Part shown: positions 1 to 52,608 of the stretch, piece after piece | Numbering within the stretch: position 1 is the first letter of the stretch | Layout: the number at the start of each line of letters is the position of its first letter | Assembly: GCA_947361225.1 (NCBI GenBank) | Contig: CANAIK010000006.1 | Coordinates: 1-52,608, forward strand | Length of the DNA: 52,608 nucleotides | From: an uncultured bacterium | GTDB taxonomy: Bacteria; Cyanobacteriota; Vampirovibrionia; Gastranaerophilales; Gastranaerophilaceae | Direction: 5' to 3' | Made by a program: the position numbers and the translations under genes | The notes under the pieces: model-generated | What the model saw: the letters and a program-made list of their open reading frames with translations, nothing else | Database searches by the model: none | What the model was told of the DNA's origin: nothing

Positions 1-1415
1 GTTTTTGTCTTATCAAGTTCCTCAAATGTTTTTGTTTGAATAATTTTGCATTCTTGGGTTTCTTTTTCTAAAGTTTCAATTTGCAAATCAAGTTTATCTT
101 TTTCATCTTCGAAAATTTTTCTTGAATTAAGCAGTTTTTCAATATTTTCTTTTGTTGATTCTATTTTTTCATTGTTATTTTTGTACTCATTCTCCTTAGG
201 GAGCTGTTCTTTAATTAAAAGAGTTTCTTTGTCTTTTAAATCCTCTAAATCTTTTCTTAATTTGTTTCTATTCTTTATATGCTCATCACTCGTTTTATTA
301 AGCCCTGTCATTTCGGCTATAATTCTATTAAGTTCGTCTTTTTTTTGAATAAGTTCATTATTCAAATCTTTTAATTCAATATTTTTTTTCTCAATTGCGC
401 TTTTAAATTCATCAATTTTTTGTTTTTGAACTTCAATCCCGTTTTTGTAACTTTCAATCGCTTTTAAGTTATCCAGGGTTGTTTTTTCGCACTGCGCAAT
501 TGCAGATTTTTTCCTATCCAACACCCCTTTTTTTTCTTCAGCCGTTTTTTTAACTTCAAGCTGTTTATTCTCCCCTTGCGCCTTAACTTGAGCATTAACT
601 TCATCGTATTTTAGTTTTGCGTCCTCAATTTTTGATTCAGCCTCTTTTAGTTTTTGATTGAGTTCCTTTTTTGTTTTAACAGCCAGAAGAATATTTTGAT
701 GAACGAGTTCTAGCGCTCTTTTTGTGTCGAAATACTTAGCGCTTTGAATTTTTGTTTCAAGTTCTGTTTTTTCGTCTTTAAATTGTTTATATCGGAGCGC
801 AACTTCCCTTTCTTGTTTTAATTGCTCAATTCGATTGTCAATTTCATTCATAAGAATATTGGTATTAGAGACCCTATCCTCGACGCTTTGGATTTGATCC
901 AGCGCTAAAGAAATTTTTCTATCAAAGTCAGCAGTTCCTGCGATTTCATCGATAATTTTTCTTCTTTCAACAGCAGAACATTTGGTAATTTCCGTAACAT
1001 CCCCCTGCATCATAACATTGTAGCTGTTTGGTGAAATATTGTATTTTTCAAGCTCCAAATGAATTTGAGTTAAGGTTGCGGGTTTTTCATTGTAATAATA
1101 ATTCGATTGAACGCCGTTTTTGCCTTTTTTAATGTATCTTTTAATCGAGAATTCCTCGTCGTCGTCTTTTTGAAAAGTTACTTTAACGGACGCTTCGCCT
1201 CGTTTGTTGTGACTTGTAATTAAATCAACAACCCCTTGTTCAGATCTTAAGGTTCTAGCGCTCGTCAATCCAAGAGCAAATAAGACACTATCGATAATAT
1301 TACTTTTCCCGGAACCGTTCGGTCCTGAAATTGCCGTAAAACCTTGCATTAAAGGGACAGTAATTTTATTTGCAAAAGATTTAAAATTATCTATTTCGAT
1401 TTCTTTAATATACAT
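1..1415 (-). CDS. smc: Chromosome segregation ATPase SMC, N-terminal part (cut by window edge)
   Basis: The frame opens with ATG at 1415 and stays open to the left edge, so about 471 N-terminal residues are visible. The protein starts MYIKEIEIDNFKSF and carries a Walker A motif GPNGSGKSN at about residues 31-39. An SMC-typical stretch follows (YNVMMQGDVTEI, then ERRKIIDEIAGTADFD). After about residue 165 the sequence becomes a long charged heptad-like coiled coil rich in Lys, Glu and Gln. SMC dimers bind and hydrolyse ATP at the joined head domains and condense the chromosome with ScpA/ScpB. The C-terminal head with Walker B lies outside the window. It is the last gene of the long minus-strand series, 55 bases after lepB. 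The ribosome site is weak (AAG close to the ATG). SbcC or RecN are alternatives, but the head sequence reads as SMC. Confidence 0.93.
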   Translation of the reverse strand, partial: MYIKEIEIDNFKSFANKITVPLMQGFTAISGPNGSGKSNIIDSVLFALGLTSARTLRSEQGVVDLITSHNKRGEASVKVTFQKDDDEEFSIKRYIKKGKNGVQSNYYYNEKPATLTQIHLELEKYNISPNSYNVMMQGDVTEITKCSAVERRKIIDEIAGTADFDRKISLALDQIQSVEDRVSNTNILMNEIDNRIEQLKQEREVALRYKQFKDEKTELETKIQSAKYFDTKRALELVHQNILLAVKTKKELNQKLKEAESKIEDAKLKYDEVNAQVKAQGENKQLEVKKTAEEKKGVLDRKKSAIAQCEKTTLDNLKAIESYKNGIEVQKQKIDEFKSAIEKKNIELKDLNNELIQKKDELNRIIAEMTGLNKTSDEHIKNRNKLRKDLEDLKDKETLLIKEQLPKENEYKNNNEKIESTKENIEKLLNSRKIFEDEKDKLDLQIETLEKETQECKIIQTKTFEELDKTK

Positions 1416-1470
1416 CTTATAAACTTAAACAGCCTAGTATATTAATTAGACTATAAAAGCTTAAGGCATG

Positions 1471-2820
1471 TCAAATTTTATATAAAAATTCATATCTATT
1501 AACTACGTATTTTTTTTCTGTAGTTTGATTATTCACTTTTTGTTCGTGCAAAAGCAAATATTTGTCCCTTAATAGATTGATTCTTGAAATCGGGAAGAAC
1601 ATAAAATTAGCTCGACCAATTATTCGATTCTCGTCTAAAAAGCCCCAAAAACGACTGTCTTGAGAGTTTCCTCTGTTGTCTCCCATCATAAAATAATGTC
1701 CTTCAGGGATTATAAAAGGCCCGCAATACATATTATCAGCGCAATATGTCCAATCGTTTCTTGAGGAAATATAGGGCTCATTTAATGCTTTATCGTTAAT
1801 ATAGACCCTAAATTCATTGTTAATATTATCATATTTAATTTCGAATTTTTCACCGGGCAATCCGATTGCACGTTTTATAAATGCCATATCTTGACAAAAA
1901 ATTCCTGATAAACGGGAAAATATTGCTAAAGGCGAGTTGGAAAGGTTTGTTGAGGGTGGATAGAACACAAGAATATCGCCCCTTTGGATTTCTTTTTTAG
2001 GATACTCCAATTTTTCAACAAAAACTCTATCCTTTTCCTTAATCGTAGGACGCATTGACCCTGAGGGAATCCAGCGCAATTCCCCGATAAAATATCTTAT
2101 TACAATAACACAAATTACAACAAAAAGAATTGTTGTTATAATTTCTTTGGTGAAATTGGTTTCTTTATCATCGTCCGATTCATCAAAAAGAACTCTTTTA
2201 ATAAAATACAAAACCCCTTTTTCTTTTGTTTTATTAATTAATTTAACAAATCCTTCTTTTTGTCGAACAAAAAACCCTTTAATTGAATCTATTGTTTCTC
2301 GGGTTAAGGTTTTAGAATCATAAATTAAATATAAAAGAACAACCCAGATAAAAACAGATACAAACAACACCCCTAAGAACTTAAAGAATGCGCTGTATGG
2401 GGTTTGATAGTTGTAATTAAGAGTTTTAATGTTAATTAATTTTGAATTTTTGTAATTGTCAAAAACAAAGTTAGAAACCTTGTTAAACAACGGAATTCTA
2501 TCCTCCCGAGCTAACACGGGAAGTGCAATATATAAAACTTTATCAATTAACTTATCGTCAGGATCATAAATAAAATCGTCCGTTTTATCAACATAATCAA
2601 CATAAGAAAACTTAATATCAAGCTCACCAAGCTTATTTTTTATCTTATGCACATTAAGATTAGTTTCATCAGGAATCGAATATTCAAGAACGCATCCTCT
2701 TTTTAATATATAATTTAAGGTTTGCTCGTTCCAATTGTAGATTGAACAAACTAAAACAAAAACCAGAATGAAAATAAGTTTTTTAGCGTTTTTTATAAAA
2801 TAATTCTTTATTTTTTCCAT
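1471..2820 (-). CDS. lepB: Signal peptidase I with a long N-terminal membrane extension
   Basis: This type I signal peptidase (family S26) would cleave signal peptides from exported proteins at the outer face of the inner membrane. The catalytic part is C-terminal. PSGSMRPT at about residues 252-259 carries the nucleophile Ser255, IKRAIGLPGE at about 315-324 carries the general base Lys316, and the GDNRGNSQDSR box starts near 380. At 449 residues it is far longer than usual. Before the catalytic domain lie a first membrane segment (about 14-28), an extracytoplasmic stretch of about 115 residues, a second membrane segment (about 147-166), a basic linker and a third segment (about 226-244). The extension is not a domain I can name. 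The gene overlaps the end of the polyprenyl synthase gene by 13 bases, so the two are probably translationally coupled. Confidence 0.93.
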   Translation of the reverse strand: MEKIKNYFIKNAKKLIFILVFVLVCSIYNWNEQTLNYILKRGCVLEYSIPDETNLNVHKIKNKLGELDIKFSYVDYVDKTDDFIYDPDDKLIDKVLYIALPVLAREDRIPLFNKVSNFVFDNYKNSKLINIKTLNYNYQTPYSAFFKFLGVLFVSVFIWVVLLYLIYDSKTLTRETIDSIKGFFVRQKEGFVKLINKTKEKGVLYFIKRVLFDESDDDKETNFTKEIITTILFVVICVIVIRYFIGELRWIPSGSMRPTIKEKDRVFVEKLEYPKKEIQRGDILVFYPPSTNLSNSPLAIFSRLSGIFCQDMAFIKRAIGLPGEKFEIKYDNINNEFRVYINDKALNEPYISSRNDWTYCADNMYCGPFIIPEGHYFMMGDNRGNSQDSRFWGFLDENRIIGRANFMFFPISRINLLRDKYLLLHEQKVNNQTTEKKYVVNRYEFLYKI

Positions 2821-3695
2821 AAATTCCTCAGTGTTAAATTGATTAAGTCAATCAATGTCTTTTTGTAAATTGAATCCTCGATGATATCTAAATTTTTCAA
2901 TGCTTTATTTTTATAATCCTCGATAATTTTTTGAACTTGGATAATATACTTATCAAAATTCGAATTCGAATTTAAATCCTCAATTGAATTGTCTTTTAAA
3001 AAGTATAGCACAACTAAACCATAGTTTCCATTCTTAATATCAGAATCAATATCCGATAAATCATTCTTCATTTGAAAGGCTATTGAAAAATTAACCAGAA
3101 AATTAATAAGCGCTTGTTTTTTATCATTATCAACTTTTTTTAGACAAAACAGGGATTCAAGTCCCGCTAAAAAAAGATTTCCCGTTTTTTGGAAAGTTTT
3201 TTTAAGATAAATTTTTTCACTAATATCTTGATAATTGTAAATATTCTGCTCAATTTCTCCAAGAAGTGTTTTTTTAATTCTATTAGAGAAAATTTTTGTA
3301 ATTTCATTGTTAGTTTTAGATAAAACTTCAAGTGCGTAAGTTAAAAAAACATCCCCGATTAAAACCGCAGCCTTAGAGCCGAATTTTTTATAAAAAGTCG
3401 GATTTTTGCGCCTTATAAAAGAATTATCGATAATATCATCGTGCACTAAAGACGCACTGTGAGTGAGCTCCAGGGCAAGCGCAATTTGATTGGTCAAAGG
3501 GGAGTTTATACTTAGAATTTTTGAGAATAAAAAAACCAGAATCACTCTTAATCGTTTTGGGTTGTCAAAAATAAAACTGCTTAGTTCTTTATCCAAAAAA
3601 TTATTGTTAGAATTAATAATTTTCTCTAATTCAAGTTCAAAACTATCCAATTCATTTTTAATAGGAAAAACGATTTTTTTTATTTGTTCATTCAT
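2808..3695 (-). CDS. Polyprenyl (isoprenyl) diphosphate synthase family protein
   Basis: This is a trans-isoprenyl diphosphate synthase that would lengthen an allylic diphosphate with isopentenyl diphosphate, giving precursors for quinone side chains or carrier lipids. The first aspartate-rich motif is clear at residues 85-90 (HDDIID, followed by RRKNPT), in the usual all-helical context with GSKAAVLIGDVFL downstream. The second aspartate-rich motif is altered. Where the family has DDxxD, this protein has NDLSD at about 211-215, in the context FQMKNDLSDID. Length is 295 residues, normal to slightly short. Product chain length cannot be read with confidence. It sits 3 bases after the M29 aminopeptidase gene and overlaps lepB, so it belongs to the same operon. 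The changed second motif could mean a modified or non-catalytic subunit. Confidence 0.85.
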   Translation of the reverse strand: MNEQIKKIVFPIKNELDSFELELEKIINSNNNFLDKELSSFIFDNPKRLRVILVFLFSKILSINSPLTNQIALALELTHSASLVHDDIIDNSFIRRKNPTFYKKFGSKAAVLIGDVFLTYALEVLSKTNNEITKIFSNRIKKTLLGEIEQNIYNYQDISEKIYLKKTFQKTGNLFLAGLESLFCLKKVDNDKKQALINFLVNFSIAFQMKNDLSDIDSDIKNGNYGLVVLYFLKDNSIEDLNSNSNFDKYIIQVQKIIEDYKNKALKNLDIIEDSIYKKTLIDLINLTLRNLWKK

Positions 3696-3698
3696 TGT

Positions 3699-4805
3699 TT
3701 AAATTATAAATTTGCCATTTTCATAAATCAATTTATCATCAGCATAAATCTTGCCTTGATTCTTTAAATTTTTAATTAAATCCCAATGTAATCCGGATTT
3801 GTTTTTGCCCCCAGCCTCAGGATAGCTTGCGCCAAGCGCCATATGAATCGATCCTCCGATTTTTTCGTCAAAAAGAATATTCCCTGTGACCGATTGAATT
3901 CTTTCGTTTGTCCCGATTGCAATTTCGCCGACAAAAGAGGCGCCTTCATCTAATTTAATCATATTCTGCAAAAATTCATTCCCGACTTGAGCGTGAGCTT
4001 CCACAACTTTTCCGTCTTTAAGTTCTAAATAAACCTCACGAGCGGTTGAACCTTGGTAGTTTTGAGGGAAATCAAAATAAATTTTCCCTTGCGCACTATC
4101 CTCAACAGGAGATGTAAAAATTTCCCCGTCAGGAAAATTCATATTCCCGCTGCAAGGAACCCAGGTTCTATCTTTGGTTGAAAAAGTAATATCTGTCCTA
4201 TCTCCCACAATTCTTAGTTTTTGCGTTTGATTGAGAATTTGCGCAATTCTTTTTTGCTCCTTATCAATTTCAATCCACTTTTGGGTAGGATTATCCAAAT
4301 CTAAATAGCAAGAATTAATCAAAAATTCGCTATATTCACCTAAACTCATATTTGCCTCTTGCGCTAGAGCATTTGTCGGATAATCCGCAATTACCCAACG
4401 AAGTTCGTTGTTAGCAGATCTTTCAAGTCGTCTTGATAGAATCGGGTGGTTTGCTTTACTTCTTTTTGCTAATTTTTCAGGATCGCAATTGGCAGTATTT
4501 TTAATATTGCTTGGAGCGCCGATAAAAATCATGACATCTGCTTTTTCAACCTCGATTCTGGACATTTCATCAACAAATTCAAGTTGATCGTCATTAGCGT
4601 GTTTAATAAAAAGCTCGCTGAGTTCATCCATTGAAGTTCTAACAATTGGATTAGCGCCGTTTTCTAAGCATAATTTATAAATTTCTTTAACCAAAGGCTG
4701 TGAACTATAGCCACGAGCATAAATTATTACCAAATCGTTTTTTTTAACCGCAGTTGAATAATTAACAAGAACATCTGCGTATTTTTTTAATATCGGATTA
4801 AACAT
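3699..4805 (-). CDS. Aminopeptidase, M29 family (AmpS/PepS-like)
   Basis: This is a cytosolic metallo-aminopeptidase of family M29 that would remove N-terminal residues from peptides using two metal ions. The family's ligand residues are all recognisable. Glu228 is in NFPDGEIF, Glu294 in FVGEIAIG, His321 in SIHMALG, Tyr328 in ASYPE, and His340 and Asp342 in GLHWDLI. The length of 368 residues is slightly shorter than the roughly 400 typical of the family, but the start MFNPILKKYADVLVNYS matches the usual N-terminus. It follows lpxA by two bases and precedes the polyprenyl synthase by three, so it is cotranscribed with the lipid A genes. No functional link to lipid A is evident. Confidence is high for the family and low for substrate preference. 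Confidence 0.92.
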   Translation of the reverse strand: MFNPILKKYADVLVNYSTAVKKNDLVIIYARGYSSQPLVKEIYKLCLENGANPIVRTSMDELSELFIKHANDDQLEFVDEMSRIEVEKADVMIFIGAPSNIKNTANCDPEKLAKRSKANHPILSRRLERSANNELRWVIADYPTNALAQEANMSLGEYSEFLINSCYLDLDNPTQKWIEIDKEQKRIAQILNQTQKLRIVGDRTDITFSTKDRTWVPCSGNMNFPDGEIFTSPVEDSAQGKIYFDFPQNYQGSTAREVYLELKDGKVVEAHAQVGNEFLQNMIKLDEGASFVGEIAIGTNERIQSVTGNILFDEKIGGSIHMALGASYPEAGGKNKSGLHWDLIKNLKNQGKIYADDKLIYENGKFII

Positions 4806-4807
4806 TA

Positions 4808-5632
4808 TTATTCCTCGTTATTGTCCATTGCACCGTGATAAGCTGCTTTGTATCTTAGCGTGCAGCCTCTTTTAGAACTTCTTACAAATTCAATCAAATT
4901 ATCAACATATTGATTTCCCTTGAATTCTTTCTCAATAAGTTCCAGCGCTTGGGTTGTATTGTAACTTTCGTTTCTTAAAAGCCTTATTGCTTTATGGATT
5001 GCGTCTCTTGATTCTTTATCAACCCCTTTTCTTCTTAAACCAATGGCATTTAAACCAATTGGAAGACAAGGAATTCCTTCTGCTTTGCAATAAGGAATTA
5101 TATCTAATCTGGAAGCTGATGCTCCTGAAATTATCGCCATATCGCCAATTCTAATATTTTGATGAAAAACGCTTTGTCCGCCCAAAAAAGCTCCAAATCC
5201 AACCTTACAATGTCCGCCCAGGGTTGCAGCGTTTGCCATTATTACATTATCAGCCAATGTACAATTGTGAGCAACGTGACAATATGCCATTAAAAGACAA
5301 TTATCGCCAATTACTGTGTTCTGCCCTTCACCTGAGGCCCTATTTATCGTTGCAAATTCTCTAATCCAACAGTTCTCACCAATAATAACCCCTGTTGTTT
5401 CGTTTTTGTAGCCCAAATCCTGAGGTTCCCCTCCAATTGAGGCAAACGGAGAAATTCTCGTATTTTTTTTGATATGAGAAAATTGAATATTAACGCTTTC
5501 TCCGATTCTACAGCCGGATTCAATTACAGTGTTTTTCCCTATTATGCTGTAAGCTCCAATTTCAACATCAGGAGCGATTTTAGCGGATTCATCTATAATT
5601 GCTGTTGTATGAATTTTACCAGAAGTTATCAT
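4808..5632 (-). CDS. lpxA: UDP-N-acetylglucosamine O-acyltransferase LpxA
   Basis: LpxA catalyses the first step of lipid A synthesis, moving a 3-hydroxyacyl chain from acyl carrier protein to the 3-OH of UDP-GlcNAc in the cytosol. The protein is a left-handed beta-helix of hexapeptide repeats (for example IGENCW, IGDNCL). The catalytic histidine sits in HVAHNC at His122, equivalent to E. coli His125. FLGGQSVFHQ and the C-terminal helical region follow. The length of 274 residues is slightly over the E. coli 262. It is the fourth gene of the lpxD-lpxC-fabZ-lpxA cluster, starting 16 bases after fabZ. LpxD also has hexapeptide repeats, but this protein lacks the LpxD N-terminal domain. Confidence 0.96.
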   Translation of the reverse strand: MITSGKIHTTAIIDESAKIAPDVEIGAYSIIGKNTVIESGCRIGESVNIQFSHIKKNTRISPFASIGGEPQDLGYKNETTGVIIGENCWIREFATINRASGEGQNTVIGDNCLLMAYCHVAHNCTLADNVIMANAATLGGHCKVGFGAFLGGQSVFHQNIRIGDMAIISGASASRLDIIPYCKAEGIPCLPIGLNAIGLRRKGVDKESRDAIHKAIRLLRNESYNTTQALELIEKEFKGNQYVDNLIEFVRSSKRGCTLRYKAAYHGAMDNNEE

Positions 5633-5648
5633 TTTTATTTCTTTCCTT

Positions 5649-6095
5649 TTATTTTAGTGCAACGGTTAAAACTGCCTCTGTGCACAATTTTCCATCTACA
5701 TAAGAACGTCCCAAACATTTAGCAATGGGTCCTTTAACCTTAAGACATTGGGTTTCCATTTCCAACTTATCCCCCGGACGCACAATATTCTTAAATTTTG
5801 CATTCTCAACACCTGCAAACAAAGTCAATTTGCCTTTGTATTGGTCCATGGTCATTAGAATAGGAGCTGAAGTCTGAGCCAGTGCTTCAATTTGCAAAAC
5901 CCCCGGCATTATTGGATTTTCAGGGAAATGTCCTTGAAAAAAAGGTTCGTTAAAAGTAACGTTTTTATAACCCTTTGAATATTCCCCGGGAACACATTCA
6001 GTTATTCTATCCACCAATAAAAAAGGATATCTGTGGGGCAGCATTTCAAGAATTTGACTGTAATCAAGGCTGATTGGTGTTATTGTGTTGTCCAT
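5649..6095 (-). CDS. fabZ: 3-hydroxyacyl-ACP dehydratase FabZ
   Basis: FabZ dehydrates 3-hydroxyacyl-ACP in fatty acid elongation and competes with LpxA and LpxD for the same substrates, which explains its place inside the lipid A cluster. The hot-dog fold signatures are present: MLPHRYPFLLVDRI at about residues 18-31, QGHFPENPIMPG with catalytic His56, and VLQIEALAQ with Glu70. The length of 148 residues is normal. The start ATG follows lpxC by 13 bases, with a GAGG ribosome-binding sequence before it. It is read as a single-domain enzyme, although in some lineages lpxC and fabZ are fused. Confidence 0.97.
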   Translation of the reverse strand: MDNTITPISLDYSQILEMLPHRYPFLLVDRITECVPGEYSKGYKNVTFNEPFFQGHFPENPIMPGVLQIEALAQTSAPILMTMDQYKGKLTLFAGVENAKFKNIVRPGDKLEMETQCLKVKGPIAKCLGRSYVDGKLCTEAVLTVALK

Positions 6096-6108
6096 TTATC
6101 CCTCGTTT

Positions 6109-6930
6109 CTATTTGTCTAATGATTGCTTTAATAATTTAGCACACTCAATATGATAAGTGTGACCTGCCTCTTTAACGATAATATTTGCGTTAATTTTTA
6201 GAGGATTATATCCTGTTAAATATAAATCACCGATTATATCAAGGATTTTATGTTTATTAGGCTCATATTGACTTCTAAGGTCTGCTGTATAGCCTGTTTC
6301 AGTTAAGCCTAGGGTGTTTTCAATCGTAACTCCTTTTGAATATCCAAGAGCCTGAAATTTTTCAAGGTCTGCTAAAAAACCAAAAGTTCTTGCCTCTACA
6401 ATTTCATTTATATTTTTATCAATCGAAAAATTCACCCAACGATTGTTTAAGTCCGGGTGGTTATAATTAACCATATAAGTTATTGTTGTTGTGTCATTAG
6501 GAACTAGTACAATACTTGAGTTGTCTTTTTGGAAAAATACAGGTTCAACCAATTGTTTAGTTTCCAAAGTCTCTCCAACAAAACCGATTTTTTTGAATTC
6601 TTGAACCCAAACTTTAGCGCTGCCGTCAAAAATCGGCATTTCAAAACCAGCCGAGCTAAAATAAACATCCAATGCATCGATTTCACATATTGCACAAGCT
6701 GCCATAAAATGTTCAATTAGTGCAATTTTGTTTTTTGCCCCCGATTGTACATCAGCGACAATTACGCAATGTTCACTTGAAACAACATTGTTAAGTTGCG
6801 CTTCAATAATTGAATCATTAATATGAAATCTTATTCCTTTTGTTTTAGAAGGTTTAATTTCCAATTCAACAGGAGCTGCAAACATTAGCCCCTTGCCTTG
6901 TAGTTTTAAGTTAGATTTTAGTGTCTTCAT
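6109..6930 (-). CDS. lpxC: UDP-3-O-acyl-N-acetylglucosamine deacetylase LpxC
   Basis: LpxC is the zinc deacetylase that commits substrate to lipid A. Zinc ligands are visible as His74 in IEHFMAA and as His227 and Asp231 in HKILDIIGD. Glu73 would be the general base, and a conserved His257 sits near the C-terminus in [16 protein letters not shown] at about 97-105 and EARTFGF at about 179-185 are also LpxC-typical. The length of 273 residues is slightly short compared with about 305 in enterics, which is common in other phyla. The start codon lies inside the end of lpxD with a 20-base overlap, indicating tight coupling. Confidence 0.96.
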
Positions 6931-8020
6931 TTAAAAATTTCTCATAGTCTTCTAGTAAATGTTGATATTTTTTGTATTTTTGAACCATGACCTCAGCCTC
7001 GTCAAGATATTTAAGTCTTTTGATAAAATCTTTTCTCAAAACAGCGGGAGCGCCCATTATAACTGATTTTCGAGGGAAAGATTTTGTAACACCCGCTTGA
7101 GCAAGAATGATTGAGTCATCGCCAATTTCAACGTGGTCTTTAAGTCCTGCTTGACCTGCGATTACAACTCTATCGCCGATTGTGCAGCTGCCTGCGATTC
7201 CGACTTGAGATACAATTGTACAAGCGCAACCGATTTTGCAGTTGTGTCCAATCATTACAAGATTATCGATTTTAGTCTGAGATCCTATTGTGGTATTCTC
7301 TATTGTTCCTCTGTCAATTGTTGTATTAGCTCCGATTTCAACATCGTCTCCAATTACAACAGAACCAAGAGAAGGAATTTTAAAAACTTTAACCTGTTCG
7401 TTCGTTTCTTTAATTGAACCTTGTTCTCTTGCGGTTTCAATGTTGCTTGGGGTTTCGGTTACAAAAGAAAATCCGTCTGCTCCAAGACTAACCCCGTGGT
7501 GGAAAATACAACGAGAACCAATTTTTACAAAATCCCCGACATTAACCCCCGGATGCAATAAACAATCATCCCCGATTACTACGTCTTTTCCAACATAAAC
7601 ATTAGCCATTAAAGCGGTATTATCCCCGATTACGGCGTTTCTTGAAACCACAACATTAGGACCGATTGAAACATTTTTTCCGATTTTTGCGCTTTCGTCT
7701 ATAATTGCGCTTTGGTGGATATTTCTTGGAGTATCAGGTGCAATATAGAAAACATTTAAAAGTTTCATAAAAGCAAGTCTTGGACGTTCAACTTCAATTG
7801 TTGAAATTCCTTCTAAATTAACCCCCAAAGGAACCAAAACCGCTTTTGCTTTGGATTGAGCAATATTCTCAATTTCACTTTCGTTCATTGCAAGTGCCAA
7901 AGTGTTCTCATCAGCCAATTTTGGAGGTGCAACTTTGTTAATTATAACATCTTGAGCTTTTGTTAGAATCCCGCCTGTAATAGCAGCCAATTCATCAAGA
8001 CTGAAACTTTTTTCGCCCAT
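6911..8020 (-). CDS. lpxD: UDP-3-O-acylglucosamine N-acyltransferase LpxD
   Basis: LpxD adds the second 3-hydroxyacyl chain to the product of LpxC. The N-terminal UDP-binding domain ([13 protein letters not shown]) is followed by a hexapeptide-repeat beta-helix and a short helical C-terminus. The catalytic histidine is in MIGHNC, about residue 259. Between DGFSF and [10 protein letters not shown] there is an extra segment of about 25 residues compared with E. coli. I place the start at ATG 8020 because GGGAG lies 11 bases upstream of it. A GTG at 8038 in frame would overlap that ribosome site and add only six residues. It is the first gene of the lpx cluster, 96 bases after the heptose adenylyltransferase gene, where a weak promoter can be drawn. 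Confidence 0.95.
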
Positions 8021-8061
8021 TTTTAAATTTACTCCCACTTATAAACTATATCTTAGTTTAT

Positions 8062-8089
8062 TCTATAACAACTTATAAAAAATTGCTAA
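8062..8089 (-). promoter_or_regulatory. Possible promoter for the lpxD-lpxC-fabZ-lpxA cluster
   Basis: On the minus strand, TTAGCA (8089-8084) and TATAGA (8067-8062) are separated by 16 bases, about 40 bases before the lpxD start. The region is very A+T rich, so chance matches are likely. The 96-base gap is the longest in this part of the minus-strand series, which makes an internal promoter reasonable. Confidence 0.35.
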
Positions 8090-8116
8090 TTTTTTAAATA
8101 TTTTTAATATATCTTT

Positions 8117-8587
8117 TTATTTATCCTCGATTTTTTTTATTATATTTGTAGTGGATTTTCCCTTAACAAGGTCGATAAACTCAACCTTGCCCCCGTTTTT
8201 TATAACAACCTCTGATTCAGGCAGGGTTTCAAGTGTATAATCTGCTCCTTTGGTGTAAATATCGGGTTTAATTTTGTCGAGAAGTTCTAAGGGCGAGTTT
8301 TGTTCAAAAATAACAACATAATCAACCGCCCGAAGTTCCGATAAAAGCTCCGCTCTATCATTCTCAAGGTTAATCGGTCTTTTATCGCCCTTTAATTTTT
8401 TAACCGAACTATCGGAGTTAAGTCCAACAATAAGAATATCGCCAAATTTTGCCGATTCCTTTAGATATCTTACGTGTCCTAAATGAATAATATCAAAACA
8501 TCCGTTTGTAAAAACAATTTTTTTATTTTCTTTTCTTAATTCCTGAATCAAAGATTCAAGTTCGTTTTTTTCAATAACTTTTCCCAT
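8117..8587 (-). CDS. rfaE2: D-glycero-beta-D-manno-heptose 1-phosphate adenylyltransferase (HldE domain 2 / RfaE2)
   Basis: This nucleotidyltransferase makes ADP-heptose from heptose 1-phosphate for the LPS inner core. The nucleotidyltransferase signature FTNGCFDIIHLGH contains the HxGH motif. LNSDSSVKKLKG, DIYTKGADY and the terminal KGKSTTNII are typical of the HldE adenylyltransferase half. The kinase half is absent, so it must be encoded elsewhere, as in organisms with split HldA/HldC. I choose ATG 8587 because GAGG stands four bases before it. An in-frame ATG at 8635 lies inside the hairpin between this gene and its upstream neighbour, and its extra 16 residues look non-coding. The length of 156 residues is normal for the single domain. 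Confidence 0.93.
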   Translation of the reverse strand: MGKVIEKNELESLIQELRKENKKIVFTNGCFDIIHLGHVRYLKESAKFGDILIVGLNSDSSVKKLKGDKRPINLENDRAELLSELRAVDYVVIFEQNSPLELLDKIKPDIYTKGADYTLETLPESEVVIKNGGKVEFIDLVKGKSTTNIIKKIEDK

Positions 8588-8603
8588 TTTTCCTCGTAAA
8601 TTA

Positions 8604-8637
8604 AATTGACCACCCGTAAATTCCCGAGTGGTCAATT
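8604..8637 (-). terminator. Stem-loop between the parvulin lipoprotein gene and the heptose adenylyltransferase gene
   Basis: A perfect 10-base-pair stem (AATTGACCAC at 8604-8613 with its complement at 8628-8637) closes a 14-base loop. Downstream on the minus strand the sequence is only partly T-rich (AATTTAATTT). It may be an attenuating terminator or an RNA-stabilising hairpin at an operon boundary. Confidence 0.6.
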
Positions 8638-8645
8638 CTACTCTT

Positions 8646-9800
8646 TTATTTTTTATTCTTATCTAGTTTAAAACCCGGTTTTTTAGTTTCGTCTTTTTTC
8701 TGTTCTTTTTGAATTTGCTTAGACAAAGCCTCATCTACTTGTTTTTTAATATTCTCAGGTTTTAAACTTTCGTCAACAAACTCAATTTTAGCATTATCCT
8801 TTAAACCGTTAATTAAAGTTTGAACAGCGTTTATTTTCTTTTGTTGCGCTAAATAAGCACGCAAATCTTCTTTAACTTTTGCTAAAGATTGAACTCCTTT
8901 AGCTGATTTATCTTTAACATAAATAATATGGTATCCGAATTGTGATTTAACTAAAGGACTTATTGTTCCGACTTTTTGCTTGAATGCTGCGTCTGAGAAT
9001 TCCTTAACAAAAGCATCTTTTGAAACATAACCCAAATCCCCGCCGTTTTTAGCGCTTTCTGTGTCATCGGAGAATTCTTTAGCTAAGTTTGCAAAGTTTT
9101 TAGGATTTAAAGTTGCTTTTTTTTGAAGTTCACGAGCCAGTTTTTCTTTTCTTGCAACTTCTTCTTTAACTTTTGATTCAATATCAGCATTAGAAAGTTT
9201 TCCGTCTTTGTCGGCATCTGCTATTTGTCTTTTAATTGAATCGGGATTAACATCGATTAATATATGAGCAACCTGGATTCTTTCGGGTTGGTTAAATTGA
9301 GCTTTATTTTGTCTGTAGAATCTTTCAATTTCACCGTCCGTTACTTTATCGGCATTCAAACTTGAAACCAATTTATCCATTTTAACTTCATTTGATAAAT
9401 CTTTGTTTAATCTATCGTCTGAAATATTGTTTTCTTTAAGAACCTGTTTAAATTGTTCAAGAGATCCGATTTGATCGATTATTTGTTGTTTTTTAGTTTC
9501 AATTTCTTGTGTTGTCGCTTCGATTTTTCTTTTATCAAATTCTTGTCTTAAAAGTTCTCTTACAATAACATCGTTAATATATCTTTCTTTTAAGGCTAAA
9601 ACCATATAAGAATCGTCTTTTTTATATTCTTTTGGTGTGTTTTTGAATTGAGATTCTTTAATTTTGTTGAAATCTGAATAAAATTCTGTTTTTGTAATTG
9701 GTTTATCGTTGATTTTTAGAACAACATCGTCATTCTTAGCACAAGCACAGAACAAAACCATAGCAGATAAGAATGTCAGTGCTAATTTTGTAAATTTCAT
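8646..9800 (-). CDS. Parvulin-type peptidyl-prolyl isomerase lipoprotein (SurA/PrsA-like)
   Basis: This is an exported chaperone and prolyl isomerase for proteins beyond the inner membrane. A lipoprotein signal peptide ends in the lipobox FCAC with Cys20 as the probable lipidation site. A SurA-N-like helical region spans about residues 25-170. The parvulin domain begins with QVAHILID (about 176) and continues through FANLAKEFSDD, GGDLGYVSK and SQFGYHIIYVKD to about residue 300. A charged helical tail follows. Inside the parvulin domain an inserted segment contains DADKDGKLSNAD (195-206), which matches a calcium-binding loop of EF-hand or dockerin type. A strong ribosome site AAGGAGG precedes ATG 9800. 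It follows mfd by 25 bases, and a hairpin lies after it. Confidence 0.92.
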   Translation of the reverse strand: MKFTKLALTFLSAMVLFCACAKNDDVVLKINDKPITKTEFYSDFNKIKESQFKNTPKEYKKDDSYMVLALKERYINDVIVRELLRQEFDKRKIEATTQEIETKKQQIIDQIGSLEQFKQVLKENNISDDRLNKDLSNEVKMDKLVSSLNADKVTDGEIERFYRQNKAQFNQPERIQVAHILIDVNPDSIKRQIADADKDGKLSNADIESKVKEEVARKEKLARELQKKATLNPKNFANLAKEFSDDTESAKNGGDLGYVSKDAFVKEFSDAAFKQKVGTISPLVKSQFGYHIIYVKDKSAKGVQSLAKVKEDLRAYLAQQKKINAVQTLINGLKDNAKIEFVDESLKPENIKKQVDEALSKQIQKEQKKDETKKPGFKLDKNKK

Positions 9801-9825
9801 TTTTCCTCCTTAAATTTATAAAATT

Positions 9826-12800
9826 TTAATTGCTTGCCTTAAAATTTAAAACTACCTCAGAAATATAATAAAACAAATCCGCCAATTTGTTAAATATTTC
9901 TTCAAAATCTTCTTCATTTTTGTTCATAAGTAATATTCCTTTTGTATTCTTTAAATTCTTTGGAGGGGTGGAAAAGGTGAAATAGCGTGTGATTCGAGAA
10001 TCGATTTTTGATTTTAGAATTATCCACTCCTGCATTGTATAAGGACTGTAAATTCGAATTACATTGCCAATAGATCGAACAAGACTAATATTAGCGCTCG
10101 TTGCAAGAATTCTGAGTTTTATAAGTTTAATTAAATTCTCAACACAAGGGGGAATGGAAGAAAATCTGTCTTTAAAGTTGAGTTTAGCCTCCTCCAATTC
10201 ACTTAAGGAGCTTACATCGGACAATCTTTTATATTCTAAGATTTTTTGTTCGTAAGTTTGCGCCCATTCATCAGGAATATAAGCGTCAATGTTAATATCT
10301 ACAATAGTCGGTTCTTTTTTTACTTGTTCTGTAGTGTTATAAGGATCTTTGCTTTCTTTTTTTCTAATATCCTCAATGCATTCGGACAACAAATTGCAAT
10401 AAGTGTCAAATCCGACATTTATCATTTGTCCGTGTTGATGAGTCCCTAGAATCGAACCCACGCCTCGAATTTCAATATCCCTTAAGGCAATTTTATACCC
10501 GCTTCCAAGACTTGTAAAATCTTTAATCGAATTTAGTCTTTTTCTTGCAAGTTCGCTTAATTCTTTAGATTTTTCATAAAAACAAAAACAATAAGCCTGT
10601 TTATCGGATCTTCCGACCCGACCTCTAAGCTGATAAAGTTGTGCAAGCCCGAAATTCTGCGCATCGTGGATTATAATCGTATTTGCCCTTGGAATATCAA
10701 CCCCTGATTCAATTATTGTTGTTGATAACAAAATATCGAATTCATAGTTAATAAATTTGCACACAACTTCCTCTAGTGTTTTTTCGTTCATTTGCCCGTG
10801 GGCTATTGCAATCCTTGCGCTTGGGACAATTTCTTGCAGTTTTTGTTTAAATTTTTCTATAGTTTCAACACGATTGTAAAGATAAAAAACCTGTCCTTCT
10901 CTTGATAATTCTTGATTTATAGCGTTTTTTATAAATTTGGGTGAGAATTCCCCGACATAAGTTTTAATTGGAAGTCTGTTTTTTGGAGGAGTATTTATAA
11001 CAGATAAATCCTTAAGTCCTGATAACGCCATATTAAGGGTTCTTGGAATAGGAGTTGCACTTAGGGTTAGAACATCGATATTTTCTCTAAATTTTTTCAA
11101 TTTTTCCTTATGTCGAACTCCGAATTTATGTTCTTCGTCCACTACCAAAAATCCGAGTTTTTTGAATTTAATATCCTCGGATAAAAGCCTGTGGGTCCCA
11201 ACGACAACATCGATTGAGCCATTGTTAATTTTTTCTATAATCGCTTTTTGTTCTTTATTGGAACAAAATCGATTCAGAAGCGCAATTTGAACATTAAAAG
11301 GCTCAAATCTTTCTTTTAGGGTTTGATAGTGCTGCATTGTAAGAATTGTGGTAGGAGCAATAAAAGCCGCCTGATACCCGCTCATTATCGCTTTAAAAAT
11401 CGCTCTTAGCGCAATTTCTGTCTTTCCAAAACCAACGTCGGCACAAATTAGTCTGTCCATTGGTTTTGATGATTCCATGTCTTTTTTTACATCAATTATC
11501 GCTTTCATTTGATCTCGAGTTTCGCTATATTCGAAATTATCTTCCATTTCGTATTGCCAGGTTGTATCAACCTCAAATTCAATTCCTTTGGCGATTTTTC
11601 TTTTAGCGTACAAATCAAGAAGATCATAAGCAACAAGTTCAAGCTCTTTTTTTGCTTTGGTTTTTGTTGTTGACCAGGCACTCCCGCCCATTTTCGATAA
11701 CTTTGGTCTTTGATTTCCGCTCCCTCGATAACGAACCAAAAGGTTAATTTGTTCAGCCGGCATATAAAGCTTATCCGAGCCTTGAAATTGAATTTCAAGG
11801 TAATCTTTTTGATTATCGTCAATTGTTTGTTTTGTAATTCCCTGATAAATTCCAATCCCGTGGATTTGATGAACAACATACTCCCCTATTTTTATATCAT
11901 TAATCGAATCGATATAATCCTGGGTTTGTTTGTTAGAATAATATTTTTTTGCGGTAATATCCCGATTGTGTTTGTTAAAGAATTCCCTATCCGATAAAAA
12001 AAGAATTTTTTCGCTCGCAATTCTCTCGTCATCACAAATTACCCCTCCTGAAGAAATATCGGGATAATAAAAAATATCGTCGGAAAAAATTTCAAGTTCT
12101 AAAAAAAGCTCTTTTAATCGATTGGGATAATTCGAACAAATATAAATTCTATAGTTTTGATTCAAGTGTTTTTTTATAAATTTCGATGCTTCTTTTATAT
12201 CGGAGTTGAAAAAAGGGGCTAAACTTAAATCAAATTCGATTAGTTTATCATAATCGTCAACTAAAAAATTATCCAGTGAGATTCTTTTATAATTTTTTAT
12301 CTTGCTTGAAAAATCTTCATAAGTTAAATGGTTCAACCCCTCTAAAGGCAGTTTTAAATTTGATTTTAGCGCCTCTTGATAATTGTTTGTATAAGTTTTA
12401 TCCAAATTTTGATATTTTGATAAAACTTCGCTTTTTTCACCAAAAATCAAAATATAATCTTTAAAATAATCAAGAATCGAAACTTGATCGGACGAAAAAT
12501 AATTAATATAATATTCGATTCCTTCGAAATATCCGATTTGAGACAAACTTTCAATCATTTGATTCTTTAAATCCAAAATCAAATTCTCATCATCGTTTTT
12601 GGTTTTTTCCTCAATTTTTTTTATAAATTTTTCTTTTTTATCATCGTCTAAAATAAACTTATAAATAGGAAAAATCGTAGTTTTATCAATGCTTTTAAAA
12701 CTTTTTTGAGTGTTAGGATTAAAAAATCTTATATCTTCTATGGTGTCTGCGAAAAATTCAATTCGAATCGGATTTTGATTAAGTGAAAAAATATCTAAGA

Positions 12801-13305
12801 TATCTCCTCGAAGTGCAAATTCACCGACATCACAAACTTGGGTCACTCTTTTGTAGCCGAATTCTATAAGAATTTTTGCAATTTTTGAATAATCAACATT
12901 TTGATTTTTTTCAAGTTCAATTCTATGTTTAAGATAAAAATCAGGGGAAGGAAATTTCTCCAAAAGCGCTTTTGTGCTTATAAAAACAACATTAGGGGAA
13001 TTTTGCAATATATTAATTTGTTCTTGATAAATATAATAGTTTTTTTCCAGTTGGCTGTAGAAATCAATTTCCTGGAAAGGAAAAACCTCACTTTCAAGGC
13101 TTAATAAACTAAAAAAATCCTTTTGGAGTTTGAGCGCTTCTTGTTCAGTGGGGACGATATATAAAACTTTTTTATTCTGTTCTATAATCGATTTAATTAA
13201 AAACAAATTCAAAGGCGGCAAAAGCCCCGACAAAACAAGGTTTTTTCCGGCATTTGTTTTTAAGTAATTATTAATAAAATCAAATTTTATACTATTAAAA
13301 GACAT
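9826..13305 (-). CDS. mfd: Transcription-repair coupling factor Mfd
   Basis: Mfd removes RNA polymerase stalled at DNA damage and recruits UvrA. The 1159-residue protein has the expected order: a UvrB-homology region at the N-terminus, an RNA-polymerase-interacting domain at about 475-540 (GEYVVHQIHGIGIYQGI), a RecG-like translocase, and a C-terminal TRCF domain. Motor motifs include Walker A GFGKTE at 625-630, the DEEH box at 723-726, TLSATPIPRT near 747, and QLRGRVGR at 892-899. The start ATG follows the acyltransferase stop by one base, with no clear ribosome site, suggesting coupled translation. Length and domain order are normal, with no sign of breakage. Confidence 0.97.
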   Translation of the reverse strand: MSFNSIKFDFINNYLKTNAGKNLVLSGLLPPLNLFLIKSIIEQNKKVLYIVPTEQEALKLQKDFFSLLSLESEVFPFQEIDFYSQLEKNYYIYQEQINILQNSPNVVFISTKALLEKFPSPDFYLKHRIELEKNQNVDYSKIAKILIEFGYKRVTQVCDVGEFALRGDILDIFSLNQNPIRIEFFADTIEDIRFFNPNTQKSFKSIDKTTIFPIYKFILDDDKKEKFIKKIEEKTKNDDENLILDLKNQMIESLSQIGYFEGIEYYINYFSSDQVSILDYFKDYILIFGEKSEVLSKYQNLDKTYTNNYQEALKSNLKLPLEGLNHLTYEDFSSKIKNYKRISLDNFLVDDYDKLIEFDLSLAPFFNSDIKEASKFIKKHLNQNYRIYICSNYPNRLKELFLELEIFSDDIFYYPDISSGGVICDDERIASEKILFLSDREFFNKHNRDITAKKYYSNKQTQDYIDSINDIKIGEYVVHQIHGIGIYQGITKQTIDDNQKDYLEIQFQGSDKLYMPAEQINLLVRYRGSGNQRPKLSKMGGSAWSTTKTKAKKELELVAYDLLDLYAKRKIAKGIEFEVDTTWQYEMEDNFEYSETRDQMKAIIDVKKDMESSKPMDRLICADVGFGKTEIALRAIFKAIMSGYQAAFIAPTTILTMQHYQTLKERFEPFNVQIALLNRFCSNKEQKAIIEKINNGSIDVVVGTHRLLSEDIKFKKLGFLVVDEEHKFGVRHKEKLKKFRENIDVLTLSATPIPRTLNMALSGLKDLSVINTPPKNRLPIKTYVGEFSPKFIKNAINQELSREGQVFYLYNRVETIEKFKQKLQEIVPSARIAIAHGQMNEKTLEEVVCKFINYEFDILLSTTIIESGVDIPRANTIIIHDAQNFGLAQLYQLRGRVGRSDKQAYCFCFYEKSKELSELARKRLNSIKDFTSLGSGYKIALRDIEIRGVGSILGTHQHGQMINVGFDTYCNLLSECIEDIRKKESKDPYNTTEQVKKEPTIVDINIDAYIPDEWAQTYEQKILEYKRLSDVSSLSELEEAKLNFKDRFSSIPPCVENLIKLIKLRILATSANISLVRSIGNVIRIYSPYTMQEWIILKSKIDSRITRYFTFSTPPKNLKNTKGILLMNKNEEDFEEIFNKLADLFYYISEVVLNFKASN

Positions 13306-13306
13306 T

Positions 13307-14134
13307 TTATTGTTTATTATCTTCTTTCATTCCAATATTCTTTAAATGTCTTTCAATGTCTCTCCACCAGCTTAGTTTTTGCTTAAAAAAGTAACGATAA
13401 CCATCAAAATTGCCTTTGGAAATTTGCGCTTGCTGATTATCGCAAAGAACTTCGAATTCTCTTTCTAATTTATGGCAGAATTCTTTTCTATCGAAATTGA
13501 ATTCCCTAAAAACCTGAACTTCTCCAAATTCGACAATAATTTCGGGTTTATCCTGTCTTAGGAAAGAATAATTGACGCTAACAGGACATAAATTTACCCC
13601 TCCAAAATTTTTCGCAGCTTTCTCAACCAAATAAGCCAAACCCGTTTGAAAAACCTCCGGTCGATAATGGGGCGGTCTTATTATCCCTTGAGGGAACAGC
13701 CAAAAATTAATATCCGGCTTATCAAGAGTTGTTGCAGCGTATTTGAGCGCTTTAATAGCGTCCTGGGGAGATTTTTTATTAACAGGAAAACATCCGACAT
13801 ATTGAAACAAAGGAAATCTGTTCATTTCCTCAATCATAAGACGAAGTCTTCCTTTCATTATATGTCTTGCAATATTATAGCCCACAATTCCGTCCCACCA
13901 GTTGTTGTGGTTTGTGTAGAAAAGAATTGCGTGGTTTTTATCTCTTTTATCAAGATTCTCAATCCCTTTATACATAAACGAATGAAATCTTGCTCTTGCC
14001 ATTTTATTAAAAACATAATCCCCGATAAAAAGCCAGAAAGGATTGTCCTTTGCGGTTCTAAATTTTTCGGTTCTGTTTCTTAAGACCGTCGGAGGAGTAT
14101 CCGAATACAAATGTTTAGGTGTTTCAATTGTCAT
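13307..14134 (-). CDS. PlsC-like 1-acylglycerol-3-phosphate acyltransferase family protein
   Basis: This is a membrane-associated acyltransferase of the PlsC/LPLAT family, expected to acylate a glycerophospholipid or related lipid. The catalytic H(X)4D motif appears as NHNNWWD. The second block, FPQGIIRPP, replaces the usual PEGT-like box, as in the glycerol acyltransferases of cyanobacteria and relatives. PVNKKSPQDAIKAL and the C-terminal NFDRKEF region complete the family pattern. I place the start at ATG 14134, with GAGG about 12 bases upstream. A TTG at 14152 is also in frame and would add six residues. The start overlaps the end of the preceding large gene by 11 bases. The substrate cannot be fixed from sequence. 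Confidence 0.85.
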   Translation of the reverse strand: MTIETPKHLYSDTPPTVLRNRTEKFRTAKDNPFWLFIGDYVFNKMARARFHSFMYKGIENLDKRDKNHAILFYTNHNNWWDGIVGYNIARHIMKGRLRLMIEEMNRFPLFQYVGCFPVNKKSPQDAIKALKYAATTLDKPDINFWLFPQGIIRPPHYRPEVFQTGLAYLVEKAAKNFGGVNLCPVSVNYSFLRQDKPEIIVEFGEVQVFREFNFDRKEFCHKLEREFEVLCDNQQAQISKGNFDGYRYFFKQKLSWWRDIERHLKNIGMKEDNKQ

Positions 14135-17100
14135 TTTGCTTTTTTTCCTCAATTATCCGATTTAGTTGACAATGAGCTTTAAAAGAGATTAAATCTTTTT
14201 CTATTTTCTCAACATAAATGGAAAGATTTAATCTTTTTGCCATTTCTATTGTTCTATTATACATTTTAATAATATTTTGTGCATAATCCTGTTTTTTATT
14301 ATCCGGTTGAGCGGATAATTTTTCTCTTGCAATTTTAGCTTTTAGCCTGTTTAATCTTACCTGTAAATACAAAAGTTCATTTGTATAAGCACTTGAAAGA
14401 GCAGAATCGCAGTATATTTGAGCATTTTCTTTGTCGTTTAATTTTAAATAAGCGTTTCCCAAGAGCTCCTGGAAAAGAATTTTAAAGTAATAGTTGTTAT
14501 TCTGAGCATTATCGCAAATTTTAACCGCTTTCTCGCAAATTTCAATGCAATACATATCTGCCTTGTTGTTAGCTGTGGCTGCAGCGCTTATATACCAAGC
14601 CAGAAGTGCTCCAAAGGCAATTTTTTTAGATGAAAAATACTGCATTTCACTGGTTGCAATTTCAATTGCCTTAAGATAATTTTTTTCCTCCAAAAAAACA
14701 TAGGCTAAAAGCGTTTTAAACAAATTCTTCGAAACTTCATCAGAACAATTATCCGCATAAGCGGTTGCTTCGAATAATTCCTCTTTAATTTTCGAATAAT
14801 CCATTTTTAAGATTTTATTAATTAAATTAACAATATTCCATTTGCAGATAAAATAAGGACTATCAATAACATAAGAATAGTCTTTTAGAATTTCCTGCAA
14901 GATTAAATCGGATTCGTCGAAATATCCTCTTGAAGTATTTGCAATTGCGCTAACACAGCCCAAACGAACCTTTAAATTGTCAATTTTTTGTCCTTTTTCT
15001 CTGGATAATACCTTGTTAATTTCCTCAATTAATTCAAAAGCAAGAGGGGATCCTTGTTCACAATAGCTTTGCGCAAGAATAATATTGGAGTTAATCCAGG
15101 AATAAAAAATTTCATTCTGGGCTATTAAATTATTATTCGAGAAAATATTAAGATGTTTTTGCAGAATCGGATTAATTTCAGTATTAACAATACTTGCAAT
15201 TTCTTCCCAAGAACCCAAATTCAACAAAGCCTCGAGTTTTTTTGTTTTAATTAATGCATTCTCAAGTTCCACAATTCCTTTGGAGTCTGTTTTTTTGTTA
15301 ATTTCAAAGTATTTAAGAATATTATCTACAACTTCAACAACACCGGTAAAATCTTGAATCAAATACAAACTTTTAACCAAATACCCTGATAAATCAATGG
15401 TTTTATTGATATCGTCGTTTTTTTGCGCTTCAACAATAGCGGTGGTCAAATAATCCTTTGCTTCAAGAGGATTTTTTGAATAAGTCAACTTCCCTAAACG
15501 AGCGCAGATATTATTTTTTATATAATCAATATTTTCTAACTTTACACTTTCAAGCAGAATCAAACTTTGTTTTTGCGCAAGGGAATAAATATTTACATCC
15601 CCGATATAACTTGCGTATTGAAGATTTTTGGTCCACAAATTAAAAGCAAGTTCTTTGTTTTCTATAATTTGCGCTAAAATCGGACAAATTAAAGGGGTGG
15701 AAATTGTTCTTCCGTTAAGTTCCACTAAAATTTCTTTTGCTTTATCCCTAATTAATGGCTCTTCTTTTGATCGAATATAACAATAAGACCAGGTTAGAGA
15801 ATTTTTAAAGCAATAAATATCGTCATAATTTTTTTTGTAATATCCTCTTTTTTCAAGTTTTTTAAGGATATCAAAAAATTCATATTCGTCCAATTTAAAA
15901 ATCTTGGATAAAAGTTTATAATCGAGTTTATCCCCTAAAAGCGCTGTAGTTGTAAGGAAAATATATTCTTTTTCGCTTTCTTTCTTTAAATAATCCAATC
16001 TTTGAGACAAACATTTCTCAAGATCATAAGGAACCTGGGGTTCGGGGTCTTTTTTAAATTTAACGGTTTTATCTTTAAAAACAAGATTTTTTCTCTCAAA
16101 CAAATACTGAATTACCTGCTCAAGATAAGTTATATTGCCATTTGCACTTTGAGATATTAAAGTTAGAACCTCAAGCGGAATATCGCAATTATCTCCTAAG
16201 ATTTTTTTAATATGAATCTTGCATTCGGAGCTGTTTAGCTGTCTTAGAGAAATATTGAGACAGTTTGTATTGTTAATTTTGTTTGATTGAAAATACATTG
16301 AAATTGAATGCTGGTTTTTATAGCTCAAAATCATTTTGGCGTTATTCTCGAAATATCCGTCATTTACGAGTTGTTTTAAAAATTCATAGGAGGATTCATC
16401 CACCAAATCAAAATCATCAACTATAAAAACAACATTTTTATTTTTTTTGATATATGAAAAAATATCCTTTAAATATTTAGCCGTTATTTCTTTGTTAATT
16501 AAAATATTCTCAAAGTAATCTTTTTTTAAAGGATAGATAATATTTGCAAGGGTTTCAAGAATATCGGGCTCGATTTTTTCAATTCCCAGTTTTGTAAGAA
16601 CTTTTTTTTCAAATTCTTTTATATTGAATTCATCTAAAAGAATATTCTCGCATTCAAAATACGCTTTAAAAAAGCTTTGAATTAAGCCCCAGGGGCTGAC
16701 TTGAGTAAGAGCGGAACATTGAGAATAAAAAAAGCAAAAATTTTTATCTTTAATTTTATCAAGTTTCGAACAAACATCATTAAGCAAATGGGTTTTTCCA
16801 ACCCCTCTTGGAGCAACAACGGAAATTAACCTAACGCAAGAGGAACTATCCGCAATGTTCGATAAAATTTTTTCTAATGCCTTATCGTATTTTTCATCTT
16901 CTTTTTGTTCGAAAACCGGTTTTTGATCAAGAAAAATCATTTTATATGAATCAGACGAAATTTTGATTAAAGATAAATCGCTGTTTAACTTAGAATACGC
17001 ACCATTAGAAACAATAACATCTTTATCTAAACCCAATTTCAGCTGGTTAATTTCTTCCCCGAGCGCCTCTTTTGGGGTTATAATTGCAAATTTATAAGCT

Positions 17101-17708
17101 AAATCACAACTTAAAGTGCGCTCTAGGATTTGATTAAATTTATCGAATTCTTCTTCGAATTGCTTAATTTTCTCAGCCAATTTTATTGTTTTTTTGTAAT
17201 CAAATTCAAAAAACACAGTCTTAGAACCGCTAAAATCACATTCTGTTGAGAAAACGATTTTTACGGTTGTTTTAATATTATCAATTACTTTTTGTTTGAA
17301 TTCTTCTTTATCATATTTTTCAAAAATTCTATCTAAATTAATAAAATCAATATAGAACAACAAAAGATTCTCTTTTGGTTTTTCTTTAATTAAATCGGGC
17401 TCGAAAATATTTTGATTCTCGTTTATTTCCTCAAGACGCATTTCTTTTGGTTCAATTGAAGTTTGTTCTTCGTCTTTTGCATCTTCGAATTCATATCCGC
17501 ATTTTCGACACAAAGAACTGGTAACATAATTTGCACTGTGACAATCCGGACAGAATTTAACGAATGTATATCCGCATTTTTTGCAGCTTACGGAACCCAA
17601 ACGTGTTGGAGAGGAACACCTCGGACATTTAAATATCAGCCTCAGGCTGCAATTTGGACAAACAGCATCCTCATTAGATACTTTATTCTTACATCTCGGA
17701 CAAATCAA
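14124..17708 (-). CDS. Zinc-ribbon / cyclase-like / AAA ATPase / TPR multidomain protein
   Basis: Domains in order, numbering from TTG 17708: three CxxC-x(n)-CxxC zinc ribbons (ICPRC...CPNC, KCPRC...CKKC, FCPDC...CRKC) within the first 71 residues, then an acidic linker. Next comes a region at about 115-265 resembling a class III nucleotide cyclase fold (LLLFYIDFINLDRIFEKYD, later KLGLDKDVIVSNGAYSKL) but without the metal-binding aspartate pair. A P-loop ATPase follows with Walker A PRGVGKTH (Lys305) and Walker B FIVDDFD (Asp431, Asp432). The last roughly 500 residues are helical TPR-like repeats. This resembles the cyclase-ATPase-TPR signalling proteins, here probably a sensor or scaffold. 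TTG 17708 is favoured because AAGGG lies eight bases upstream. A -10-like TATAAT at 17746-17741 would place transcription start after the alternative TTG 17741. First gene of the minus-strand series. Confidence 0.82.
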   Translation of the reverse strand: MICPRCKNKVSNEDAVCPNCSLRLIFKCPRCSSPTRLGSVSCKKCGYTFVKFCPDCHSANYVTSSLCRKCGYEFEDAKDEEQTSIEPKEMRLEEINENQNIFEPDLIKEKPKENLLLFYIDFINLDRIFEKYDKEEFKQKVIDNIKTTVKIVFSTECDFSGSKTVFFEFDYKKTIKLAEKIKQFEEEFDKFNQILERTLSCDLAYKFAIITPKEALGEEINQLKLGLDKDVIVSNGAYSKLNSDLSLIKISSDSYKMIFLDQKPVFEQKEDEKYDKALEKILSNIADSSSCVRLISVVAPRGVGKTHLLNDVCSKLDKIKDKNFCFFYSQCSALTQVSPWGLIQSFFKAYFECENILLDEFNIKEFEKKVLTKLGIEKIEPDILETLANIIYPLKKDYFENILINKEITAKYLKDIFSYIKKNKNVVFIVDDFDLVDESSYEFLKQLVNDGYFENNAKMILSYKNQHSISMYFQSNKINNTNCLNISLRQLNSSECKIHIKKILGDNCDIPLEVLTLISQSANGNITYLEQVIQYLFERKNLVFKDKTVKFKKDPEPQVPYDLEKCLSQRLDYLKKESEKEYIFLTTTALLGDKLDYKLLSKIFKLDEYEFFDILKKLEKRGYYKKNYDDIYCFKNSLTWSYCYIRSKEEPLIRDKAKEILVELNGRTISTPLICPILAQIIENKELAFNLWTKNLQYASYIGDVNIYSLAQKQSLILLESVKLENIDYIKNNICARLGKLTYSKNPLEAKDYLTTAIVEAQKNDDINKTIDLSGYLVKSLYLIQDFTGVVEVVDNILKYFEINKKTDSKGIVELENALIKTKKLEALLNLGSWEEIASIVNTEINPILQKHLNIFSNNNLIAQNEIFYSWINSNIILAQSYCEQGSPLAFELIEEINKVLSREKGQKIDNLKVRLGCVSAIANTSRGYFDESDLILQEILKDYSYVIDSPYFICKWNIVNLINKILKMDYSKIKEELFEATAYADNCSDEVSKNLFKTLLAYVFLEEKNYLKAIEIATSEMQYFSSKKIAFGALLAWYISAAATANNKADMYCIEICEKAVKICDNAQNNNYYFKILFQELLGNAYLKLNDKENAQIYCDSALSSAYTNELLYLQVRLNRLKAKIAREKLSAQPDNKKQDYAQNIIKMYNRTIEMAKRLNLSIYVEKIEKDLISFKAHCQLNRIIEEKKQNDN

Positions 17709-17832
17709 ACTATTTACCCTTAGACTATAACCTTTGTACAATTATAATACAAATATATTAAATTATACCTTCTAATTGTTAAGTTTGTAAATTTTTTAAT
17801 TTTTTTTAGGGCAATTGTAGTATATTAAAATT

Positions 17833-18537
17833 ATGAAATTAGGATTAAATATTGACCATATCGCAACCCTTAGAAACGCCAGGGGCGGGGTTGAACCGGA
17901 CGTTGTTGAGGCTGCAAAAGCGGCGCTTGAAGAAAAAATCTTCGCTCTTACAATGCACTTACGAGAAGATAGACGCCATATTAAAGATTCCGATCTTTAT
18001 AATGTGCAAAAACTTAACGCAAAAATTAATCTTGAAATGGCAGCGGTAGAGGAAGTTCAAAAAATCGCCCTGGATTTAGTTCCCTACAGCGTTTGTCTTG
18101 TTCCTGAAAAAAGACAGGAAATTACAACTGAAGGGGGCTTGGACGTTTACAATCAAAGGGAATATTTAAAAGAATTTATTAAACCTATAAAAAATAAAGG
18201 AATTATAGTAAGTCTTTTTATAGACCCTGACTTGAATCAGGTTGAATCGGCAAAATACGTTGGAGCAGATTATATCGAACTTCACACAGGAACCTTTTCC
18301 AATGCTTATGAAAAAGGGGATTATAAAAACGAGCTAAAAAAATTAATTATTGCGTCTAACGAGGCAAAAAAACTTGGTTTAAAGGTAAACGCAGGTCATG
18401 GCCTAAACTACAAAAACGTATATTTAATGAAAGAAATCCCTGATTTGTCCGAGTTGAATATTGGTCACAGTATAATTTCACGTTCTGTTTTTGTGGGGCT
18501 AAAACAGGCAATAAAAGAGATGTTAGAGCTCATTTAA
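17833..18537 (+). CDS. pdxJ: Pyridoxine 5'-phosphate synthase PdxJ
   Basis: PdxJ condenses 1-deoxyxylulose 5-phosphate with 3-amino-1-hydroxyacetone 1-phosphate to form pyridoxine 5'-phosphate in the DXP-dependent vitamin B6 route. The start LGLNIDHIATLRNARGG, the TMHLREDRRHI block, the phosphate-binding GADYIELHTG and VNAGHGLNY, and the C-terminal ELNIGHSIISRS are diagnostic. The length of 234 residues is normal. It is divergent from the large zinc-ribbon/ATPase gene across 124 bases. No Shine-Dalgarno sequence is visible right before the ATG. A TATATT close to the start could be a -10 element giving a very short leader. The enzyme's use of DXP is a metabolic link to the interrupted dxs-like gene at 45 kb. 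Confidence 0.97.
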   Translation: MKLGLNIDHIATLRNARGGVEPDVVEAAKAALEEKIFALTMHLREDRRHIKDSDLYNVQKLNAKINLEMAAVEEVQKIALDLVPYSVCLVPEKRQEITTEGGLDVYNQREYLKEFIKPIKNKGIIVSLFIDPDLNQVESAKYVGADYIELHTGTFSNAYEKGDYKNELKKLIIASNEAKKLGLKVNAGHGLNYKNVYLMKEIPDLSELNIGHSIISRSVFVGLKQAIKEMLELI

Positions 18538-18558
18538 TCAGTTTTTTAAAAAACTTTC

Positions 18559-18587
18559 TTGACAGATATTTTTGTCTTCGATATATT
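18559..18587 (+). promoter_or_regulatory. Consensus promoter for rplU-rpmA
   Basis: TTGACA at 18559-18564 and TATATT at 18582-18587 are separated by exactly 17 bases. Transcription would begin near 18594, giving a leader of about 70 bases before rplU. This is one of the best sigma-70-type promoters in the window, as expected for ribosomal protein genes. Confidence 0.85.
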
Positions 18588-18605
18588 ATTTAATGTAGAT
18601 AGGTT

Positions 18606-18643
18606 GGTCGCTTTACAAAATGTCTCCTCTAGAGACTGCGATT
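18606..18643 (+). promoter_or_regulatory. Structured leader upstream of rplU (candidate L21 leader)
   Basis: The leader can fold into an outer stem GGTCGC (18606-18611) with GCGATT (18638-18643), with two G-U pairs. An inner stem GTCTC (18622-18626) with GAGAC (18632-18636) is separated from it by an asymmetric internal loop. Its position just before the L21 start matches ribosomal protein L21 leaders, which mediate autoregulation in other bacteria. Only the fold and place support this, and I did not match a consensus. Confidence 0.5.
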
Positions 18644-18664
18644 CCTTAAAAGAAAGGACATACA

Positions 18665-19018
18665 ATGTACGCAATAGTTGAAACAGGCGGAAAACAATAT
18701 AAACTTGAAGAAGGTAAATACACCGATATCGAGTTATTAGACGCTCAAGCAAACGACAAAGTAACTTTTGATAAAATCGTTATGTTAGTTAACGGCAAAA
18801 AATCTAAAGTTGGCAGACCCTATGTAACTTCAGCTACTGTTGATGGTACCGTTGTTAAAAATGACAAAGCTAAAAAAATAATTGTTTACAAACAACGTCC
18901 TAAAAAAGGAACAAGAGTTAAACAAGGTCACAGACAACAATTCACTCGTGTTATGATTAACAAAATTAACACAAAATCAAAATCAGCTAAAAGTGAAGAA
19001 ACAACAGGAGAAGAATAA
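18665..19018 (+). CDS. rplU: 50S ribosomal protein L21
   Basis: This is large-subunit ribosomal protein bL21, which binds 23S rRNA. The opening [19 protein letters not shown] and the later [20 protein letters not shown] are typical. The length of 117 residues includes a short charged tail ([12 protein letters not shown]) beyond the core. A ribosome site AAAGGA lies seven bases before the ATG. It is preceded by a consensus promoter and structured leader and followed two bases later by rpmA, the usual rplU-rpmA operon. Confidence 0.98.
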
Positions 19019-19020
19019 AA

Positions 19021-19275
19021 ATGGCACATAAGAAGGGTGTAGGTTCATCAAAGAACGGTCGTGATTCCGAAAGTAAGAGATTAGGCGTTAAAAAATATGC
19101 CAATGAACAAGTTGTTGCAGGAAATATTATCGTAAGACAACGTGGTACTAAAATTCATCCCGGTAACAATGTAGGCATGGGCAAAGACTACACATTATTT
19201 GCTCTTACCGATGGAGTTGTTAAATTCGAACCATACAGAAGAACAAGAAAACAAGTTAGTGTTTACGCTCAATAA
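19021..19275 (+). CDS. rpmA: 50S ribosomal protein L27
   Basis: This is ribosomal protein bL27, whose N-terminal tail reaches the peptidyl transferase centre. The protein begins [16 protein letters not shown] with no cleavable N-terminal extension of the Firmicutes kind, which is evidence against a Firmicutes source. The core [20 protein letters not shown] and [15 protein letters not shown] are conserved. The length of 84 residues is normal. It follows rplU by two bases and no separate promoter is needed. An A+T-rich hairpin with a T run just after the stop may end the transcript. Confidence 0.98.
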
Positions 19276-19294
19276 AAATTTATAAAAATAAAAC

Positions 19295-19323
19295 TTGAAA
19301 AATTTATAAAAGTTTTTTATAAT
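19295..19323 (+). promoter_or_regulatory. Promoter for tRNA-Asp
   Basis: TTGAAA (19295-19300) and TATAAT (19318-19323) are separated by 17 bases, about 41 bases before the tRNA. It overlaps an A+T-rich hairpin (AAAACTT at 19290-19296 with AAGTTTT at 19310-19316) that may also terminate rplU-rpmA. Confidence 0.7.
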
Positions 19324-19364
19324 AATAAAAGCGAAACAAAATTGAAAATTAAATATTAATGGAT

Positions 19365-19442
19365 GGGAGCGTAGCTCAGTTTGGTTAGAGCGCTTGCCTG
19401 TCACGCAAGAGGTCGCGAGTTCGAGCCTCGTCGTTCCCGCCA
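19365..19442 (+). tRNA. tRNA-Asp (anticodon GUC)
   Basis: The acceptor stem GGGAGCG (19365-19371) pairs with CGTTCCC (19432-19438). The anticodon stem CTTGC/GCAAG encloses the loop with GTC, and the T arm carries GTTCGAGCC. The discriminator is G and the CCA end is encoded (19440-19442). A terminator follows. Confidence 0.96.
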
Positions 19443-19459
19443 TTTATAAAATTAAAATT

Positions 19460-19481
19460 AGCACCTTTGGGTGCTTTTTTT
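19460..19481 (+). terminator. Intrinsic terminator after tRNA-Asp
   Basis: The stem AGCACC (19460-19465) with GGTGCT (19470-19475) has a four-base loop and is followed by a run of seven T. Confidence 0.9.
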
Positions 19482-19527
19482 ATTATACTGTAGTAATAGT
19501 TTTTATTGGTTTGACAGTAGAATTATA

Positions 19528-19556
19528 TTGAAAACAATAACAAATATTGCTATAAT
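19528..19556 (+). promoter_or_regulatory. Promoter of the parDE module
   Basis: TTGAAA (19528-19533) and TATAAT (19551-19556) are 17 bases apart, and TG at 19548-19549 makes an extended -10. The parD ATG is 33 bases downstream, with GAGGT before it. Antitoxins of this family usually bind their own promoter, so an operator is expected here. Confidence 0.8.
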
Positions 19557-19588
19557 ATATACATAGGTTGTCACAAAAGAGGTAGATT

Positions 19589-19825
19589 ATGAACATATCT
19601 TTAACTCCCGCATTAGAAAAATTTGTTCAAGATAAAGTTGCTACAGGACTTTATAATTCCGTTAGCGAAGTTATTAGAGAAGCCATAAGACTTTTAATGT
19701 CACAAGAAACAATCTCTCAAGAACGATTGAATATGTTATACAAAGACATTGAAATCGGTTTGAACGACAAACTTTCAATGGAAGGTTCCACAGCAATGAA
19801 AAAATTAATGCAGAAATATGAATAA
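19589..19825 (+). CDS. parD: ParD-family antitoxin (ribbon-helix-helix)
   Basis: This is a type II antitoxin and autorepressor. The N-terminus MNISLTPALEKFVQDKVATG followed by YNSVSEVIREAIRLL is the standard ParD/CopG ribbon-helix-helix DNA-binding fold. The C-terminal half is the charged toxin-binding tail (ERLNMLYKDIEIGLND). The length of 78 residues is normal. It has its own promoter with an extended -10 and overlaps the toxin gene by eight bases, the usual toxin-antitoxin layout. Confidence 0.93.
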   Translation: MNISLTPALEKFVQDKVATGLYNSVSEVIREAIRLLMSQETISQERLNMLYKDIEIGLNDKLSMEGSTAMKKLMQKYE

Positions 19826-20119
19826 TTCTAAATTTGAATTAAAGAGCATTGCATATGCTGATATAGAAACTATTGCAGACTATATTGCACAAAATAACAA
19901 AATTGCTGCTAAAAATCTGGTTGAAAAGTTTTATAACACATTTGAATTAATATGTTCACAACCTAAATGTGGAAGAATTCTAGATAGATTTCCCGATAAA
20001 TCTGTCAGGTTTTTTGTTGCAAAAAACATTATCTTGTGATTTACAAAATTGATAATAATATGATTCAAATATTAAGAGTATTAACAGACTATCAGGATAT
20101 ATACACTTTGTTGCAATAA
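19818..20119 (+). pseudogene. parE: ParE-family toxin, frame broken by a -1 shift
   Basis: The ATG frame starts MNNSKFELKSIAYADIETI and reads as ParE to SVRFFVAKN, then stops at TGA 20037-20039 after 73 residues. The missing C-terminus is encoded in the -1 frame (HYLVIYKIDNNMIQILRVL...) and ends at TAA 20117-20119. The join would give about 100 residues, the normal ParE length. Exactly at the join, in zero frame, lies A AAA AAC (20021-20027), the classical X XXY YYZ slippery heptamer. Loss of one A from a run of seven would give the same picture. ParE toxins poison DNA gyrase. The 73-residue product lacks the last strands of the fold and is probably inactive. Either the toxin is dead, it is made by frameshifting or slippage, or the base call is wrong. 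Confidence 0.82.
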
Positions 20120-20188
20120 ATTCAAATATTGTAGCCGTCTAAAACTGTCATTCTAAACTTTTTTACAATTGTCACCTTGAATAATTGT

Positions 20189-20968
20189 CTAAATTTTTCT
20201 AATATTCTCAACCATATCATCCAAAATTAGCATTATATCCGGATTTATTGCCCCTAATAAATTTATAATATCTTCCTCAAAATTTTGAGGCAATTTTTTA
20301 CAATTATTTTTTGCATATTCCACAAGTCTTTTTTCTCCGGGGTGTAGAATTTCATTTTTAGCAAACAAAATATCAAAATAACTTGCTATAAAAGCTGCGA
20401 TTCTATGATTAACACTAACAAAATCCCCTCTTTTTAGCGCTTTATTGATTTGTTCTGTATAAGAAGCAAACGGCTTATCTTTTAATAACATCATATTTCT
20501 TTTAATTATATTATCTTTTAATTTTTTCGGATAAGGGGTTTTGAGCTTGTCTTGCAAATTTTTTAGCCAATTATTTTTATCATAAATTATCCGATAATGC
20601 TTTAAGGTATGCAAAAAACAAGTCGTATAACCGTTAGAAGGGTAATATTTTTCCCAAACGTTGTTAATTGAATTCTCAAACCAATCGATATTCCATAACA
20701 TAACATCCAGTTGTTTATTCATTGTTTCAACAAAAAATTCATCACCGGAACCAAAATACTCACCCCCGACTTCAAAATTTGATGAATATTTTTTTACCAA
20801 TTCAAGCCTGTTTTCAATAGGAATATCTTTATCAACAAAAACATAAAGATCAATATCCGAAATCCTATCGGAAGTTTTATTGGAGGTTGATCCACCGATT
20901 GCAATAGCGCAAACTTGCGAATAGTTTATATATTCACTGCAAATTTTATCCAGATACTGATTAAACAT
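20189..20968 (-). CDS. Nucleotidyltransferase-fold protein (DUF4037-like)
   Basis: The N-terminus carries the nucleotidyltransferase signature GGSTSNKTSDRISDIDLYVF, with GGS and the DxD metal-binding pair at about residues 37-39. The remaining 200 residues are helical and end with LHPGEKRLVEYAK and a hydrophobic tail, which matches the DUF4037 type of family. Members resemble antibiotic nucleotidyltransferases and the nucleotidyltransferase subunits of MNT/HEPN modules, but no substrate is known to me. The length is 259 residues. The gene starts three bases after the flavoprotein gene and is probably cotranscribed with it. There is no HEPN partner next to it. Confidence 0.75.
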   Translation of the reverse strand: MFNQYLDKICSEYINYSQVCAIAIGGSTSNKTSDRISDIDLYVFVDKDIPIENRLELVKKYSSNFEVGGEYFGSGDEFFVETMNKQLDVMLWNIDWFENSINNVWEKYYPSNGYTTCFLHTLKHYRIIYDKNNWLKNLQDKLKTPYPKKLKDNIIKRNMMLLKDKPFASYTEQINKALKRGDFVSVNHRIAAFIASYFDILFAKNEILHPGEKRLVEYAKNNCKKLPQNFEEDIINLLGAINPDIMLILDDMVENIRKI

Positions 20969-20971
20969 TTT

Positions 20972-21502
20972 TTATAAGTTCTTCCCTAATTCATAGGCTT
21001 TTTTGACATAATCCGTATGATTAACATCCCCTAAAGACCACAAACTGGGAGCGATAATATTATCGGTATTTGTCCAGCCTAAAAATTCAAACATTCCTCT
21101 AAAATTCCCCAAAACAAGGTCTGCTGTTTCAATTGCATCGTCAGCATAAGTTAGAAAAACCATTGCTTTTTTGTTTTTGTGGAGTTTTTCATCAATCGAA
21201 TAGAATCTGTCAATCGTCATTTTAAGTTGGGAGGAAATTGAATAATAATAAATAGGACTTGCAAAAACCACCAAATCTGATTCGATAATTTCTTGTTTCA
21301 TTGTTTCAAAATCATCCTCAAAAACACATTTTGTCGAAGGTTTGCACTTATCGCAAGCAATACAGGGATGAACGTTTTTAAACGCACAATCAAACCTTGT
21401 AATTAAATGTCCTGATTCTTTTGCACCTTTAATAAAACTATCGACTAAAGTATTTGAGTTTCCGTTTTTTCTGGGACTTCCCGAAAGAACTAAAATTTTC
21501 AT
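20972..21502 (-). CDS. Flavodoxin-like NAD(P)H-dependent FMN oxidoreductase
   Basis: The FMN phosphate loop SGSPRKNGNSNTL near residue 7 and FASPIYYYSISSQLK for the isoalloxazine pocket identify the NADPH-dependent FMN reductase/iron-sulfur flavoprotein family. A cysteine cluster CIACDKCKPSTKC at about residues 48-60 is like that of iron-sulfur flavoproteins and of quinone or flavin reductases in anaerobes. The length of 176 residues is normal. Upstream on the minus strand the ribosome site is unusual: nine A (21522-21514) run directly into seven G (21513-21507), four bases before the ATG. It is followed by the nucleotidyltransferase gene. The electron acceptor is unknown. Confidence 0.85.
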   Translation of the reverse strand: MKILVLSGSPRKNGNSNTLVDSFIKGAKESGHLITRFDCAFKNVHPCIACDKCKPSTKCVFEDDFETMKQEIIESDLVVFASPIYYYSISSQLKMTIDRFYSIDEKLHKNKKAMVFLTYADDAIETADLVLGNFRGMFEFLGWTNTDNIIAPSLWSLGDVNHTDYVKKAYELGKNL

Positions 21503-21534
21503 ATTACCCCCCCTTTTTTTTTATTTTTCAATTC

Positions 21535-21560
21535 TAACATAAAAAAATTTTTTTATGTTA
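21535..21560. repeat. Perfect 26-base palindrome between divergent genes
   Basis: The half-site TAACATAAAAAAA (21535-21547) is followed immediately by its exact complement (21548-21560). It lies 32 bases upstream of the flavoprotein start and 30 bases upstream of the MmcQ/YjbR-like start. An operator for divergent control or an A/T-rich cruciform is possible. With no loop and no G/C in the core it is a poor terminator. Confidence 0.6.
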
Positions 21561-21590
21561 TTTTATAGTTACAAACCTAAAGGAAATTTT

Positions 21591-22262
21591 ATGGAAATTG
21601 AAAAAGAGATATTCAAAAAATGTTCTTTTGATTTTTTGCAGTTAAAAAACTATGGTTTTAAAAAAATTGATAACAATTATTTGTTTGAAACGACTTTTAA
21701 TGATAATTCTTTTAAAGCCGTTATTACGATTAATTCTAAAGGAGAAATTAAAGGAAAGGTTTTTGATTTAGAGAATTCGGATGAGTTTTTACCTTTAAAA
21801 AACAAAAACAACCAAGGGGCTTTTGTTTCAGAAATTAGAGAAAACTATAAAAATTTATTAATGGAAATTAAGAACAGTTGTTGTGTGGAAAAATATTTTA
21901 TATATTCTCAAGCAAATAGAATTACGAATAAAATATTTGAACAATACAATGCAAAACCGGAATTTTTATGGGAAAAAACGCCTGGAAGTGCTGTTTTTAG
22001 AAATTCTGCAACAAAAAAATGGTTTCTTGCGATTCTTGATATTAATAGAAATAAAATCCAAGAATCTAAGGACGAAATTGTAGAAATTGCACTTATTAAG
22101 CTAAAACCCGAAAAAATCGAAAAATTAACAAAACAAAAAAACTTTTATCCAGCTTATCATATGAACAAAAAACATTGGATAACAATAATTCTGGACGATA
22201 GTTTGTCTGATGATAGGATTTTGGAGTTAGTACAGGAAAGTTACAATTTAATCTTGAAATAG
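21591..22262 (+). CDS. MmcQ/YjbR-like family protein
   Basis: The C-terminal half (EFLWEKTPGSAVFRNSATKK through YHMNKKHWITIILDD and LVQESYNLIL) matches the MmcQ/YjbR family, a small double-wing fold often called DNA-binding although its role is uncertain. The N-terminal hundred residues (FKKCSFDFLQLKNYGF through VFDLENSDEFLPL) look like a second related half, giving 224 residues, about twice the single-domain length. I use ATG 21591 because AAAGGA stands six bases upstream. An in-frame ATG at 21555 lies within the A/T-rich region near the palindrome. It is divergent from the flavoprotein gene. Confidence 0.75.
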   Translation: MEIEKEIFKKCSFDFLQLKNYGFKKIDNNYLFETTFNDNSFKAVITINSKGEIKGKVFDLENSDEFLPLKNKNNQGAFVSEIRENYKNLLMEIKNSCCVEKYFIYSQANRITNKIFEQYNAKPEFLWEKTPGSAVFRNSATKKWFLAILDINRNKIQESKDEIVEIALIKLKPEKIEKLTKQKNFYPAYHMNKKHWITIILDDSLSDDRILELVQESYNLILK

Positions 22263-22308
22263 AAATTTATTTTTGCTAATATTTTTTTGTTATAAAGAGG
22301 AGAAGAAA

Positions 22309-23163
22309 ATGAAAAAGATTCTTAATTGTTTATTAACAGTTGCTCTTAGTCTGTCGTTAAGTTCTTATGGCGCAACTGCAACAAACTGGACAACCAAAGC
22401 AAATGTTGACAAGGTTAATAAAATCGGAAAAGCGCTTTTGCAAAAAAACAACCTTCCGACAAAAATTAATTTTAAAGTCATTGAAACAGACGAAATTAAC
22501 GCTTTTGCAAATGCAGATAAAGAAATTTGCGTTTACACGGGACTTTTAAAGTTCGTTAACAACGACGCTGAATTAGCAGGTGTTATTGCTCACGAAATCG
22601 GACATATTGTTAACAATCACGTTGCAAAACAAAACGTTGTGGGAACAATCACCTCAACTGCAATTTATAACGCAAACGTAAGTTCAACCGTAAAAGCCGG
22701 AGCAAACACGGTTAACAACCTTACTATGCTTAAAATGTCAAGAACAGAAGAATACGAAGCCGATATTACAGGGGTGGATTTAATTGCCCACGCAGGATAC
22801 AACCCTCTTGCAATGGTTTCTGTTTTGTATAAAATCGGTGGAAGTTACGCTGATTTTACCTCAACTCATCCCTCAGGAGACAAAAGAACAATGTATATTT
22901 ATGATTATATAACTTATACTTATCCTGACAAAGCAAAAGCCGGCTACACAACCGATTCTTACAAAAAATTCATGGCTTATGCTAAACCAATTGTAGACGA
23001 AAGAAACTCAAATCCTAAAAAACTTGCCGCTTTTAACAAACAACAAGCAAAACTAAAAGAAAAAAGAGCTCAAAAACTTGAGAAATACAAAACGGCAAAA
23101 GATTCAAACGGTTGGGACAAAACTTTTAACACCTTTAACACAATTAAAGCTATTACTAACTAA
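22309..23163 (+). CDS. Exported M48-family zinc metalloprotease
   Basis: A signal peptide (MKKILNCLLTVALSLSL..., to about residue 25) precedes an M48 peptidase domain. The zinc motif is HEIGHIVNNH with His95 and His99 as ligands and Glu96 as catalyst. The third ligand is expected in SRTEEYEAD at about Glu150. The THPSGDKR box at about 186-193 is also typical. Such BepA/YfgC- or LoiP-like proteases do quality control in the periplasm. The protein has no TPR tail; it ends in a Lys-rich stretch. The start is ATG 22309, preceded by AAAGAGGAG. It is followed by a strong terminator, so it is transcribed separately from the repeat protein after it. Confidence 0.92.
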   Translation: MKKILNCLLTVALSLSLSSYGATATNWTTKANVDKVNKIGKALLQKNNLPTKINFKVIETDEINAFANADKEICVYTGLLKFVNNDAELAGVIAHEIGHIVNNHVAKQNVVGTITSTAIYNANVSSTVKAGANTVNNLTMLKMSRTEEYEADITGVDLIAHAGYNPLAMVSVLYKIGGSYADFTSTHPSGDKRTMYIYDYITYTYPDKAKAGYTTDSYKKFMAYAKPIVDERNSNPKKLAAFNKQQAKLKEKRAQKLEKYKTAKDSNGWDKTFNTFNTIKAITN

Positions 23164-23181
23164 GAATCAAAAAAATCATAA

Positions 23182-23216
23182 AAATCACCCTCAATTGTTT
23201 ACTTTGAGGGTGATTT
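23182..23216 (+). terminator. Intrinsic terminator after the M48 protease gene
   Basis: A 13-base-pair stem, AAATCACCCTCAA (23182-23194) with its complement (23204-23216), has a nine-base loop and starts 18 bases after the stop codon. The following sequence is A/T-rich without a long T run. Confidence 0.85.
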
Positions 23217-23305
23217 ATTATAAGAATATTATTTCCAACAATTTGTTATTTTTTTTGGCAATTTTTTCTATTTTTCGGTTTTTTATAATTATATAAGGAG
23301 ATAAT

Positions 23306-24169
23306 ATGGGCTTTTTTAGTGCTTTAAGCAATATAAGACAAAATAAAAATAACTTTAAACAATGGGAACAAAAAGACGCTGACAGACAGGAACAAAGAAA
23401 AGCGCTTTATCAAAAACAACAACTTCCACAAGAAGTTATCGACAAAGCAAAAGCTAAAGGTAAGGTTATAATTAACACAATCGATATAATGGATAACCAC
23501 TCGGAAGAAGTTGCAGAAAACACAGAAACCGTGGTTATGCCCTTAGCCGGACTTGCAAATATGCTATTGCCTTTAATCCCCGGGGTTCCTGCGTTTAAGA
23601 TTTATCAAAAAGAACAAGCTAAGCACAAAGAACTTGTTAATACTTTTTTAAATTCCGAATCAGGAGAAGGTCTAAGAAACCTGGTAAATGAAATTCAAAA
23701 TAAAAACATTAAAGGATTTAAAAGTCGTGGATATATAAGTGCTTTTACCAATAAAAAGAATTTACAAGCGGTATTAAACGCTAAAGTTGAAGGGTTTGAC
23801 TCTAAAAAAGCATATAATGATTTATTGCGATATAAAAAAGAATTCCGTGAAATCAATGGGATTAAAAATCTTAAAAAAGCAGGGTTGATTGGTTTTGCAG
23901 CTACGGCCGGGACTGCAATTGCAACTTTTATCGCATCTAATATAATAGCAGCAAAAATTCAGGTTAAAAGTTCAAGAATTGCCCGCTGGCAATCAAGAGA
24001 AGAATTGAACGACCCTAAGAATTTTGTTCAATACACTGACGATCAAATAAAAACTGCAAAAGAAAACTTAGAAAAAAACCAAGAACCCGAAAAAAAATCC
24101 GGATTCAGTTTTGGACTTGGCGGATTGGGCAAAGGGCTTTTTAAAAAAGACAAAGATTTAAAGGATTAA
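23306..24169 (+). CDS. Repeat membrane protein of unknown function, 5' part (split by frameshift)
   Basis: I do not recognise a named family. The first ATG follows AAGGAG. The product has a charged coiled coil (10-70) ending in SEEVAENTETVV, a hydrophobic block (76-97), a helical region, and a hydrophobic Gly/Ala block (191-220). The signature KSSRIARWQSREELNDPKNF and VQYT (221-244) comes last before a Gly-Phe tail. The frame stops at TAA 24167-24169, but coding continues at once in the -1 frame, where the same module is repeated twice more. The real gene is therefore probably 23306-27054, about 1,250 residues. The role may be structural or membrane-shaping; this is a guess. It probably has its own promoter, since a terminator lies upstream. 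Confidence 0.7.
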   Translation: MGFFSALSNIRQNKNNFKQWEQKDADRQEQRKALYQKQQLPQEVIDKAKAKGKVIINTIDIMDNHSEEVAENTETVVMPLAGLANMLLPLIPGVPAFKIYQKEQAKHKELVNTFLNSESGEGLRNLVNEIQNKNIKGFKSRGYISAFTNKKNLQAVLNAKVEGFDSKKAYNDLLRYKKEFREINGIKNLKKAGLIGFAATAGTAIATFIASNIIAAKIQVKSSRIARWQSREELNDPKNFVQYTDDQIKTAKENLEKNQEPEKKSGFSFGLGGLGKGLFKKDKDLKD

Positions 24170-27054
24170 TAAAAACTACAAAAGAAATTATTAAAGACAA
24201 CAAAAACTACGAAAATTGGAAAAAAGACTATAATTTAGAAGACAAAAAAATTCAAAGAGAATTAAGCCAAGAAGAACTAATCGAGGCGCAAAAAGACAAA
24301 GAAGTTATCCAAAGAATTACCAAACAAATTAACAATAAAGCCGAAGAATACTCCGAGAATATGGAAACTGCAGCAGGCGTATTAATCGAAGGAACGCCGC
24401 TTCTTGGAGGAGTAGTTGGTGCGATTATTAACCTAATTATTAATAAAACCGGCTTAGGTGATAAAATTACAGAGAAAAATTTCCAAAAATTCTTAAATAA
24501 AGCACCTGAAGCTGATAAGGAAAGTTTAAAACAATTATTTAACCAAGTCCAGGAGGATTCTAAAACAAAAGCTAAAGGACTTGTTGGAAAATTTACAAAA
24601 ATGCAGAATTCATTCTCTTTGTTTTGGGAAACAATGAGAATTAACTTCGAACAAAATCAAGCTGCTAAAACTTCGACTTTTCAAGAAGTATTCCAAGGTT
24701 TTAAATCAATGTATCAATCATCTAAAGTTATAAAATTTACAAGGGGCTTTGGAATTGTTGCAATTGGAAGTATGATTACAGGGTACGTTGGAGCTTTGCT
24801 TGGTTTAAAACTCCAAAAATCCTCAGCCAGAGCAGGACGTTTTATAGCTAAACGAGAAATTGAGCAAAACCCGATGAATTTTGTCGGATACACAGAACAA
24901 GATTTCGATTCGGTTAAAGATATTAAGGCTCCAAAAAAATCAACAAAAGAAAATTTTGTTAACTATATTACTTTCCTTCCTCGTGTAATTAAGGAATATT
25001 TCGATTATGAAAAATTCAAAAAAACAGAAGGAAAAGACCAAAAAGAACTGTTGAAAGAGCTAAATAAACTTGAAGTTTCAACCGAACAGCTCCAAGAGGC
25101 AAAAGACCTTCAAAGAAAGCTGTTTACAACCTTCGAAAGTGTTGATGACAAATCTCAAGAATACTCCGAATCAATGGAAGCTGCAAATGAAATGATTCAG
25201 CCTTTAATCCCTGTTTTTGGATATTCGCTCCTGGTCCTTCCTGTTGTAATTGCGGGAATTAAAACTGTAAAAAAAGGAGTCCCCGGAGCAATTGAATCTG
25301 TAACAGGAACAGTTGCAAAACACACCAAATTCCTCAAGGGAAAAGCCGTAAATAAATATTTTAATCAAGTTTCGGATAATATCGCTGATGTTGTTGCAAA
25401 ACAAAAAGTTGACGATAAATCAATAAGTTTATTAACAAAAAACTTAACCCCTGAACAAGTTAATGAGCTTAAAGCAATAATTCAAAAAACAAAAGGGACG
25501 GATAATGAACTTAAAGAATTGATGAAAGAAATGTCGAATGCAGGTTTTGCAAATTCAGCAATTGAATCTTTGTTATCTATGATAAAACCATTTATTAAAA
25601 ACGAAGACGCAATAAAAGAACTTGAAAAAACTTGTAGCGATCCAACTAAAATTGCCGATTTTGTTAACAACTTAGGACTTCCTAATATAAAAATTTCTTC
25701 ATTATTGGATTCAGTTTCAAAAATTCAAGCACAAGAAGGCAGTTTTGTTGAAAATTTAAAAATAAAAGATTTATTATCCAACTTAACCAATGCCTCCAAA
25801 AAAGCACAAGGACACGATAATGAACTTAAAGCCTTTTTATTGGAATTAACCAAAAAAGGAGGATTTGTTGATACTTTATCCGATTCACAAATAATGAATA
25901 TTATAAATATCCTAACCAATAGTGCAACGAATGATAAATCGGGTATTATTGGAAGAATTACGGATAAAATTAACAAAAAGACAACTAAAATCGGGATGAA
26001 ACAAGCCCTCAAAACAATTGCCAATAGCAAGGATTTACCAAATATTAAAATTTCTCAATCAATAAACGATATAATTAATTCGATTAACTCCGCAAAAGGC
26101 GCCGATAATGAAATTTTAGCGATTCTTAAATCATTTAAAGATACTAAAACGTTTAATCAAGGTGTAGACAAACTATTAAGCACTTTACCCGAGAATTTGT
26201 CTCCGGAAGAAATTGTTAGTACAATTAATTCAAGATTAAATAATATATTGCCTAAATCAATTGAAGATTTATTAATAACAGAAATTAAAGCCAAAGGCGA
26301 TATCAAAAAAGCGATAAACAGTGTTATTAATAACGCTAAACTTCCTATTGACTTTAAATTCTCACAAGCAATCCCTACTGGAGGAATAAAACTCGATTCA
26401 ATAGCTAATATTACAAAAAAAGATATTGAGAATTTGAAAAAAACCTTGTTGGATAAAAACAAAGGACTTATAACAAATTGGACACAAGAACAAATTAAAA
26501 ACGGAACCTTTAGAAACAAGGTTTTAGAAAATATCGATTCCTTGCCGGACGGAATGATAAAAGATTTATTAAGAAGCATTGTAAACTCAAGTGCAACAGA
26601 CGAACAGCTGGCTAAAATTTTCTCTAATGTTGCTCAGTGTCTAAAAAATATTCCGACTGACCAATTTAAGAAAATTCTGGATACAGCATTTGTTGAATTC
26701 AAGAAAAATCCTCAAAAATTTATAGAAGCATTAAAATCAGGTGAATTTGCACAGATTCTTGTAACTAAAGGACTTGTAACAACAACCGCACTAGCGTCTT
26801 TTGGCTGGTCAGCCCTTTCTATAGCTTTAGCTTTCTGCATTGAAAGCACTTTTGCCTCAATGCAAAAAAGAGCAGGGCGTTTAGGGGTAATGAAAGGTTT
26901 AGAAGAACTTGGCGATGAAAAATTCTATAGCAACGAAACCTCAAAACAAAAAGAACTTAAAGAGCAAAAAGAACCTCAAAAACAACCTAAAACCGATTCT
27001 GTTTTTAACGCTCCAGGGTTTGAGAATTTCTTAAAACAACAAAAAACTACTTAA
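24145..27054 (+). CDS. Repeat membrane protein of unknown function, 3' part (split by frameshift)
   Basis: The frame is open from 24145, but the first ATG is at 24361. The codons before it (FKGLIKTTKEIIKDN... to EEYSEN) are clearly coding because they align with the coiled coils of modules 1 and 3. Module 2 ends with a hydrophobic block (FGIVAIGSMITGYVGALLG) and the signature KSSARAGRFIAKREIEQNPM then NFVGYT. Module 3 begins with a coiled coil ending QEYSESMEAA. It then has a roughly 480-residue insertion containing three GxDNE repeats (near 25495, 25810 and 26098) and two LPNIKIS repeats. It closes with a hydrophobic block and a weaker signature (MQKRAGRLGVMKGLEELG). The C-terminal tail is Lys/Gln rich. 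The 3' end overlaps the convergent pnuC-like gene by eight bases. The function is unknown. Confidence 0.72.
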   Translation, partial: KRQRFKGLIKTTKEIIKDNKNYENWKKDYNLEDKKIQRELSQEELIEAQKDKEVIQRITKQINNKAEEYSENMETAAGVLIEGTPLLGGVVGAIINLIINKTGLGDKITEKNFQKFLNKAPEADKESLKQLFNQVQEDSKTKAKGLVGKFTKMQNSFSLFWETMRINFEQNQAAKTSTFQEVFQGFKSMYQSSKVIKFTRGFGIVAIGSMITGYVGALLGLKLQKSSARAGRFIAKREIEQNPMNFVGYTEQDFDSVKDIKAPKKSTKENFVNYITFLPRVIKEYFDYEKFKKTEGKDQKELLKELNKLEVSTEQLQEAKDLQRKLFTTFESVDDKSQEYSESMEAANEMIQPLIPVFGYSLLVLPVVIAGIKTVKKGVPGAIESVTGTVAKHTKFLKGKAVNKYFNQVSDNIADVVAKQKVDDKSISLLTKNLTPEQVNELKAIIQKTKGTDNELKELMKEMSNAGFANSAIESLLSMIKPFIKNEDAIKELEKTCSDPTKIADFVNNLGLPNIKISSLLDSVSKIQAQEGSFVENLKIKDLLSNLTNASKKAQGHDNELKAFLLELTKKGGFVDTLSDSQIMNIINILTNSATNDKSGIIGRITDKINKKTTKIGMKQALKTIANSKDLPNIKISQSINDIINSINSAKGADNEILAILKSFKDTKTFNQGVDKLLSTLPENLSPEEIVSTINSRLNNILPKSIEDLLITEIKAKGDIKKAINSVINNAKLPIDFKFSQAIPTGGIKLDSIANITKKDIENLKKTLLDKNKGLITNWTQEQIKNGTFRNKVLENIDSLPDGMIKDLLRSIVNSSATDEQLAKIFSNVAQCLKNIPTDQFKKILDTAFVEFKKNPQKFIEALKSGEFAQILVTKGLVTTTALASFGWSALSIALAFCIESTFASMQKRAGRLGVMKGLEELGDEKFYSNETSKQKELKEQKEPQKQPKTDSVFNAPGFENFLKQQKTT

Positions 27055-27697
27055 GCTCTTTTTTCCAAGCGTATAGAAAATAAATCGAAAGAAAAAAGTA
27101 AATTGACCACATAAAAACAACAGTTAAACCGCTTGAGGTAAGGAAAAAAACCTTGAGCCAAATAAAAACGGACAACAAATTGACAAAAAACCAAACATAC
27201 CATTGTTCAATGCATCTTTTAAGGGTTAGATATTGTCCCAAAACGGAAAAAACCCCGACAAACCCATCTTTATAGGGGGTTATATCCCCGGTTTTTTGCA
27301 GAATCAAAGAAACCAATAATGACAACAAAAAAGAAACCAAAAAATAAACAATTCTTTGTTTTTTTGTAAGTTTAGTTTTTACAACCGAATTTGTTTTAGA
27401 ATTTAAATGCTTTTTCCAACTAAAAATCCCTATAATTTGAATCGGGATATAATAAAAAGCATAAAGAACAAAACTTCCAAACAAATTATTTATAAAACTA
27501 AGATAACTGTACAAAAAAGACCCTGTTATCCCGCTAAAAAAACAAAAAATTTTTCCTTTGCCCGCAAAAATCGTATATGTAATAGAACAAATCGCAGCAA
27601 TCATTACAATTGGTTTATCTTTGGATAAAATTGACAAAAAAATAACAGATAAAATAATTAGAAAGAAAGCAATTTTTTCTATTTTCTTTAAACCCAT
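27047..27697 (-). CDS. pnuC: PnuC-like nicotinamide riboside transporter
   Basis: This is a multi-spanning membrane protein of 216 residues with about seven hydrophobic segments. The region SFLYSYLSFINNLFGSFVLY, with YYIPIQIIGIFSW after it, and the later LGQYLTLKRCIEQWYVWFFV with a VNLLSVFIWLK segment correspond to the PnuC core, where aromatic and Asn/Gln residues bind nicotinamide riboside. PnuC takes up the vitamin by facilitated diffusion for NAD synthesis, with trapping by a kinase encoded elsewhere. It is convergent with the repeat protein gene. No NAD-related riboswitch is evident in the short leader, and a hairpin stands between it and the next upstream gene. Confidence 0.87.
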   Translation of the reverse strand: MGLKKIEKIAFFLIILSVIFLSILSKDKPIVMIAAICSITYTIFAGKGKIFCFFSGITGSFLYSYLSFINNLFGSFVLYAFYYIPIQIIGIFSWKKHLNSKTNSVVKTKLTKKQRIVYFLVSFLLSLLVSLILQKTGDITPYKDGFVGVFSVLGQYLTLKRCIEQWYVWFFVNLLSVFIWLKVFFLTSSGLTVVFMWSIYFFLSIYFLYAWKKELK

Positions 27698-27718
27698 AAT
27701 TTATAAATTTCAATAATT

Positions 27719-27750
27719 AATGGCGCTTTTCAAAATTGAAAAACGCCATT
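27719..27750 (-). terminator. Stem-loop after the 140-residue membrane protein gene
   Basis: AATGGCG (27719-27725) and TTTTCAA (27727-27733) pair with TTGAAAA (27736-27742) and CGCCATT (27744-27750), with one mismatch and a two-base loop. It sits nine bases after the stop of the minus-strand gene at 27759. The T run is imperfect. Confidence 0.65.
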
Positions 27751-27758
27751 ATAAACTT

Positions 27759-28181
27759 CTACATTATTGTGCCTTGCGTTTGCAGCATTTCCATCATAAC
27801 AGAACCAAGCATAATTGCTGTCATGACACTTACTATTGTTAAAACAACGGAAATTGTCAAACCTGCAATCGCCCAATTTTTTTGAATTCTTTCGAATTCT
27901 TCAATACTTGCGAATTCTTTATTCTGCCAAGCCCAACGATTTCCCATTATTCCAAACCAAATGCACATTCCAAGGGGAACCAAAGCTCCAATAATCGGAA
28001 TAATCGCAAAAATTCCCGACAATAATATTAAAAAAGTAATATAAGTTCTATTTCCGATACCCCAAATGAAACTCAAAAAAAACGCACCCCAGTTGAATCT
28101 TTTAAGAATAATATCCGGAACCGGAGCGTTTTTGCCTTTTCCTGAGCCATTTGAGCCTTTATTATTTTTTTGCAATGACAT
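27759..28181 (-). CDS. Small membrane protein with FNWGAF domain
   Basis: This 140-residue protein has a charged, Gly/Lys-rich cytosolic start (NNKGSNGSGKGKNAP). The block FNWGAFFLSFIWGIGNRTYI follows, then a hydrophobic pair, GIMGNRWAWQNKEF, EEFERIQKNWAIAGL and a final membrane segment. The same FNWGAF...SWIWG...GNEWAYKNR pattern recurs in the middle of the next upstream gene product, so the two are paralogous in this domain. Similar small membrane domains exist in uncharacterised bacterial proteins. I cannot name a function. It is 21 bases downstream of that gene, with a ribosome site of AAAGGAAA type, so the two form an operon. Confidence 0.75.
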   Translation of the reverse strand: MSLQKNNKGSNGSGKGKNAPVPDIILKRFNWGAFFLSFIWGIGNRTYITFLILLSGIFAIIPIIGALVPLGMCIWFGIMGNRWAWQNKEFASIEEFERIQKNWAIAGLTISVVLTIVSVMTAIMLGSVMMEMLQTQGTIM

Positions 28182-28202
28182 TATTTATTTTTTCCTTTCT
28201 TG

Positions 28203-29384
28203 TTACTTTAATGTTGGATTGTAGAATCTGTAAGCCTTAAATGCAGCTTGCACAATATCTTTAAAATTAGGATCTTTTTTATTGGTTAAAGATTCATCAA
28301 AATAAAATTCGCCTAATAATTCTTGATTTTTAGAGCTGTAAATTTTGGTTCTTGGAAGTTCGGTCGTTTTAGAATAGTGTTTTCCGTCGTGTTTTTGCAT
28401 TTTTTTACCTGACGCAATAGTTGCCGCCATATCAAGCATTGTTTGCTTTTCTTTAAACGATGAATTAGCCCATTCCGAAGGTTCCACATAAAACTTATTA
28501 ATTTTAGGTCCAATTGTATAGGATTTAAAATACAATGACCCAAAGGATTCCATTGTTGATTGAATTCTTTCAATCGGAGGTTTGCTTGGAACCTTATGCA
28601 CTGCTGGTTGTTTAGAAACCGCCAAGGCTGCCGACAAAATTATAATAAAAATAAAAATCGACAAAGCTATCGCTATAATAGGGATAATTATTACATAAAT
28701 TATTATAAACACCAAAGATTGAGTTCTTTGTGAATCTAAGAATTTTTCATCGTTCTCCCAAAGACGATTTTTATACGCCCATTCGTTCCCTTTAATCCCG
28801 CAAACCAGCTGGAAATAAAAACTTGCAGGGGTAAAACAAAGAAGAAGAATCCAAAGGGGTTTGTATGAATTATTAATTAAACCCCAAATCCAACTGCCCA
28901 AAAAAGCTCCCCAGTTGAATTCTTTGGTAATATCGTGAGGGTCTTGTCCTGTAATTTTTCCTTTTGTAAATAATAAGTAAATATTAAGTCCAAAAACAAA
29001 ACCAACAAGGATTGCTGCAATAAATATCGGGAAAAATATTGAAACACCGCTAAGAGCAATAATTATTGATGCTGCGATATTAAAAGTCCGATTAACAACG
29101 CCGTTTATATCGTTTAATCGTCTTATTGCATTTGAAATTGAAACTGTTGATAAAAAAACAGATGTAAAAATAATCCAGGCTTTTATCCACAAAGGAGCGC
29201 TGTAAATAATCTCGTTTAGCTTAAAAATATTATCAATACTTCCAATGTTGTTAATAATATAAGATTGCTGGGGTATTATTGAAAAAGACGCAATCATACA
29301 AATATAAACAAAGTTTAAAAAATAGTCCCTGCGCCCGATAATACCGCAAAAACTTATCAAATTGCTATTTTTTTCTAAATCCAC
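28203..29384 (-). CDS. DUF805-like plus FNWGAF-domain membrane protein
   Basis: The protein begins with a DUF805-like segment: FCGIIGRRDYFLNFVYICM, then hydrophobic helices and AIRRLNDIN, to about residue 145. A second membrane domain EFNWGAFLGSWIWGLINNSY ... GIKGNEWAYKNRLW (about 155-225) is shared with the neighbouring small protein. After one more transmembrane stretch comes a soluble C-terminal region of about 125 residues (SKPPIERIQSTMESFGSLYF ...) with no recognised motif. Translation starts at GTG 29384, supported by AAGGAT seven bases upstream. The function is unknown; fusion of two small membrane domains suggests a shared partner or a sorting role. Confidence 0.75.
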   Translation of the reverse strand: MDLEKNSNLISFCGIIGRRDYFLNFVYICMIASFSIIPQQSYIINNIGSIDNIFKLNEIIYSAPLWIKAWIIFTSVFLSTVSISNAIRRLNDINGVVNRTFNIAASIIIALSGVSIFFPIFIAAILVGFVFGLNIYLLFTKGKITGQDPHDITKEFNWGAFLGSWIWGLINNSYKPLWILLLCFTPASFYFQLVCGIKGNEWAYKNRLWENDEKFLDSQRTQSLVFIIIYVIIIPIIAIALSIFIFIIILSAALAVSKQPAVHKVPSKPPIERIQSTMESFGSLYFKSYTIGPKINKFYVEPSEWANSSFKEKQTMLDMAATIASGKKMQKHDGKHYSKTTELPRTKIYSSKNQELLGEFYFDESLTNKKDPNFKDIVQAAFKAYRFYNPTLK

Positions 29385-29406
29385 AGACGAAATCCTTTTT
29401 TATAAT

Positions 29407-29435
29407 ATTCTATACTTTATTTAAATTTTTGTAAA
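29407..29435 (-). promoter_or_regulatory. Promoter for the DUF805-like operon
   Basis: On the minus strand TTTACA (29435-29430) and TAGAAT (29412-29407) are 17 bases apart, about 22 bases before the GTG start and its ribosome site. Confidence 0.55.
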
Positions 29436-29465
29436 GTTTTTATTGGTATTTTTGTAATTCTTAAT

Positions 29466-29494
29466 TAAAAAAGGGGTTTTATAATAAACCCCTT
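29466..29494 (-). terminator. Intrinsic terminator after the lytic transglycosylase gene
   Basis: On the minus strand the stem AAGGGGTTT (29494-29486) pairs with AAACCCCTT (29479-29471) across a six-base loop. The T run TTTTTT follows, nine bases after the stop codon. Confidence 0.88.
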
Positions 29495-29503
29495 GATAAA
29501 ATC

Positions 29504-29992
29504 TTAAATCATATTCGAAATACTGGAATCAGCCTTAAAACCGTTATATTCTCTTTTTATATTTTTAATAAAATTCTTAGTTGAGGCAAAAGGCGGAATT
29601 CCGTTGTATTTGGCAACGTTCCCTGGACCCGCATTATAGGCCGCTAAGGCTAAATCCATTGAACCGTATTTTTTGTAGAGCATTTGATAATATCTCAACC
29701 CGCCTTCAATGTTCTCACTTACAATATAAGGGTTTACGCCTAATTTTTTAGCGGTTGAAGGGGTAAGTTGGTATAATCCAATCGCACCACCCGGACTTTT
29801 AATACTTGTGTTAAAATTAGATTCAATTTTTGCAATACTAAGAGCAATATAAGGGTCAACGCCCATTTTCTGCGCAGTTTTGACAATAAGTTGTTTGGGG
29901 TTTTGTGGCGATTGAGAAGCGCTCGTTGTGTTAGTAGCCATTAATAGGAAGGACAAAGCGACTAACAAAGTTTGTACTAGCTTTTTCGTCAT
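29504..29992 (-). CDS. Exported lytic transglycosylase (SLT domain)
   Basis: This small soluble or loosely attached transglycosylase would cut peptidoglycan between MurNAc and GlcNAc with 1,6-anhydro product formation. A signal peptide (to about residue 26, ending TTSASQ) is followed by a single SLT domain. The catalytic Glu57 is in ALSIAKIESNFN. GAIGLYQLTPSTAKKLG and LALAAYNAGPGNV are standard family motifs. The length is 162 residues. I prefer ATG 29992 because GAGG lies nine bases upstream. ATG 30007 is in frame but has no ribosome site. It is a single-gene unit with its own promoter, structured leader and terminator. Confidence 0.93.
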   Translation of the reverse strand: MTKKLVQTLLVALSFLLMATNTTSASQSPQNPKQLIVKTAQKMGVDPYIALSIAKIESNFNTSIKSPGGAIGLYQLTPSTAKKLGVNPYIVSENIEGGLRYYQMLYKKYGSMDLALAAYNAGPGNVAKYNGIPPFASTKNFIKNIKREYNGFKADSSISNMI

Positions 29993-30019
29993 AAAATATA
30001 TCCTCATTTTTGTATTAAC

Positions 30020-30053
30020 CGGGTAAAAAACTTGTTAGAACAAGCAAAACCCG
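30020..30053 (-). promoter_or_regulatory. Structured 5' leader of the lytic transglycosylase mRNA
   Basis: The outer stem CGGGT/ACCCG (30020-30024 with 30049-30053) encloses unpaired A-rich strands and an inner stem CTTGTT/AACAAG (30031-30036 with 30039-30044). It lies between the promoter and the ribosome site. It could regulate translation or mRNA stability, but I match it to no known riboswitch. Confidence 0.5.
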
Positions 30054-30065
30054 AAGTTCTTTATT

Positions 30066-30094
30066 ACTATAGCACAAAAACTAATATTTTGCAA
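30066..30094 (-). promoter_or_regulatory. Promoter of the lytic transglycosylase gene
   Basis: On the minus strand TTGCAA (30094-30089) and TATAGT (30071-30066) are 17 bases apart, with TG making an extended -10. The predicted start, near 30059, gives a leader of about 67 bases. Confidence 0.75.
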
Positions 30095-30117
30095 CTTTTT
30101 AAGGTTTTATAGGGGCA

Positions 30118-30140
30118 AAACCGATGCAGCGCAACGGTTT
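30118..30140. repeat. Small GC-rich hairpin upstream of tRNA-Ser
   Basis: AAACCG (30118-30123) pairs with CGGTTT (30135-30140), and inside it TGC (30125-30127) pairs with GCA (30131-30133) around a three-base loop. It stands out in an A/T-rich region between divergent promoters. No T run follows, so it is a weak terminator candidate. Confidence 0.45.
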
Positions 30141-30174
30141 CAAATTACTATATTTGTAGTATTAAAATTAATTC

Positions 30175-30204
30175 TTGCCATTTATTTTAATTTTATGATA
30201 CAAT
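30175..30204 (+). promoter_or_regulatory. Promoter of tRNA-Ser
   Basis: TTGCCA (30175-30180) and TACAAT (30199-30204) are separated by 18 bases, with TG just before the -10. The tRNA begins 14 bases after the -10. Confidence 0.7.
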
Positions 30205-30217
30205 TAAATAAGTAAAA

Positions 30218-30306
30218 GGAGAAATGGCCGAGTGGCTGAAGGCGGCACCCTGCTAAGGTGTTAGGTGGAGTAATCTGCCTCGAGGGTTCGAATCCCTCTT
30301 TCTCCG
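30218..30306 (+). tRNA. tRNA-Ser (anticodon GCU)
   Basis: The acceptor stem GGAGAAA (30218-30224) pairs with TTTCTCC (30299-30305), with discriminator G. The anticodon stem CACCC/GGGTG-like arm carries the loop with GCT. A long variable arm and the T arm GAGGGTTCGAATCCCTC confirm a class II tRNA. CCA is not encoded, unlike tRNA-Asp in this window. The 246 bases after it up to the next gene are A/T-rich, with only short weak hairpins. Confidence 0.95.
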
Positions 30307-30552
30307 AATTTTAAAACAGAGCTAAAATTTACGCTCATTCTAGTTTAAATCCAATTTGAATTTTTGTATTTTATCATTTACTTTGATTATCGCAGTTAGT
30401 TTGATTATTTTAGCACTAACTCCAAAAAATTTTTATCTTGGAAATAAGTAACATTAAGCTTGAGAATCTAAGCTAATAATTAGTAAATTTTAAAATTTAT
30501 AGAACCAACGTTTCGAAATTATTTATAATAAATTTATGTTAATATTTATTTT

Positions 30553-31077
30553 ATGTCAAATGTGTTTTTAAAAACAACAAGAATAACTTTAAGATATATA
30601 ACTCAAGCTGATTTTAATGAATTAAAGGTTATTCTTCAAGACAAAGAGGTTATGCGAGTTTGGGAATACAACTTTAAAAACGAAGATGTGCAAGATTGGA
30701 TTAACAAAAACCTTGAATTATACAAAAAGCACAATTTGGGTTATTTTTTGATGATTGAGAATATTTCAGGCAAAGTTTTAGGACAAGCTGCACTTATAAA
30801 AGATATTATAGACGGATGCAAATACTACGAAATAGGATATATTATAAAAAAAGAATACCGACATCAAGGTTTTGCAACAGAAATTGCAAAAGCATTGAAA
30901 GACTATGCTTTTAATATTCTAAACTTAAAGGAGGTAATTTTTGAAATAAAACCCGATAATATTCCTTCACGAAAGGTTGCAGAAAGACTAAACGCAGTTG
31001 TTGTCGGGGATTTTATTAAAAAAGTTAAAGACAAGAATATGCTGCATTTAATTTATAAGTTATCCAACATCAAATAA
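30553..31077 (+). CDS. GNAT N-acetyltransferase, RimJ/RimL type
   Basis: This is an acetyl-CoA-dependent acetyltransferase of the RimJ/RimL-like GNAT group. The opening LKTTRITLRYITQADFNEL, the central YYEIGYIIKKEYRHQGFATE (acetyl-CoA pyrophosphate-binding loop, RHQGFAT) and the C-terminal IKPDNIPSRKVAERL are standard. The length of 174 residues is normal. No ribosome site is visible. A TATAAT at 30524-30529 would give a leader of only about 17 bases. The substrate (ribosomal protein N-terminus, small amine or other) cannot be read from sequence. Confidence 0.88.
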   Translation: MSNVFLKTTRITLRYITQADFNELKVILQDKEVMRVWEYNFKNEDVQDWINKNLELYKKHNLGYFLMIENISGKVLGQAALIKDIIDGCKYYEIGYIIKKEYRHQGFATEIAKALKDYAFNILNLKEVIFEIKPDNIPSRKVAERLNAVVVGDFIKKVKDKNMLHLIYKLSNIK

Positions 31078-31095
31078 ACCCTCAAAATCCGTGGT

Positions 31096-31413
31096 TTAAT
31101 TTTTATAAAAAATAGAACCGATTCCACTACCAATAATGGCAATTATTCCATATATAATTATATAAACAAATGCCGAAGGGTTGTAGTAAATAAAAATTGA
31201 AGGTGTGAATAAAATCATTGTTATTATTGGAAAAACAAAACTAAAGTTATTATACAAACCGTGTATAATTGCACTTAAAAATACGATAAAGGGAATAACA
31301 AAAAGCATTATAATTGCTGCCATTGCTGTATTTGAGGCAAAATTTGGAAGTGCATAAAAATTTAGAATCAAAATAATTATATACGGCAAAAAATTAAATA
31401 ATTTCTCTTTCAT
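31096..31413 (-). CDS. Small integral membrane protein of unknown function
   Basis: This 105-residue protein is made almost entirely of three or four hydrophobic helices (FLPYIIILILNFYALPNFA, AAIIMLFVIPFIVFLSAIIH, FVFPIITMILFTPSIFIYY, VYIIIYGIIAIIGSGIGSIF). There is one short charged N-terminus and a short basic C-terminus. No family is recognised. It lies 44 bases after a GNAT gene on the same strand and converges on another GNAT gene. Clean membrane topology and codon use support a real gene. Confidence 0.6.
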   Translation of the reverse strand: MKEKLFNFLPYIIILILNFYALPNFASNTAMAAIIMLFVIPFIVFLSAIIHGLYNNFSFVFPIITMILFTPSIFIYYNPSAFVYIIIYGIIAIIGSGIGSIFYKN

Positions 31414-31457
31414 TTTTTGATTCTAGCACAATAATATAAAAATAACCTTTATATACT

Positions 31458-31874
31458 CTATAATTCTTTTTTCATCCAAAAATGGGGGCAATTTTCATCG
31501 TAGTCCACCTTGCTGCAAATTTGATAACCCGATTTTAAATAAAACTCTTTTGCAGCAATTTGAGCGTGTAAATGAATTTCTTTTCCATTTTCTTTTTTAA
31601 TATATTCCTCAGCTTCTTTTAAAATTTGAGAACCCAAATTTTTTCCACGATATTCTTTAATTATTGCAAGCCTGCCAAATATCCAGATATTTTTTTCTTT
31701 ATCAAAAAAATATCTGCAAACTCCAACAGGTTTTTTATTGTCAAACATTACAAGATGATTTATTTTGTAATCCAAATCTTCAAATTCGTTTACAAAACCT
31801 TGTTCTTCAATAAAAACCTTTGTTCTTATTTCCTTTATTTCTTTTGTTAATGTTTTATATTTTTTTATTATCAT
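31458..31874 (-). CDS. GNAT N-acetyltransferase
   Basis: This is a compact GNAT-fold acetyltransferase of 138 residues. EIRTKVFIEEQGFVNEFEDL at the start resembles the YjcF/ElaA-like subgroup. The acetyl-CoA loop is RLAIIKEYRGKNLGSQILKE, and the C-terminal part EIHLHAQIAAKEFYLKSGY gives the conserved beta-strand and Tyr. It lies 16 bases after the DUF1848 gene and is probably the fourth or fifth gene of the operon beginning with the dehydratase at 36.5 kb. Its substrate is unknown. Confidence 0.88.
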   Translation of the reverse strand: MIIKKYKTLTKEIKEIRTKVFIEEQGFVNEFEDLDYKINHLVMFDNKKPVGVCRYFFDKEKNIWIFGRLAIIKEYRGKNLGSQILKEAEEYIKKENGKEIHLHAQIAAKEFYLKSGYQICSKVDYDENCPHFWMKKEL

Positions 31875-31890
31875 AACTTATTAAACGGTT

Positions 31891-32826
31891 TTAGAATAAT
31901 TTTTGTTGGATTTTTTTGTCAATAAAACTTTTTTGCGCTCCCAATAGAATTTCGTCCGTTTCAACCAAACTCCCAAGCAGCAAGGGCGAATTAGGATTGT
32001 GGAATTTATAGTTTTTTTGAGCAATTTTTGGATTTTTATTAGCATAACAATATTTACAACCATTCAAACAAGTGTCATACGCTCCAATATCACGACTTTC
32101 AATACAATGACAATGTTTTCTTGTCCCTTTATGCTTTAAATTTTTAAACTTGACTCCGTTTGCATTGTCTAAGATATCTAAAGTCATACAACCAGAGTTA
32201 TGTATTCCATATTCTGTATAATCAGTATTTGTTGCGCAAGTTTGAATATTTAAATTGTATTTTTTTGCAATTTTTCCCAAATTAAGCGCAATAATATTTT
32301 TATCACTATCCGTTAATGGTATAATTTCGGGCATATTAACCTCAAGTTTTTTATACATTTCAACAAAACTAAAAATGCATCTATCAACATACAATGAAAT
32401 TTCTTTAGCCATTTTATCAAATGCTTTAATATGAGTTTCAATTGTATAGTTTTTAGTTAATAAAACAGGATCATACCTCCACGCAAGTCTTTGTTTTCCA
32501 ACAATTTCGGACAATTTTTTTAATGTTTCAACGCTATTCTCAATCGTTGGGACATTAGGTTCAATATCTTTACCATAGGGAGTTATTGTGTAATAAAAAT
32601 AGGTATTAAATTTATCTGTAATTTTTGTAATATCGTTTATTATAGGCTGATAATTTTTAGAGCAAAAAATAACACAATCAACCTTATCAGGAGTTAATTC
32701 ATAACGAATTACCTTGTTTGGGAACAAAGGATTGCGTGAATAAACAAAACCTTCCTCAAATCTTTTTAATAGCCATTGACTAAAATATTGAACCGTGTCG
32801 GTTCTTGCCCCTGTGTTAATTATCAT
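31891..32826 (-). CDS. DUF1848 family protein with cysteine cluster
   Basis: The family is recognised by IINTGARTDTVQYFSQWLLK at the N-terminus, the central TPYGKDIEPNVPTIE and LAWRYDPVL, and the C-terminal CHCIESRDIGAYDTCLNGCK followed by YCYAN. The cysteine pattern (CHC, then CxxxCxYC) looks suited to an Fe-S or metal centre, and the TIM-barrel-like core recalls radical-SAM-related proteins. The biochemical role is unknown to me. The length of 311 residues is normal. It begins six bases after the DUF2207 gene and precedes a GNAT gene. Confidence 0.85.
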   Translation of the reverse strand: MIINTGARTDTVQYFSQWLLKRFEEGFVYSRNPLFPNKVIRYELTPDKVDCVIFCSKNYQPIINDITKITDKFNTYFYYTITPYGKDIEPNVPTIENSVETLKKLSEIVGKQRLAWRYDPVLLTKNYTIETHIKAFDKMAKEISLYVDRCIFSFVEMYKKLEVNMPEIIPLTDSDKNIIALNLGKIAKKYNLNIQTCATNTDYTEYGIHNSGCMTLDILDNANGVKFKNLKHKGTRKHCHCIESRDIGAYDTCLNGCKYCYANKNPKIAQKNYKFHNPNSPLLLGSLVETDEILLGAQKSFIDKKIQQKLF

Positions 32827-32832
32827 TATTGT

Positions 32833-34674
32833 TTACCAGGAACCCCCTCCGCCGCCGCCGAATCCACCGCCGGATCGACCGCCTCTTGAGGAAAATCCGC
32901 CGGATGATTTTGATATTCCGCCATTAGAAGTCGTTGGGACAGAATAATCCGACATTGAGGTTGTAAACTTATTAAAACTCTTAAACGAAAATCTTCCAAC
33001 ATACCAACCGGGATTCTCGATATTCAAACCCTCAAATTTTTCCACCCATTCTTTGACAATTCCAAGAACATAAGCATAAGGAACCATATCATAGCAATAA
33101 TAAGGGTTTTCCTTCATTAATTCTTGAAGTCTTTTTTGCTCGGCAGTTTTGAGGAATTTTTTATACCCCTCAATATGACCCAATAACTTGAGTGCGAGTT
33201 TATTTTTCTTAGGCATTTGATAAACGCAAATAACACTCACAACAATCCCTATAATTCCATAAATAATAATAGAAAGATTTTTTGTAACATCAGCATATTC
33301 ATTAACAAAAACAATTCCAATTGCAATTGCAATGGATAAAATAGCCAATAAAACAGGGGTAAAGAAAATAAAAGATTTTCTGTCAAAATTATCGATTAAA
33401 TTATTAAGAATTATTATAAAAGCAGTGCAGCTAACAAAAATTGAAAAAACAAATATTGAAGGTTCCAAAGCAAGCATTGAAAAATCAAAATCCGAACAAG
33501 CAAGATTCAAAAACCCTAAAAGCCCGATTATCGCTAAAATTGGAACAAAATAAACAATAAATCGTCTGGAACTTTTTTTGTAGAGTTTTTCTTTTAATCC
33601 TTCCAGCATTATATTAATTTCACCGCAATCCTTATAATAAGTTCTTGATTTTTCAAGTTCATTTTTTGTAATTTCACTTAAACTGTAGTTTTTAAAAAGC
33701 GATTCCATTAATTTTTTTTCAACGGATTTATTTCCGTCGTATTGTTTAATCAATTGGAGTGTAAAATTGTCTTCTTGATTGATAATTTTAATGTATCCTC
33801 TGGATGCCAGATAAAGAATCGACGAAACGATTTCTCTTTCCGCATTTAGAGATTTTCGATAAATCGTTCCAACCTCAGCGCTCGTTAAACCCTTTGGGGG
33901 ATAAAAATTAACAACCGGAATAACTTTATCGTCTTTTCCGAAAACAAACCAAAACGAAAAAGGAATTAAAGACAAAATCGTTATTATTAAAAACGCTAAA
34001 ATTTTAGAAAAAGGAGGGTCGTCGACAAAATACCCCTCGGGAAGTTTAACTATAACGGTTAGCGCCTCTTTGGGTCCTAGTGGTTTTAGAATCCTTCCTT
34101 CAATTGTGTTAGAATAAACTTTGTATTCAACTTTACCTTGATTTTCATTTGAACCGAATAATCCGGATGCAAAATCGATTTTTTTTGAATCAAATTCTTT
34201 AGGAAAAGTAATTCTAAAGTGGGCTTTTTTAACAATATCGTTTCGATTTAAACCAATAATATCATAAATAAATTCATCGTTATTTTTTTTAATTTCATCA
34301 AATGGAATTTTGTAATTATAAGAAATTGTGTAGGATTGACCCCCGATAACTTTTCTATCCGATCTTCCACAAACGATTTTTACATCTTTAGTCGATCTTA
34401 CAATCTCGTGGAGCTGTGTTGCTTTAATTTTAGCAATTTTAACCCTTTTAGTTTTAATTAATCCGTCTTGATTAATAATTTCTTTTTCCAGGGGAATATA
34501 TCTAAAATATCCGTGCTGGGGGATTTTAAAATAGACATCGATTTTTTCTGTCACGTTTAAAAGCTTATTTTCGTGAATATTAATATCAATATCCCAGTTT
34601 TTTATGTAATAATTTGCTCCAAAACAAGGATTTAGGATAAAAATTATAAATAAATAAAATAAAAATTTTTTCAT
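32833..34674 (-). CDS. DUF2207 membrane protein with glycine-rich C-terminus
   Basis: This 613-residue protein has a signal peptide (FLFYLFIIFILNPCFGA). It has a large extracytoplasmic beta-rich domain (YYIKNWDIDINIHENKLLNV ... GRILKPLGPKEALTVIV) typical of DUF2207, a transmembrane helix near 225-245, a cytosolic region with RGYIKIINQEDNFTL, and further membrane segments. The tail ends in the characteristic GGGFGGGGGGSW. DUF2207 proteins are usually encoded beside LemA, as here with a three-base gap. The pair is linked with membrane or envelope functions, but the mechanism is not established. Confidence 0.88.
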   Translation of the reverse strand: MKKFLFYLFIIFILNPCFGANYYIKNWDIDINIHENKLLNVTEKIDVYFKIPQHGYFRYIPLEKEIINQDGLIKTKRVKIAKIKATQLHEIVRSTKDVKIVCGRSDRKVIGGQSYTISYNYKIPFDEIKKNNDEFIYDIIGLNRNDIVKKAHFRITFPKEFDSKKIDFASGLFGSNENQGKVEYKVYSNTIEGRILKPLGPKEALTVIVKLPEGYFVDDPPFSKILAFLIITILSLIPFSFWFVFGKDDKVIPVVNFYPPKGLTSAEVGTIYRKSLNAEREIVSSILYLASRGYIKIINQEDNFTLQLIKQYDGNKSVEKKLMESLFKNYSLSEITKNELEKSRTYYKDCGEINIMLEGLKEKLYKKSSRRFIVYFVPILAIIGLLGFLNLACSDFDFSMLALEPSIFVFSIFVSCTAFIIILNNLIDNFDRKSFIFFTPVLLAILSIAIAIGIVFVNEYADVTKNLSIIIYGIIGIVVSVICVYQMPKKNKLALKLLGHIEGYKKFLKTAEQKRLQELMKENPYYCYDMVPYAYVLGIVKEWVEKFEGLNIENPGWYVGRFSFKSFNKFTTSMSDYSVPTTSNGGISKSSGGFSSRGGRSGGGFGGGGGGSW

Positions 34675-34677
34675 TTC

Positions 34678-35229
34678 CTAAAAAGAAACCTTAATATTAT
34701 CTTTTTGACTATTGTCAACTTCAAACATCTTTTGAGGTTTAAAACCAAGCGCAGACGCAATAACTACCGTTGGAAACATTTGGATTTTTGTGTTGAATTC
34801 ACGAACTGTTCCGTTGTAGTATTTTCTTGATTGAGAAATATCGTTCTCAATTTGTTCCAGTTGACGTTGGAGTTCTAAAAAATTTTCATTTGCTTTTAAT
34901 TCGGGGTAATTCTCACTAAGCGCTATTAATCTTGATAAGCCGATATCAAGTTGTGAGTTAAGATCCATTTTTTTGTCATTAGATAAATTGGAATAAGTTT
35001 TCGATCTTAAATTAACAATATTATCCAACAATTCCTTTTCGTGAACGCTGTAGCCCTTAACCGATTCAACCAAATTAGGAATTAAATCAAAACGTTTTTT
35101 TAAATAGACGTCCATTGTTGAAAATGCCTCCTGGACGTAGTTTTTAGAGCTAATTAAGGAATTATACGTACCAATAATCCAAATAATTAACAATAAAAAA
35201 ATTATACCTATAATGACTAATCCACTCAT
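34678..35229 (-). CDS. lemA: LemA family protein
   Basis: This 183-residue protein has one N-terminal membrane helix (LVIIGIIFLLLIIWIIGTYN) and an alpha-helical bundle outside. The segment YNSLISSKNYVQEAFSTMDV and KRFDLIPNLVESVKGYSVHE is the LemA hallmark, followed by YYNGTVREFNTKIQMFPTVV. LemA proteins are widespread, with no agreed biochemical function. The gene lies ten bases after the dehydratase gene, preceded by a G-rich ribosome site, and is paired with DUF2207. Confidence 0.94.
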   Translation of the reverse strand: MSGLVIIGIIFLLLIIWIIGTYNSLISSKNYVQEAFSTMDVYLKKRFDLIPNLVESVKGYSVHEKELLDNIVNLRSKTYSNLSNDKKMDLNSQLDIGLSRLIALSENYPELKANENFLELQRQLEQIENDISQSRKYYNGTVREFNTKIQMFPTVVIASALGFKPQKMFEVDNSQKDNIKVSF

Positions 35230-35239
35230 TTTTTACCCC

Positions 35240-36475
35240 CTAGCAATCAATATAACCTTTAATTGCAGTTTTTGCAGCAACATAAGGACTTGAAAGATAG
35301 ATAAATCCTTGAGTGTTGCCCATTCTGCCCTGGAAGTTTCGATTCTGCGTTGCAAGACAAACTTCTCCGTCTCCTAAAATCCCTCCGTGCACTCCAACAC
35401 AGGGTCCGCAGCCTGAGGGCAATAAATTAGCTCCCGCCTCAAGAAAAATTTCAAGCAAACCTTCTTTTGAAGCTTGTAAATACGTGTCTTTACTTGCAGG
35501 AACCACAATAAGTCTTGTTTTTGGGTTAACTTTGTTCCCTTTTAAAACCTCAGCCGCAATTCTCAAATCTTCGATTCTTCCGTTAGTGCAAGTTCCTATA
35601 AAAACTTGATCAACCTTAATATCCCCCAATTCTTGAGCGGGTTTTGTGTTATCAACGCTGTGAGGACAAGAAACCATAGAGGGAATTATTGACGCATCGA
35701 TTTTTATTGTTTTTTCATATATTGCGTCTTCATCCATTTTAATTTCTTTAAATTTATCTTCTCTTCCTCTTTGTTTTAAGAATTCATAGGTTTTTTCATC
35801 GGTTTCGAATAATCCGACTTTAGCTCCTGCCTCAACTGCCATATTAGCAAGGGTGAATCTATCCGACATTGACATTTTTCGAATTGTTTCCCCGCAAAAC
35901 TCCAAAGCCCTGTAAGTAGCTCCGTCTGCGCCTATAAGCCCGATTAAATAAAGCATTAAATCCTTAGCGCAAACGTTTTTTTGAAATTCTCCAAAAACTT
36001 CAATTTTAAAGGATTTTGGAACCTTAAACCAGGTTTTTCCATAAGCCATTGAAACGGCGATATCGGTTGAGCCCATTCCTGTTGCAAAAGCCCCCAGAGC
36101 CCCCGAAGTACAAGTGTGAGAATCAGCTCCGACAAGAATTTCCCCGGGATTTACAAAATCTTCCACCAATCTTTGATGACAAACCCCGCAGCCGATATCG
36201 GATAAAACTGCCCCGTATTCCTGCGCAAATTCTCTTATTGTATTATGAGCGCAAGAAAGCTCTTTTCTGGGACTAGGTGCAGCGTGGTCAATAAAAAGAA
36301 TTGTTCTTTTTGGATTATTTAATTTTTTATTCAATTTTCTAAATTCTTTAATCGCCAAAGGACCCGTCCCGTCTTGGGTTGCGCAAACATCAACCGAGGC
36401 GATTACAAGCTCGTCAAATTGAACATCGTGATTGCTATGATTAGATAATATTTTTTGTGCTAAAGTTTGTCCCAT
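35240..36475 (-). CDS. Aconitase-family dehydratase large subunit (LeuC or homoaconitase type), copy 1
   Basis: This is the large subunit of a 3-isopropylmalate dehydratase or homoaconitase-like enzyme, which isomerises hydroxy-acids using a [4Fe-4S] cluster. Cluster cysteines are Cys296 in GTCTNGR and Cys356 and Cys359 in GCGPC. GADSHTCTSGALGAFATGMG and QNRNFQGRMG are also typical. The length of 411 residues is the short type found with a separate small subunit, which is not in this window. Compared with copy 2 at 40.8 kb it has CGVCHQRLVEDFVNPG and CPHSVDN, which recall archaeal-type homoaconitase/LeuC. The two copies may therefore act on different substrates. First gene of the operon with lemA and DUF2207. 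Confidence 0.88.
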   Translation of the reverse strand: MGQTLAQKILSNHSNHDVQFDELVIASVDVCATQDGTGPLAIKEFRKLNKKLNNPKRTILFIDHAAPSPRKELSCAHNTIREFAQEYGAVLSDIGCGVCHQRLVEDFVNPGEILVGADSHTCTSGALGAFATGMGSTDIAVSMAYGKTWFKVPKSFKIEVFGEFQKNVCAKDLMLYLIGLIGADGATYRALEFCGETIRKMSMSDRFTLANMAVEAGAKVGLFETDEKTYEFLKQRGREDKFKEIKMDEDAIYEKTIKIDASIIPSMVSCPHSVDNTKPAQELGDIKVDQVFIGTCTNGRIEDLRIAAEVLKGNKVNPKTRLIVVPASKDTYLQASKEGLLEIFLEAGANLLPSGCGPCVGVHGGILGDGEVCLATQNRNFQGRMGNTQGFIYLSSPYVAAKTAIKGYIDC

Positions 36476-36505
36476 TTTAAATCCCTCTAACTATTCTTTT
36501 TTTCT

Positions 36506-36535
36506 ATTATATAACAAAAATAAATTTTCGTTTAA
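36506..36535 (-). promoter_or_regulatory. Promoter of the dehydratase copy 1-lemA operon
   Basis: On the minus strand TTAAAC (36535-36530) and TATAAT (36511-36506) are 18 bases apart. The ATG lies 31 bases after the -10, with AGAGGGA before it. Confidence 0.6.
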
Positions 36536-36602
36536 TTATATGATAACAAATCCCTTGTTTTTTACGATAATAAAGCAATAAATTAGGAGTTTTATAACAA
36601 AA

Positions 36603-37364
36603 ATGGATTTTGCGGCATTAATAGGAACCTTTTTAGGTATTACTTTTATTTTAATAGGTCAAGCGCTTGAAGGCGGAAATATCGGACAGCTTTTGCAAAT
36701 TACTGCGTTTTTTATCGTTGCGGGAGGAACCGCAGGGGCAGTTTTTCTTAGTTTTCCAATGGAAGACTTTAAAACCGCTCTTCATTGTATTAAGGTTGTT
36801 TATTTTGGACAACCCCCGAAACTTGAAACTTTAATAGCAGAAATTATAACATATGCGCAAAAAGCAAGAAAAGAAGGGGTTATTGCACTTGAAAAAGAGG
36901 CAAAAAACGCCTCTCACCCGCTTTTAAAACTTGGTTTAGAAGCAGTTGCAGACGGAGCTGACCCAACATTAGTAAGAGATATGATGGAAACCCAATTGTC
37001 GCAAATGCAGGAAAAAATCGCAGCAGGCGCAAAGGTTCTTGAATCCGCAGGGGGTTATTCTCCAACCCTTGGGATTATCGGAGCGGTTTTAGGTTTGATT
37101 CAGGTAATGCAGAATTTATCCGATCCGTCTAAATTAGGGGCAGGGATTGCGGTTGCTTTCGTTGCTACAATTTATGGTCTTGTAATTGCAAATTTACTTA
37201 CAATTCCTTATTCAACAAGGGTTAAAAGAAAATATGCCCATATTTTTACTTCAATGGAACTTATGATTGAAGGAATCCTATCAATTCAAGCAGGGGAATC
37301 TCCCGCTTTAATCGAGCGCAAACTTGAATGTTATATTGTTGACAAAAAAGAGGCTAAAGCTTAA
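36603..37364 (+). CDS. motA: Flagellar motor stator protein MotA
   Basis: MotA forms, with MotB, the proton- or sodium-driven stator that turns the flagellar rotor. Four membrane segments are visible (about 5-20, 30-48, 150-170, 180-200). The channel region AGGYSPTLGIIGAVLGLIQ and IAVAFVATIYGLVIANL is conserved, as is the cytosolic loop with charged residues. The length of 253 residues is normal. A GGAG stands 13 bases before the ATG. The stop codon overlaps the motB start (TAATG). No other flagellar gene is in the window. Confidence 0.94.
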   Translation: MDFAALIGTFLGITFILIGQALEGGNIGQLLQITAFFIVAGGTAGAVFLSFPMEDFKTALHCIKVVYFGQPPKLETLIAEIITYAQKARKEGVIALEKEAKNASHPLLKLGLEAVADGADPTLVRDMMETQLSQMQEKIAAGAKVLESAGGYSPTLGIIGAVLGLIQVMQNLSDPSKLGAGIAVAFVATIYGLVIANLLTIPYSTRVKRKYAHIFTSMELMIEGILSIQAGESPALIERKLECYIVDKKEAKA

Positions 37365-38332
37365 TGGCAAGAAAAAAACCACCCGAAGAACACGAAAATC
37401 TTGAACGTTGGTTAGTTTCATATGCCGATTTTATGACGCTGCTTTTTGCAACTTTTGTTGTATTGTATGCGCTCGCCCAATCGGACGTTAATTCTTTTAA
37501 AGGAATAGAAGACGCTCTAAGAAAGGCTTTTAGTCAAAATATTTTCGATAATCAAGCAAATATAATGGAAGGAAATAACTCAATCCTAACAGGAGAACAA
37601 GGGGCAATTAACCCTTTAATGCTTGAGTATATGAGTCAAAAATACGAACAAACTTCTTATGATGATATAAAATATGAAATTGATAGCTTGAAACAAAACG
37701 GTTTGAGCGCTGAAATTGACAATCGGGGTCTTGTTATAAGACTAAATGAAAAAGCAATCCAATTTGCTCCGGGTACAGCGGAATTAAATCCAAAATCACT
37801 TGAAACTTTAGCAGTTGTTGCTAAAATTATAAAAGACAAATTCTCGATTCATTATATCCAGGTTGAAGGACACACAGATTCAGATCCGATAACCTCAGCC
37901 AGATTTCCCTCCAACTGGGAATTATCTTGTGATAGGGCATCTGCCGTTGTAAGATTTTTAATTAAAGAACAAAACTTTAGTCCTAAAATCTTTATAGCGC
38001 AAGGTCTCGCTGACACTGTTCCCCTTGTTCCCAACACAAATAATGAAAACAAAGCAAAAAACAGACGTGTTGAAATTGTAATTCTAAGAAATAAAAATAA
38101 AAATTTATCCAATAAAAATTTAGCTCAAATTCTAAAAGAAGCGCAAGCTCTTCAATCTAAAAGCAACTTAAAACCATCCAAAGCAATTGAAGAACTCGTA
38201 GGATCCGATAGGGAACAACTAAAGAATGTTATTGATATGACAGATCAATACGAAAACGAGAGCAAACGACTTGAAAAACTTAATAACGACACTCATTCTA
38301 ATGAAAATCAAAAACCGGATTTTATGGAGTAA
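37364..38332 (+). CDS. motB: Flagellar motor stator protein MotB
   Basis: MotB anchors the stator to peptidoglycan and carries the ion-binding residue. The single N-terminal membrane helix ERWLVSYADFMTLLFATFVV contains the conserved aspartate at Asp22. After a plug/linker region, an OmpA-like peptidoglycan-binding domain includes IQVEGHTDSDPI, NWELSCDRASAVVRFL and NRRVEIVILRN. The length of 322 residues includes a charged C-terminal tail beyond the OmpA domain. It overlaps motA by one base. A patatin gene follows after three bases. Confidence 0.94.
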   Translation: MARKKPPEEHENLERWLVSYADFMTLLFATFVVLYALAQSDVNSFKGIEDALRKAFSQNIFDNQANIMEGNNSILTGEQGAINPLMLEYMSQKYEQTSYDDIKYEIDSLKQNGLSAEIDNRGLVIRLNEKAIQFAPGTAELNPKSLETLAVVAKIIKDKFSIHYIQVEGHTDSDPITSARFPSNWELSCDRASAVVRFLIKEQNFSPKIFIAQGLADTVPLVPNTNNENKAKNRRVEIVILRNKNKNLSNKNLAQILKEAQALQSKSNLKPSKAIEELVGSDREQLKNVIDMTDQYENESKRLEKLNNDTHSNENQKPDFME

Positions 38333-38335
38333 ACA

Positions 38336-39520
38336 ATGGTAAAAAATGAATATTTTGCAATATTTGGAGGCGGAGGCATTAGGGGAATCAGCTATTGCGG
38401 GGCTTATAAGGCTTTGGTTGAGAATAATATCAATTTAATAGGATATGCAGGAAGCTCGATTGGTGCGGTTTTTGCGTCTTTAATTGCTGTTGGGTATAAT
38501 TACGAAGAAGTTTTTGAAATTCTATCCGGAACCGGACTTGAAATGTTTATTGATATAAATATTGATTTTAAAAAAGAACTTGCAATTTCCAAAGGGAAAA
38601 TTTTCCTTGATTGGATTAAAGAAAAAATCGAATCCAAATTCTACAAAGACGAATACAAAAAAGACAAAATGCCTCCTGTAAAATTTAAGGATATTAAAGA
38701 AAATTTGATAATTTATTCGGTTGATTTGACAAATTTAAAATTTTTGGAATTCTCCAAGGAAAAAACACCGGATTTTGAAATCGCAAAAAGCGTTCGAGCA
38801 AGTGTTTCAATGCCGGGACTGTTTATCCCCTTGGAATTAAACGAAACTTTAGTTGTAGACGGAGATTTGCTAAAATCCACCCCGCTGTGGAGGGTTAGTG
38901 ACACAATTAAGAATCTTAGTGAAAGAATACTCGAGTTTCGTCTTGAGGACAATGAAACCCCCAAAAAAATTACAAATTCAATTGAATATATAAATAGAGT
39001 CTACAATGCGTTTTGCGGGTTTGCAACGGATTATATCGTTGATTTGTACAATGAAAAAGATAAATTTGATTATATAAAAATCGACACTCCGGACGTTAGT
39101 GTTGTTGATTTTTTAATTCCCAAAGAAAAAAGAAAAGAACTTTTCGATATCGGCTACAATACAACAAACACCTACCTTAAAACTACATTGCAGCAAAAAA
39201 AATCCAAGCTTTTGGTAAAATATAAATTCTTATTGGATTTATTGCATAAATTCCAAAAAGAATTCAACAAAAAAAACACAATTAACTCATATCTTCGATT
39301 GTGCGAAATTTTTGTATATCTTTGTGAGGAAAAAAAATATATTGATATAATTCTATACAATAAAATTCTAAATTATAAAAACTCCTACACAAAAAACTAC
39401 AAACCAAAGAGCTTTTTTGGAATTAAATCCGCTCTAATTACCGATAAAAAAGATTTAGGGAATGAATTATCGGAAATTATTAAGCTAACAACAAATAAAA
39501 TTTGTGAGCTCCAGAATTAA
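38336..39520 (+). CDS. Patatin-like phospholipase
   Basis: This is a lipid acyl hydrolase of the patatin family with a Ser-Asp dyad. The oxyanion loop GGGGIRGISY is at 11-20, the nucleophile elbow GSSIG has Ser41, and the catalytic Asp175 is in VVDGD. RASVSMPGLFIPLEL is the usual block before the Asp. The last 150 residues (LLDLLHKFQKEFNKKNT ...) form a helical extension outside the core. Its start follows motB by three bases with GGAG upstream, so it is in the motAB transcript, an unusual association. The 3' end overlaps the convergent PBP4 gene by four bases. The substrate is unknown. Confidence 0.9.
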   Translation: MVKNEYFAIFGGGGIRGISYCGAYKALVENNINLIGYAGSSIGAVFASLIAVGYNYEEVFEILSGTGLEMFIDINIDFKKELAISKGKIFLDWIKEKIESKFYKDEYKKDKMPPVKFKDIKENLIIYSVDLTNLKFLEFSKEKTPDFEIAKSVRASVSMPGLFIPLELNETLVVDGDLLKSTPLWRVSDTIKNLSERILEFRLEDNETPKKITNSIEYINRVYNAFCGFATDYIVDLYNEKDKFDYIKIDTPDVSVVDFLIPKEKRKELFDIGYNTTNTYLKTTLQQKKSKLLVKYKFLLDLLHKFQKEFNKKNTINSYLRLCEIFVYLCEEKKYIDIILYNKILNYKNSYTKNYKPKSFFGIKSALITDKKDLGNELSEIIKLTTNKICELQN

Positions 39521-40818
39521 TATTTTCGATACAACAAAGTTATAACGTTATTCTCAAAATTCTTCAAAACCGCTTTTCTTTTGGGCGAATTCTGGATTAT
39601 TATACTAAAAATAATATCTTTATTTTTTTTCGTCCTCAAATACCCTGCAATTGAAGACATATTCGCTAATGTTCCCGTTTTTGCTCTTATTGAATCACCC
39701 AAAAAATCAAAACGGTTAAAAAGCGTTCCTTGCTGCGCTTGCGCCAATAAAAACTTATATTTTTCGTTTTTTGCGAGCTTAAATAACGATTGATTGATAA
39801 ATTCACAACTCAAAAGATTGTACCTTGAAACCCCACTCGCATCAGCAATTACAATATCATCGGACGGATTCAATATCTCCTTAAACATTGCTATTGAATC
39901 CTTTAATGAGGCCGGATGTTGGTAGTTAATAAACTTTGCCCCGGCTGTAAGAAAAACAACCTCAGCGCAAAAATTATCCGAATTTAAAAGAATATCCCTT
40001 GAAACTTCTTCAATTGAATGAGAAACAAAGGCTATTTTTTTAGCGCCGACAGGGATTTTCTTAACGCCTATTTTATTGTTGTGTAAAATATTATTTTTCT
40101 CAATCGCTTGTCTTAATTTTATATTAAAATTGATTTCAGGATACAAAACCGGCAAAGTTAAACTTTCGTCTTGATTTATTCCTCCCTTAAAGTTAATTAT
40201 CGGAGAATCCTCAATTTTTGTAATTTTATAATCGTTTTTATCTCCCAATCTAAGCTCGTTTATAATTGCAAATTTATAAGGATCGTTTTGGATTATATCA
40301 ACTTTGGTTGCTAAACTTGATCGTTTAATTGCAACTCGAACAAAGTTTTTATCGATAATATAAGGGGTAATTTGTCTTTGATTGGGCCAAAGGTCTTCTT
40401 CCATCCAGCTGTTTGGATAAGGGTCTTTATCAAATATCGAATCATCGATATAAATATTGTTAATCGGGGTTTTTATATTGGAAAAAAGTTTTACAAGGTC
40501 ATTTTGCGTTAATAAAGTATCCCCTACAAGTTTTATATAAAGATTGTTTTTATTATCCTTGTATAAAGCTGTTTCGAATTTATAATCGTCCCCTAAAGTA
40601 AGATAAGACACGCCAAAAGTGAGCATTTTTTGAACACTTGCAGGATTGAGCAGTTTTTTTTCATTTTTTTGATAAATAACAGATCCGTCTTTTTGATTCT
40701 GAACCAGAATCGCAACCGTAGATTTAATATTAAAATCAGATTCTTTAATTAAAGAATCAATAGGATGAGAAAAACAGATTGAACATAAAAAAAACAGAAC
40801 TAAAAAAACTTTTCTCAA
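39517..40818 (-). CDS. dacB: D-alanyl-D-alanine carboxypeptidase/endopeptidase PBP4 (family S13)
   Basis: This is a periplasmic peptidase that trims or opens peptidoglycan cross-links. A signal peptide (VFLVLFFLCSICFSHP) is followed by the three active-site motifs: SVQK with Ser61 and Lys64, SGVSRYN for the S13 SxN box, and KTGTLANMSS. The length of 433 residues is normal for PBP4. Translation probably starts at TTG 40818, directly after the stop of the dehydratase gene, with GGAG eight bases upstream inside that gene, so the two are translationally coupled. Confidence 0.93.
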   Translation of the reverse strand: MRKVFLVLFFLCSICFSHPIDSLIKESDFNIKSTVAILVQNQKDGSVIYQKNEKKLLNPASVQKMLTFGVSYLTLGDDYKFETALYKDNKNNLYIKLVGDTLLTQNDLVKLFSNIKTPINNIYIDDSIFDKDPYPNSWMEEDLWPNQRQITPYIIDKNFVRVAIKRSSLATKVDIIQNDPYKFAIINELRLGDKNDYKITKIEDSPIINFKGGINQDESLTLPVLYPEINFNIKLRQAIEKNNILHNNKIGVKKIPVGAKKIAFVSHSIEEVSRDILLNSDNFCAEVVFLTAGAKFINYQHPASLKDSIAMFKEILNPSDDIVIADASGVSRYNLLSCEFINQSLFKLAKNEKYKFLLAQAQQGTLFNRFDFLGDSIRAKTGTLANMSSIAGYLRTKKNKDIIFSIIIQNSPKRKAVLKNFENNVITLLYRKY

Positions 40819-42096
40819 CTACAACTCCTCAACGCTTGCAATCTTGCCTAAAACTGCGCTCGCAGCTGCAATATAAGGACTTGTAAGATAAACTTTTGAA
40901 TCCACGTGTCCCATTCTTCCGACAAAATTTCTATTTGTTGTTGAAAGACAAACTTCCCCGGGCGCTAGAATCCCGCAGTGTCCTCCAAGACAAGGTCCGC
41001 AAGTCGGAGTTGAAATCGCAGCTCCTGCTTTAATTAAAGTTTGATAATATCCAAGTTCGATTGACTTAAGAACAATTTCTTGGGTTGCAGGGAAAATAAG
41101 AAGACGAACATTAGGATGAACGTGTCTGTCTTTTAGGATTTCCGCCGCCATTTTAATGTCATCTAATCTTCCGTTAGTGCAGCTTCCAATAACAACCTGA
41201 TCGATTCTAATATTATCCTTGGAGGTTTCATAAATCCCCTTTGTATTCTCGGGCAAGTGCGGATAAGCTACTTGAGGGTCAATTTTTGAAACATCAATTT
41301 CAATAATTCTTTCATAATTTGCGTTTTTATCGCTTTTAAATATTAAAGGTTCTCTTATTGATCGATTCTTTAAATAATTAAGGGTAATTTCGTCCGCCTC
41401 AATTATCCCGTTTTTGGCTCCTGCCTCAATTGCCATGTTGCAAATTGTCAAACGACCGTCAATATCGATTTGCTTGAATGTGTCGCCACAGAACTCTAAA
41501 GTTTTGTATAATGCACCATCGACCCCGATTTGTCCTATTAAATAAAGGATTAAGTCTTTTGCGGTTGTGTATTTTTTTAATTTCCCGCTAAATATCACTT
41601 TAATTGAACTTGGAACCTTAAACCAAGTGGATCCAACAGCCATAGCACAACCCAAATCAGTCGATCCGACTCCTGTTGAAAAAGCCCCCAGAGCTCCATA
41701 AGTACAAGTGTGAGAATCAGCTCCGATTATTAAATCCCCCGCTGTTACGATTCCTTTTTCGGGTAAAAGTGCGTGTTCAATTCCCATTGAACCAACGTCG
41801 AATTTGAATTCAAGATTTTGTTCTTGGATAAAATCTCTTAAGATTTTTGCTTGAATTGCTGATTTTATATCTTTATTAGGAACAAAATGATCCGGAACCA
41901 AAACAACCCTTGATTTATCAAAAACTTCTTTAGCTCCTGTTTTTTTAAACTCCTCAATAGCAATAGGACCTGTAATATCATTAGCTAAAGCGATATCAAT
42001 TTTTGCCTCAACCAAATCATTTGCCCGGACAAATTCTTTGTTGCAATGATGTGCAAAAATCTTTTCGGTTATTGTCATTGGAGGTATTTGTGACAT
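40819..42096 (-). CDS. leuC: 3-isopropylmalate dehydratase large subunit (LeuC type), copy 2
   Basis: This is the large subunit of an aconitase-family dehydratase, most like LeuC, which converts 2-isopropylmalate to 3-isopropylmalate in leucine synthesis. Cluster cysteines are Cys306 in SCTNGR and Cys366 and Cys369 in TCGPC. GIEHALLPEKGIVTAGD and GADSHTCTYGALGAFSTGVG are LeuC-like. The sequence PQVAYPHLPENT differs from copy 1 (CPHSVDN), so the copies likely differ in substrate, for example isopropylmalate versus homocitrate or citramalate. No small subunit is present. It is preceded two bases upstream by the cysteine-rich small gene and followed by dacB without a gap. Confidence 0.87.
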   Translation of the reverse strand: MSQIPPMTITEKIFAHHCNKEFVRANDLVEAKIDIALANDITGPIAIEEFKKTGAKEVFDKSRVVLVPDHFVPNKDIKSAIQAKILRDFIQEQNLEFKFDVGSMGIEHALLPEKGIVTAGDLIIGADSHTCTYGALGAFSTGVGSTDLGCAMAVGSTWFKVPSSIKVIFSGKLKKYTTAKDLILYLIGQIGVDGALYKTLEFCGDTFKQIDIDGRLTICNMAIEAGAKNGIIEADEITLNYLKNRSIREPLIFKSDKNANYERIIEIDVSKIDPQVAYPHLPENTKGIYETSKDNIRIDQVVIGSCTNGRLDDIKMAAEILKDRHVHPNVRLLIFPATQEIVLKSIELGYYQTLIKAGAAISTPTCGPCLGGHCGILAPGEVCLSTTNRNFVGRMGHVDSKVYLTSPYIAAASAVLGKIASVEEL

Positions 42097-42098
42097 TT

Positions 42099-42278
42099 TT
42101 ATCTTCCTTGTTTTTGTTTAATATAAATTAAAGTGTTGTGAGCAAAAATTGATGCTATACAGGTCTTTGTATTCGTATTATACCAAGCGCAATCCTCTTG
42201 CAGACAAACTTTTAAGTCAACTGCACCGGAGGATAACAAAGGGCAATACGGAATTCTTTTTTTTGATGCGTTATCCAT
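42099..42278 (-). CDS. Small cysteine-containing protein (59 residues)
   Basis: A short frame from ATG 42278 to TAA 42099-42101, preceded by GGAGA at good distance, fills the gap between the NfnA-like gene and the dehydratase gene. The product has four cysteines in the pattern IPYCPLL (Cys12), VCLQEDCAWY (Cys25, Cys30) and KTCIASIFAHN (Cys40). The spacing suggests a small metal- or Fe-S-binding protein. I recall similar small CPLL...CxxxxCAWY...C proteins from other anaerobic bacteria, but cannot name a family. Its place in an operon with a [4Fe-4S] dehydratase and an Fe-S flavoprotein makes a role in cluster handling or electron transfer an attractive guess. Confidence 0.78.
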   Translation of the reverse strand: MDNASKKRIPYCPLLSSGAVDLKVCLQEDCAWYNTNTKTCIASIFAHNTLIYIKQKQGR

Positions 42279-42287
42279 TACATTCTC

Positions 42288-43148
42288 CTACTTTGCTTGT
42301 GTTTCTAATTCAATACCTTGTTTAATAAGGTTACATTTTGTATCGTCACATCTTTTTTCTTCTTCTTTGTAAATTTTTGTTCTATTTATTACTTCGTCAA
42401 AATCAATTAAATGAGCATCGAAATCGGGTCCGTCAACACAAGCGAATTTCACTTCGTTTCCGACTGTCAATCTGCAAGCTCCGCACATTCCGGTTCCGTC
42501 TACCATAATCGGGTTCATTGAAGCCTCGGTTTTAATTTTATAAGGACGGGTTAACTCCGCAACCGCTCTCATCATAGGCATTGGACCCACAGCGATTACA
42601 TAATCAACTTTTTCGGTGTCTATAATTTCTTTTGCCACCTGAGTTGTAAATCCTTTTGTTCCTAAAGACCCATCGTCAGTAGTTATATGGAGTTTAGAAC
42701 AAGCATTCTCCATTTTATCCTGCCAGAAAATAAGGTCTTTTGTTCGAGCGCCCATGACCATATGAACTTTGTTTCCCGCCTCTTTAAAAGCTTTTGCAAT
42801 TAAATAACAAGGAGCTGCGCCATATCCTCCCGCAACGCAAATTACCGTTCCGTAATTTTTAATGTGGGTTGGACAACCCAAAGGCCCAACGATATCTTCA
42901 ATACAATCGCCAACATTCAAAGACGCAAGTTTTTTGGTTGTGTATCCAACCGCCATATAAACTATTGTTAGAATCTCGTTTTGTCTATCGTAATCAGCAA
43001 TTGTTAAGGGAATTCTTTCGGAGTTTTTATCGGTTCTTAAGATTATAAACTGCCCTGCTTGAGCGTTTTTTGTGATAAAAGGAGCTTTAACTTTAATTTC
43101 AAATTGATTTTTGCATAATTCTTTTTTATATAATATTTCATATCCCAT
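42288..43148 (-). CDS. NfnA/SudB-like FAD/NAD-binding, [2Fe-2S] oxidoreductase subunit
   Basis: This is a ferredoxin-NADP reductase-like subunit of the sulfide dehydrogenase/NfnAB/dihydroorotate dehydrogenase PyrK family. FAD-binding residues are in ERIPLTIADYD, the NAD(P) loop is VICVAGGYGAAPCYLIAKAF, and the [2Fe-2S] site is GTGMCGACRLTV with a further Cys in VKFACVDGPDFDAH. The length of 286 residues fits NfnA. In NfnAB the partner is a glutamate-synthase-like NfnB, which is not adjacent here. The protein may work with a distant partner in electron bifurcation between ferredoxin and NAD(P)H. It has its own promoter. The small Cys protein follows after nine bases. Confidence 0.88.
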   Translation of the reverse strand: MGYEILYKKELCKNQFEIKVKAPFITKNAQAGQFIILRTDKNSERIPLTIADYDRQNEILTIVYMAVGYTTKKLASLNVGDCIEDIVGPLGCPTHIKNYGTVICVAGGYGAAPCYLIAKAFKEAGNKVHMVMGARTKDLIFWQDKMENACSKLHITTDDGSLGTKGFTTQVAKEIIDTEKVDYVIAVGPMPMMRAVAELTRPYKIKTEASMNPIMVDGTGMCGACRLTVGNEVKFACVDGPDFDAHLIDFDEVINRTKIYKEEEKRCDDTKCNLIKQGIELETQAK

Positions 43149-43190
43149 TTTTCAAGCTTTCCTTTCACAAAATAATTTATCAAAAAATAT

Positions 43191-43220
43191 AATATAGCAA
43201 AAAAACCCGTTTGTCATCAA
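43191..43220 (-). promoter_or_regulatory. Promoter of the NfnA-like operon
   Basis: On the minus strand TTGATG (43220-43215) and TATATT (43196-43191) are 18 bases apart, with an extended TG element. The -35 overlaps the stop end of the TPR gene. AAAGGA precedes the ATG at 43148. Confidence 0.6.
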
Positions 43221-43702
43221 ATTATGTATTTTTGCAAAATTAATTTTTTTAACGCCCTAGCGTGAACGCTTTCAGGCTGGATTTTTAATAGTCTTTCAAG
43301 ATAAACGAGTGCTTTTTTATAATTCTTAACTTTTTTTTGAGCGGCAGCAGCGGCAAATAGAGCGTCGATAAAATTCTCATCCAGCTTAAGTGCGTTATCC
43401 AAATCTAAAATCGCATTGTTAAGTTCTTTTGGAGTCGGATTTTTCTTTTCAAGAATTATTTTTGCCCTGTTATAATAAGCGTCTGTCAAATTAGGGTTCA
43501 GTTTGAGCGCTTTTGTGTAATCAAGTATTGCGTCATCGTATTTTTCTAATGCGTGATAAGCCACGGCTCTATAAAAATAAGAAATATCAAAATTTTTGTT
43601 AAGTTCAACCGCTTTATCCAAAAACTCGAGTGATTCAAGGTACAATCCGTCTTGAATCTTAAAAATTCCTTCGTCTAAAAATTTTTTATATTCATTATCC
43701 AT
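43217..43702 (-). CDS. Tetratricopeptide repeat protein
   Basis: This 161-residue soluble protein is made of about three to four TPR units, for example DISYFYRAVAYHALEKYDDA with LDYTKALKLNPNLTDAYYNR, then LDLDNALKLDENFIDALFAA and KKALVYLERLLKIQPE. TPRs mediate protein-protein contacts, and no partner can be deduced. There is no signal peptide. A GGAG stands eight bases before the ATG. It is upstream of the NfnA-like gene on the same strand, separated by 68 bases with a promoter in between. Confidence 0.88.
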   Translation of the reverse strand: MDNEYKKFLDEGIFKIQDGLYLESLEFLDKAVELNKNFDISYFYRAVAYHALEKYDDAILDYTKALKLNPNLTDAYYNRAKIILEKKNPTPKELNNAILDLDNALKLDENFIDALFAAAAAQKKVKNYKKALVYLERLLKIQPESVHARALKKLILQKYII

Positions 43703-43839
43703 TTTTGTTACTCCAATTGTTAAAATTATATTAAAAATATTGAATTTTTAATATTTTTAAGATAAAATGTAAATAAATGTTACGAGATTATACCATAAGT
43801 AGCAAAAAAAAATCTTTTCTGTTTTTATAGATACAGAAA

Positions 43840-43873
43840 TAGAAAGTAAGTTACTATAGAAAGTAAGGTGTTA
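43840..43873 (+). repeat. Tandem duplication of 17 bases covering the ribosome site
   Basis: Two adjacent 17-base copies (43840-43856 and 43857-43873) share TAGAAAGTAAG and a TA end. The second carries the TAAGG ribosome site for the gene at 43876. Confidence 0.6.
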
Positions 43874-43875
43874 TA

Positions 43876-44232
43876 ATGAGTGTTGAAAAAGTTGGTCTAA
43901 AACAAAAATGGGACAATTTATCTCAAGGACAAAAAACAGCCGCTATTGCAGGTGGTGCCGTTGCAGCTGTAGGGGTAGGTTCAGTCATTGCTGCAGGAAT
44001 TAAAGGTCATTCAATGGCAACAAAAGCTATAGACGCACTTAAAAACAATAAGTCCGCTGACGAGTTTGTTTCCAAATTTAAAGATGTTGATTTTAACCAA
44101 GCAGATGTAAAAGTAGGTCTTTTCAAAAAAATCGGCGCAGGCTACAAATCTTTTGGAGAAGGCATTAAAAACGCATTCAATAAACTTTTCCACAAAAATA
44201 ATGCAGAGGAAACAAAAACAACAGAAGGCTAA
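43876..44232 (+). CDS. Small protein with one membrane segment, unknown function
   Basis: This 118-residue protein starts with a charged stretch (VEKVGLKQKWDNLSQGQK). One hydrophobic Ala/Gly/Val segment follows (TAAIAGGAVAAVGVGSVIAA, about 21-40), then an amphipathic region (FVSKFKDVDF, FKKIGAGYKSFGEGI). The tail is rich in Lys, Asn and Glu/Thr. No family is recognised. TAAGG precedes the ATG at a good distance and a strong bidirectional terminator follows, so it is a real single-gene unit. The Gly/Ala membrane block plus Lys-rich tail resembles in style, not in sequence, the ends of the repeat membrane protein at 23-27 kb. Confidence 0.72.
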   Translation: MSVEKVGLKQKWDNLSQGQKTAAIAGGAVAAVGVGSVIAAGIKGHSMATKAIDALKNNKSADEFVSKFKDVDFNQADVKVGLFKKIGAGYKSFGEGIKNAFNKLFHKNNAEETKTTEG

Positions 44233-44248
44233 TTTAAATAAAATATAT

Positions 44249-44282
44249 AAAAAAGAGTGTTTTTTAAAAAACACTCTTTTTT
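44249..44282. terminator. Bidirectional intrinsic terminator
   Basis: A perfect palindrome with half-site AAAAAAGAGTGTTTTTT (44249-44265) and its complement (44266-44282) lies between the convergent small-protein gene and the DJ-1-family gene. T runs occur on both sides. Confidence 0.9.
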
Positions 44283-44285
44283 TTG

Positions 44286-44948
44286 TTATGATTCTAATTT
44301 TTCAATAATCTTTTCAGCGATTAACGTGGCTGAGTTTTGATTCTGTCCTGTAATAATATTCCCGTCCACTTCGACGTGTTCTTCCCAGGGTTTTCCCTCA
44401 ATAAAATCTGCACCCAATTCTTTTATTTTTGTTTCCAGCAAAAAAGGCAAGAATTCATCTAATTTTATAATTTTTTCCTCTTTGTTTGTAAAAGAAGTAA
44501 CTTTTCTATTTTTTAGACTTGAATTATTGAATTTGTCCTTTGCGCTACAAAGCGCAACCACCCCGTGACAAATTGCAGATACAACTTTATCGGAATTATA
44601 GAAATATTCGACCAAATTTTTAATTTCATCGCTTTTTGCAATATCAAACATTGGTCCGTGTCCTCCGGGGAAATAAAGGGCGCAATATTTGTCAATTTGA
44701 ACATCTTGGAGTTTTTTTGTATCCCTTAATATCTTAATACAATTATCCCATTCAACAGGATTAGAACAACTCATCGAATTCTCATCCACCGGGCTCAATC
44801 CGCCTTTTAAGCTTGCAGTGTCTATTTTATAGCCACTCGCTTGAAGAATTAAATAAACAACTGCGAATTCTTCTAAAAAAACTCCCGTGTCTTTAATATT
44901 CTCATTCCCCTTAGAATTAGTTACAACAAAAAGTATATTTTTTTCCAT
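44286..44948 (-). CDS. DJ-1/PfpI-family protein (Hsp31-like)
   Basis: This cytosolic protein has the class I glutamine amidotransferase fold, like DJ-1/Hsp31. Members act as glyoxalase III-type or protein/nucleic acid deglycation enzymes or as chaperones. The nucleophile elbow is AICHGV with Cys127 followed by His128. The supporting Glu26 is in TGVFLEEFA, and the loop PGGHGPMFD is also typical. SLKGGLSPVDENS matches the Hsp31 group. The length of 220 residues is normal. AAAGGG lies before the ATG. It is divergent from the dxs-like gene, and the MerR-type element between them may matter for its control as well. Confidence 0.9.
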   Translation of the reverse strand: MEKNILFVVTNSKGNENIKDTGVFLEEFAVVYLILQASGYKIDTASLKGGLSPVDENSMSCSNPVEWDNCIKILRDTKKLQDVQIDKYCALYFPGGHGPMFDIAKSDEIKNLVEYFYNSDKVVSAICHGVVALCSAKDKFNNSSLKNRKVTSFTNKEEKIIKLDEFLPFLLETKIKELGADFIEGKPWEEHVEVDGNIITGQNQNSATLIAEKIIEKLES

Positions 44949-45021
44949 TATTTTTTCCCTTTTTTTCTATATAATAACCTTTGTATTCTAAAAATTAATT
45001 CCACTAAAGCATATTTTTTAG

Positions 45022-45052
45022 TTGACATAGAGTTAACTCCAGATTATAGAAT
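45022..45052 (+). promoter_or_regulatory. MerR-type promoter/operator upstream of the dxs-like gene
   Basis: TTGACA (45022-45027) is followed by either TATAGA after 17 bases or TAGAAT (45047-45052) after 19 bases. The spacer contains a perfect 10-base palindrome GAGTTAACTC (45030-45039). A long 19-base spacer with a central dyad is the hallmark of promoters activated by MerR-family regulators, some of which respond to aldehydes. No merR gene is in the window. Confidence 0.6.
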
Positions 45053-45072
45053 ATTAAAAAAAGGAGAAAAAA

Positions 45073-46815
45073 ATGGCAATTATAGAAAAAATTAACTCAC
45101 CGGAAGACTTAAAAACCCTTTCAATAAAGGACTTAGAAGAACTTGCGCTTAATATTAGAAAAGGTATCTTGAATCGTGTTAACATAATCGGAGGACACTT
45201 AGGACCCGATTTAGGGATTGTCGAAGCTACAATTGCACTTCATTATGTGTTTAATTCGCCCAAGGATAAAATCGTTTTTGATGTTTCACATCAAATTTAA
45301 CCCCACAAAATGTTAACAGGAAGACGCCACGGGTTTTTTGACAACGAAAGGTTGTTTGAAATTACGGGGTATTCAAATCCCCAAGAATCCGAGCACGATA
45401 ACTTTGTTATAGGACACACTTCAACCTCAATTTCTTTAGCCCTTGGTTTAGCTAAAGCAAGGGATTTAAATAAAGATAATTATAATATTATAGCGCTCAT
45501 TGGAGACGGATCTTTATCCGGAGGACAAGCTTTTGAAGGTTTAAATAACGCATCCGCTCTTAATTCCAACTTTATTATAATTGTTAATGACAATGATATG
45601 TCAATAGCTAAAAATCAAGGGGGATTGTATAAAAATCTTCAAGAATTAAGACAAACCAAGGGAAATAGTGAAAATAATTTCTTTACAAGTTTTGGTTTTG
45701 ATTATTGTTATGTTGATAAAGGCAATGACATTGAACAACTAATTGAAACCTTTAATAAAGTAAAAGATTCAAAAAAACCGATAGTTGTGCACATTAACAC
45801 ACTTAAAGGAAAAGGGTATAAACCGGCTGAGGAAAATAAAGAGGCTTATCATTGGCAATTACCGGATTTTCTTAATCAAAAGCCTGTCGCAGTTGAGCAA
45901 ACCTACGAATCAATAACCACCGATTATATGTTATCCAAAAAAAGAGCGCAAGAACCAATTGTGGTAATTAACCCCGCAACTCCGGGCGCAGTAGGGTTCA
46001 ATGAAGATTTTAGAGAAAAAATGGGCGATAATTATATTGATACGGCAATTGCCGAACAACACGCAGTAGCGCTGGCTTCGGGGCTTGCAAAAAACGGAGC
46101 AAAACCGATTTTAGCGGTTTTGAGCTCTTTTATTCAAAGATCATATGACCAGCTATCGCAAGATTTAGCCCTTAATCAATCAAGTGCAACAATTCTTATA
46201 TACTGGGGCGCAATCGGACCAATGGATGCAACTCATTTGGGCGTTTTTGACATTCCTTTAATTTCTAATATTCCAAATATTGTTTATCTTGCTCCAACCA
46301 ATAAAGAAGAATATTTGGCAATGTTGGACTACTCATACAATCAAAACGAGCGTCCTATAGTTATTAGGGTTCCTTATGGGAAACTTATTTCAACAGGAAC
46401 CAAAGACACAACCGATTATTCGATTCTAAATAAATTCGAGGTTGTTAAAAAAGGGTCAAAAGTTGCACTAATCGGGCTTGGAAACTTCTTTAATTTAGCA
46501 AAAGAAGTAAGGTGTGAACTTGAAAAAATCGGAGTTAATCCAACTTTAATTAACCCAAAATTTATTTCAGGAATCGACAAAGAACTGCTGGATAACTTAA
46601 AAAAAGACCACGATATTGTTGTAACTCTGGAAGACGGGGTTTTAGCAGGCGGTTTCGGGGAAAAAATTGCACGATTCTACGGTTCCTCCAATACAAAAGT
46701 TCTTAATTTTGGAGCAAAAAAAGAATTTACGGATAGAATTTCCCTTAATACACTTTATAAAAGATATCACCTTACAAAAGAACAAATAGTCGAGGATATT
46801 AAAAAAATCTTATAA
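45073..46815 (+). pseudogene. dxs: 1-deoxy-D-xylulose-5-phosphate synthase-like gene with an in-frame TAA
   Basis: The gene encodes a short DXS paralogue (about 580 codons) that would join pyruvate and glyceraldehyde 3-phosphate using thiamine diphosphate. After 75 codons the frame reads FDVSHQI, then TAA (45298-45300), then PHKMLTGRR in the same frame. The stop replaces the tyrosine expected in the DXS motif HQxYPHKxLTGR. The rest is intact: thiamine motif GDGSLSGGQ ... VNDNDMSI, YHWQLPDF, and AIAEQHAVALASGLA with the catalytic Glu. The usual DRAGIVGADG segment is changed to IYWGAIGPMDATH, so it may be a variant enzyme rather than the main DXS. The second part (ATG 45310) has no ribosome site. 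AAAGGAG precedes the ATG at 45073. Readthrough, recent inactivation or a base error could explain it. Confidence 0.85.
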
Positions 46816-46822
46816 TTCTAAC

Positions 46823-46860
46823 GCCCTTTAAGTACTTAAAGGGCAAATTTTATAATATTT
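46823..46860 (+). terminator. Terminator after the dxs-like gene
   Basis: The half-site GCCCTTTAAGT (46823-46833) is followed at once by its exact complement (46834-46844), giving a hairpin. An A/T-rich stretch with TTTT runs comes after. Confidence 0.82.
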
Positions 46861-46935
46861 TGTAACAATTAATCAATTTTTTTTATATTTTTACTTTATA
46901 GACCTATAAAAATATAATTAAATTTGGAGAAATTG

Positions 46936-49900
46936 ATGCAGTATTTTAGCAATATAAACTCACCTTATTTACAGCAACAAAAGATTAATAATAAAATAAA
47001 TAATCAAAAAAATGCCTCTTTTATTCCTTGTTATAACAATTGTCAATTTGACAAGGTTGAATTTGAGACAAAAAAACAAGGTTTGACCGGTAAAATCCGG
47101 GGTGGGTTTAAAAACCTGCTGCATTTTAAATCAAAATCTAATCCACAATCGATAAAAGTTTCAAAAAACATAGTTTCAAACCTGAAAGATTCACTAAAAT
47201 CCATTCCTCAAAAAGAAGAGGATAGAATTGCTTTTATAACAAAATTTATGCAAACAAATCTTATTACAGGGGATAATATTGCAAATAAAAATAATGATTG
47301 TATTGCAAAAGAAGCTTCAAAACTAGCACAACTAAAAGATTCCGATTTAATTCCCGCACTTGAATATTCAATTCAAGTGGCACAGGTCTTAAACAAAAAA
47401 CAACCTCTAATATTCCTTAGTGGCGCAATGGATTCTAATTTTGATATATACAAAAATATTAAAAAAAGAAATATTATAGATATTCTAGAACAAAGAAAAC
47501 AATCTCTGCCCCTTGAATATCAAGAAGATATAAATACAAGATTTGTAAATCATCTTGGGATATTAACCGATAACGAATACAAAAAAGCGTCTCATTTAAT
47601 TCTATCGGTCGGGTTAAAAGACCCTCAAATGGATTTAGACAAACTAATTTCTTTTGCAGTTGAAACAGACAAAGATACTATTAATTATATGATTCAACAC
47701 GATCTATTTAATATTAACAATGTTCCGTATTTTAAAAACAAAAACGATATTCTAAGTGCTTTTAGCCAACAAAAAACTACTGTTGAAAAACTAAACGAAA
47801 GAGGCTTATTGCAGCCAATTAAAGAAAGGGATAATAAAATTCTACCTTTTTCTTATGCTCTGGAATTATCTTTTATTCCGGATGAAGAATGGAGAAATGT
47901 ACAAGATAGAAATATTCTTGGTATGAAAGATGCCAAAGGGTGCTTTATGCGCGATTGCAACCTAAAACGTTTAGCTGATTTGTCTAATCAAGAATGGTCA
48001 AGAATTGAACAAAGAGGTTTAATTGAAAAATGCGAATATTGTCAGGGCAATATAATAGAACTTGCAAAATTGTCCGATTCTGATTGGAATATATTGCAAA
48101 AAAGAGGAATATCTTTAAATAAAGAAATTCTTTATAAAAACGACTGGGAAACACTAACCAAAATTTCAGATGCCGATTGGGAAAAAGGACAAGCAAGGGG
48201 GTTGAATCCCACTAAAGAATTTGATAAAAAACTTCTTGAATTGGACGATGAGCTTTGGAATAAAATAACCTCCAGAGGATTAAACCAAAAAACTAACACG
48301 GGTCAATATAAATATAATAAAGACTCCATTGTTTTGCTTGGAGAACTCGACGACTTATCATTTGAACGTGCAAAACAAAGGGGTTTAATTGAAGAAGACT
48401 ATGGCCTTAATAATCCCTCATTTAATGAGGAAGCAAAAAACCTTACACAATATAATGATGAAACTTATAAATTATACTTCGATAGAGGTTTAGATGAACT
48501 TAACACATCTTTTGAAGTAAAAGATAAATTATTAAACCTATCCGATAAACAATTTAAAAGAATTGAAGAAGATATAAAACCTTTCTGTGATAAATATTCA
48601 TACCAACTAGGTGATAACTATTACGGCAGTACACCAATGAATGGAATTGAAAAATTTTTAGACCTTGTATATTTAAATGACGAAGAATACGAAATTGCAA
48701 AAGAATTTTTAGGATTTGAAGGATTAAAAGCTCAAAATCAACTTAGCGCAAGTGAAATTAAAGCAATAATAAAGCTGGAGGCTGATAAACGTGAAAGAAT
48801 AAAACAAATACTCAAATTGCAAATTGATAAAAGCTTAAAAGACGAGCAAACGAACACTTTTATAAGTCAAAAAAGATACAATCTTTATACCTTGTTAGAT
48901 TTATCCTCAATCAATGATAAACAATTAAGCAGATTAAATAGTCTTATAAATTTAGAAGGAAGACAACAAGATTTTAAAGATCCTGAAATTTTAATCCTTC
49001 TTAGCTTGAGTGATAGTGAATTTAAAGAGGCTTCAAGATATTTTATCGTACCGGAAAGAAATCAGGATCAATTTAGTGCAATAGATGCTATTGATTTATC
49101 AAAAATGACTCAGGATGAGATTGAAAAACTAAAACCTTTCTTTGGATTAAAGGCAAATCAAGGCAAACATCTTGATCTTAATCAAATGATACTGGTTTCT
49201 CAACTTGATGATAAAAAATTGCAAAGATTGTATGAGTTGTCAAATATTCCCAAAAGAAAAAAATGTGAGCAATTCTCTTTTGACGAAATATTAAAATTGC
49301 TTAATTTATCAGATAAAGAGTATCAAAGAGCCCAAAAATTATTCTTTATTGACCAGAATCATAAACATTATAACAAACACAAACAGCTTTCAGGAGAAGA
49401 AATTGTCAAATTAACAGAATATGATGATAATGACATTGATTGGCTTTTAAGAATAGGGTTCCTTGATAACAATGATAATATAAATTATGTAAAGGATATA
49501 ATTAAATTCAAAAAATATTGCGGAATAAATTCCCTAGAACAACTTTCAAAAAAAGAAAGATGCGAGTTTTTATTTAATATAAAAAACCACGGAAACTTAT
49601 TTAAATATACTGACGCCAAAGAATATATTAATATATCATCAATATTACCTAAAGACGAAAGAGAATATATCAAATTTTTAAACGAAATTAAACCGGATTT
49701 ATTCGAACTTGCAAAAAAACACAAGCTAAGGGACTTGGATATTCCAACCGTATTTGAATTTGCTTTGTTCTTTAACGAAACCTGCAAAGATATAGATTCT
49801 ATTGAAAATTTAAGTATTAAAGATAAAAGAAAACTTTTGAATAACTTGATAAAGGCAAATAGTGAATTATTTGGCGACGAAATAAAAGAACTGTGTCAAA

Positions 49901-51741
49901 ACTCTAAAATTCTTCCAAAAAACAAAGAAGAATATTGCGCATTGTTGCCAAAATTAGTTAAATCCATAGGGATTTCAACCAATGAATTGTCAAACGACAT
50001 AAAATCCAGTTTTTATAGAACCTTAAGTTCAATTGAAACACCAAACAGCAGATTTAGAACCTTTGACTTCGAAAACCCGAATTTAGAATTGAATTTGACT
50101 TATCCAAGAAACAAATTTGTTTCTGATATAGCTCAAATTCTATCTCCCTTAACAAAAGAAGAAAAAAACATTGTTTGCAACTACTTTGGATTTGAATTAA
50201 TTACAAAACAAGATAAAAACTTTATAAACGGCTATCCTGTTAATCTTAACAACGGGGTTGAACTTGCTCAAATTGACGATCCAAAATTGAAACAAATAAT
50301 TGAAAAAATACGTCCTCTTGTTAAGGATTTTAGCGAAAATAACCAAATAACAATTAAAGGAGAAGTGGAACTATCAAAAGAATTGAATAATATTATAAAA
50401 GCTTTTCCGGAATTTATTACTGAAATCGGGAAAAAACAACACCGCACCCACGATTATACTTTAGATATTCACTCCTTAAAAGTGCTGCAGGGGGTTATTA
50501 ATAATCCTAAATATGAAAACCTTCCCGAGAACGATAAAACTGCACTAAAAATAGCGGCATTGTTGCACGACCTAACAAAACAAGAAAACGCAAAAGATAT
50601 AACACATCCAATAGAAACTGCGTATGATGTTTATTATTTGTTGCAAAAACTAAATTTATCGGAAGATGAAAAGCTTAAAATTTATCAAATTATAAAAAAC
50701 CACAACTGGCTTGAACAATATAATAAAACAAAATTAATAAACAACAAAAGAGTTCCATTGACAGATATTGAACGAACAAAAATAGCTAAAGATATAGCAT
50801 TTGAATTAAGAAAAGACAATTCTTTTAATATGGCAAGTATTCTAACGGAAGCTGATATGAAAGCGGTTAAAAGAGACGGGAAATTCTTCGAAGGATTGCA
50901 AGATATATTAGAACAAGGAGAAAACGAAGTCAGAACTTATGTTAAACAAATAAAAGAAAGTGCAATTCCTCTCCCTCAGACAAAAATTCCCAAAGCGAGT
51001 GAGATAAAAGTTGACGGACAAAAAGTTAAAGACGTTACAACAACATTAACAAACGGAACTAAAGTAACCAATAAAGTGTTGTATCTTGAACCTGATGCGG
51101 ATTTATCAAAATACGGATTTGGTGAGAATTTGAACTCAAATGACCTTAATGTTCTAATTCACGCACTTGATAACGGTGAACAATCGACAATTTTTCAAGC
51201 ATTGGGTCAGGTGGATTCAAATGCATTGTTAAGCACATCTTATGTAACATACAATCAAAATAATTACCACGCTTTTAGAGAACAAGGATTTATTCTAGAT
51301 GTTGATTCAGATGATATTAACGCAGGTTATTGCCACGATTTTGGTTCGGGATTCAAAAAAGATTTAGATTTGTTAAAAAATTCATATCTGTTTAACGGAA
51401 AAGAAAGCAAATACAGAAACTATATTTCGCAAAATTTAAAAGATATTCTAGGGTTGGATAATGAACAATATTCCAGACTTTACTCAAAAATTAAAAACAA
51501 ATCCATAACAGAAATCGATAAAGAACTCCCGGAAGTTGGGGGAGCCCTAAGAGAACTGTTTAAAATAATGGAAGGCGGAAAAAGAAGAAACAACAGAAAA
51601 TATAATGAAATATTAATTACAAGACCAAAAATTCAAGGAGTTTTTACTTATGGTGAACAAAAGGATATTTCAACAATTCCAAGCTTTTTAAGAGAATATG
51701 CAGCGGAAAATGATATTCTAATTGTTCATTTTGGAAACTAA
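46936..51741 (+). CDS. Giant helical-repeat protein with C-terminal HD phosphohydrolase domain
   Basis: I do not recognise the whole protein (1601 residues). Start: ATG 46936, preceded by GGAG six bases upstream; an in-frame TTG at 46924 overlaps that site. An N-terminal basic region has a GKIRGGFKNLLHF stretch. Residues about 206-844 hold at least 15 repeats of 26-50 residues with the pattern L-S-D-x-[DE]-[WFY]-x-x-x-x-x-R-G-L, for example LSNQEWSRIEQRGLI, LSDSDWNILQKRGI and LDDLSFERAKQRGL, likely an alpha solenoid. An HD domain lies at about 1165-1315: HDYTLDIHSLKVL, AALLHDLTK with His1211 and Asp1212, NHNW with His1256, and TEADMKA with Asp1307. Its style is that of GlnD or CCA-enzyme HD domains. 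The last 280 residues are unassigned. There is no signal peptide. It is a single-gene unit with terminators on both sides. Confidence 0.8.
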   Translation: MQYFSNINSPYLQQQKINNKINNQKNASFIPCYNNCQFDKVEFETKKQGLTGKIRGGFKNLLHFKSKSNPQSIKVSKNIVSNLKDSLKSIPQKEEDRIAFITKFMQTNLITGDNIANKNNDCIAKEASKLAQLKDSDLIPALEYSIQVAQVLNKKQPLIFLSGAMDSNFDIYKNIKKRNIIDILEQRKQSLPLEYQEDINTRFVNHLGILTDNEYKKASHLILSVGLKDPQMDLDKLISFAVETDKDTINYMIQHDLFNINNVPYFKNKNDILSAFSQQKTTVEKLNERGLLQPIKERDNKILPFSYALELSFIPDEEWRNVQDRNILGMKDAKGCFMRDCNLKRLADLSNQEWSRIEQRGLIEKCEYCQGNIIELAKLSDSDWNILQKRGISLNKEILYKNDWETLTKISDADWEKGQARGLNPTKEFDKKLLELDDELWNKITSRGLNQKTNTGQYKYNKDSIVLLGELDDLSFERAKQRGLIEEDYGLNNPSFNEEAKNLTQYNDETYKLYFDRGLDELNTSFEVKDKLLNLSDKQFKRIEEDIKPFCDKYSYQLGDNYYGSTPMNGIEKFLDLVYLNDEEYEIAKEFLGFEGLKAQNQLSASEIKAIIKLEADKRERIKQILKLQIDKSLKDEQTNTFISQKRYNLYTLLDLSSINDKQLSRLNSLINLEGRQQDFKDPEILILLSLSDSEFKEASRYFIVPERNQDQFSAIDAIDLSKMTQDEIEKLKPFFGLKANQGKHLDLNQMILVSQLDDKKLQRLYELSNIPKRKKCEQFSFDEILKLLNLSDKEYQRAQKLFFIDQNHKHYNKHKQLSGEEIVKLTEYDDNDIDWLLRIGFLDNNDNINYVKDIIKFKKYCGINSLEQLSKKERCEFLFNIKNHGNLFKYTDAKEYINISSILPKDEREYIKFLNEIKPDLFELAKKHKLRDLDIPTVFEFALFFNETCKDIDSIENLSIKDKRKLLNNLIKANSELFGDEIKELCQNSKILPKNKEEYCALLPKLVKSIGISTNELSNDIKSSFYRTLSSIETPNSRFRTFDFENPNLELNLTYPRNKFVSDIAQILSPLTKEEKNIVCNYFGFELITKQDKNFINGYPVNLNNGVELAQIDDPKLKQIIEKIRPLVKDFSENNQITIKGEVELSKELNNIIKAFPEFITEIGKKQHRTHDYTLDIHSLKVLQGVINNPKYENLPENDKTALKIAALLHDLTKQENAKDITHPIETAYDVYYLLQKLNLSEDEKLKIYQIIKNHNWLEQYNKTKLINNKRVPLTDIERTKIAKDIAFELRKDNSFNMASILTEADMKAVKRDGKFFEGLQDILEQGENEVRTYVKQIKESAIPLPQTKIPKASEIKVDGQKVKDVTTTLTNGTKVTNKVLYLEPDADLSKYGFGENLNSNDLNVLIHALDNGEQSTIFQALGQVDSNALLSTSYVTYNQNNYHAFREQGFILDVDSDDINAGYCHDFGSGFKKDLDLLKNSYLFNGKESKYRNYISQNLKDILGLDNEQYSRLYSKIKNKSITEIDKELPEVGGALRELFKIMEGGKRRNNRKYNEILITRPKIQGVFTYGEQKDISTIPSFLREYAAENDILIVHFGN

Positions 51742-51784
51742 AAAAATTCTTTGGATTAAAAAGTTTATAATACTTAGAAATTAA

Positions 51785-51809
51785 AAAAACCACTCACAGA
51801 GTGGTTTTT
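51785..51809 (+). terminator. Intrinsic terminator after the giant HD protein gene
   Basis: AAAAACCACTC (51785-51795) pairs with GAGTGGTTTTT (51799-51809) around a three-base loop, with the T run inside the stem end. Confidence 0.88.
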
Positions 51810-51863
51810 AAAATATTGACCCCGAAACGAATTCAAATTACTATTTACATTATAAAAAGTCAT

Positions 51864-52151
51864 CTACATCGAATTTATCATATTGTTAATTCTAATTAAC
51901 TTATCTAAATCACAATTACATAATTTATTATTAATTAATTCTCGCACCTTGTCTGAATTTGATTGTGGTTCAGATAAAAGCAATTCAACAGATTGAATAT
52001 TAAAATACGACACAGATTCTATCAATTGTGTTCAATGTTTCTATAGCCTTGTACACTCATACTAATTTTTTTGCACAAATTACTCTTGGGCGAGTTTGTT
52101 TGCAGTTCGTAATCGTTTAATGCCGTTAGTTATTAATTCTTGATAACCCAT
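51864..52151 (-). pseudogene. Decayed XRE-family regulator gene
   Basis: From ATG 52151 the frame reads MGYQELITNGIKRLRTANK and LAQE, a standard XRE helix-turn-helix start, then hits TAA. The next helix continues in a shifted frame as ISMSVQGYRNIEHN. A third piece, TIDRICVVF then NIQSVELLLSEPQSNSDKV through RELINNKLCNCDLDKL, resumes in other frames, and the last frame ends at TAG 51864-51866. A stop, at least two shifts and a small deletion make it a pseudogene. It sits directly downstream of an intact XRE gene on the same strand. The 375 bases between the 51.74 kb stop and 52.15 kb hold only the terminator and this remnant. Confidence 0.8.
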
Positions 52152-52172
52152 AAGTGTAATTTTAAATGAATC

Positions 52173-52502
52173 CTATTTAAGCAATTCTATAATGCTTTTT
52201 AGTTTTAATTTTGTTTCTTTAGACAGATTCACTAATAGGTTTAGTATTTCATAATCAATAGGTTCGAGCTTTTCTAAATTACTATTAAAAAATCCAAATA
52301 AAAAATTCGGTTCTATTTTTCCATTCTCCATCATTGAAAACAATGTGGTAATATCCGGTAAATTTTTAGCATTCTCAATATTCGATAAATTGGACTGTTC
52401 TAAGTCTATAATCCCACAAAATTGTTCTTGGGTATAATTATTATGAGTTCTAAAAGCTTTAATCCTCTGACCCAATTCTGTTTTTATCTTTTGAGTATCC
52501 AT
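52173..52502 (-). CDS. XRE-family helix-turn-helix transcriptional regulator
   Basis: This 109-residue DNA-binding protein has an N-terminal Cro/C1-type domain: LGQRIKAFRTHNNYTQEQFC, then IIDLEQSNLSNIENAKNLPD. A short Ile/Leu-rich helical C-terminus (EPIDYEILNLLVNLSKETKL) probably dimerises. The length is normal for a small single-domain repressor. It is the last complete gene of the window, upstream on the minus strand of the decayed XRE gene. The 106 bases from its start to the right edge hold A/T-rich sequence with TATAAT-like elements on both strands but nothing I can assign firmly. Confidence 0.88.
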   Translation of the reverse strand: MDTQKIKTELGQRIKAFRTHNNYTQEQFCGIIDLEQSNLSNIENAKNLPDITTLFSMMENGKIEPNFLFGFFNSNLEKLEPIDYEILNLLVNLSKETKLKLKSIIELLK

Positions 52503-52608
52503 TATATTATTCTAAATAAATATTAAATTATTCAGTATATCGTATTGCACTATAATTTTTTTTATGTTTATATTGATATGCAAAATAAAAAAGGATAATT
52601 ATTTGAAA

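What the first reader, a model, noticed from the sequence alone, without database searches (positions are those of the whole stretch)
46936..51741. Giant solenoid protein ending in an HD phosphohydrolase domain
At least 15 copies of an L-S-D-x-[DE]-[WFY]...R-G-L repeat (residues about 206-844) precede an HD domain with all metal-binding positions present. I know no named family with this build. A long recognition solenoid coupled to a nucleotide or phosphate hydrolase could act on host or phage factors, or be a lineage-specific signalling enzyme. It is flanked by terminators and sits next to tandem XRE genes, as accessory genes often do.
Basis: partly seen in the sequence, partly recalled or inferred. 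Interest (0 to 1): 0.7.

Follow-up and report, generated by a model that had tools for sequence, protein, structure and literature searches.

The report
Giant solenoid–HD–ADP-ribosyltransferase-like gut protein
A gut Gastranaerophilales bacterium (a non-photosynthetic relative of cyanobacteria) carries a 1,601-residue protein with a long, swappable helical binding arm joined to two conserved enzyme heads, an HD metal phosphohydrolase and a previously unrecognised domain that looks like an ADP-ribosyltransferase; this lineage-specific family of modular modifying enzymes appears not to have been described.

Summary
In detail: one 1,601-aa ORF (ATG 46936) with 19 two-helix-type repeat units (residues 203-848; 15 beat all 100 shuffles in leave-one-out tests) and an HD domain whose metal ligands are all present and nearly invariant in relatives. 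The last ~260 residues form a separate domain whose AlphaFold2 model (pLDDT 88.5) matches only ADP-ribosyltransferase (ART) superfamily folds in the structural re-ranking, best the mono-ART CteC, with an H-[ST]xS-E signature (H1409 and E1558 unchanged in every relative whose alignment covers them) and a helical insertion before the catalytic-type Glu, as in CteC. No Pfam ART model recognises it. HD+ART form a conserved C-terminal core; N-termini vary (other repeat arrays, hydrophobic segments, very long frames). The family was found only in Gastranaerophilales (104 of 386 phylum genomes), not in phages or viral contigs. The window's protein is a chimera: its core is 68% identical to one clade, its solenoid collinear with proteins whose cores belong to the other clade. 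Best reading: a targeted ADP-ribosyltransferase with a linked phosphohydrolase and an exchangeable recognition arm. Chemistry, target and site of action are inferred, not shown.

The parts
46890..46929 (+). promoter-like TTTACT-17-TATAAT (46890-46918) and Shine-Dalgarno GGAG (46926-46929) of the gene
   Evidence: consensus match only
46936..51741 (+). the gene: 1,601-aa solenoid-HD-ART protein
   Evidence: conserved core in relatives
46936..47541 (+). residues 1-202: N-terminal region without recognised domain, no signal peptide or strongly hydrophobic segment (residues 71-202 belong to the region shared with L192/L193/L050)
47542..49479 (+). residues 203-848: 19 repeat units of about 30-40 residues, predicted two-helix (alpha/alpha) solenoid
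   Evidence: fold inferred, not modelled
49525..49968 (+). residues ~864-1011: two diverged copies (offset 89) of a helical element 'LS..KR..L...' that precedes the core
   Evidence: self-match 895/984 and 864/953; helices in the model
50335..50958 (+). residues ~1134-1341: HD phosphohydrolase domain; ligands H1179, H1211, D1212, H1224, H1256, D1307
50953..51738 (+). residues 1340-1601: ADP-ribosyltransferase-fold domain; H1409, S1433-T-S1435, G1451, K1475, E1558
51785..51809 (.). stem-loop with T/A runs on both sides, probable terminator after the gene
   Evidence: (minus-strand call)

Best explanation
It is a member of a lineage-specific family of modular modifying enzymes. An exchangeable N-terminal arm, here a solenoid of about 19 units, picks the target. 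The C-terminal ART domain splits NAD+ and transfers ADP-ribose to that target. The HD domain in front of it, a metal-dependent phosphohydrolase, acts on a phosphate-containing bond of the ADP-ribosylated product or of the NAD(P) donor, as a trimming or reversing step analogous to the HD of GlnD. Shown: the ORF, the repeats, the HD site, the ART-like fold, conservation of both catalytic sets, their coupling, and exchange of N-termini between cores. Inferred: the solenoid fold and target binding, NAD+ use, ADP-ribose transfer, what HD hydrolyses, and that the two act in one pathway.
For: HD metal ligands invariant in 42 cores and HD fold at Z 17 to a bacterial poly(A) polymerase/tRNA nucleotidyltransferase HD region; nearest curated family GlnD. 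C-terminal domain: confident model; best PDB matches CteC mono-ART, and all ten entries with Z of 3 or more are CteC/effector, DarT or Tpt1, i.e. ART superfamily. S-to-E spacing of 123 residues and a helical insertion before the Glu as reported for CteC (PMC10810742). H1409 kept in 83/83 and E1558 in 72/72 relatives whose alignment covers them. 76 of 87 ART-domain proteins have HD directly before ART, so the two are coupled. N-termini are exchanged: the window's residues 71-645 belong with clade-B proteins while its core belongs to clade A with 100/100 support.
Against: No sequence profile recognises the domain as ART and Z 7.9 alone is moderate. The R of the R-S-E class, which CteC needs, is H here. 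NAD+ binding, transfer and HD hydrolysis are untested. Eleven ART proteins lack HD, so HD is not always needed. The solenoid was not modelled.
Confidence: 0.5

Rival explanations
1. Exported effector: the protein is delivered into eukaryotic gut cells or other bacteria, where the solenoid binds a target that ART and HD modify. It would work like the phosphodiesterase plus mono-ART pair of Legionella SidE, but with a metal-dependent HD.
For: Closest ART fold is CteC, an injected ubiquitin-modifying enzyme; swappable N-termini and multiple copies; the genome has several flagellar/type III-type export-gate genes and flagellin.
Against: No signal peptide; 14 of 71 relatives have an N-terminal hydrophobic segment that could anchor them in the own membrane. 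Export genes found look flagellar or are below the cut-offs for injectisome models; VirB4 and VipB not found.
Confidence: 0.2
2. Anti-phage or anti-invader sensor: the solenoid recognises an invader component and switches on ART/HD, which modify or deplete NAD+ or nucleotides to stop the cell.
For: Fast-changing, exchanged N-termini on a conserved catalytic core, patchy presence, variable site after dxs; HD resembles Cas3-HD models in 22 of 42 members, though as generic HD.
Against: No defence-gene enrichment or partner genes next to family members; nothing in phages, viral contigs; no PADLOC model for the family.
Confidence: 0.15
3. Intracellular regulatory enzyme of the GlnD kind: ART and HD write and erase a modification on a house protein, with different N-termini giving different inputs or membrane anchoring.
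For: GlnD is the nearest HD family and is a writer plus HD eraser in one chain (PMC4285133); possible membrane-anchored subclade.
Against: Patchy and multi-copy, absent from many complete relatives, with pseudogene-like copies; a core house function would be steadier.
Confidence: 0.15
4. The C-terminal domain has an ART fold but no transferase activity and only binds a nucleotide or target; HD is the sole enzyme.
For: No sequence profile calls it an ART; the Arg of R-S-E is replaced by His.
Against: H1409, G1451, K1475 and E1558 are the invariant residues of the domain over 60 divergent copies, the pattern of an active site; 11 proteins carry the domain without HD.
Confidence: 0.15

Closest known systems
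CteC, mono-ADP-ribosyltransferase of Chromobacterium violaceum (PDB 8ux2; PMC10810742)
   Same: Closest solved fold of the C-terminal domain (Z 7.9, 156 residues, rmsd 3.8), Ser and Glu with the same spacing, helical insertion before the Glu
   Different: His instead of the essential Arg; about 10% identity; CteC is a small single-domain effector without HD or solenoid
GlnD, PII uridylyltransferase/uridylyl-removing enzyme
   Same: Nearest curated family to the HD part (NCBIfam TIGR01693, E 4.5e-6); transferase and HD hydrolase in one chain
   Different: Score 25 against a cut-off of 519; no nucleotidyltransferase or ACT domain seen; ART-like instead of nucleotidyltransferase and on the other side of HD
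Bacterial poly(A) polymerase / tRNA nucleotidyltransferase HD region (PDB 3wfo-3wfs)
   Same: Best fold match of residues 1019-1341 (Z 17, 198 residues)
   Different: No nucleotidyltransferase head; about 15-17% identity
SidE phosphoribosyl-ubiquitin ligases of Legionella (PMC6941232)
   Same: Phosphodiesterase domain followed by a mono-ART domain in one large protein
   Different: SidE phosphodiesterase uses a His-Glu-His set with a histidine intermediate, not the HD metal ligands; ART classes differ; no shared sequence; analogy only
KptA-Nudix fusion of a giant virus (PMC9503650)
   Same: Precedent for an ART domain fused to a hydrolase thought to process its product
   Different: Different hydrolase fold, RNA-repair setting, no solenoid

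Membership tests
HD phosphohydrolase superfamily | H...HD...D metal-binding motif | tested here: met
   H1179, H1211-D1212, D1307 plus H1224, H1256; invariant in 42, 69-72 of 75
HD phosphohydrolase superfamily | HD helical fold | tested here: met
   model pLDDT 87.4; Z 17 to an HD region, also PPX/GppA and PDEs
HD phosphohydrolase superfamily | metal-dependent phosphohydrolase activity | not testable with these tools
   needs enzyme assay
GlnD | full-length equivalog score | tested here: not met
   25.2 bits against cut-off 519.4; only HD region aligns
ADP-ribosyltransferase superfamily | ART fold | tested here: met
   all entries with Z of 3 or more are ART superfamily; best Z 7.9 (moderate)
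ADP-ribosyltransferase superfamily | R/H in the first core strand, S/Y in the middle, E near the end | tested here: met
   H1409, S1433-T-S1435, E1558 in strand positions
ADP-ribosyltransferase superfamily | NAD+ binding and ADP-ribose transfer | not testable with these tools
   needs assay
R-S-E (ARTC) class, including CteC | Arg at the first catalytic position | tested here: not met
   His in 83 of 83 relatives covering the site
H-Y-[EDQ] class | Tyr at the middle position | tested here: inconclusive
   no invariant Tyr; structural equivalence of the middle position not resolved without coordinates
SidE phosphoribosyl-ubiquitin ligases | R-S-E mono-ART and His-Glu-His phosphodiesterase | tested here: not met
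   His for Arg; HD metal-ligand set instead (PMC6941232)
Known anti-phage defence systems (PADLOC-DB 2.0) | match to a defence-system protein model beyond the generic HD | tested here: not met
   only Cas3-HD type matches to the HD part; neighbours not enriched
Named repeat families (TPR, HEAT, ankyrin and others in Pfam) | Pfam match in residues 203-848 | tested here: not met
   no Pfam or NCBIfam match; fold-level kinship not tested

The most novel reading that the evidence does not exclude
A new class of two-step conjugating or processing enzyme: ART loads ADP-ribose on a target chosen by an exchangeable solenoid, and the adjacent metal-dependent HD domain cleaves the pyrophosphate to leave or transfer a phosphoribosyl group. 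It would be a metal-dependent counterpart of the SidE reaction that arose separately in gut relatives of cyanobacteria.
Probability: 0.1. Interest if true: 0.92.

Novelty: new variant of a known kind. Interest (0 to 1): 0.62.

Why it matters
Gastranaerophilales are common, mostly uncultured gut bacteria whose ways of dealing with host, phage and rivals are little known. A family of giant proteins with a conserved HD+ART-like core and shuffled recognition arms, present in about a quarter of the sampled phylum genomes and in 21 of 27 relatives of the same genus, gives a concrete, testable handle. If confirmed it adds an unrecognised H-S-E family to the ART superfamily and a new pairing of ADP-ribosylation with an HD hydrolase.

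Tried and rejected
1) Phage or mobile origin: no hits in phages or viral contigs; the only plasmid hit is a GlnD HD region. 2) Defence island: neighbour scan without clear enrichment, no conserved partner. 3) Profile comparison of the ART-like domain with KptA and RES: uninformative, since the two positive controls do not find each other. 4) AcrIF14 and RadA matches of the ART profile: weak and partial, taken as chance. 5) 'FKG' N-terminal motif as an export signal of this family: 12 of 78 against 26 of 357 other genes, absent from the window protein; not pursued. 8) VirB4 and VipB were sought and not found in the genome. 9) SidE-type phosphodiesterases did not appear among the rows shown for the HD core; absence from a cut list is no evidence against kinship.

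Full report
OBSERVATION. The window belongs to a Gastranaerophilales genome: named relatives of this protein are Candidatus Gastranaerophilales/Melainabacteria or unnamed gut bacteria. The ORF at 46936-51741 (+) encodes 1,601 aa, with GGAG six bases before the ATG and a promoter-like TTTACT-17-TATAAT in the gap after dxs. Internal repeats are real: 35 strong self-matches against 2-7 in ten shuffles. I split residues 203-848 into 19 units. With HMMs built without the unit under test, 15 units beat all 100 shuffles of themselves and 17 beat at least 98. The pattern (helix, 'SD' turn, second helix) suggests an alpha/alpha solenoid, but this part was not modelled (inference).

CORE. Relatives in 55 of 97 related genomes mostly share residues ~930-1600; the first 900 residues match in only 10 of 288 family genomes. 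In 42 aligned cores the invariant residues include H1179, H1211-D1212, K1215, H1224, H1256, W1258 and D1307 of the HD part and H1409, G1451, K1475 and E1558 of the C-terminal part. The core model is confident (pLDDT 87.4, pTM 0.87). Its HD half aligns with a bacterial poly(A) polymerase/tRNA nucleotidyltransferase at Z 17 over 198 residues, then with PPX/GppA and cyclic-nucleotide phosphodiesterases. The profile's best PDB sequence hit is the same polymerase (E 0.0098), and the nearest curated family is GlnD. The additional conserved histidines beyond the minimal H-HD-D motif suggest a two-metal site (inference from established HD families).

THE MISSED DOMAIN. Residues 1340-1601 were modelled alone from 60 relatives (pLDDT 88.5, pTM 0.89). 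Foldseek's top two hits are chains of the mono-ADP-ribosyltransferase CteC (E 0.017 and 0.026). In the structural re-ranking the ten entries shown are five entries of CteC, four of DarT and yeast Tpt1, all of the ART superfamily. Z 7.9 alone would be moderate; the consistency of the list and the motif carry the case. CteC's triad is R65, S97, E220, with a four-helix insertion between strands 4 and 5 (PMC10810742). The window domain has H70, S96 and E219 in model numbering (H1409, S1435, E1558), the same Ser-to-Glu spacing of 123, and helices at 138-207 just before the strand with E219. H1409 is kept in 83 of 83 and E1558 in 72 of 72 relatives whose alignment covers them; S1435 is Ser in 76 of 86. 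In some HD-less and divergent copies the alignment does not reach the Glu position, so conservation there is open. ARTs are classed as H-H-h, H-Y-[EDQ] and R-S-E (PMC9503650); an H-S-E pattern lies between classes. No Pfam, PHROG or PDB sequence profile recognises the domain convincingly.

ARCHITECTURE OF THE FAMILY. Of 87 distinct ART-domain proteins or fragments collected, 76 have HD directly before ART and 11 do not (a few of these are truncated or split). HD-less ones include 431-451-residue proteins whose N-terminal part resembles the window's first repeat type by eye (L153, L157; one HMM hit in L153) and a conserved 468-residue type (L138-L141). N-terminal regions run from under 200 to thousands of residues (open frame of 6,621 codons in G197). 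27 of 74 testable ones carry strong internal repeats, mostly at 30-37-residue spacing. In 14 of 71 proteins a stretch hydrophobic enough for a transmembrane helix lies in the first 400 residues, mostly in the ~1,000-residue subclade. Tandem copies occur (L067, L070, L099, L102).

CHIMERA. The window's residues 71-645 align end to end at 33-34% with L192, L193 and L050, whose cores are only 27-29% identical to the window's core. The window core is 68% identical to L033 and 48% to L194, whose N-terminal parts match only through scattered repeats. In a maximum-likelihood tree of 36 cores the window joins L033 with 100/100 support, while L192, L193, L050 and L031 lie in the opposite, 100/100-supported clade. 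The simplest reading is exchange of the recognition arm between cores.

SETTING AND DISTRIBUTION. ART-domain matches occur in 104 of 386 phylum genomes, all in one family except one genome of the same order. None occur in phages or viral contigs. The gene follows dxs. In 20 genus relatives the upstream genes are partly conserved while the downstream side differs from genome to genome; HD-ART genes also lie about 3.5 kb downstream of dxs in G016 and G013. This looks like a variable site; whether that placement exceeds chance was not tested formally. The own genome holds a paralogue on C14 whose N-terminal repeats are interrupted by a stop, an HD fragment on C64 and an HD-less copy on C9.

MECHANISM. 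Shown: anatomy, conservation, coupling, modular exchange. Inferred: the arm binds a target, ART uses NAD+ to add ADP-ribose, and HD hydrolyses a phosphate-containing bond of product or donor. GlnD gives a precedent for writer and HD eraser in one chain (PMC4285133), SidE for phosphodiesterase plus mono-ART (PMC6941232), and a viral KptA-Nudix fusion for ART plus product processing (PMC9503650). Membership in GlnD, SidE or the R-S-E class fails on tested features. Whether the protein works inside the cell, against phage, or is delivered outside is open. The genome has more than one flagellar/type III-type export-gate gene and flagellin, which permits but does not show export; VirB4 and VipB were not found.

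VERDICT. It is a new variant of known kinds (HD and ART superfamilies) in a combination for which I found no description in the papers searched.

Noticed in passing
window 45073-46815 (stop at 45298-45300): The dxs gene just upstream has an in-frame TAA (SHQI*PHKMLTGR). All 27 other genomes of the genus have an intact ORF of about 580-620 codons, and this is the only copy found in the genome. Assembly error, recent decay or recoding not distinguished.
   Followed up: partly
site after dxs, e.g. L166, L168, L174, L181: The place after dxs is variable across the genus and holds other unusual large proteins, among them a 1,407-aa protein with a tandem duplication and a 772-aa protein with DDEKY repeats and an HELGH metallopeptidase motif.
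   Followed up: partly
L054, L062, L094, L095, L096: A family of about 145-residue proteins lies directly downstream, same strand, of five of the longest HD-ART genes.
   Followed up: no
many loci, first ~100 residues: Unrelated enzymes in these genomes often carry an NFKG/SFKG/SFG-like motif near the N-terminus (12 of 78 family proteins and 26 of 357 others, against 2 and 13 in a control stretch). It could be a sorting signal.
   Followed up: partly
G000 C17 (L187) and C59 (L189): The genome has a second FlhA-like export gate in a fliE-fliF-like cluster besides FlhA proper, and a third partial copy beside DNA methyltransferases on C41; flagellin genes are present.
   Followed up: partly
G000 C14 (L031) and C64 (L032): Own-genome paralogues look decayed: N-terminal repeats interrupted by a stop on C14, HD without ART on C64.
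   Followed up: partly
window 51864-52151 (minus): Decayed remnant of a second XRE-type gene beside the intact one at 52173-52502.
   Followed up: no
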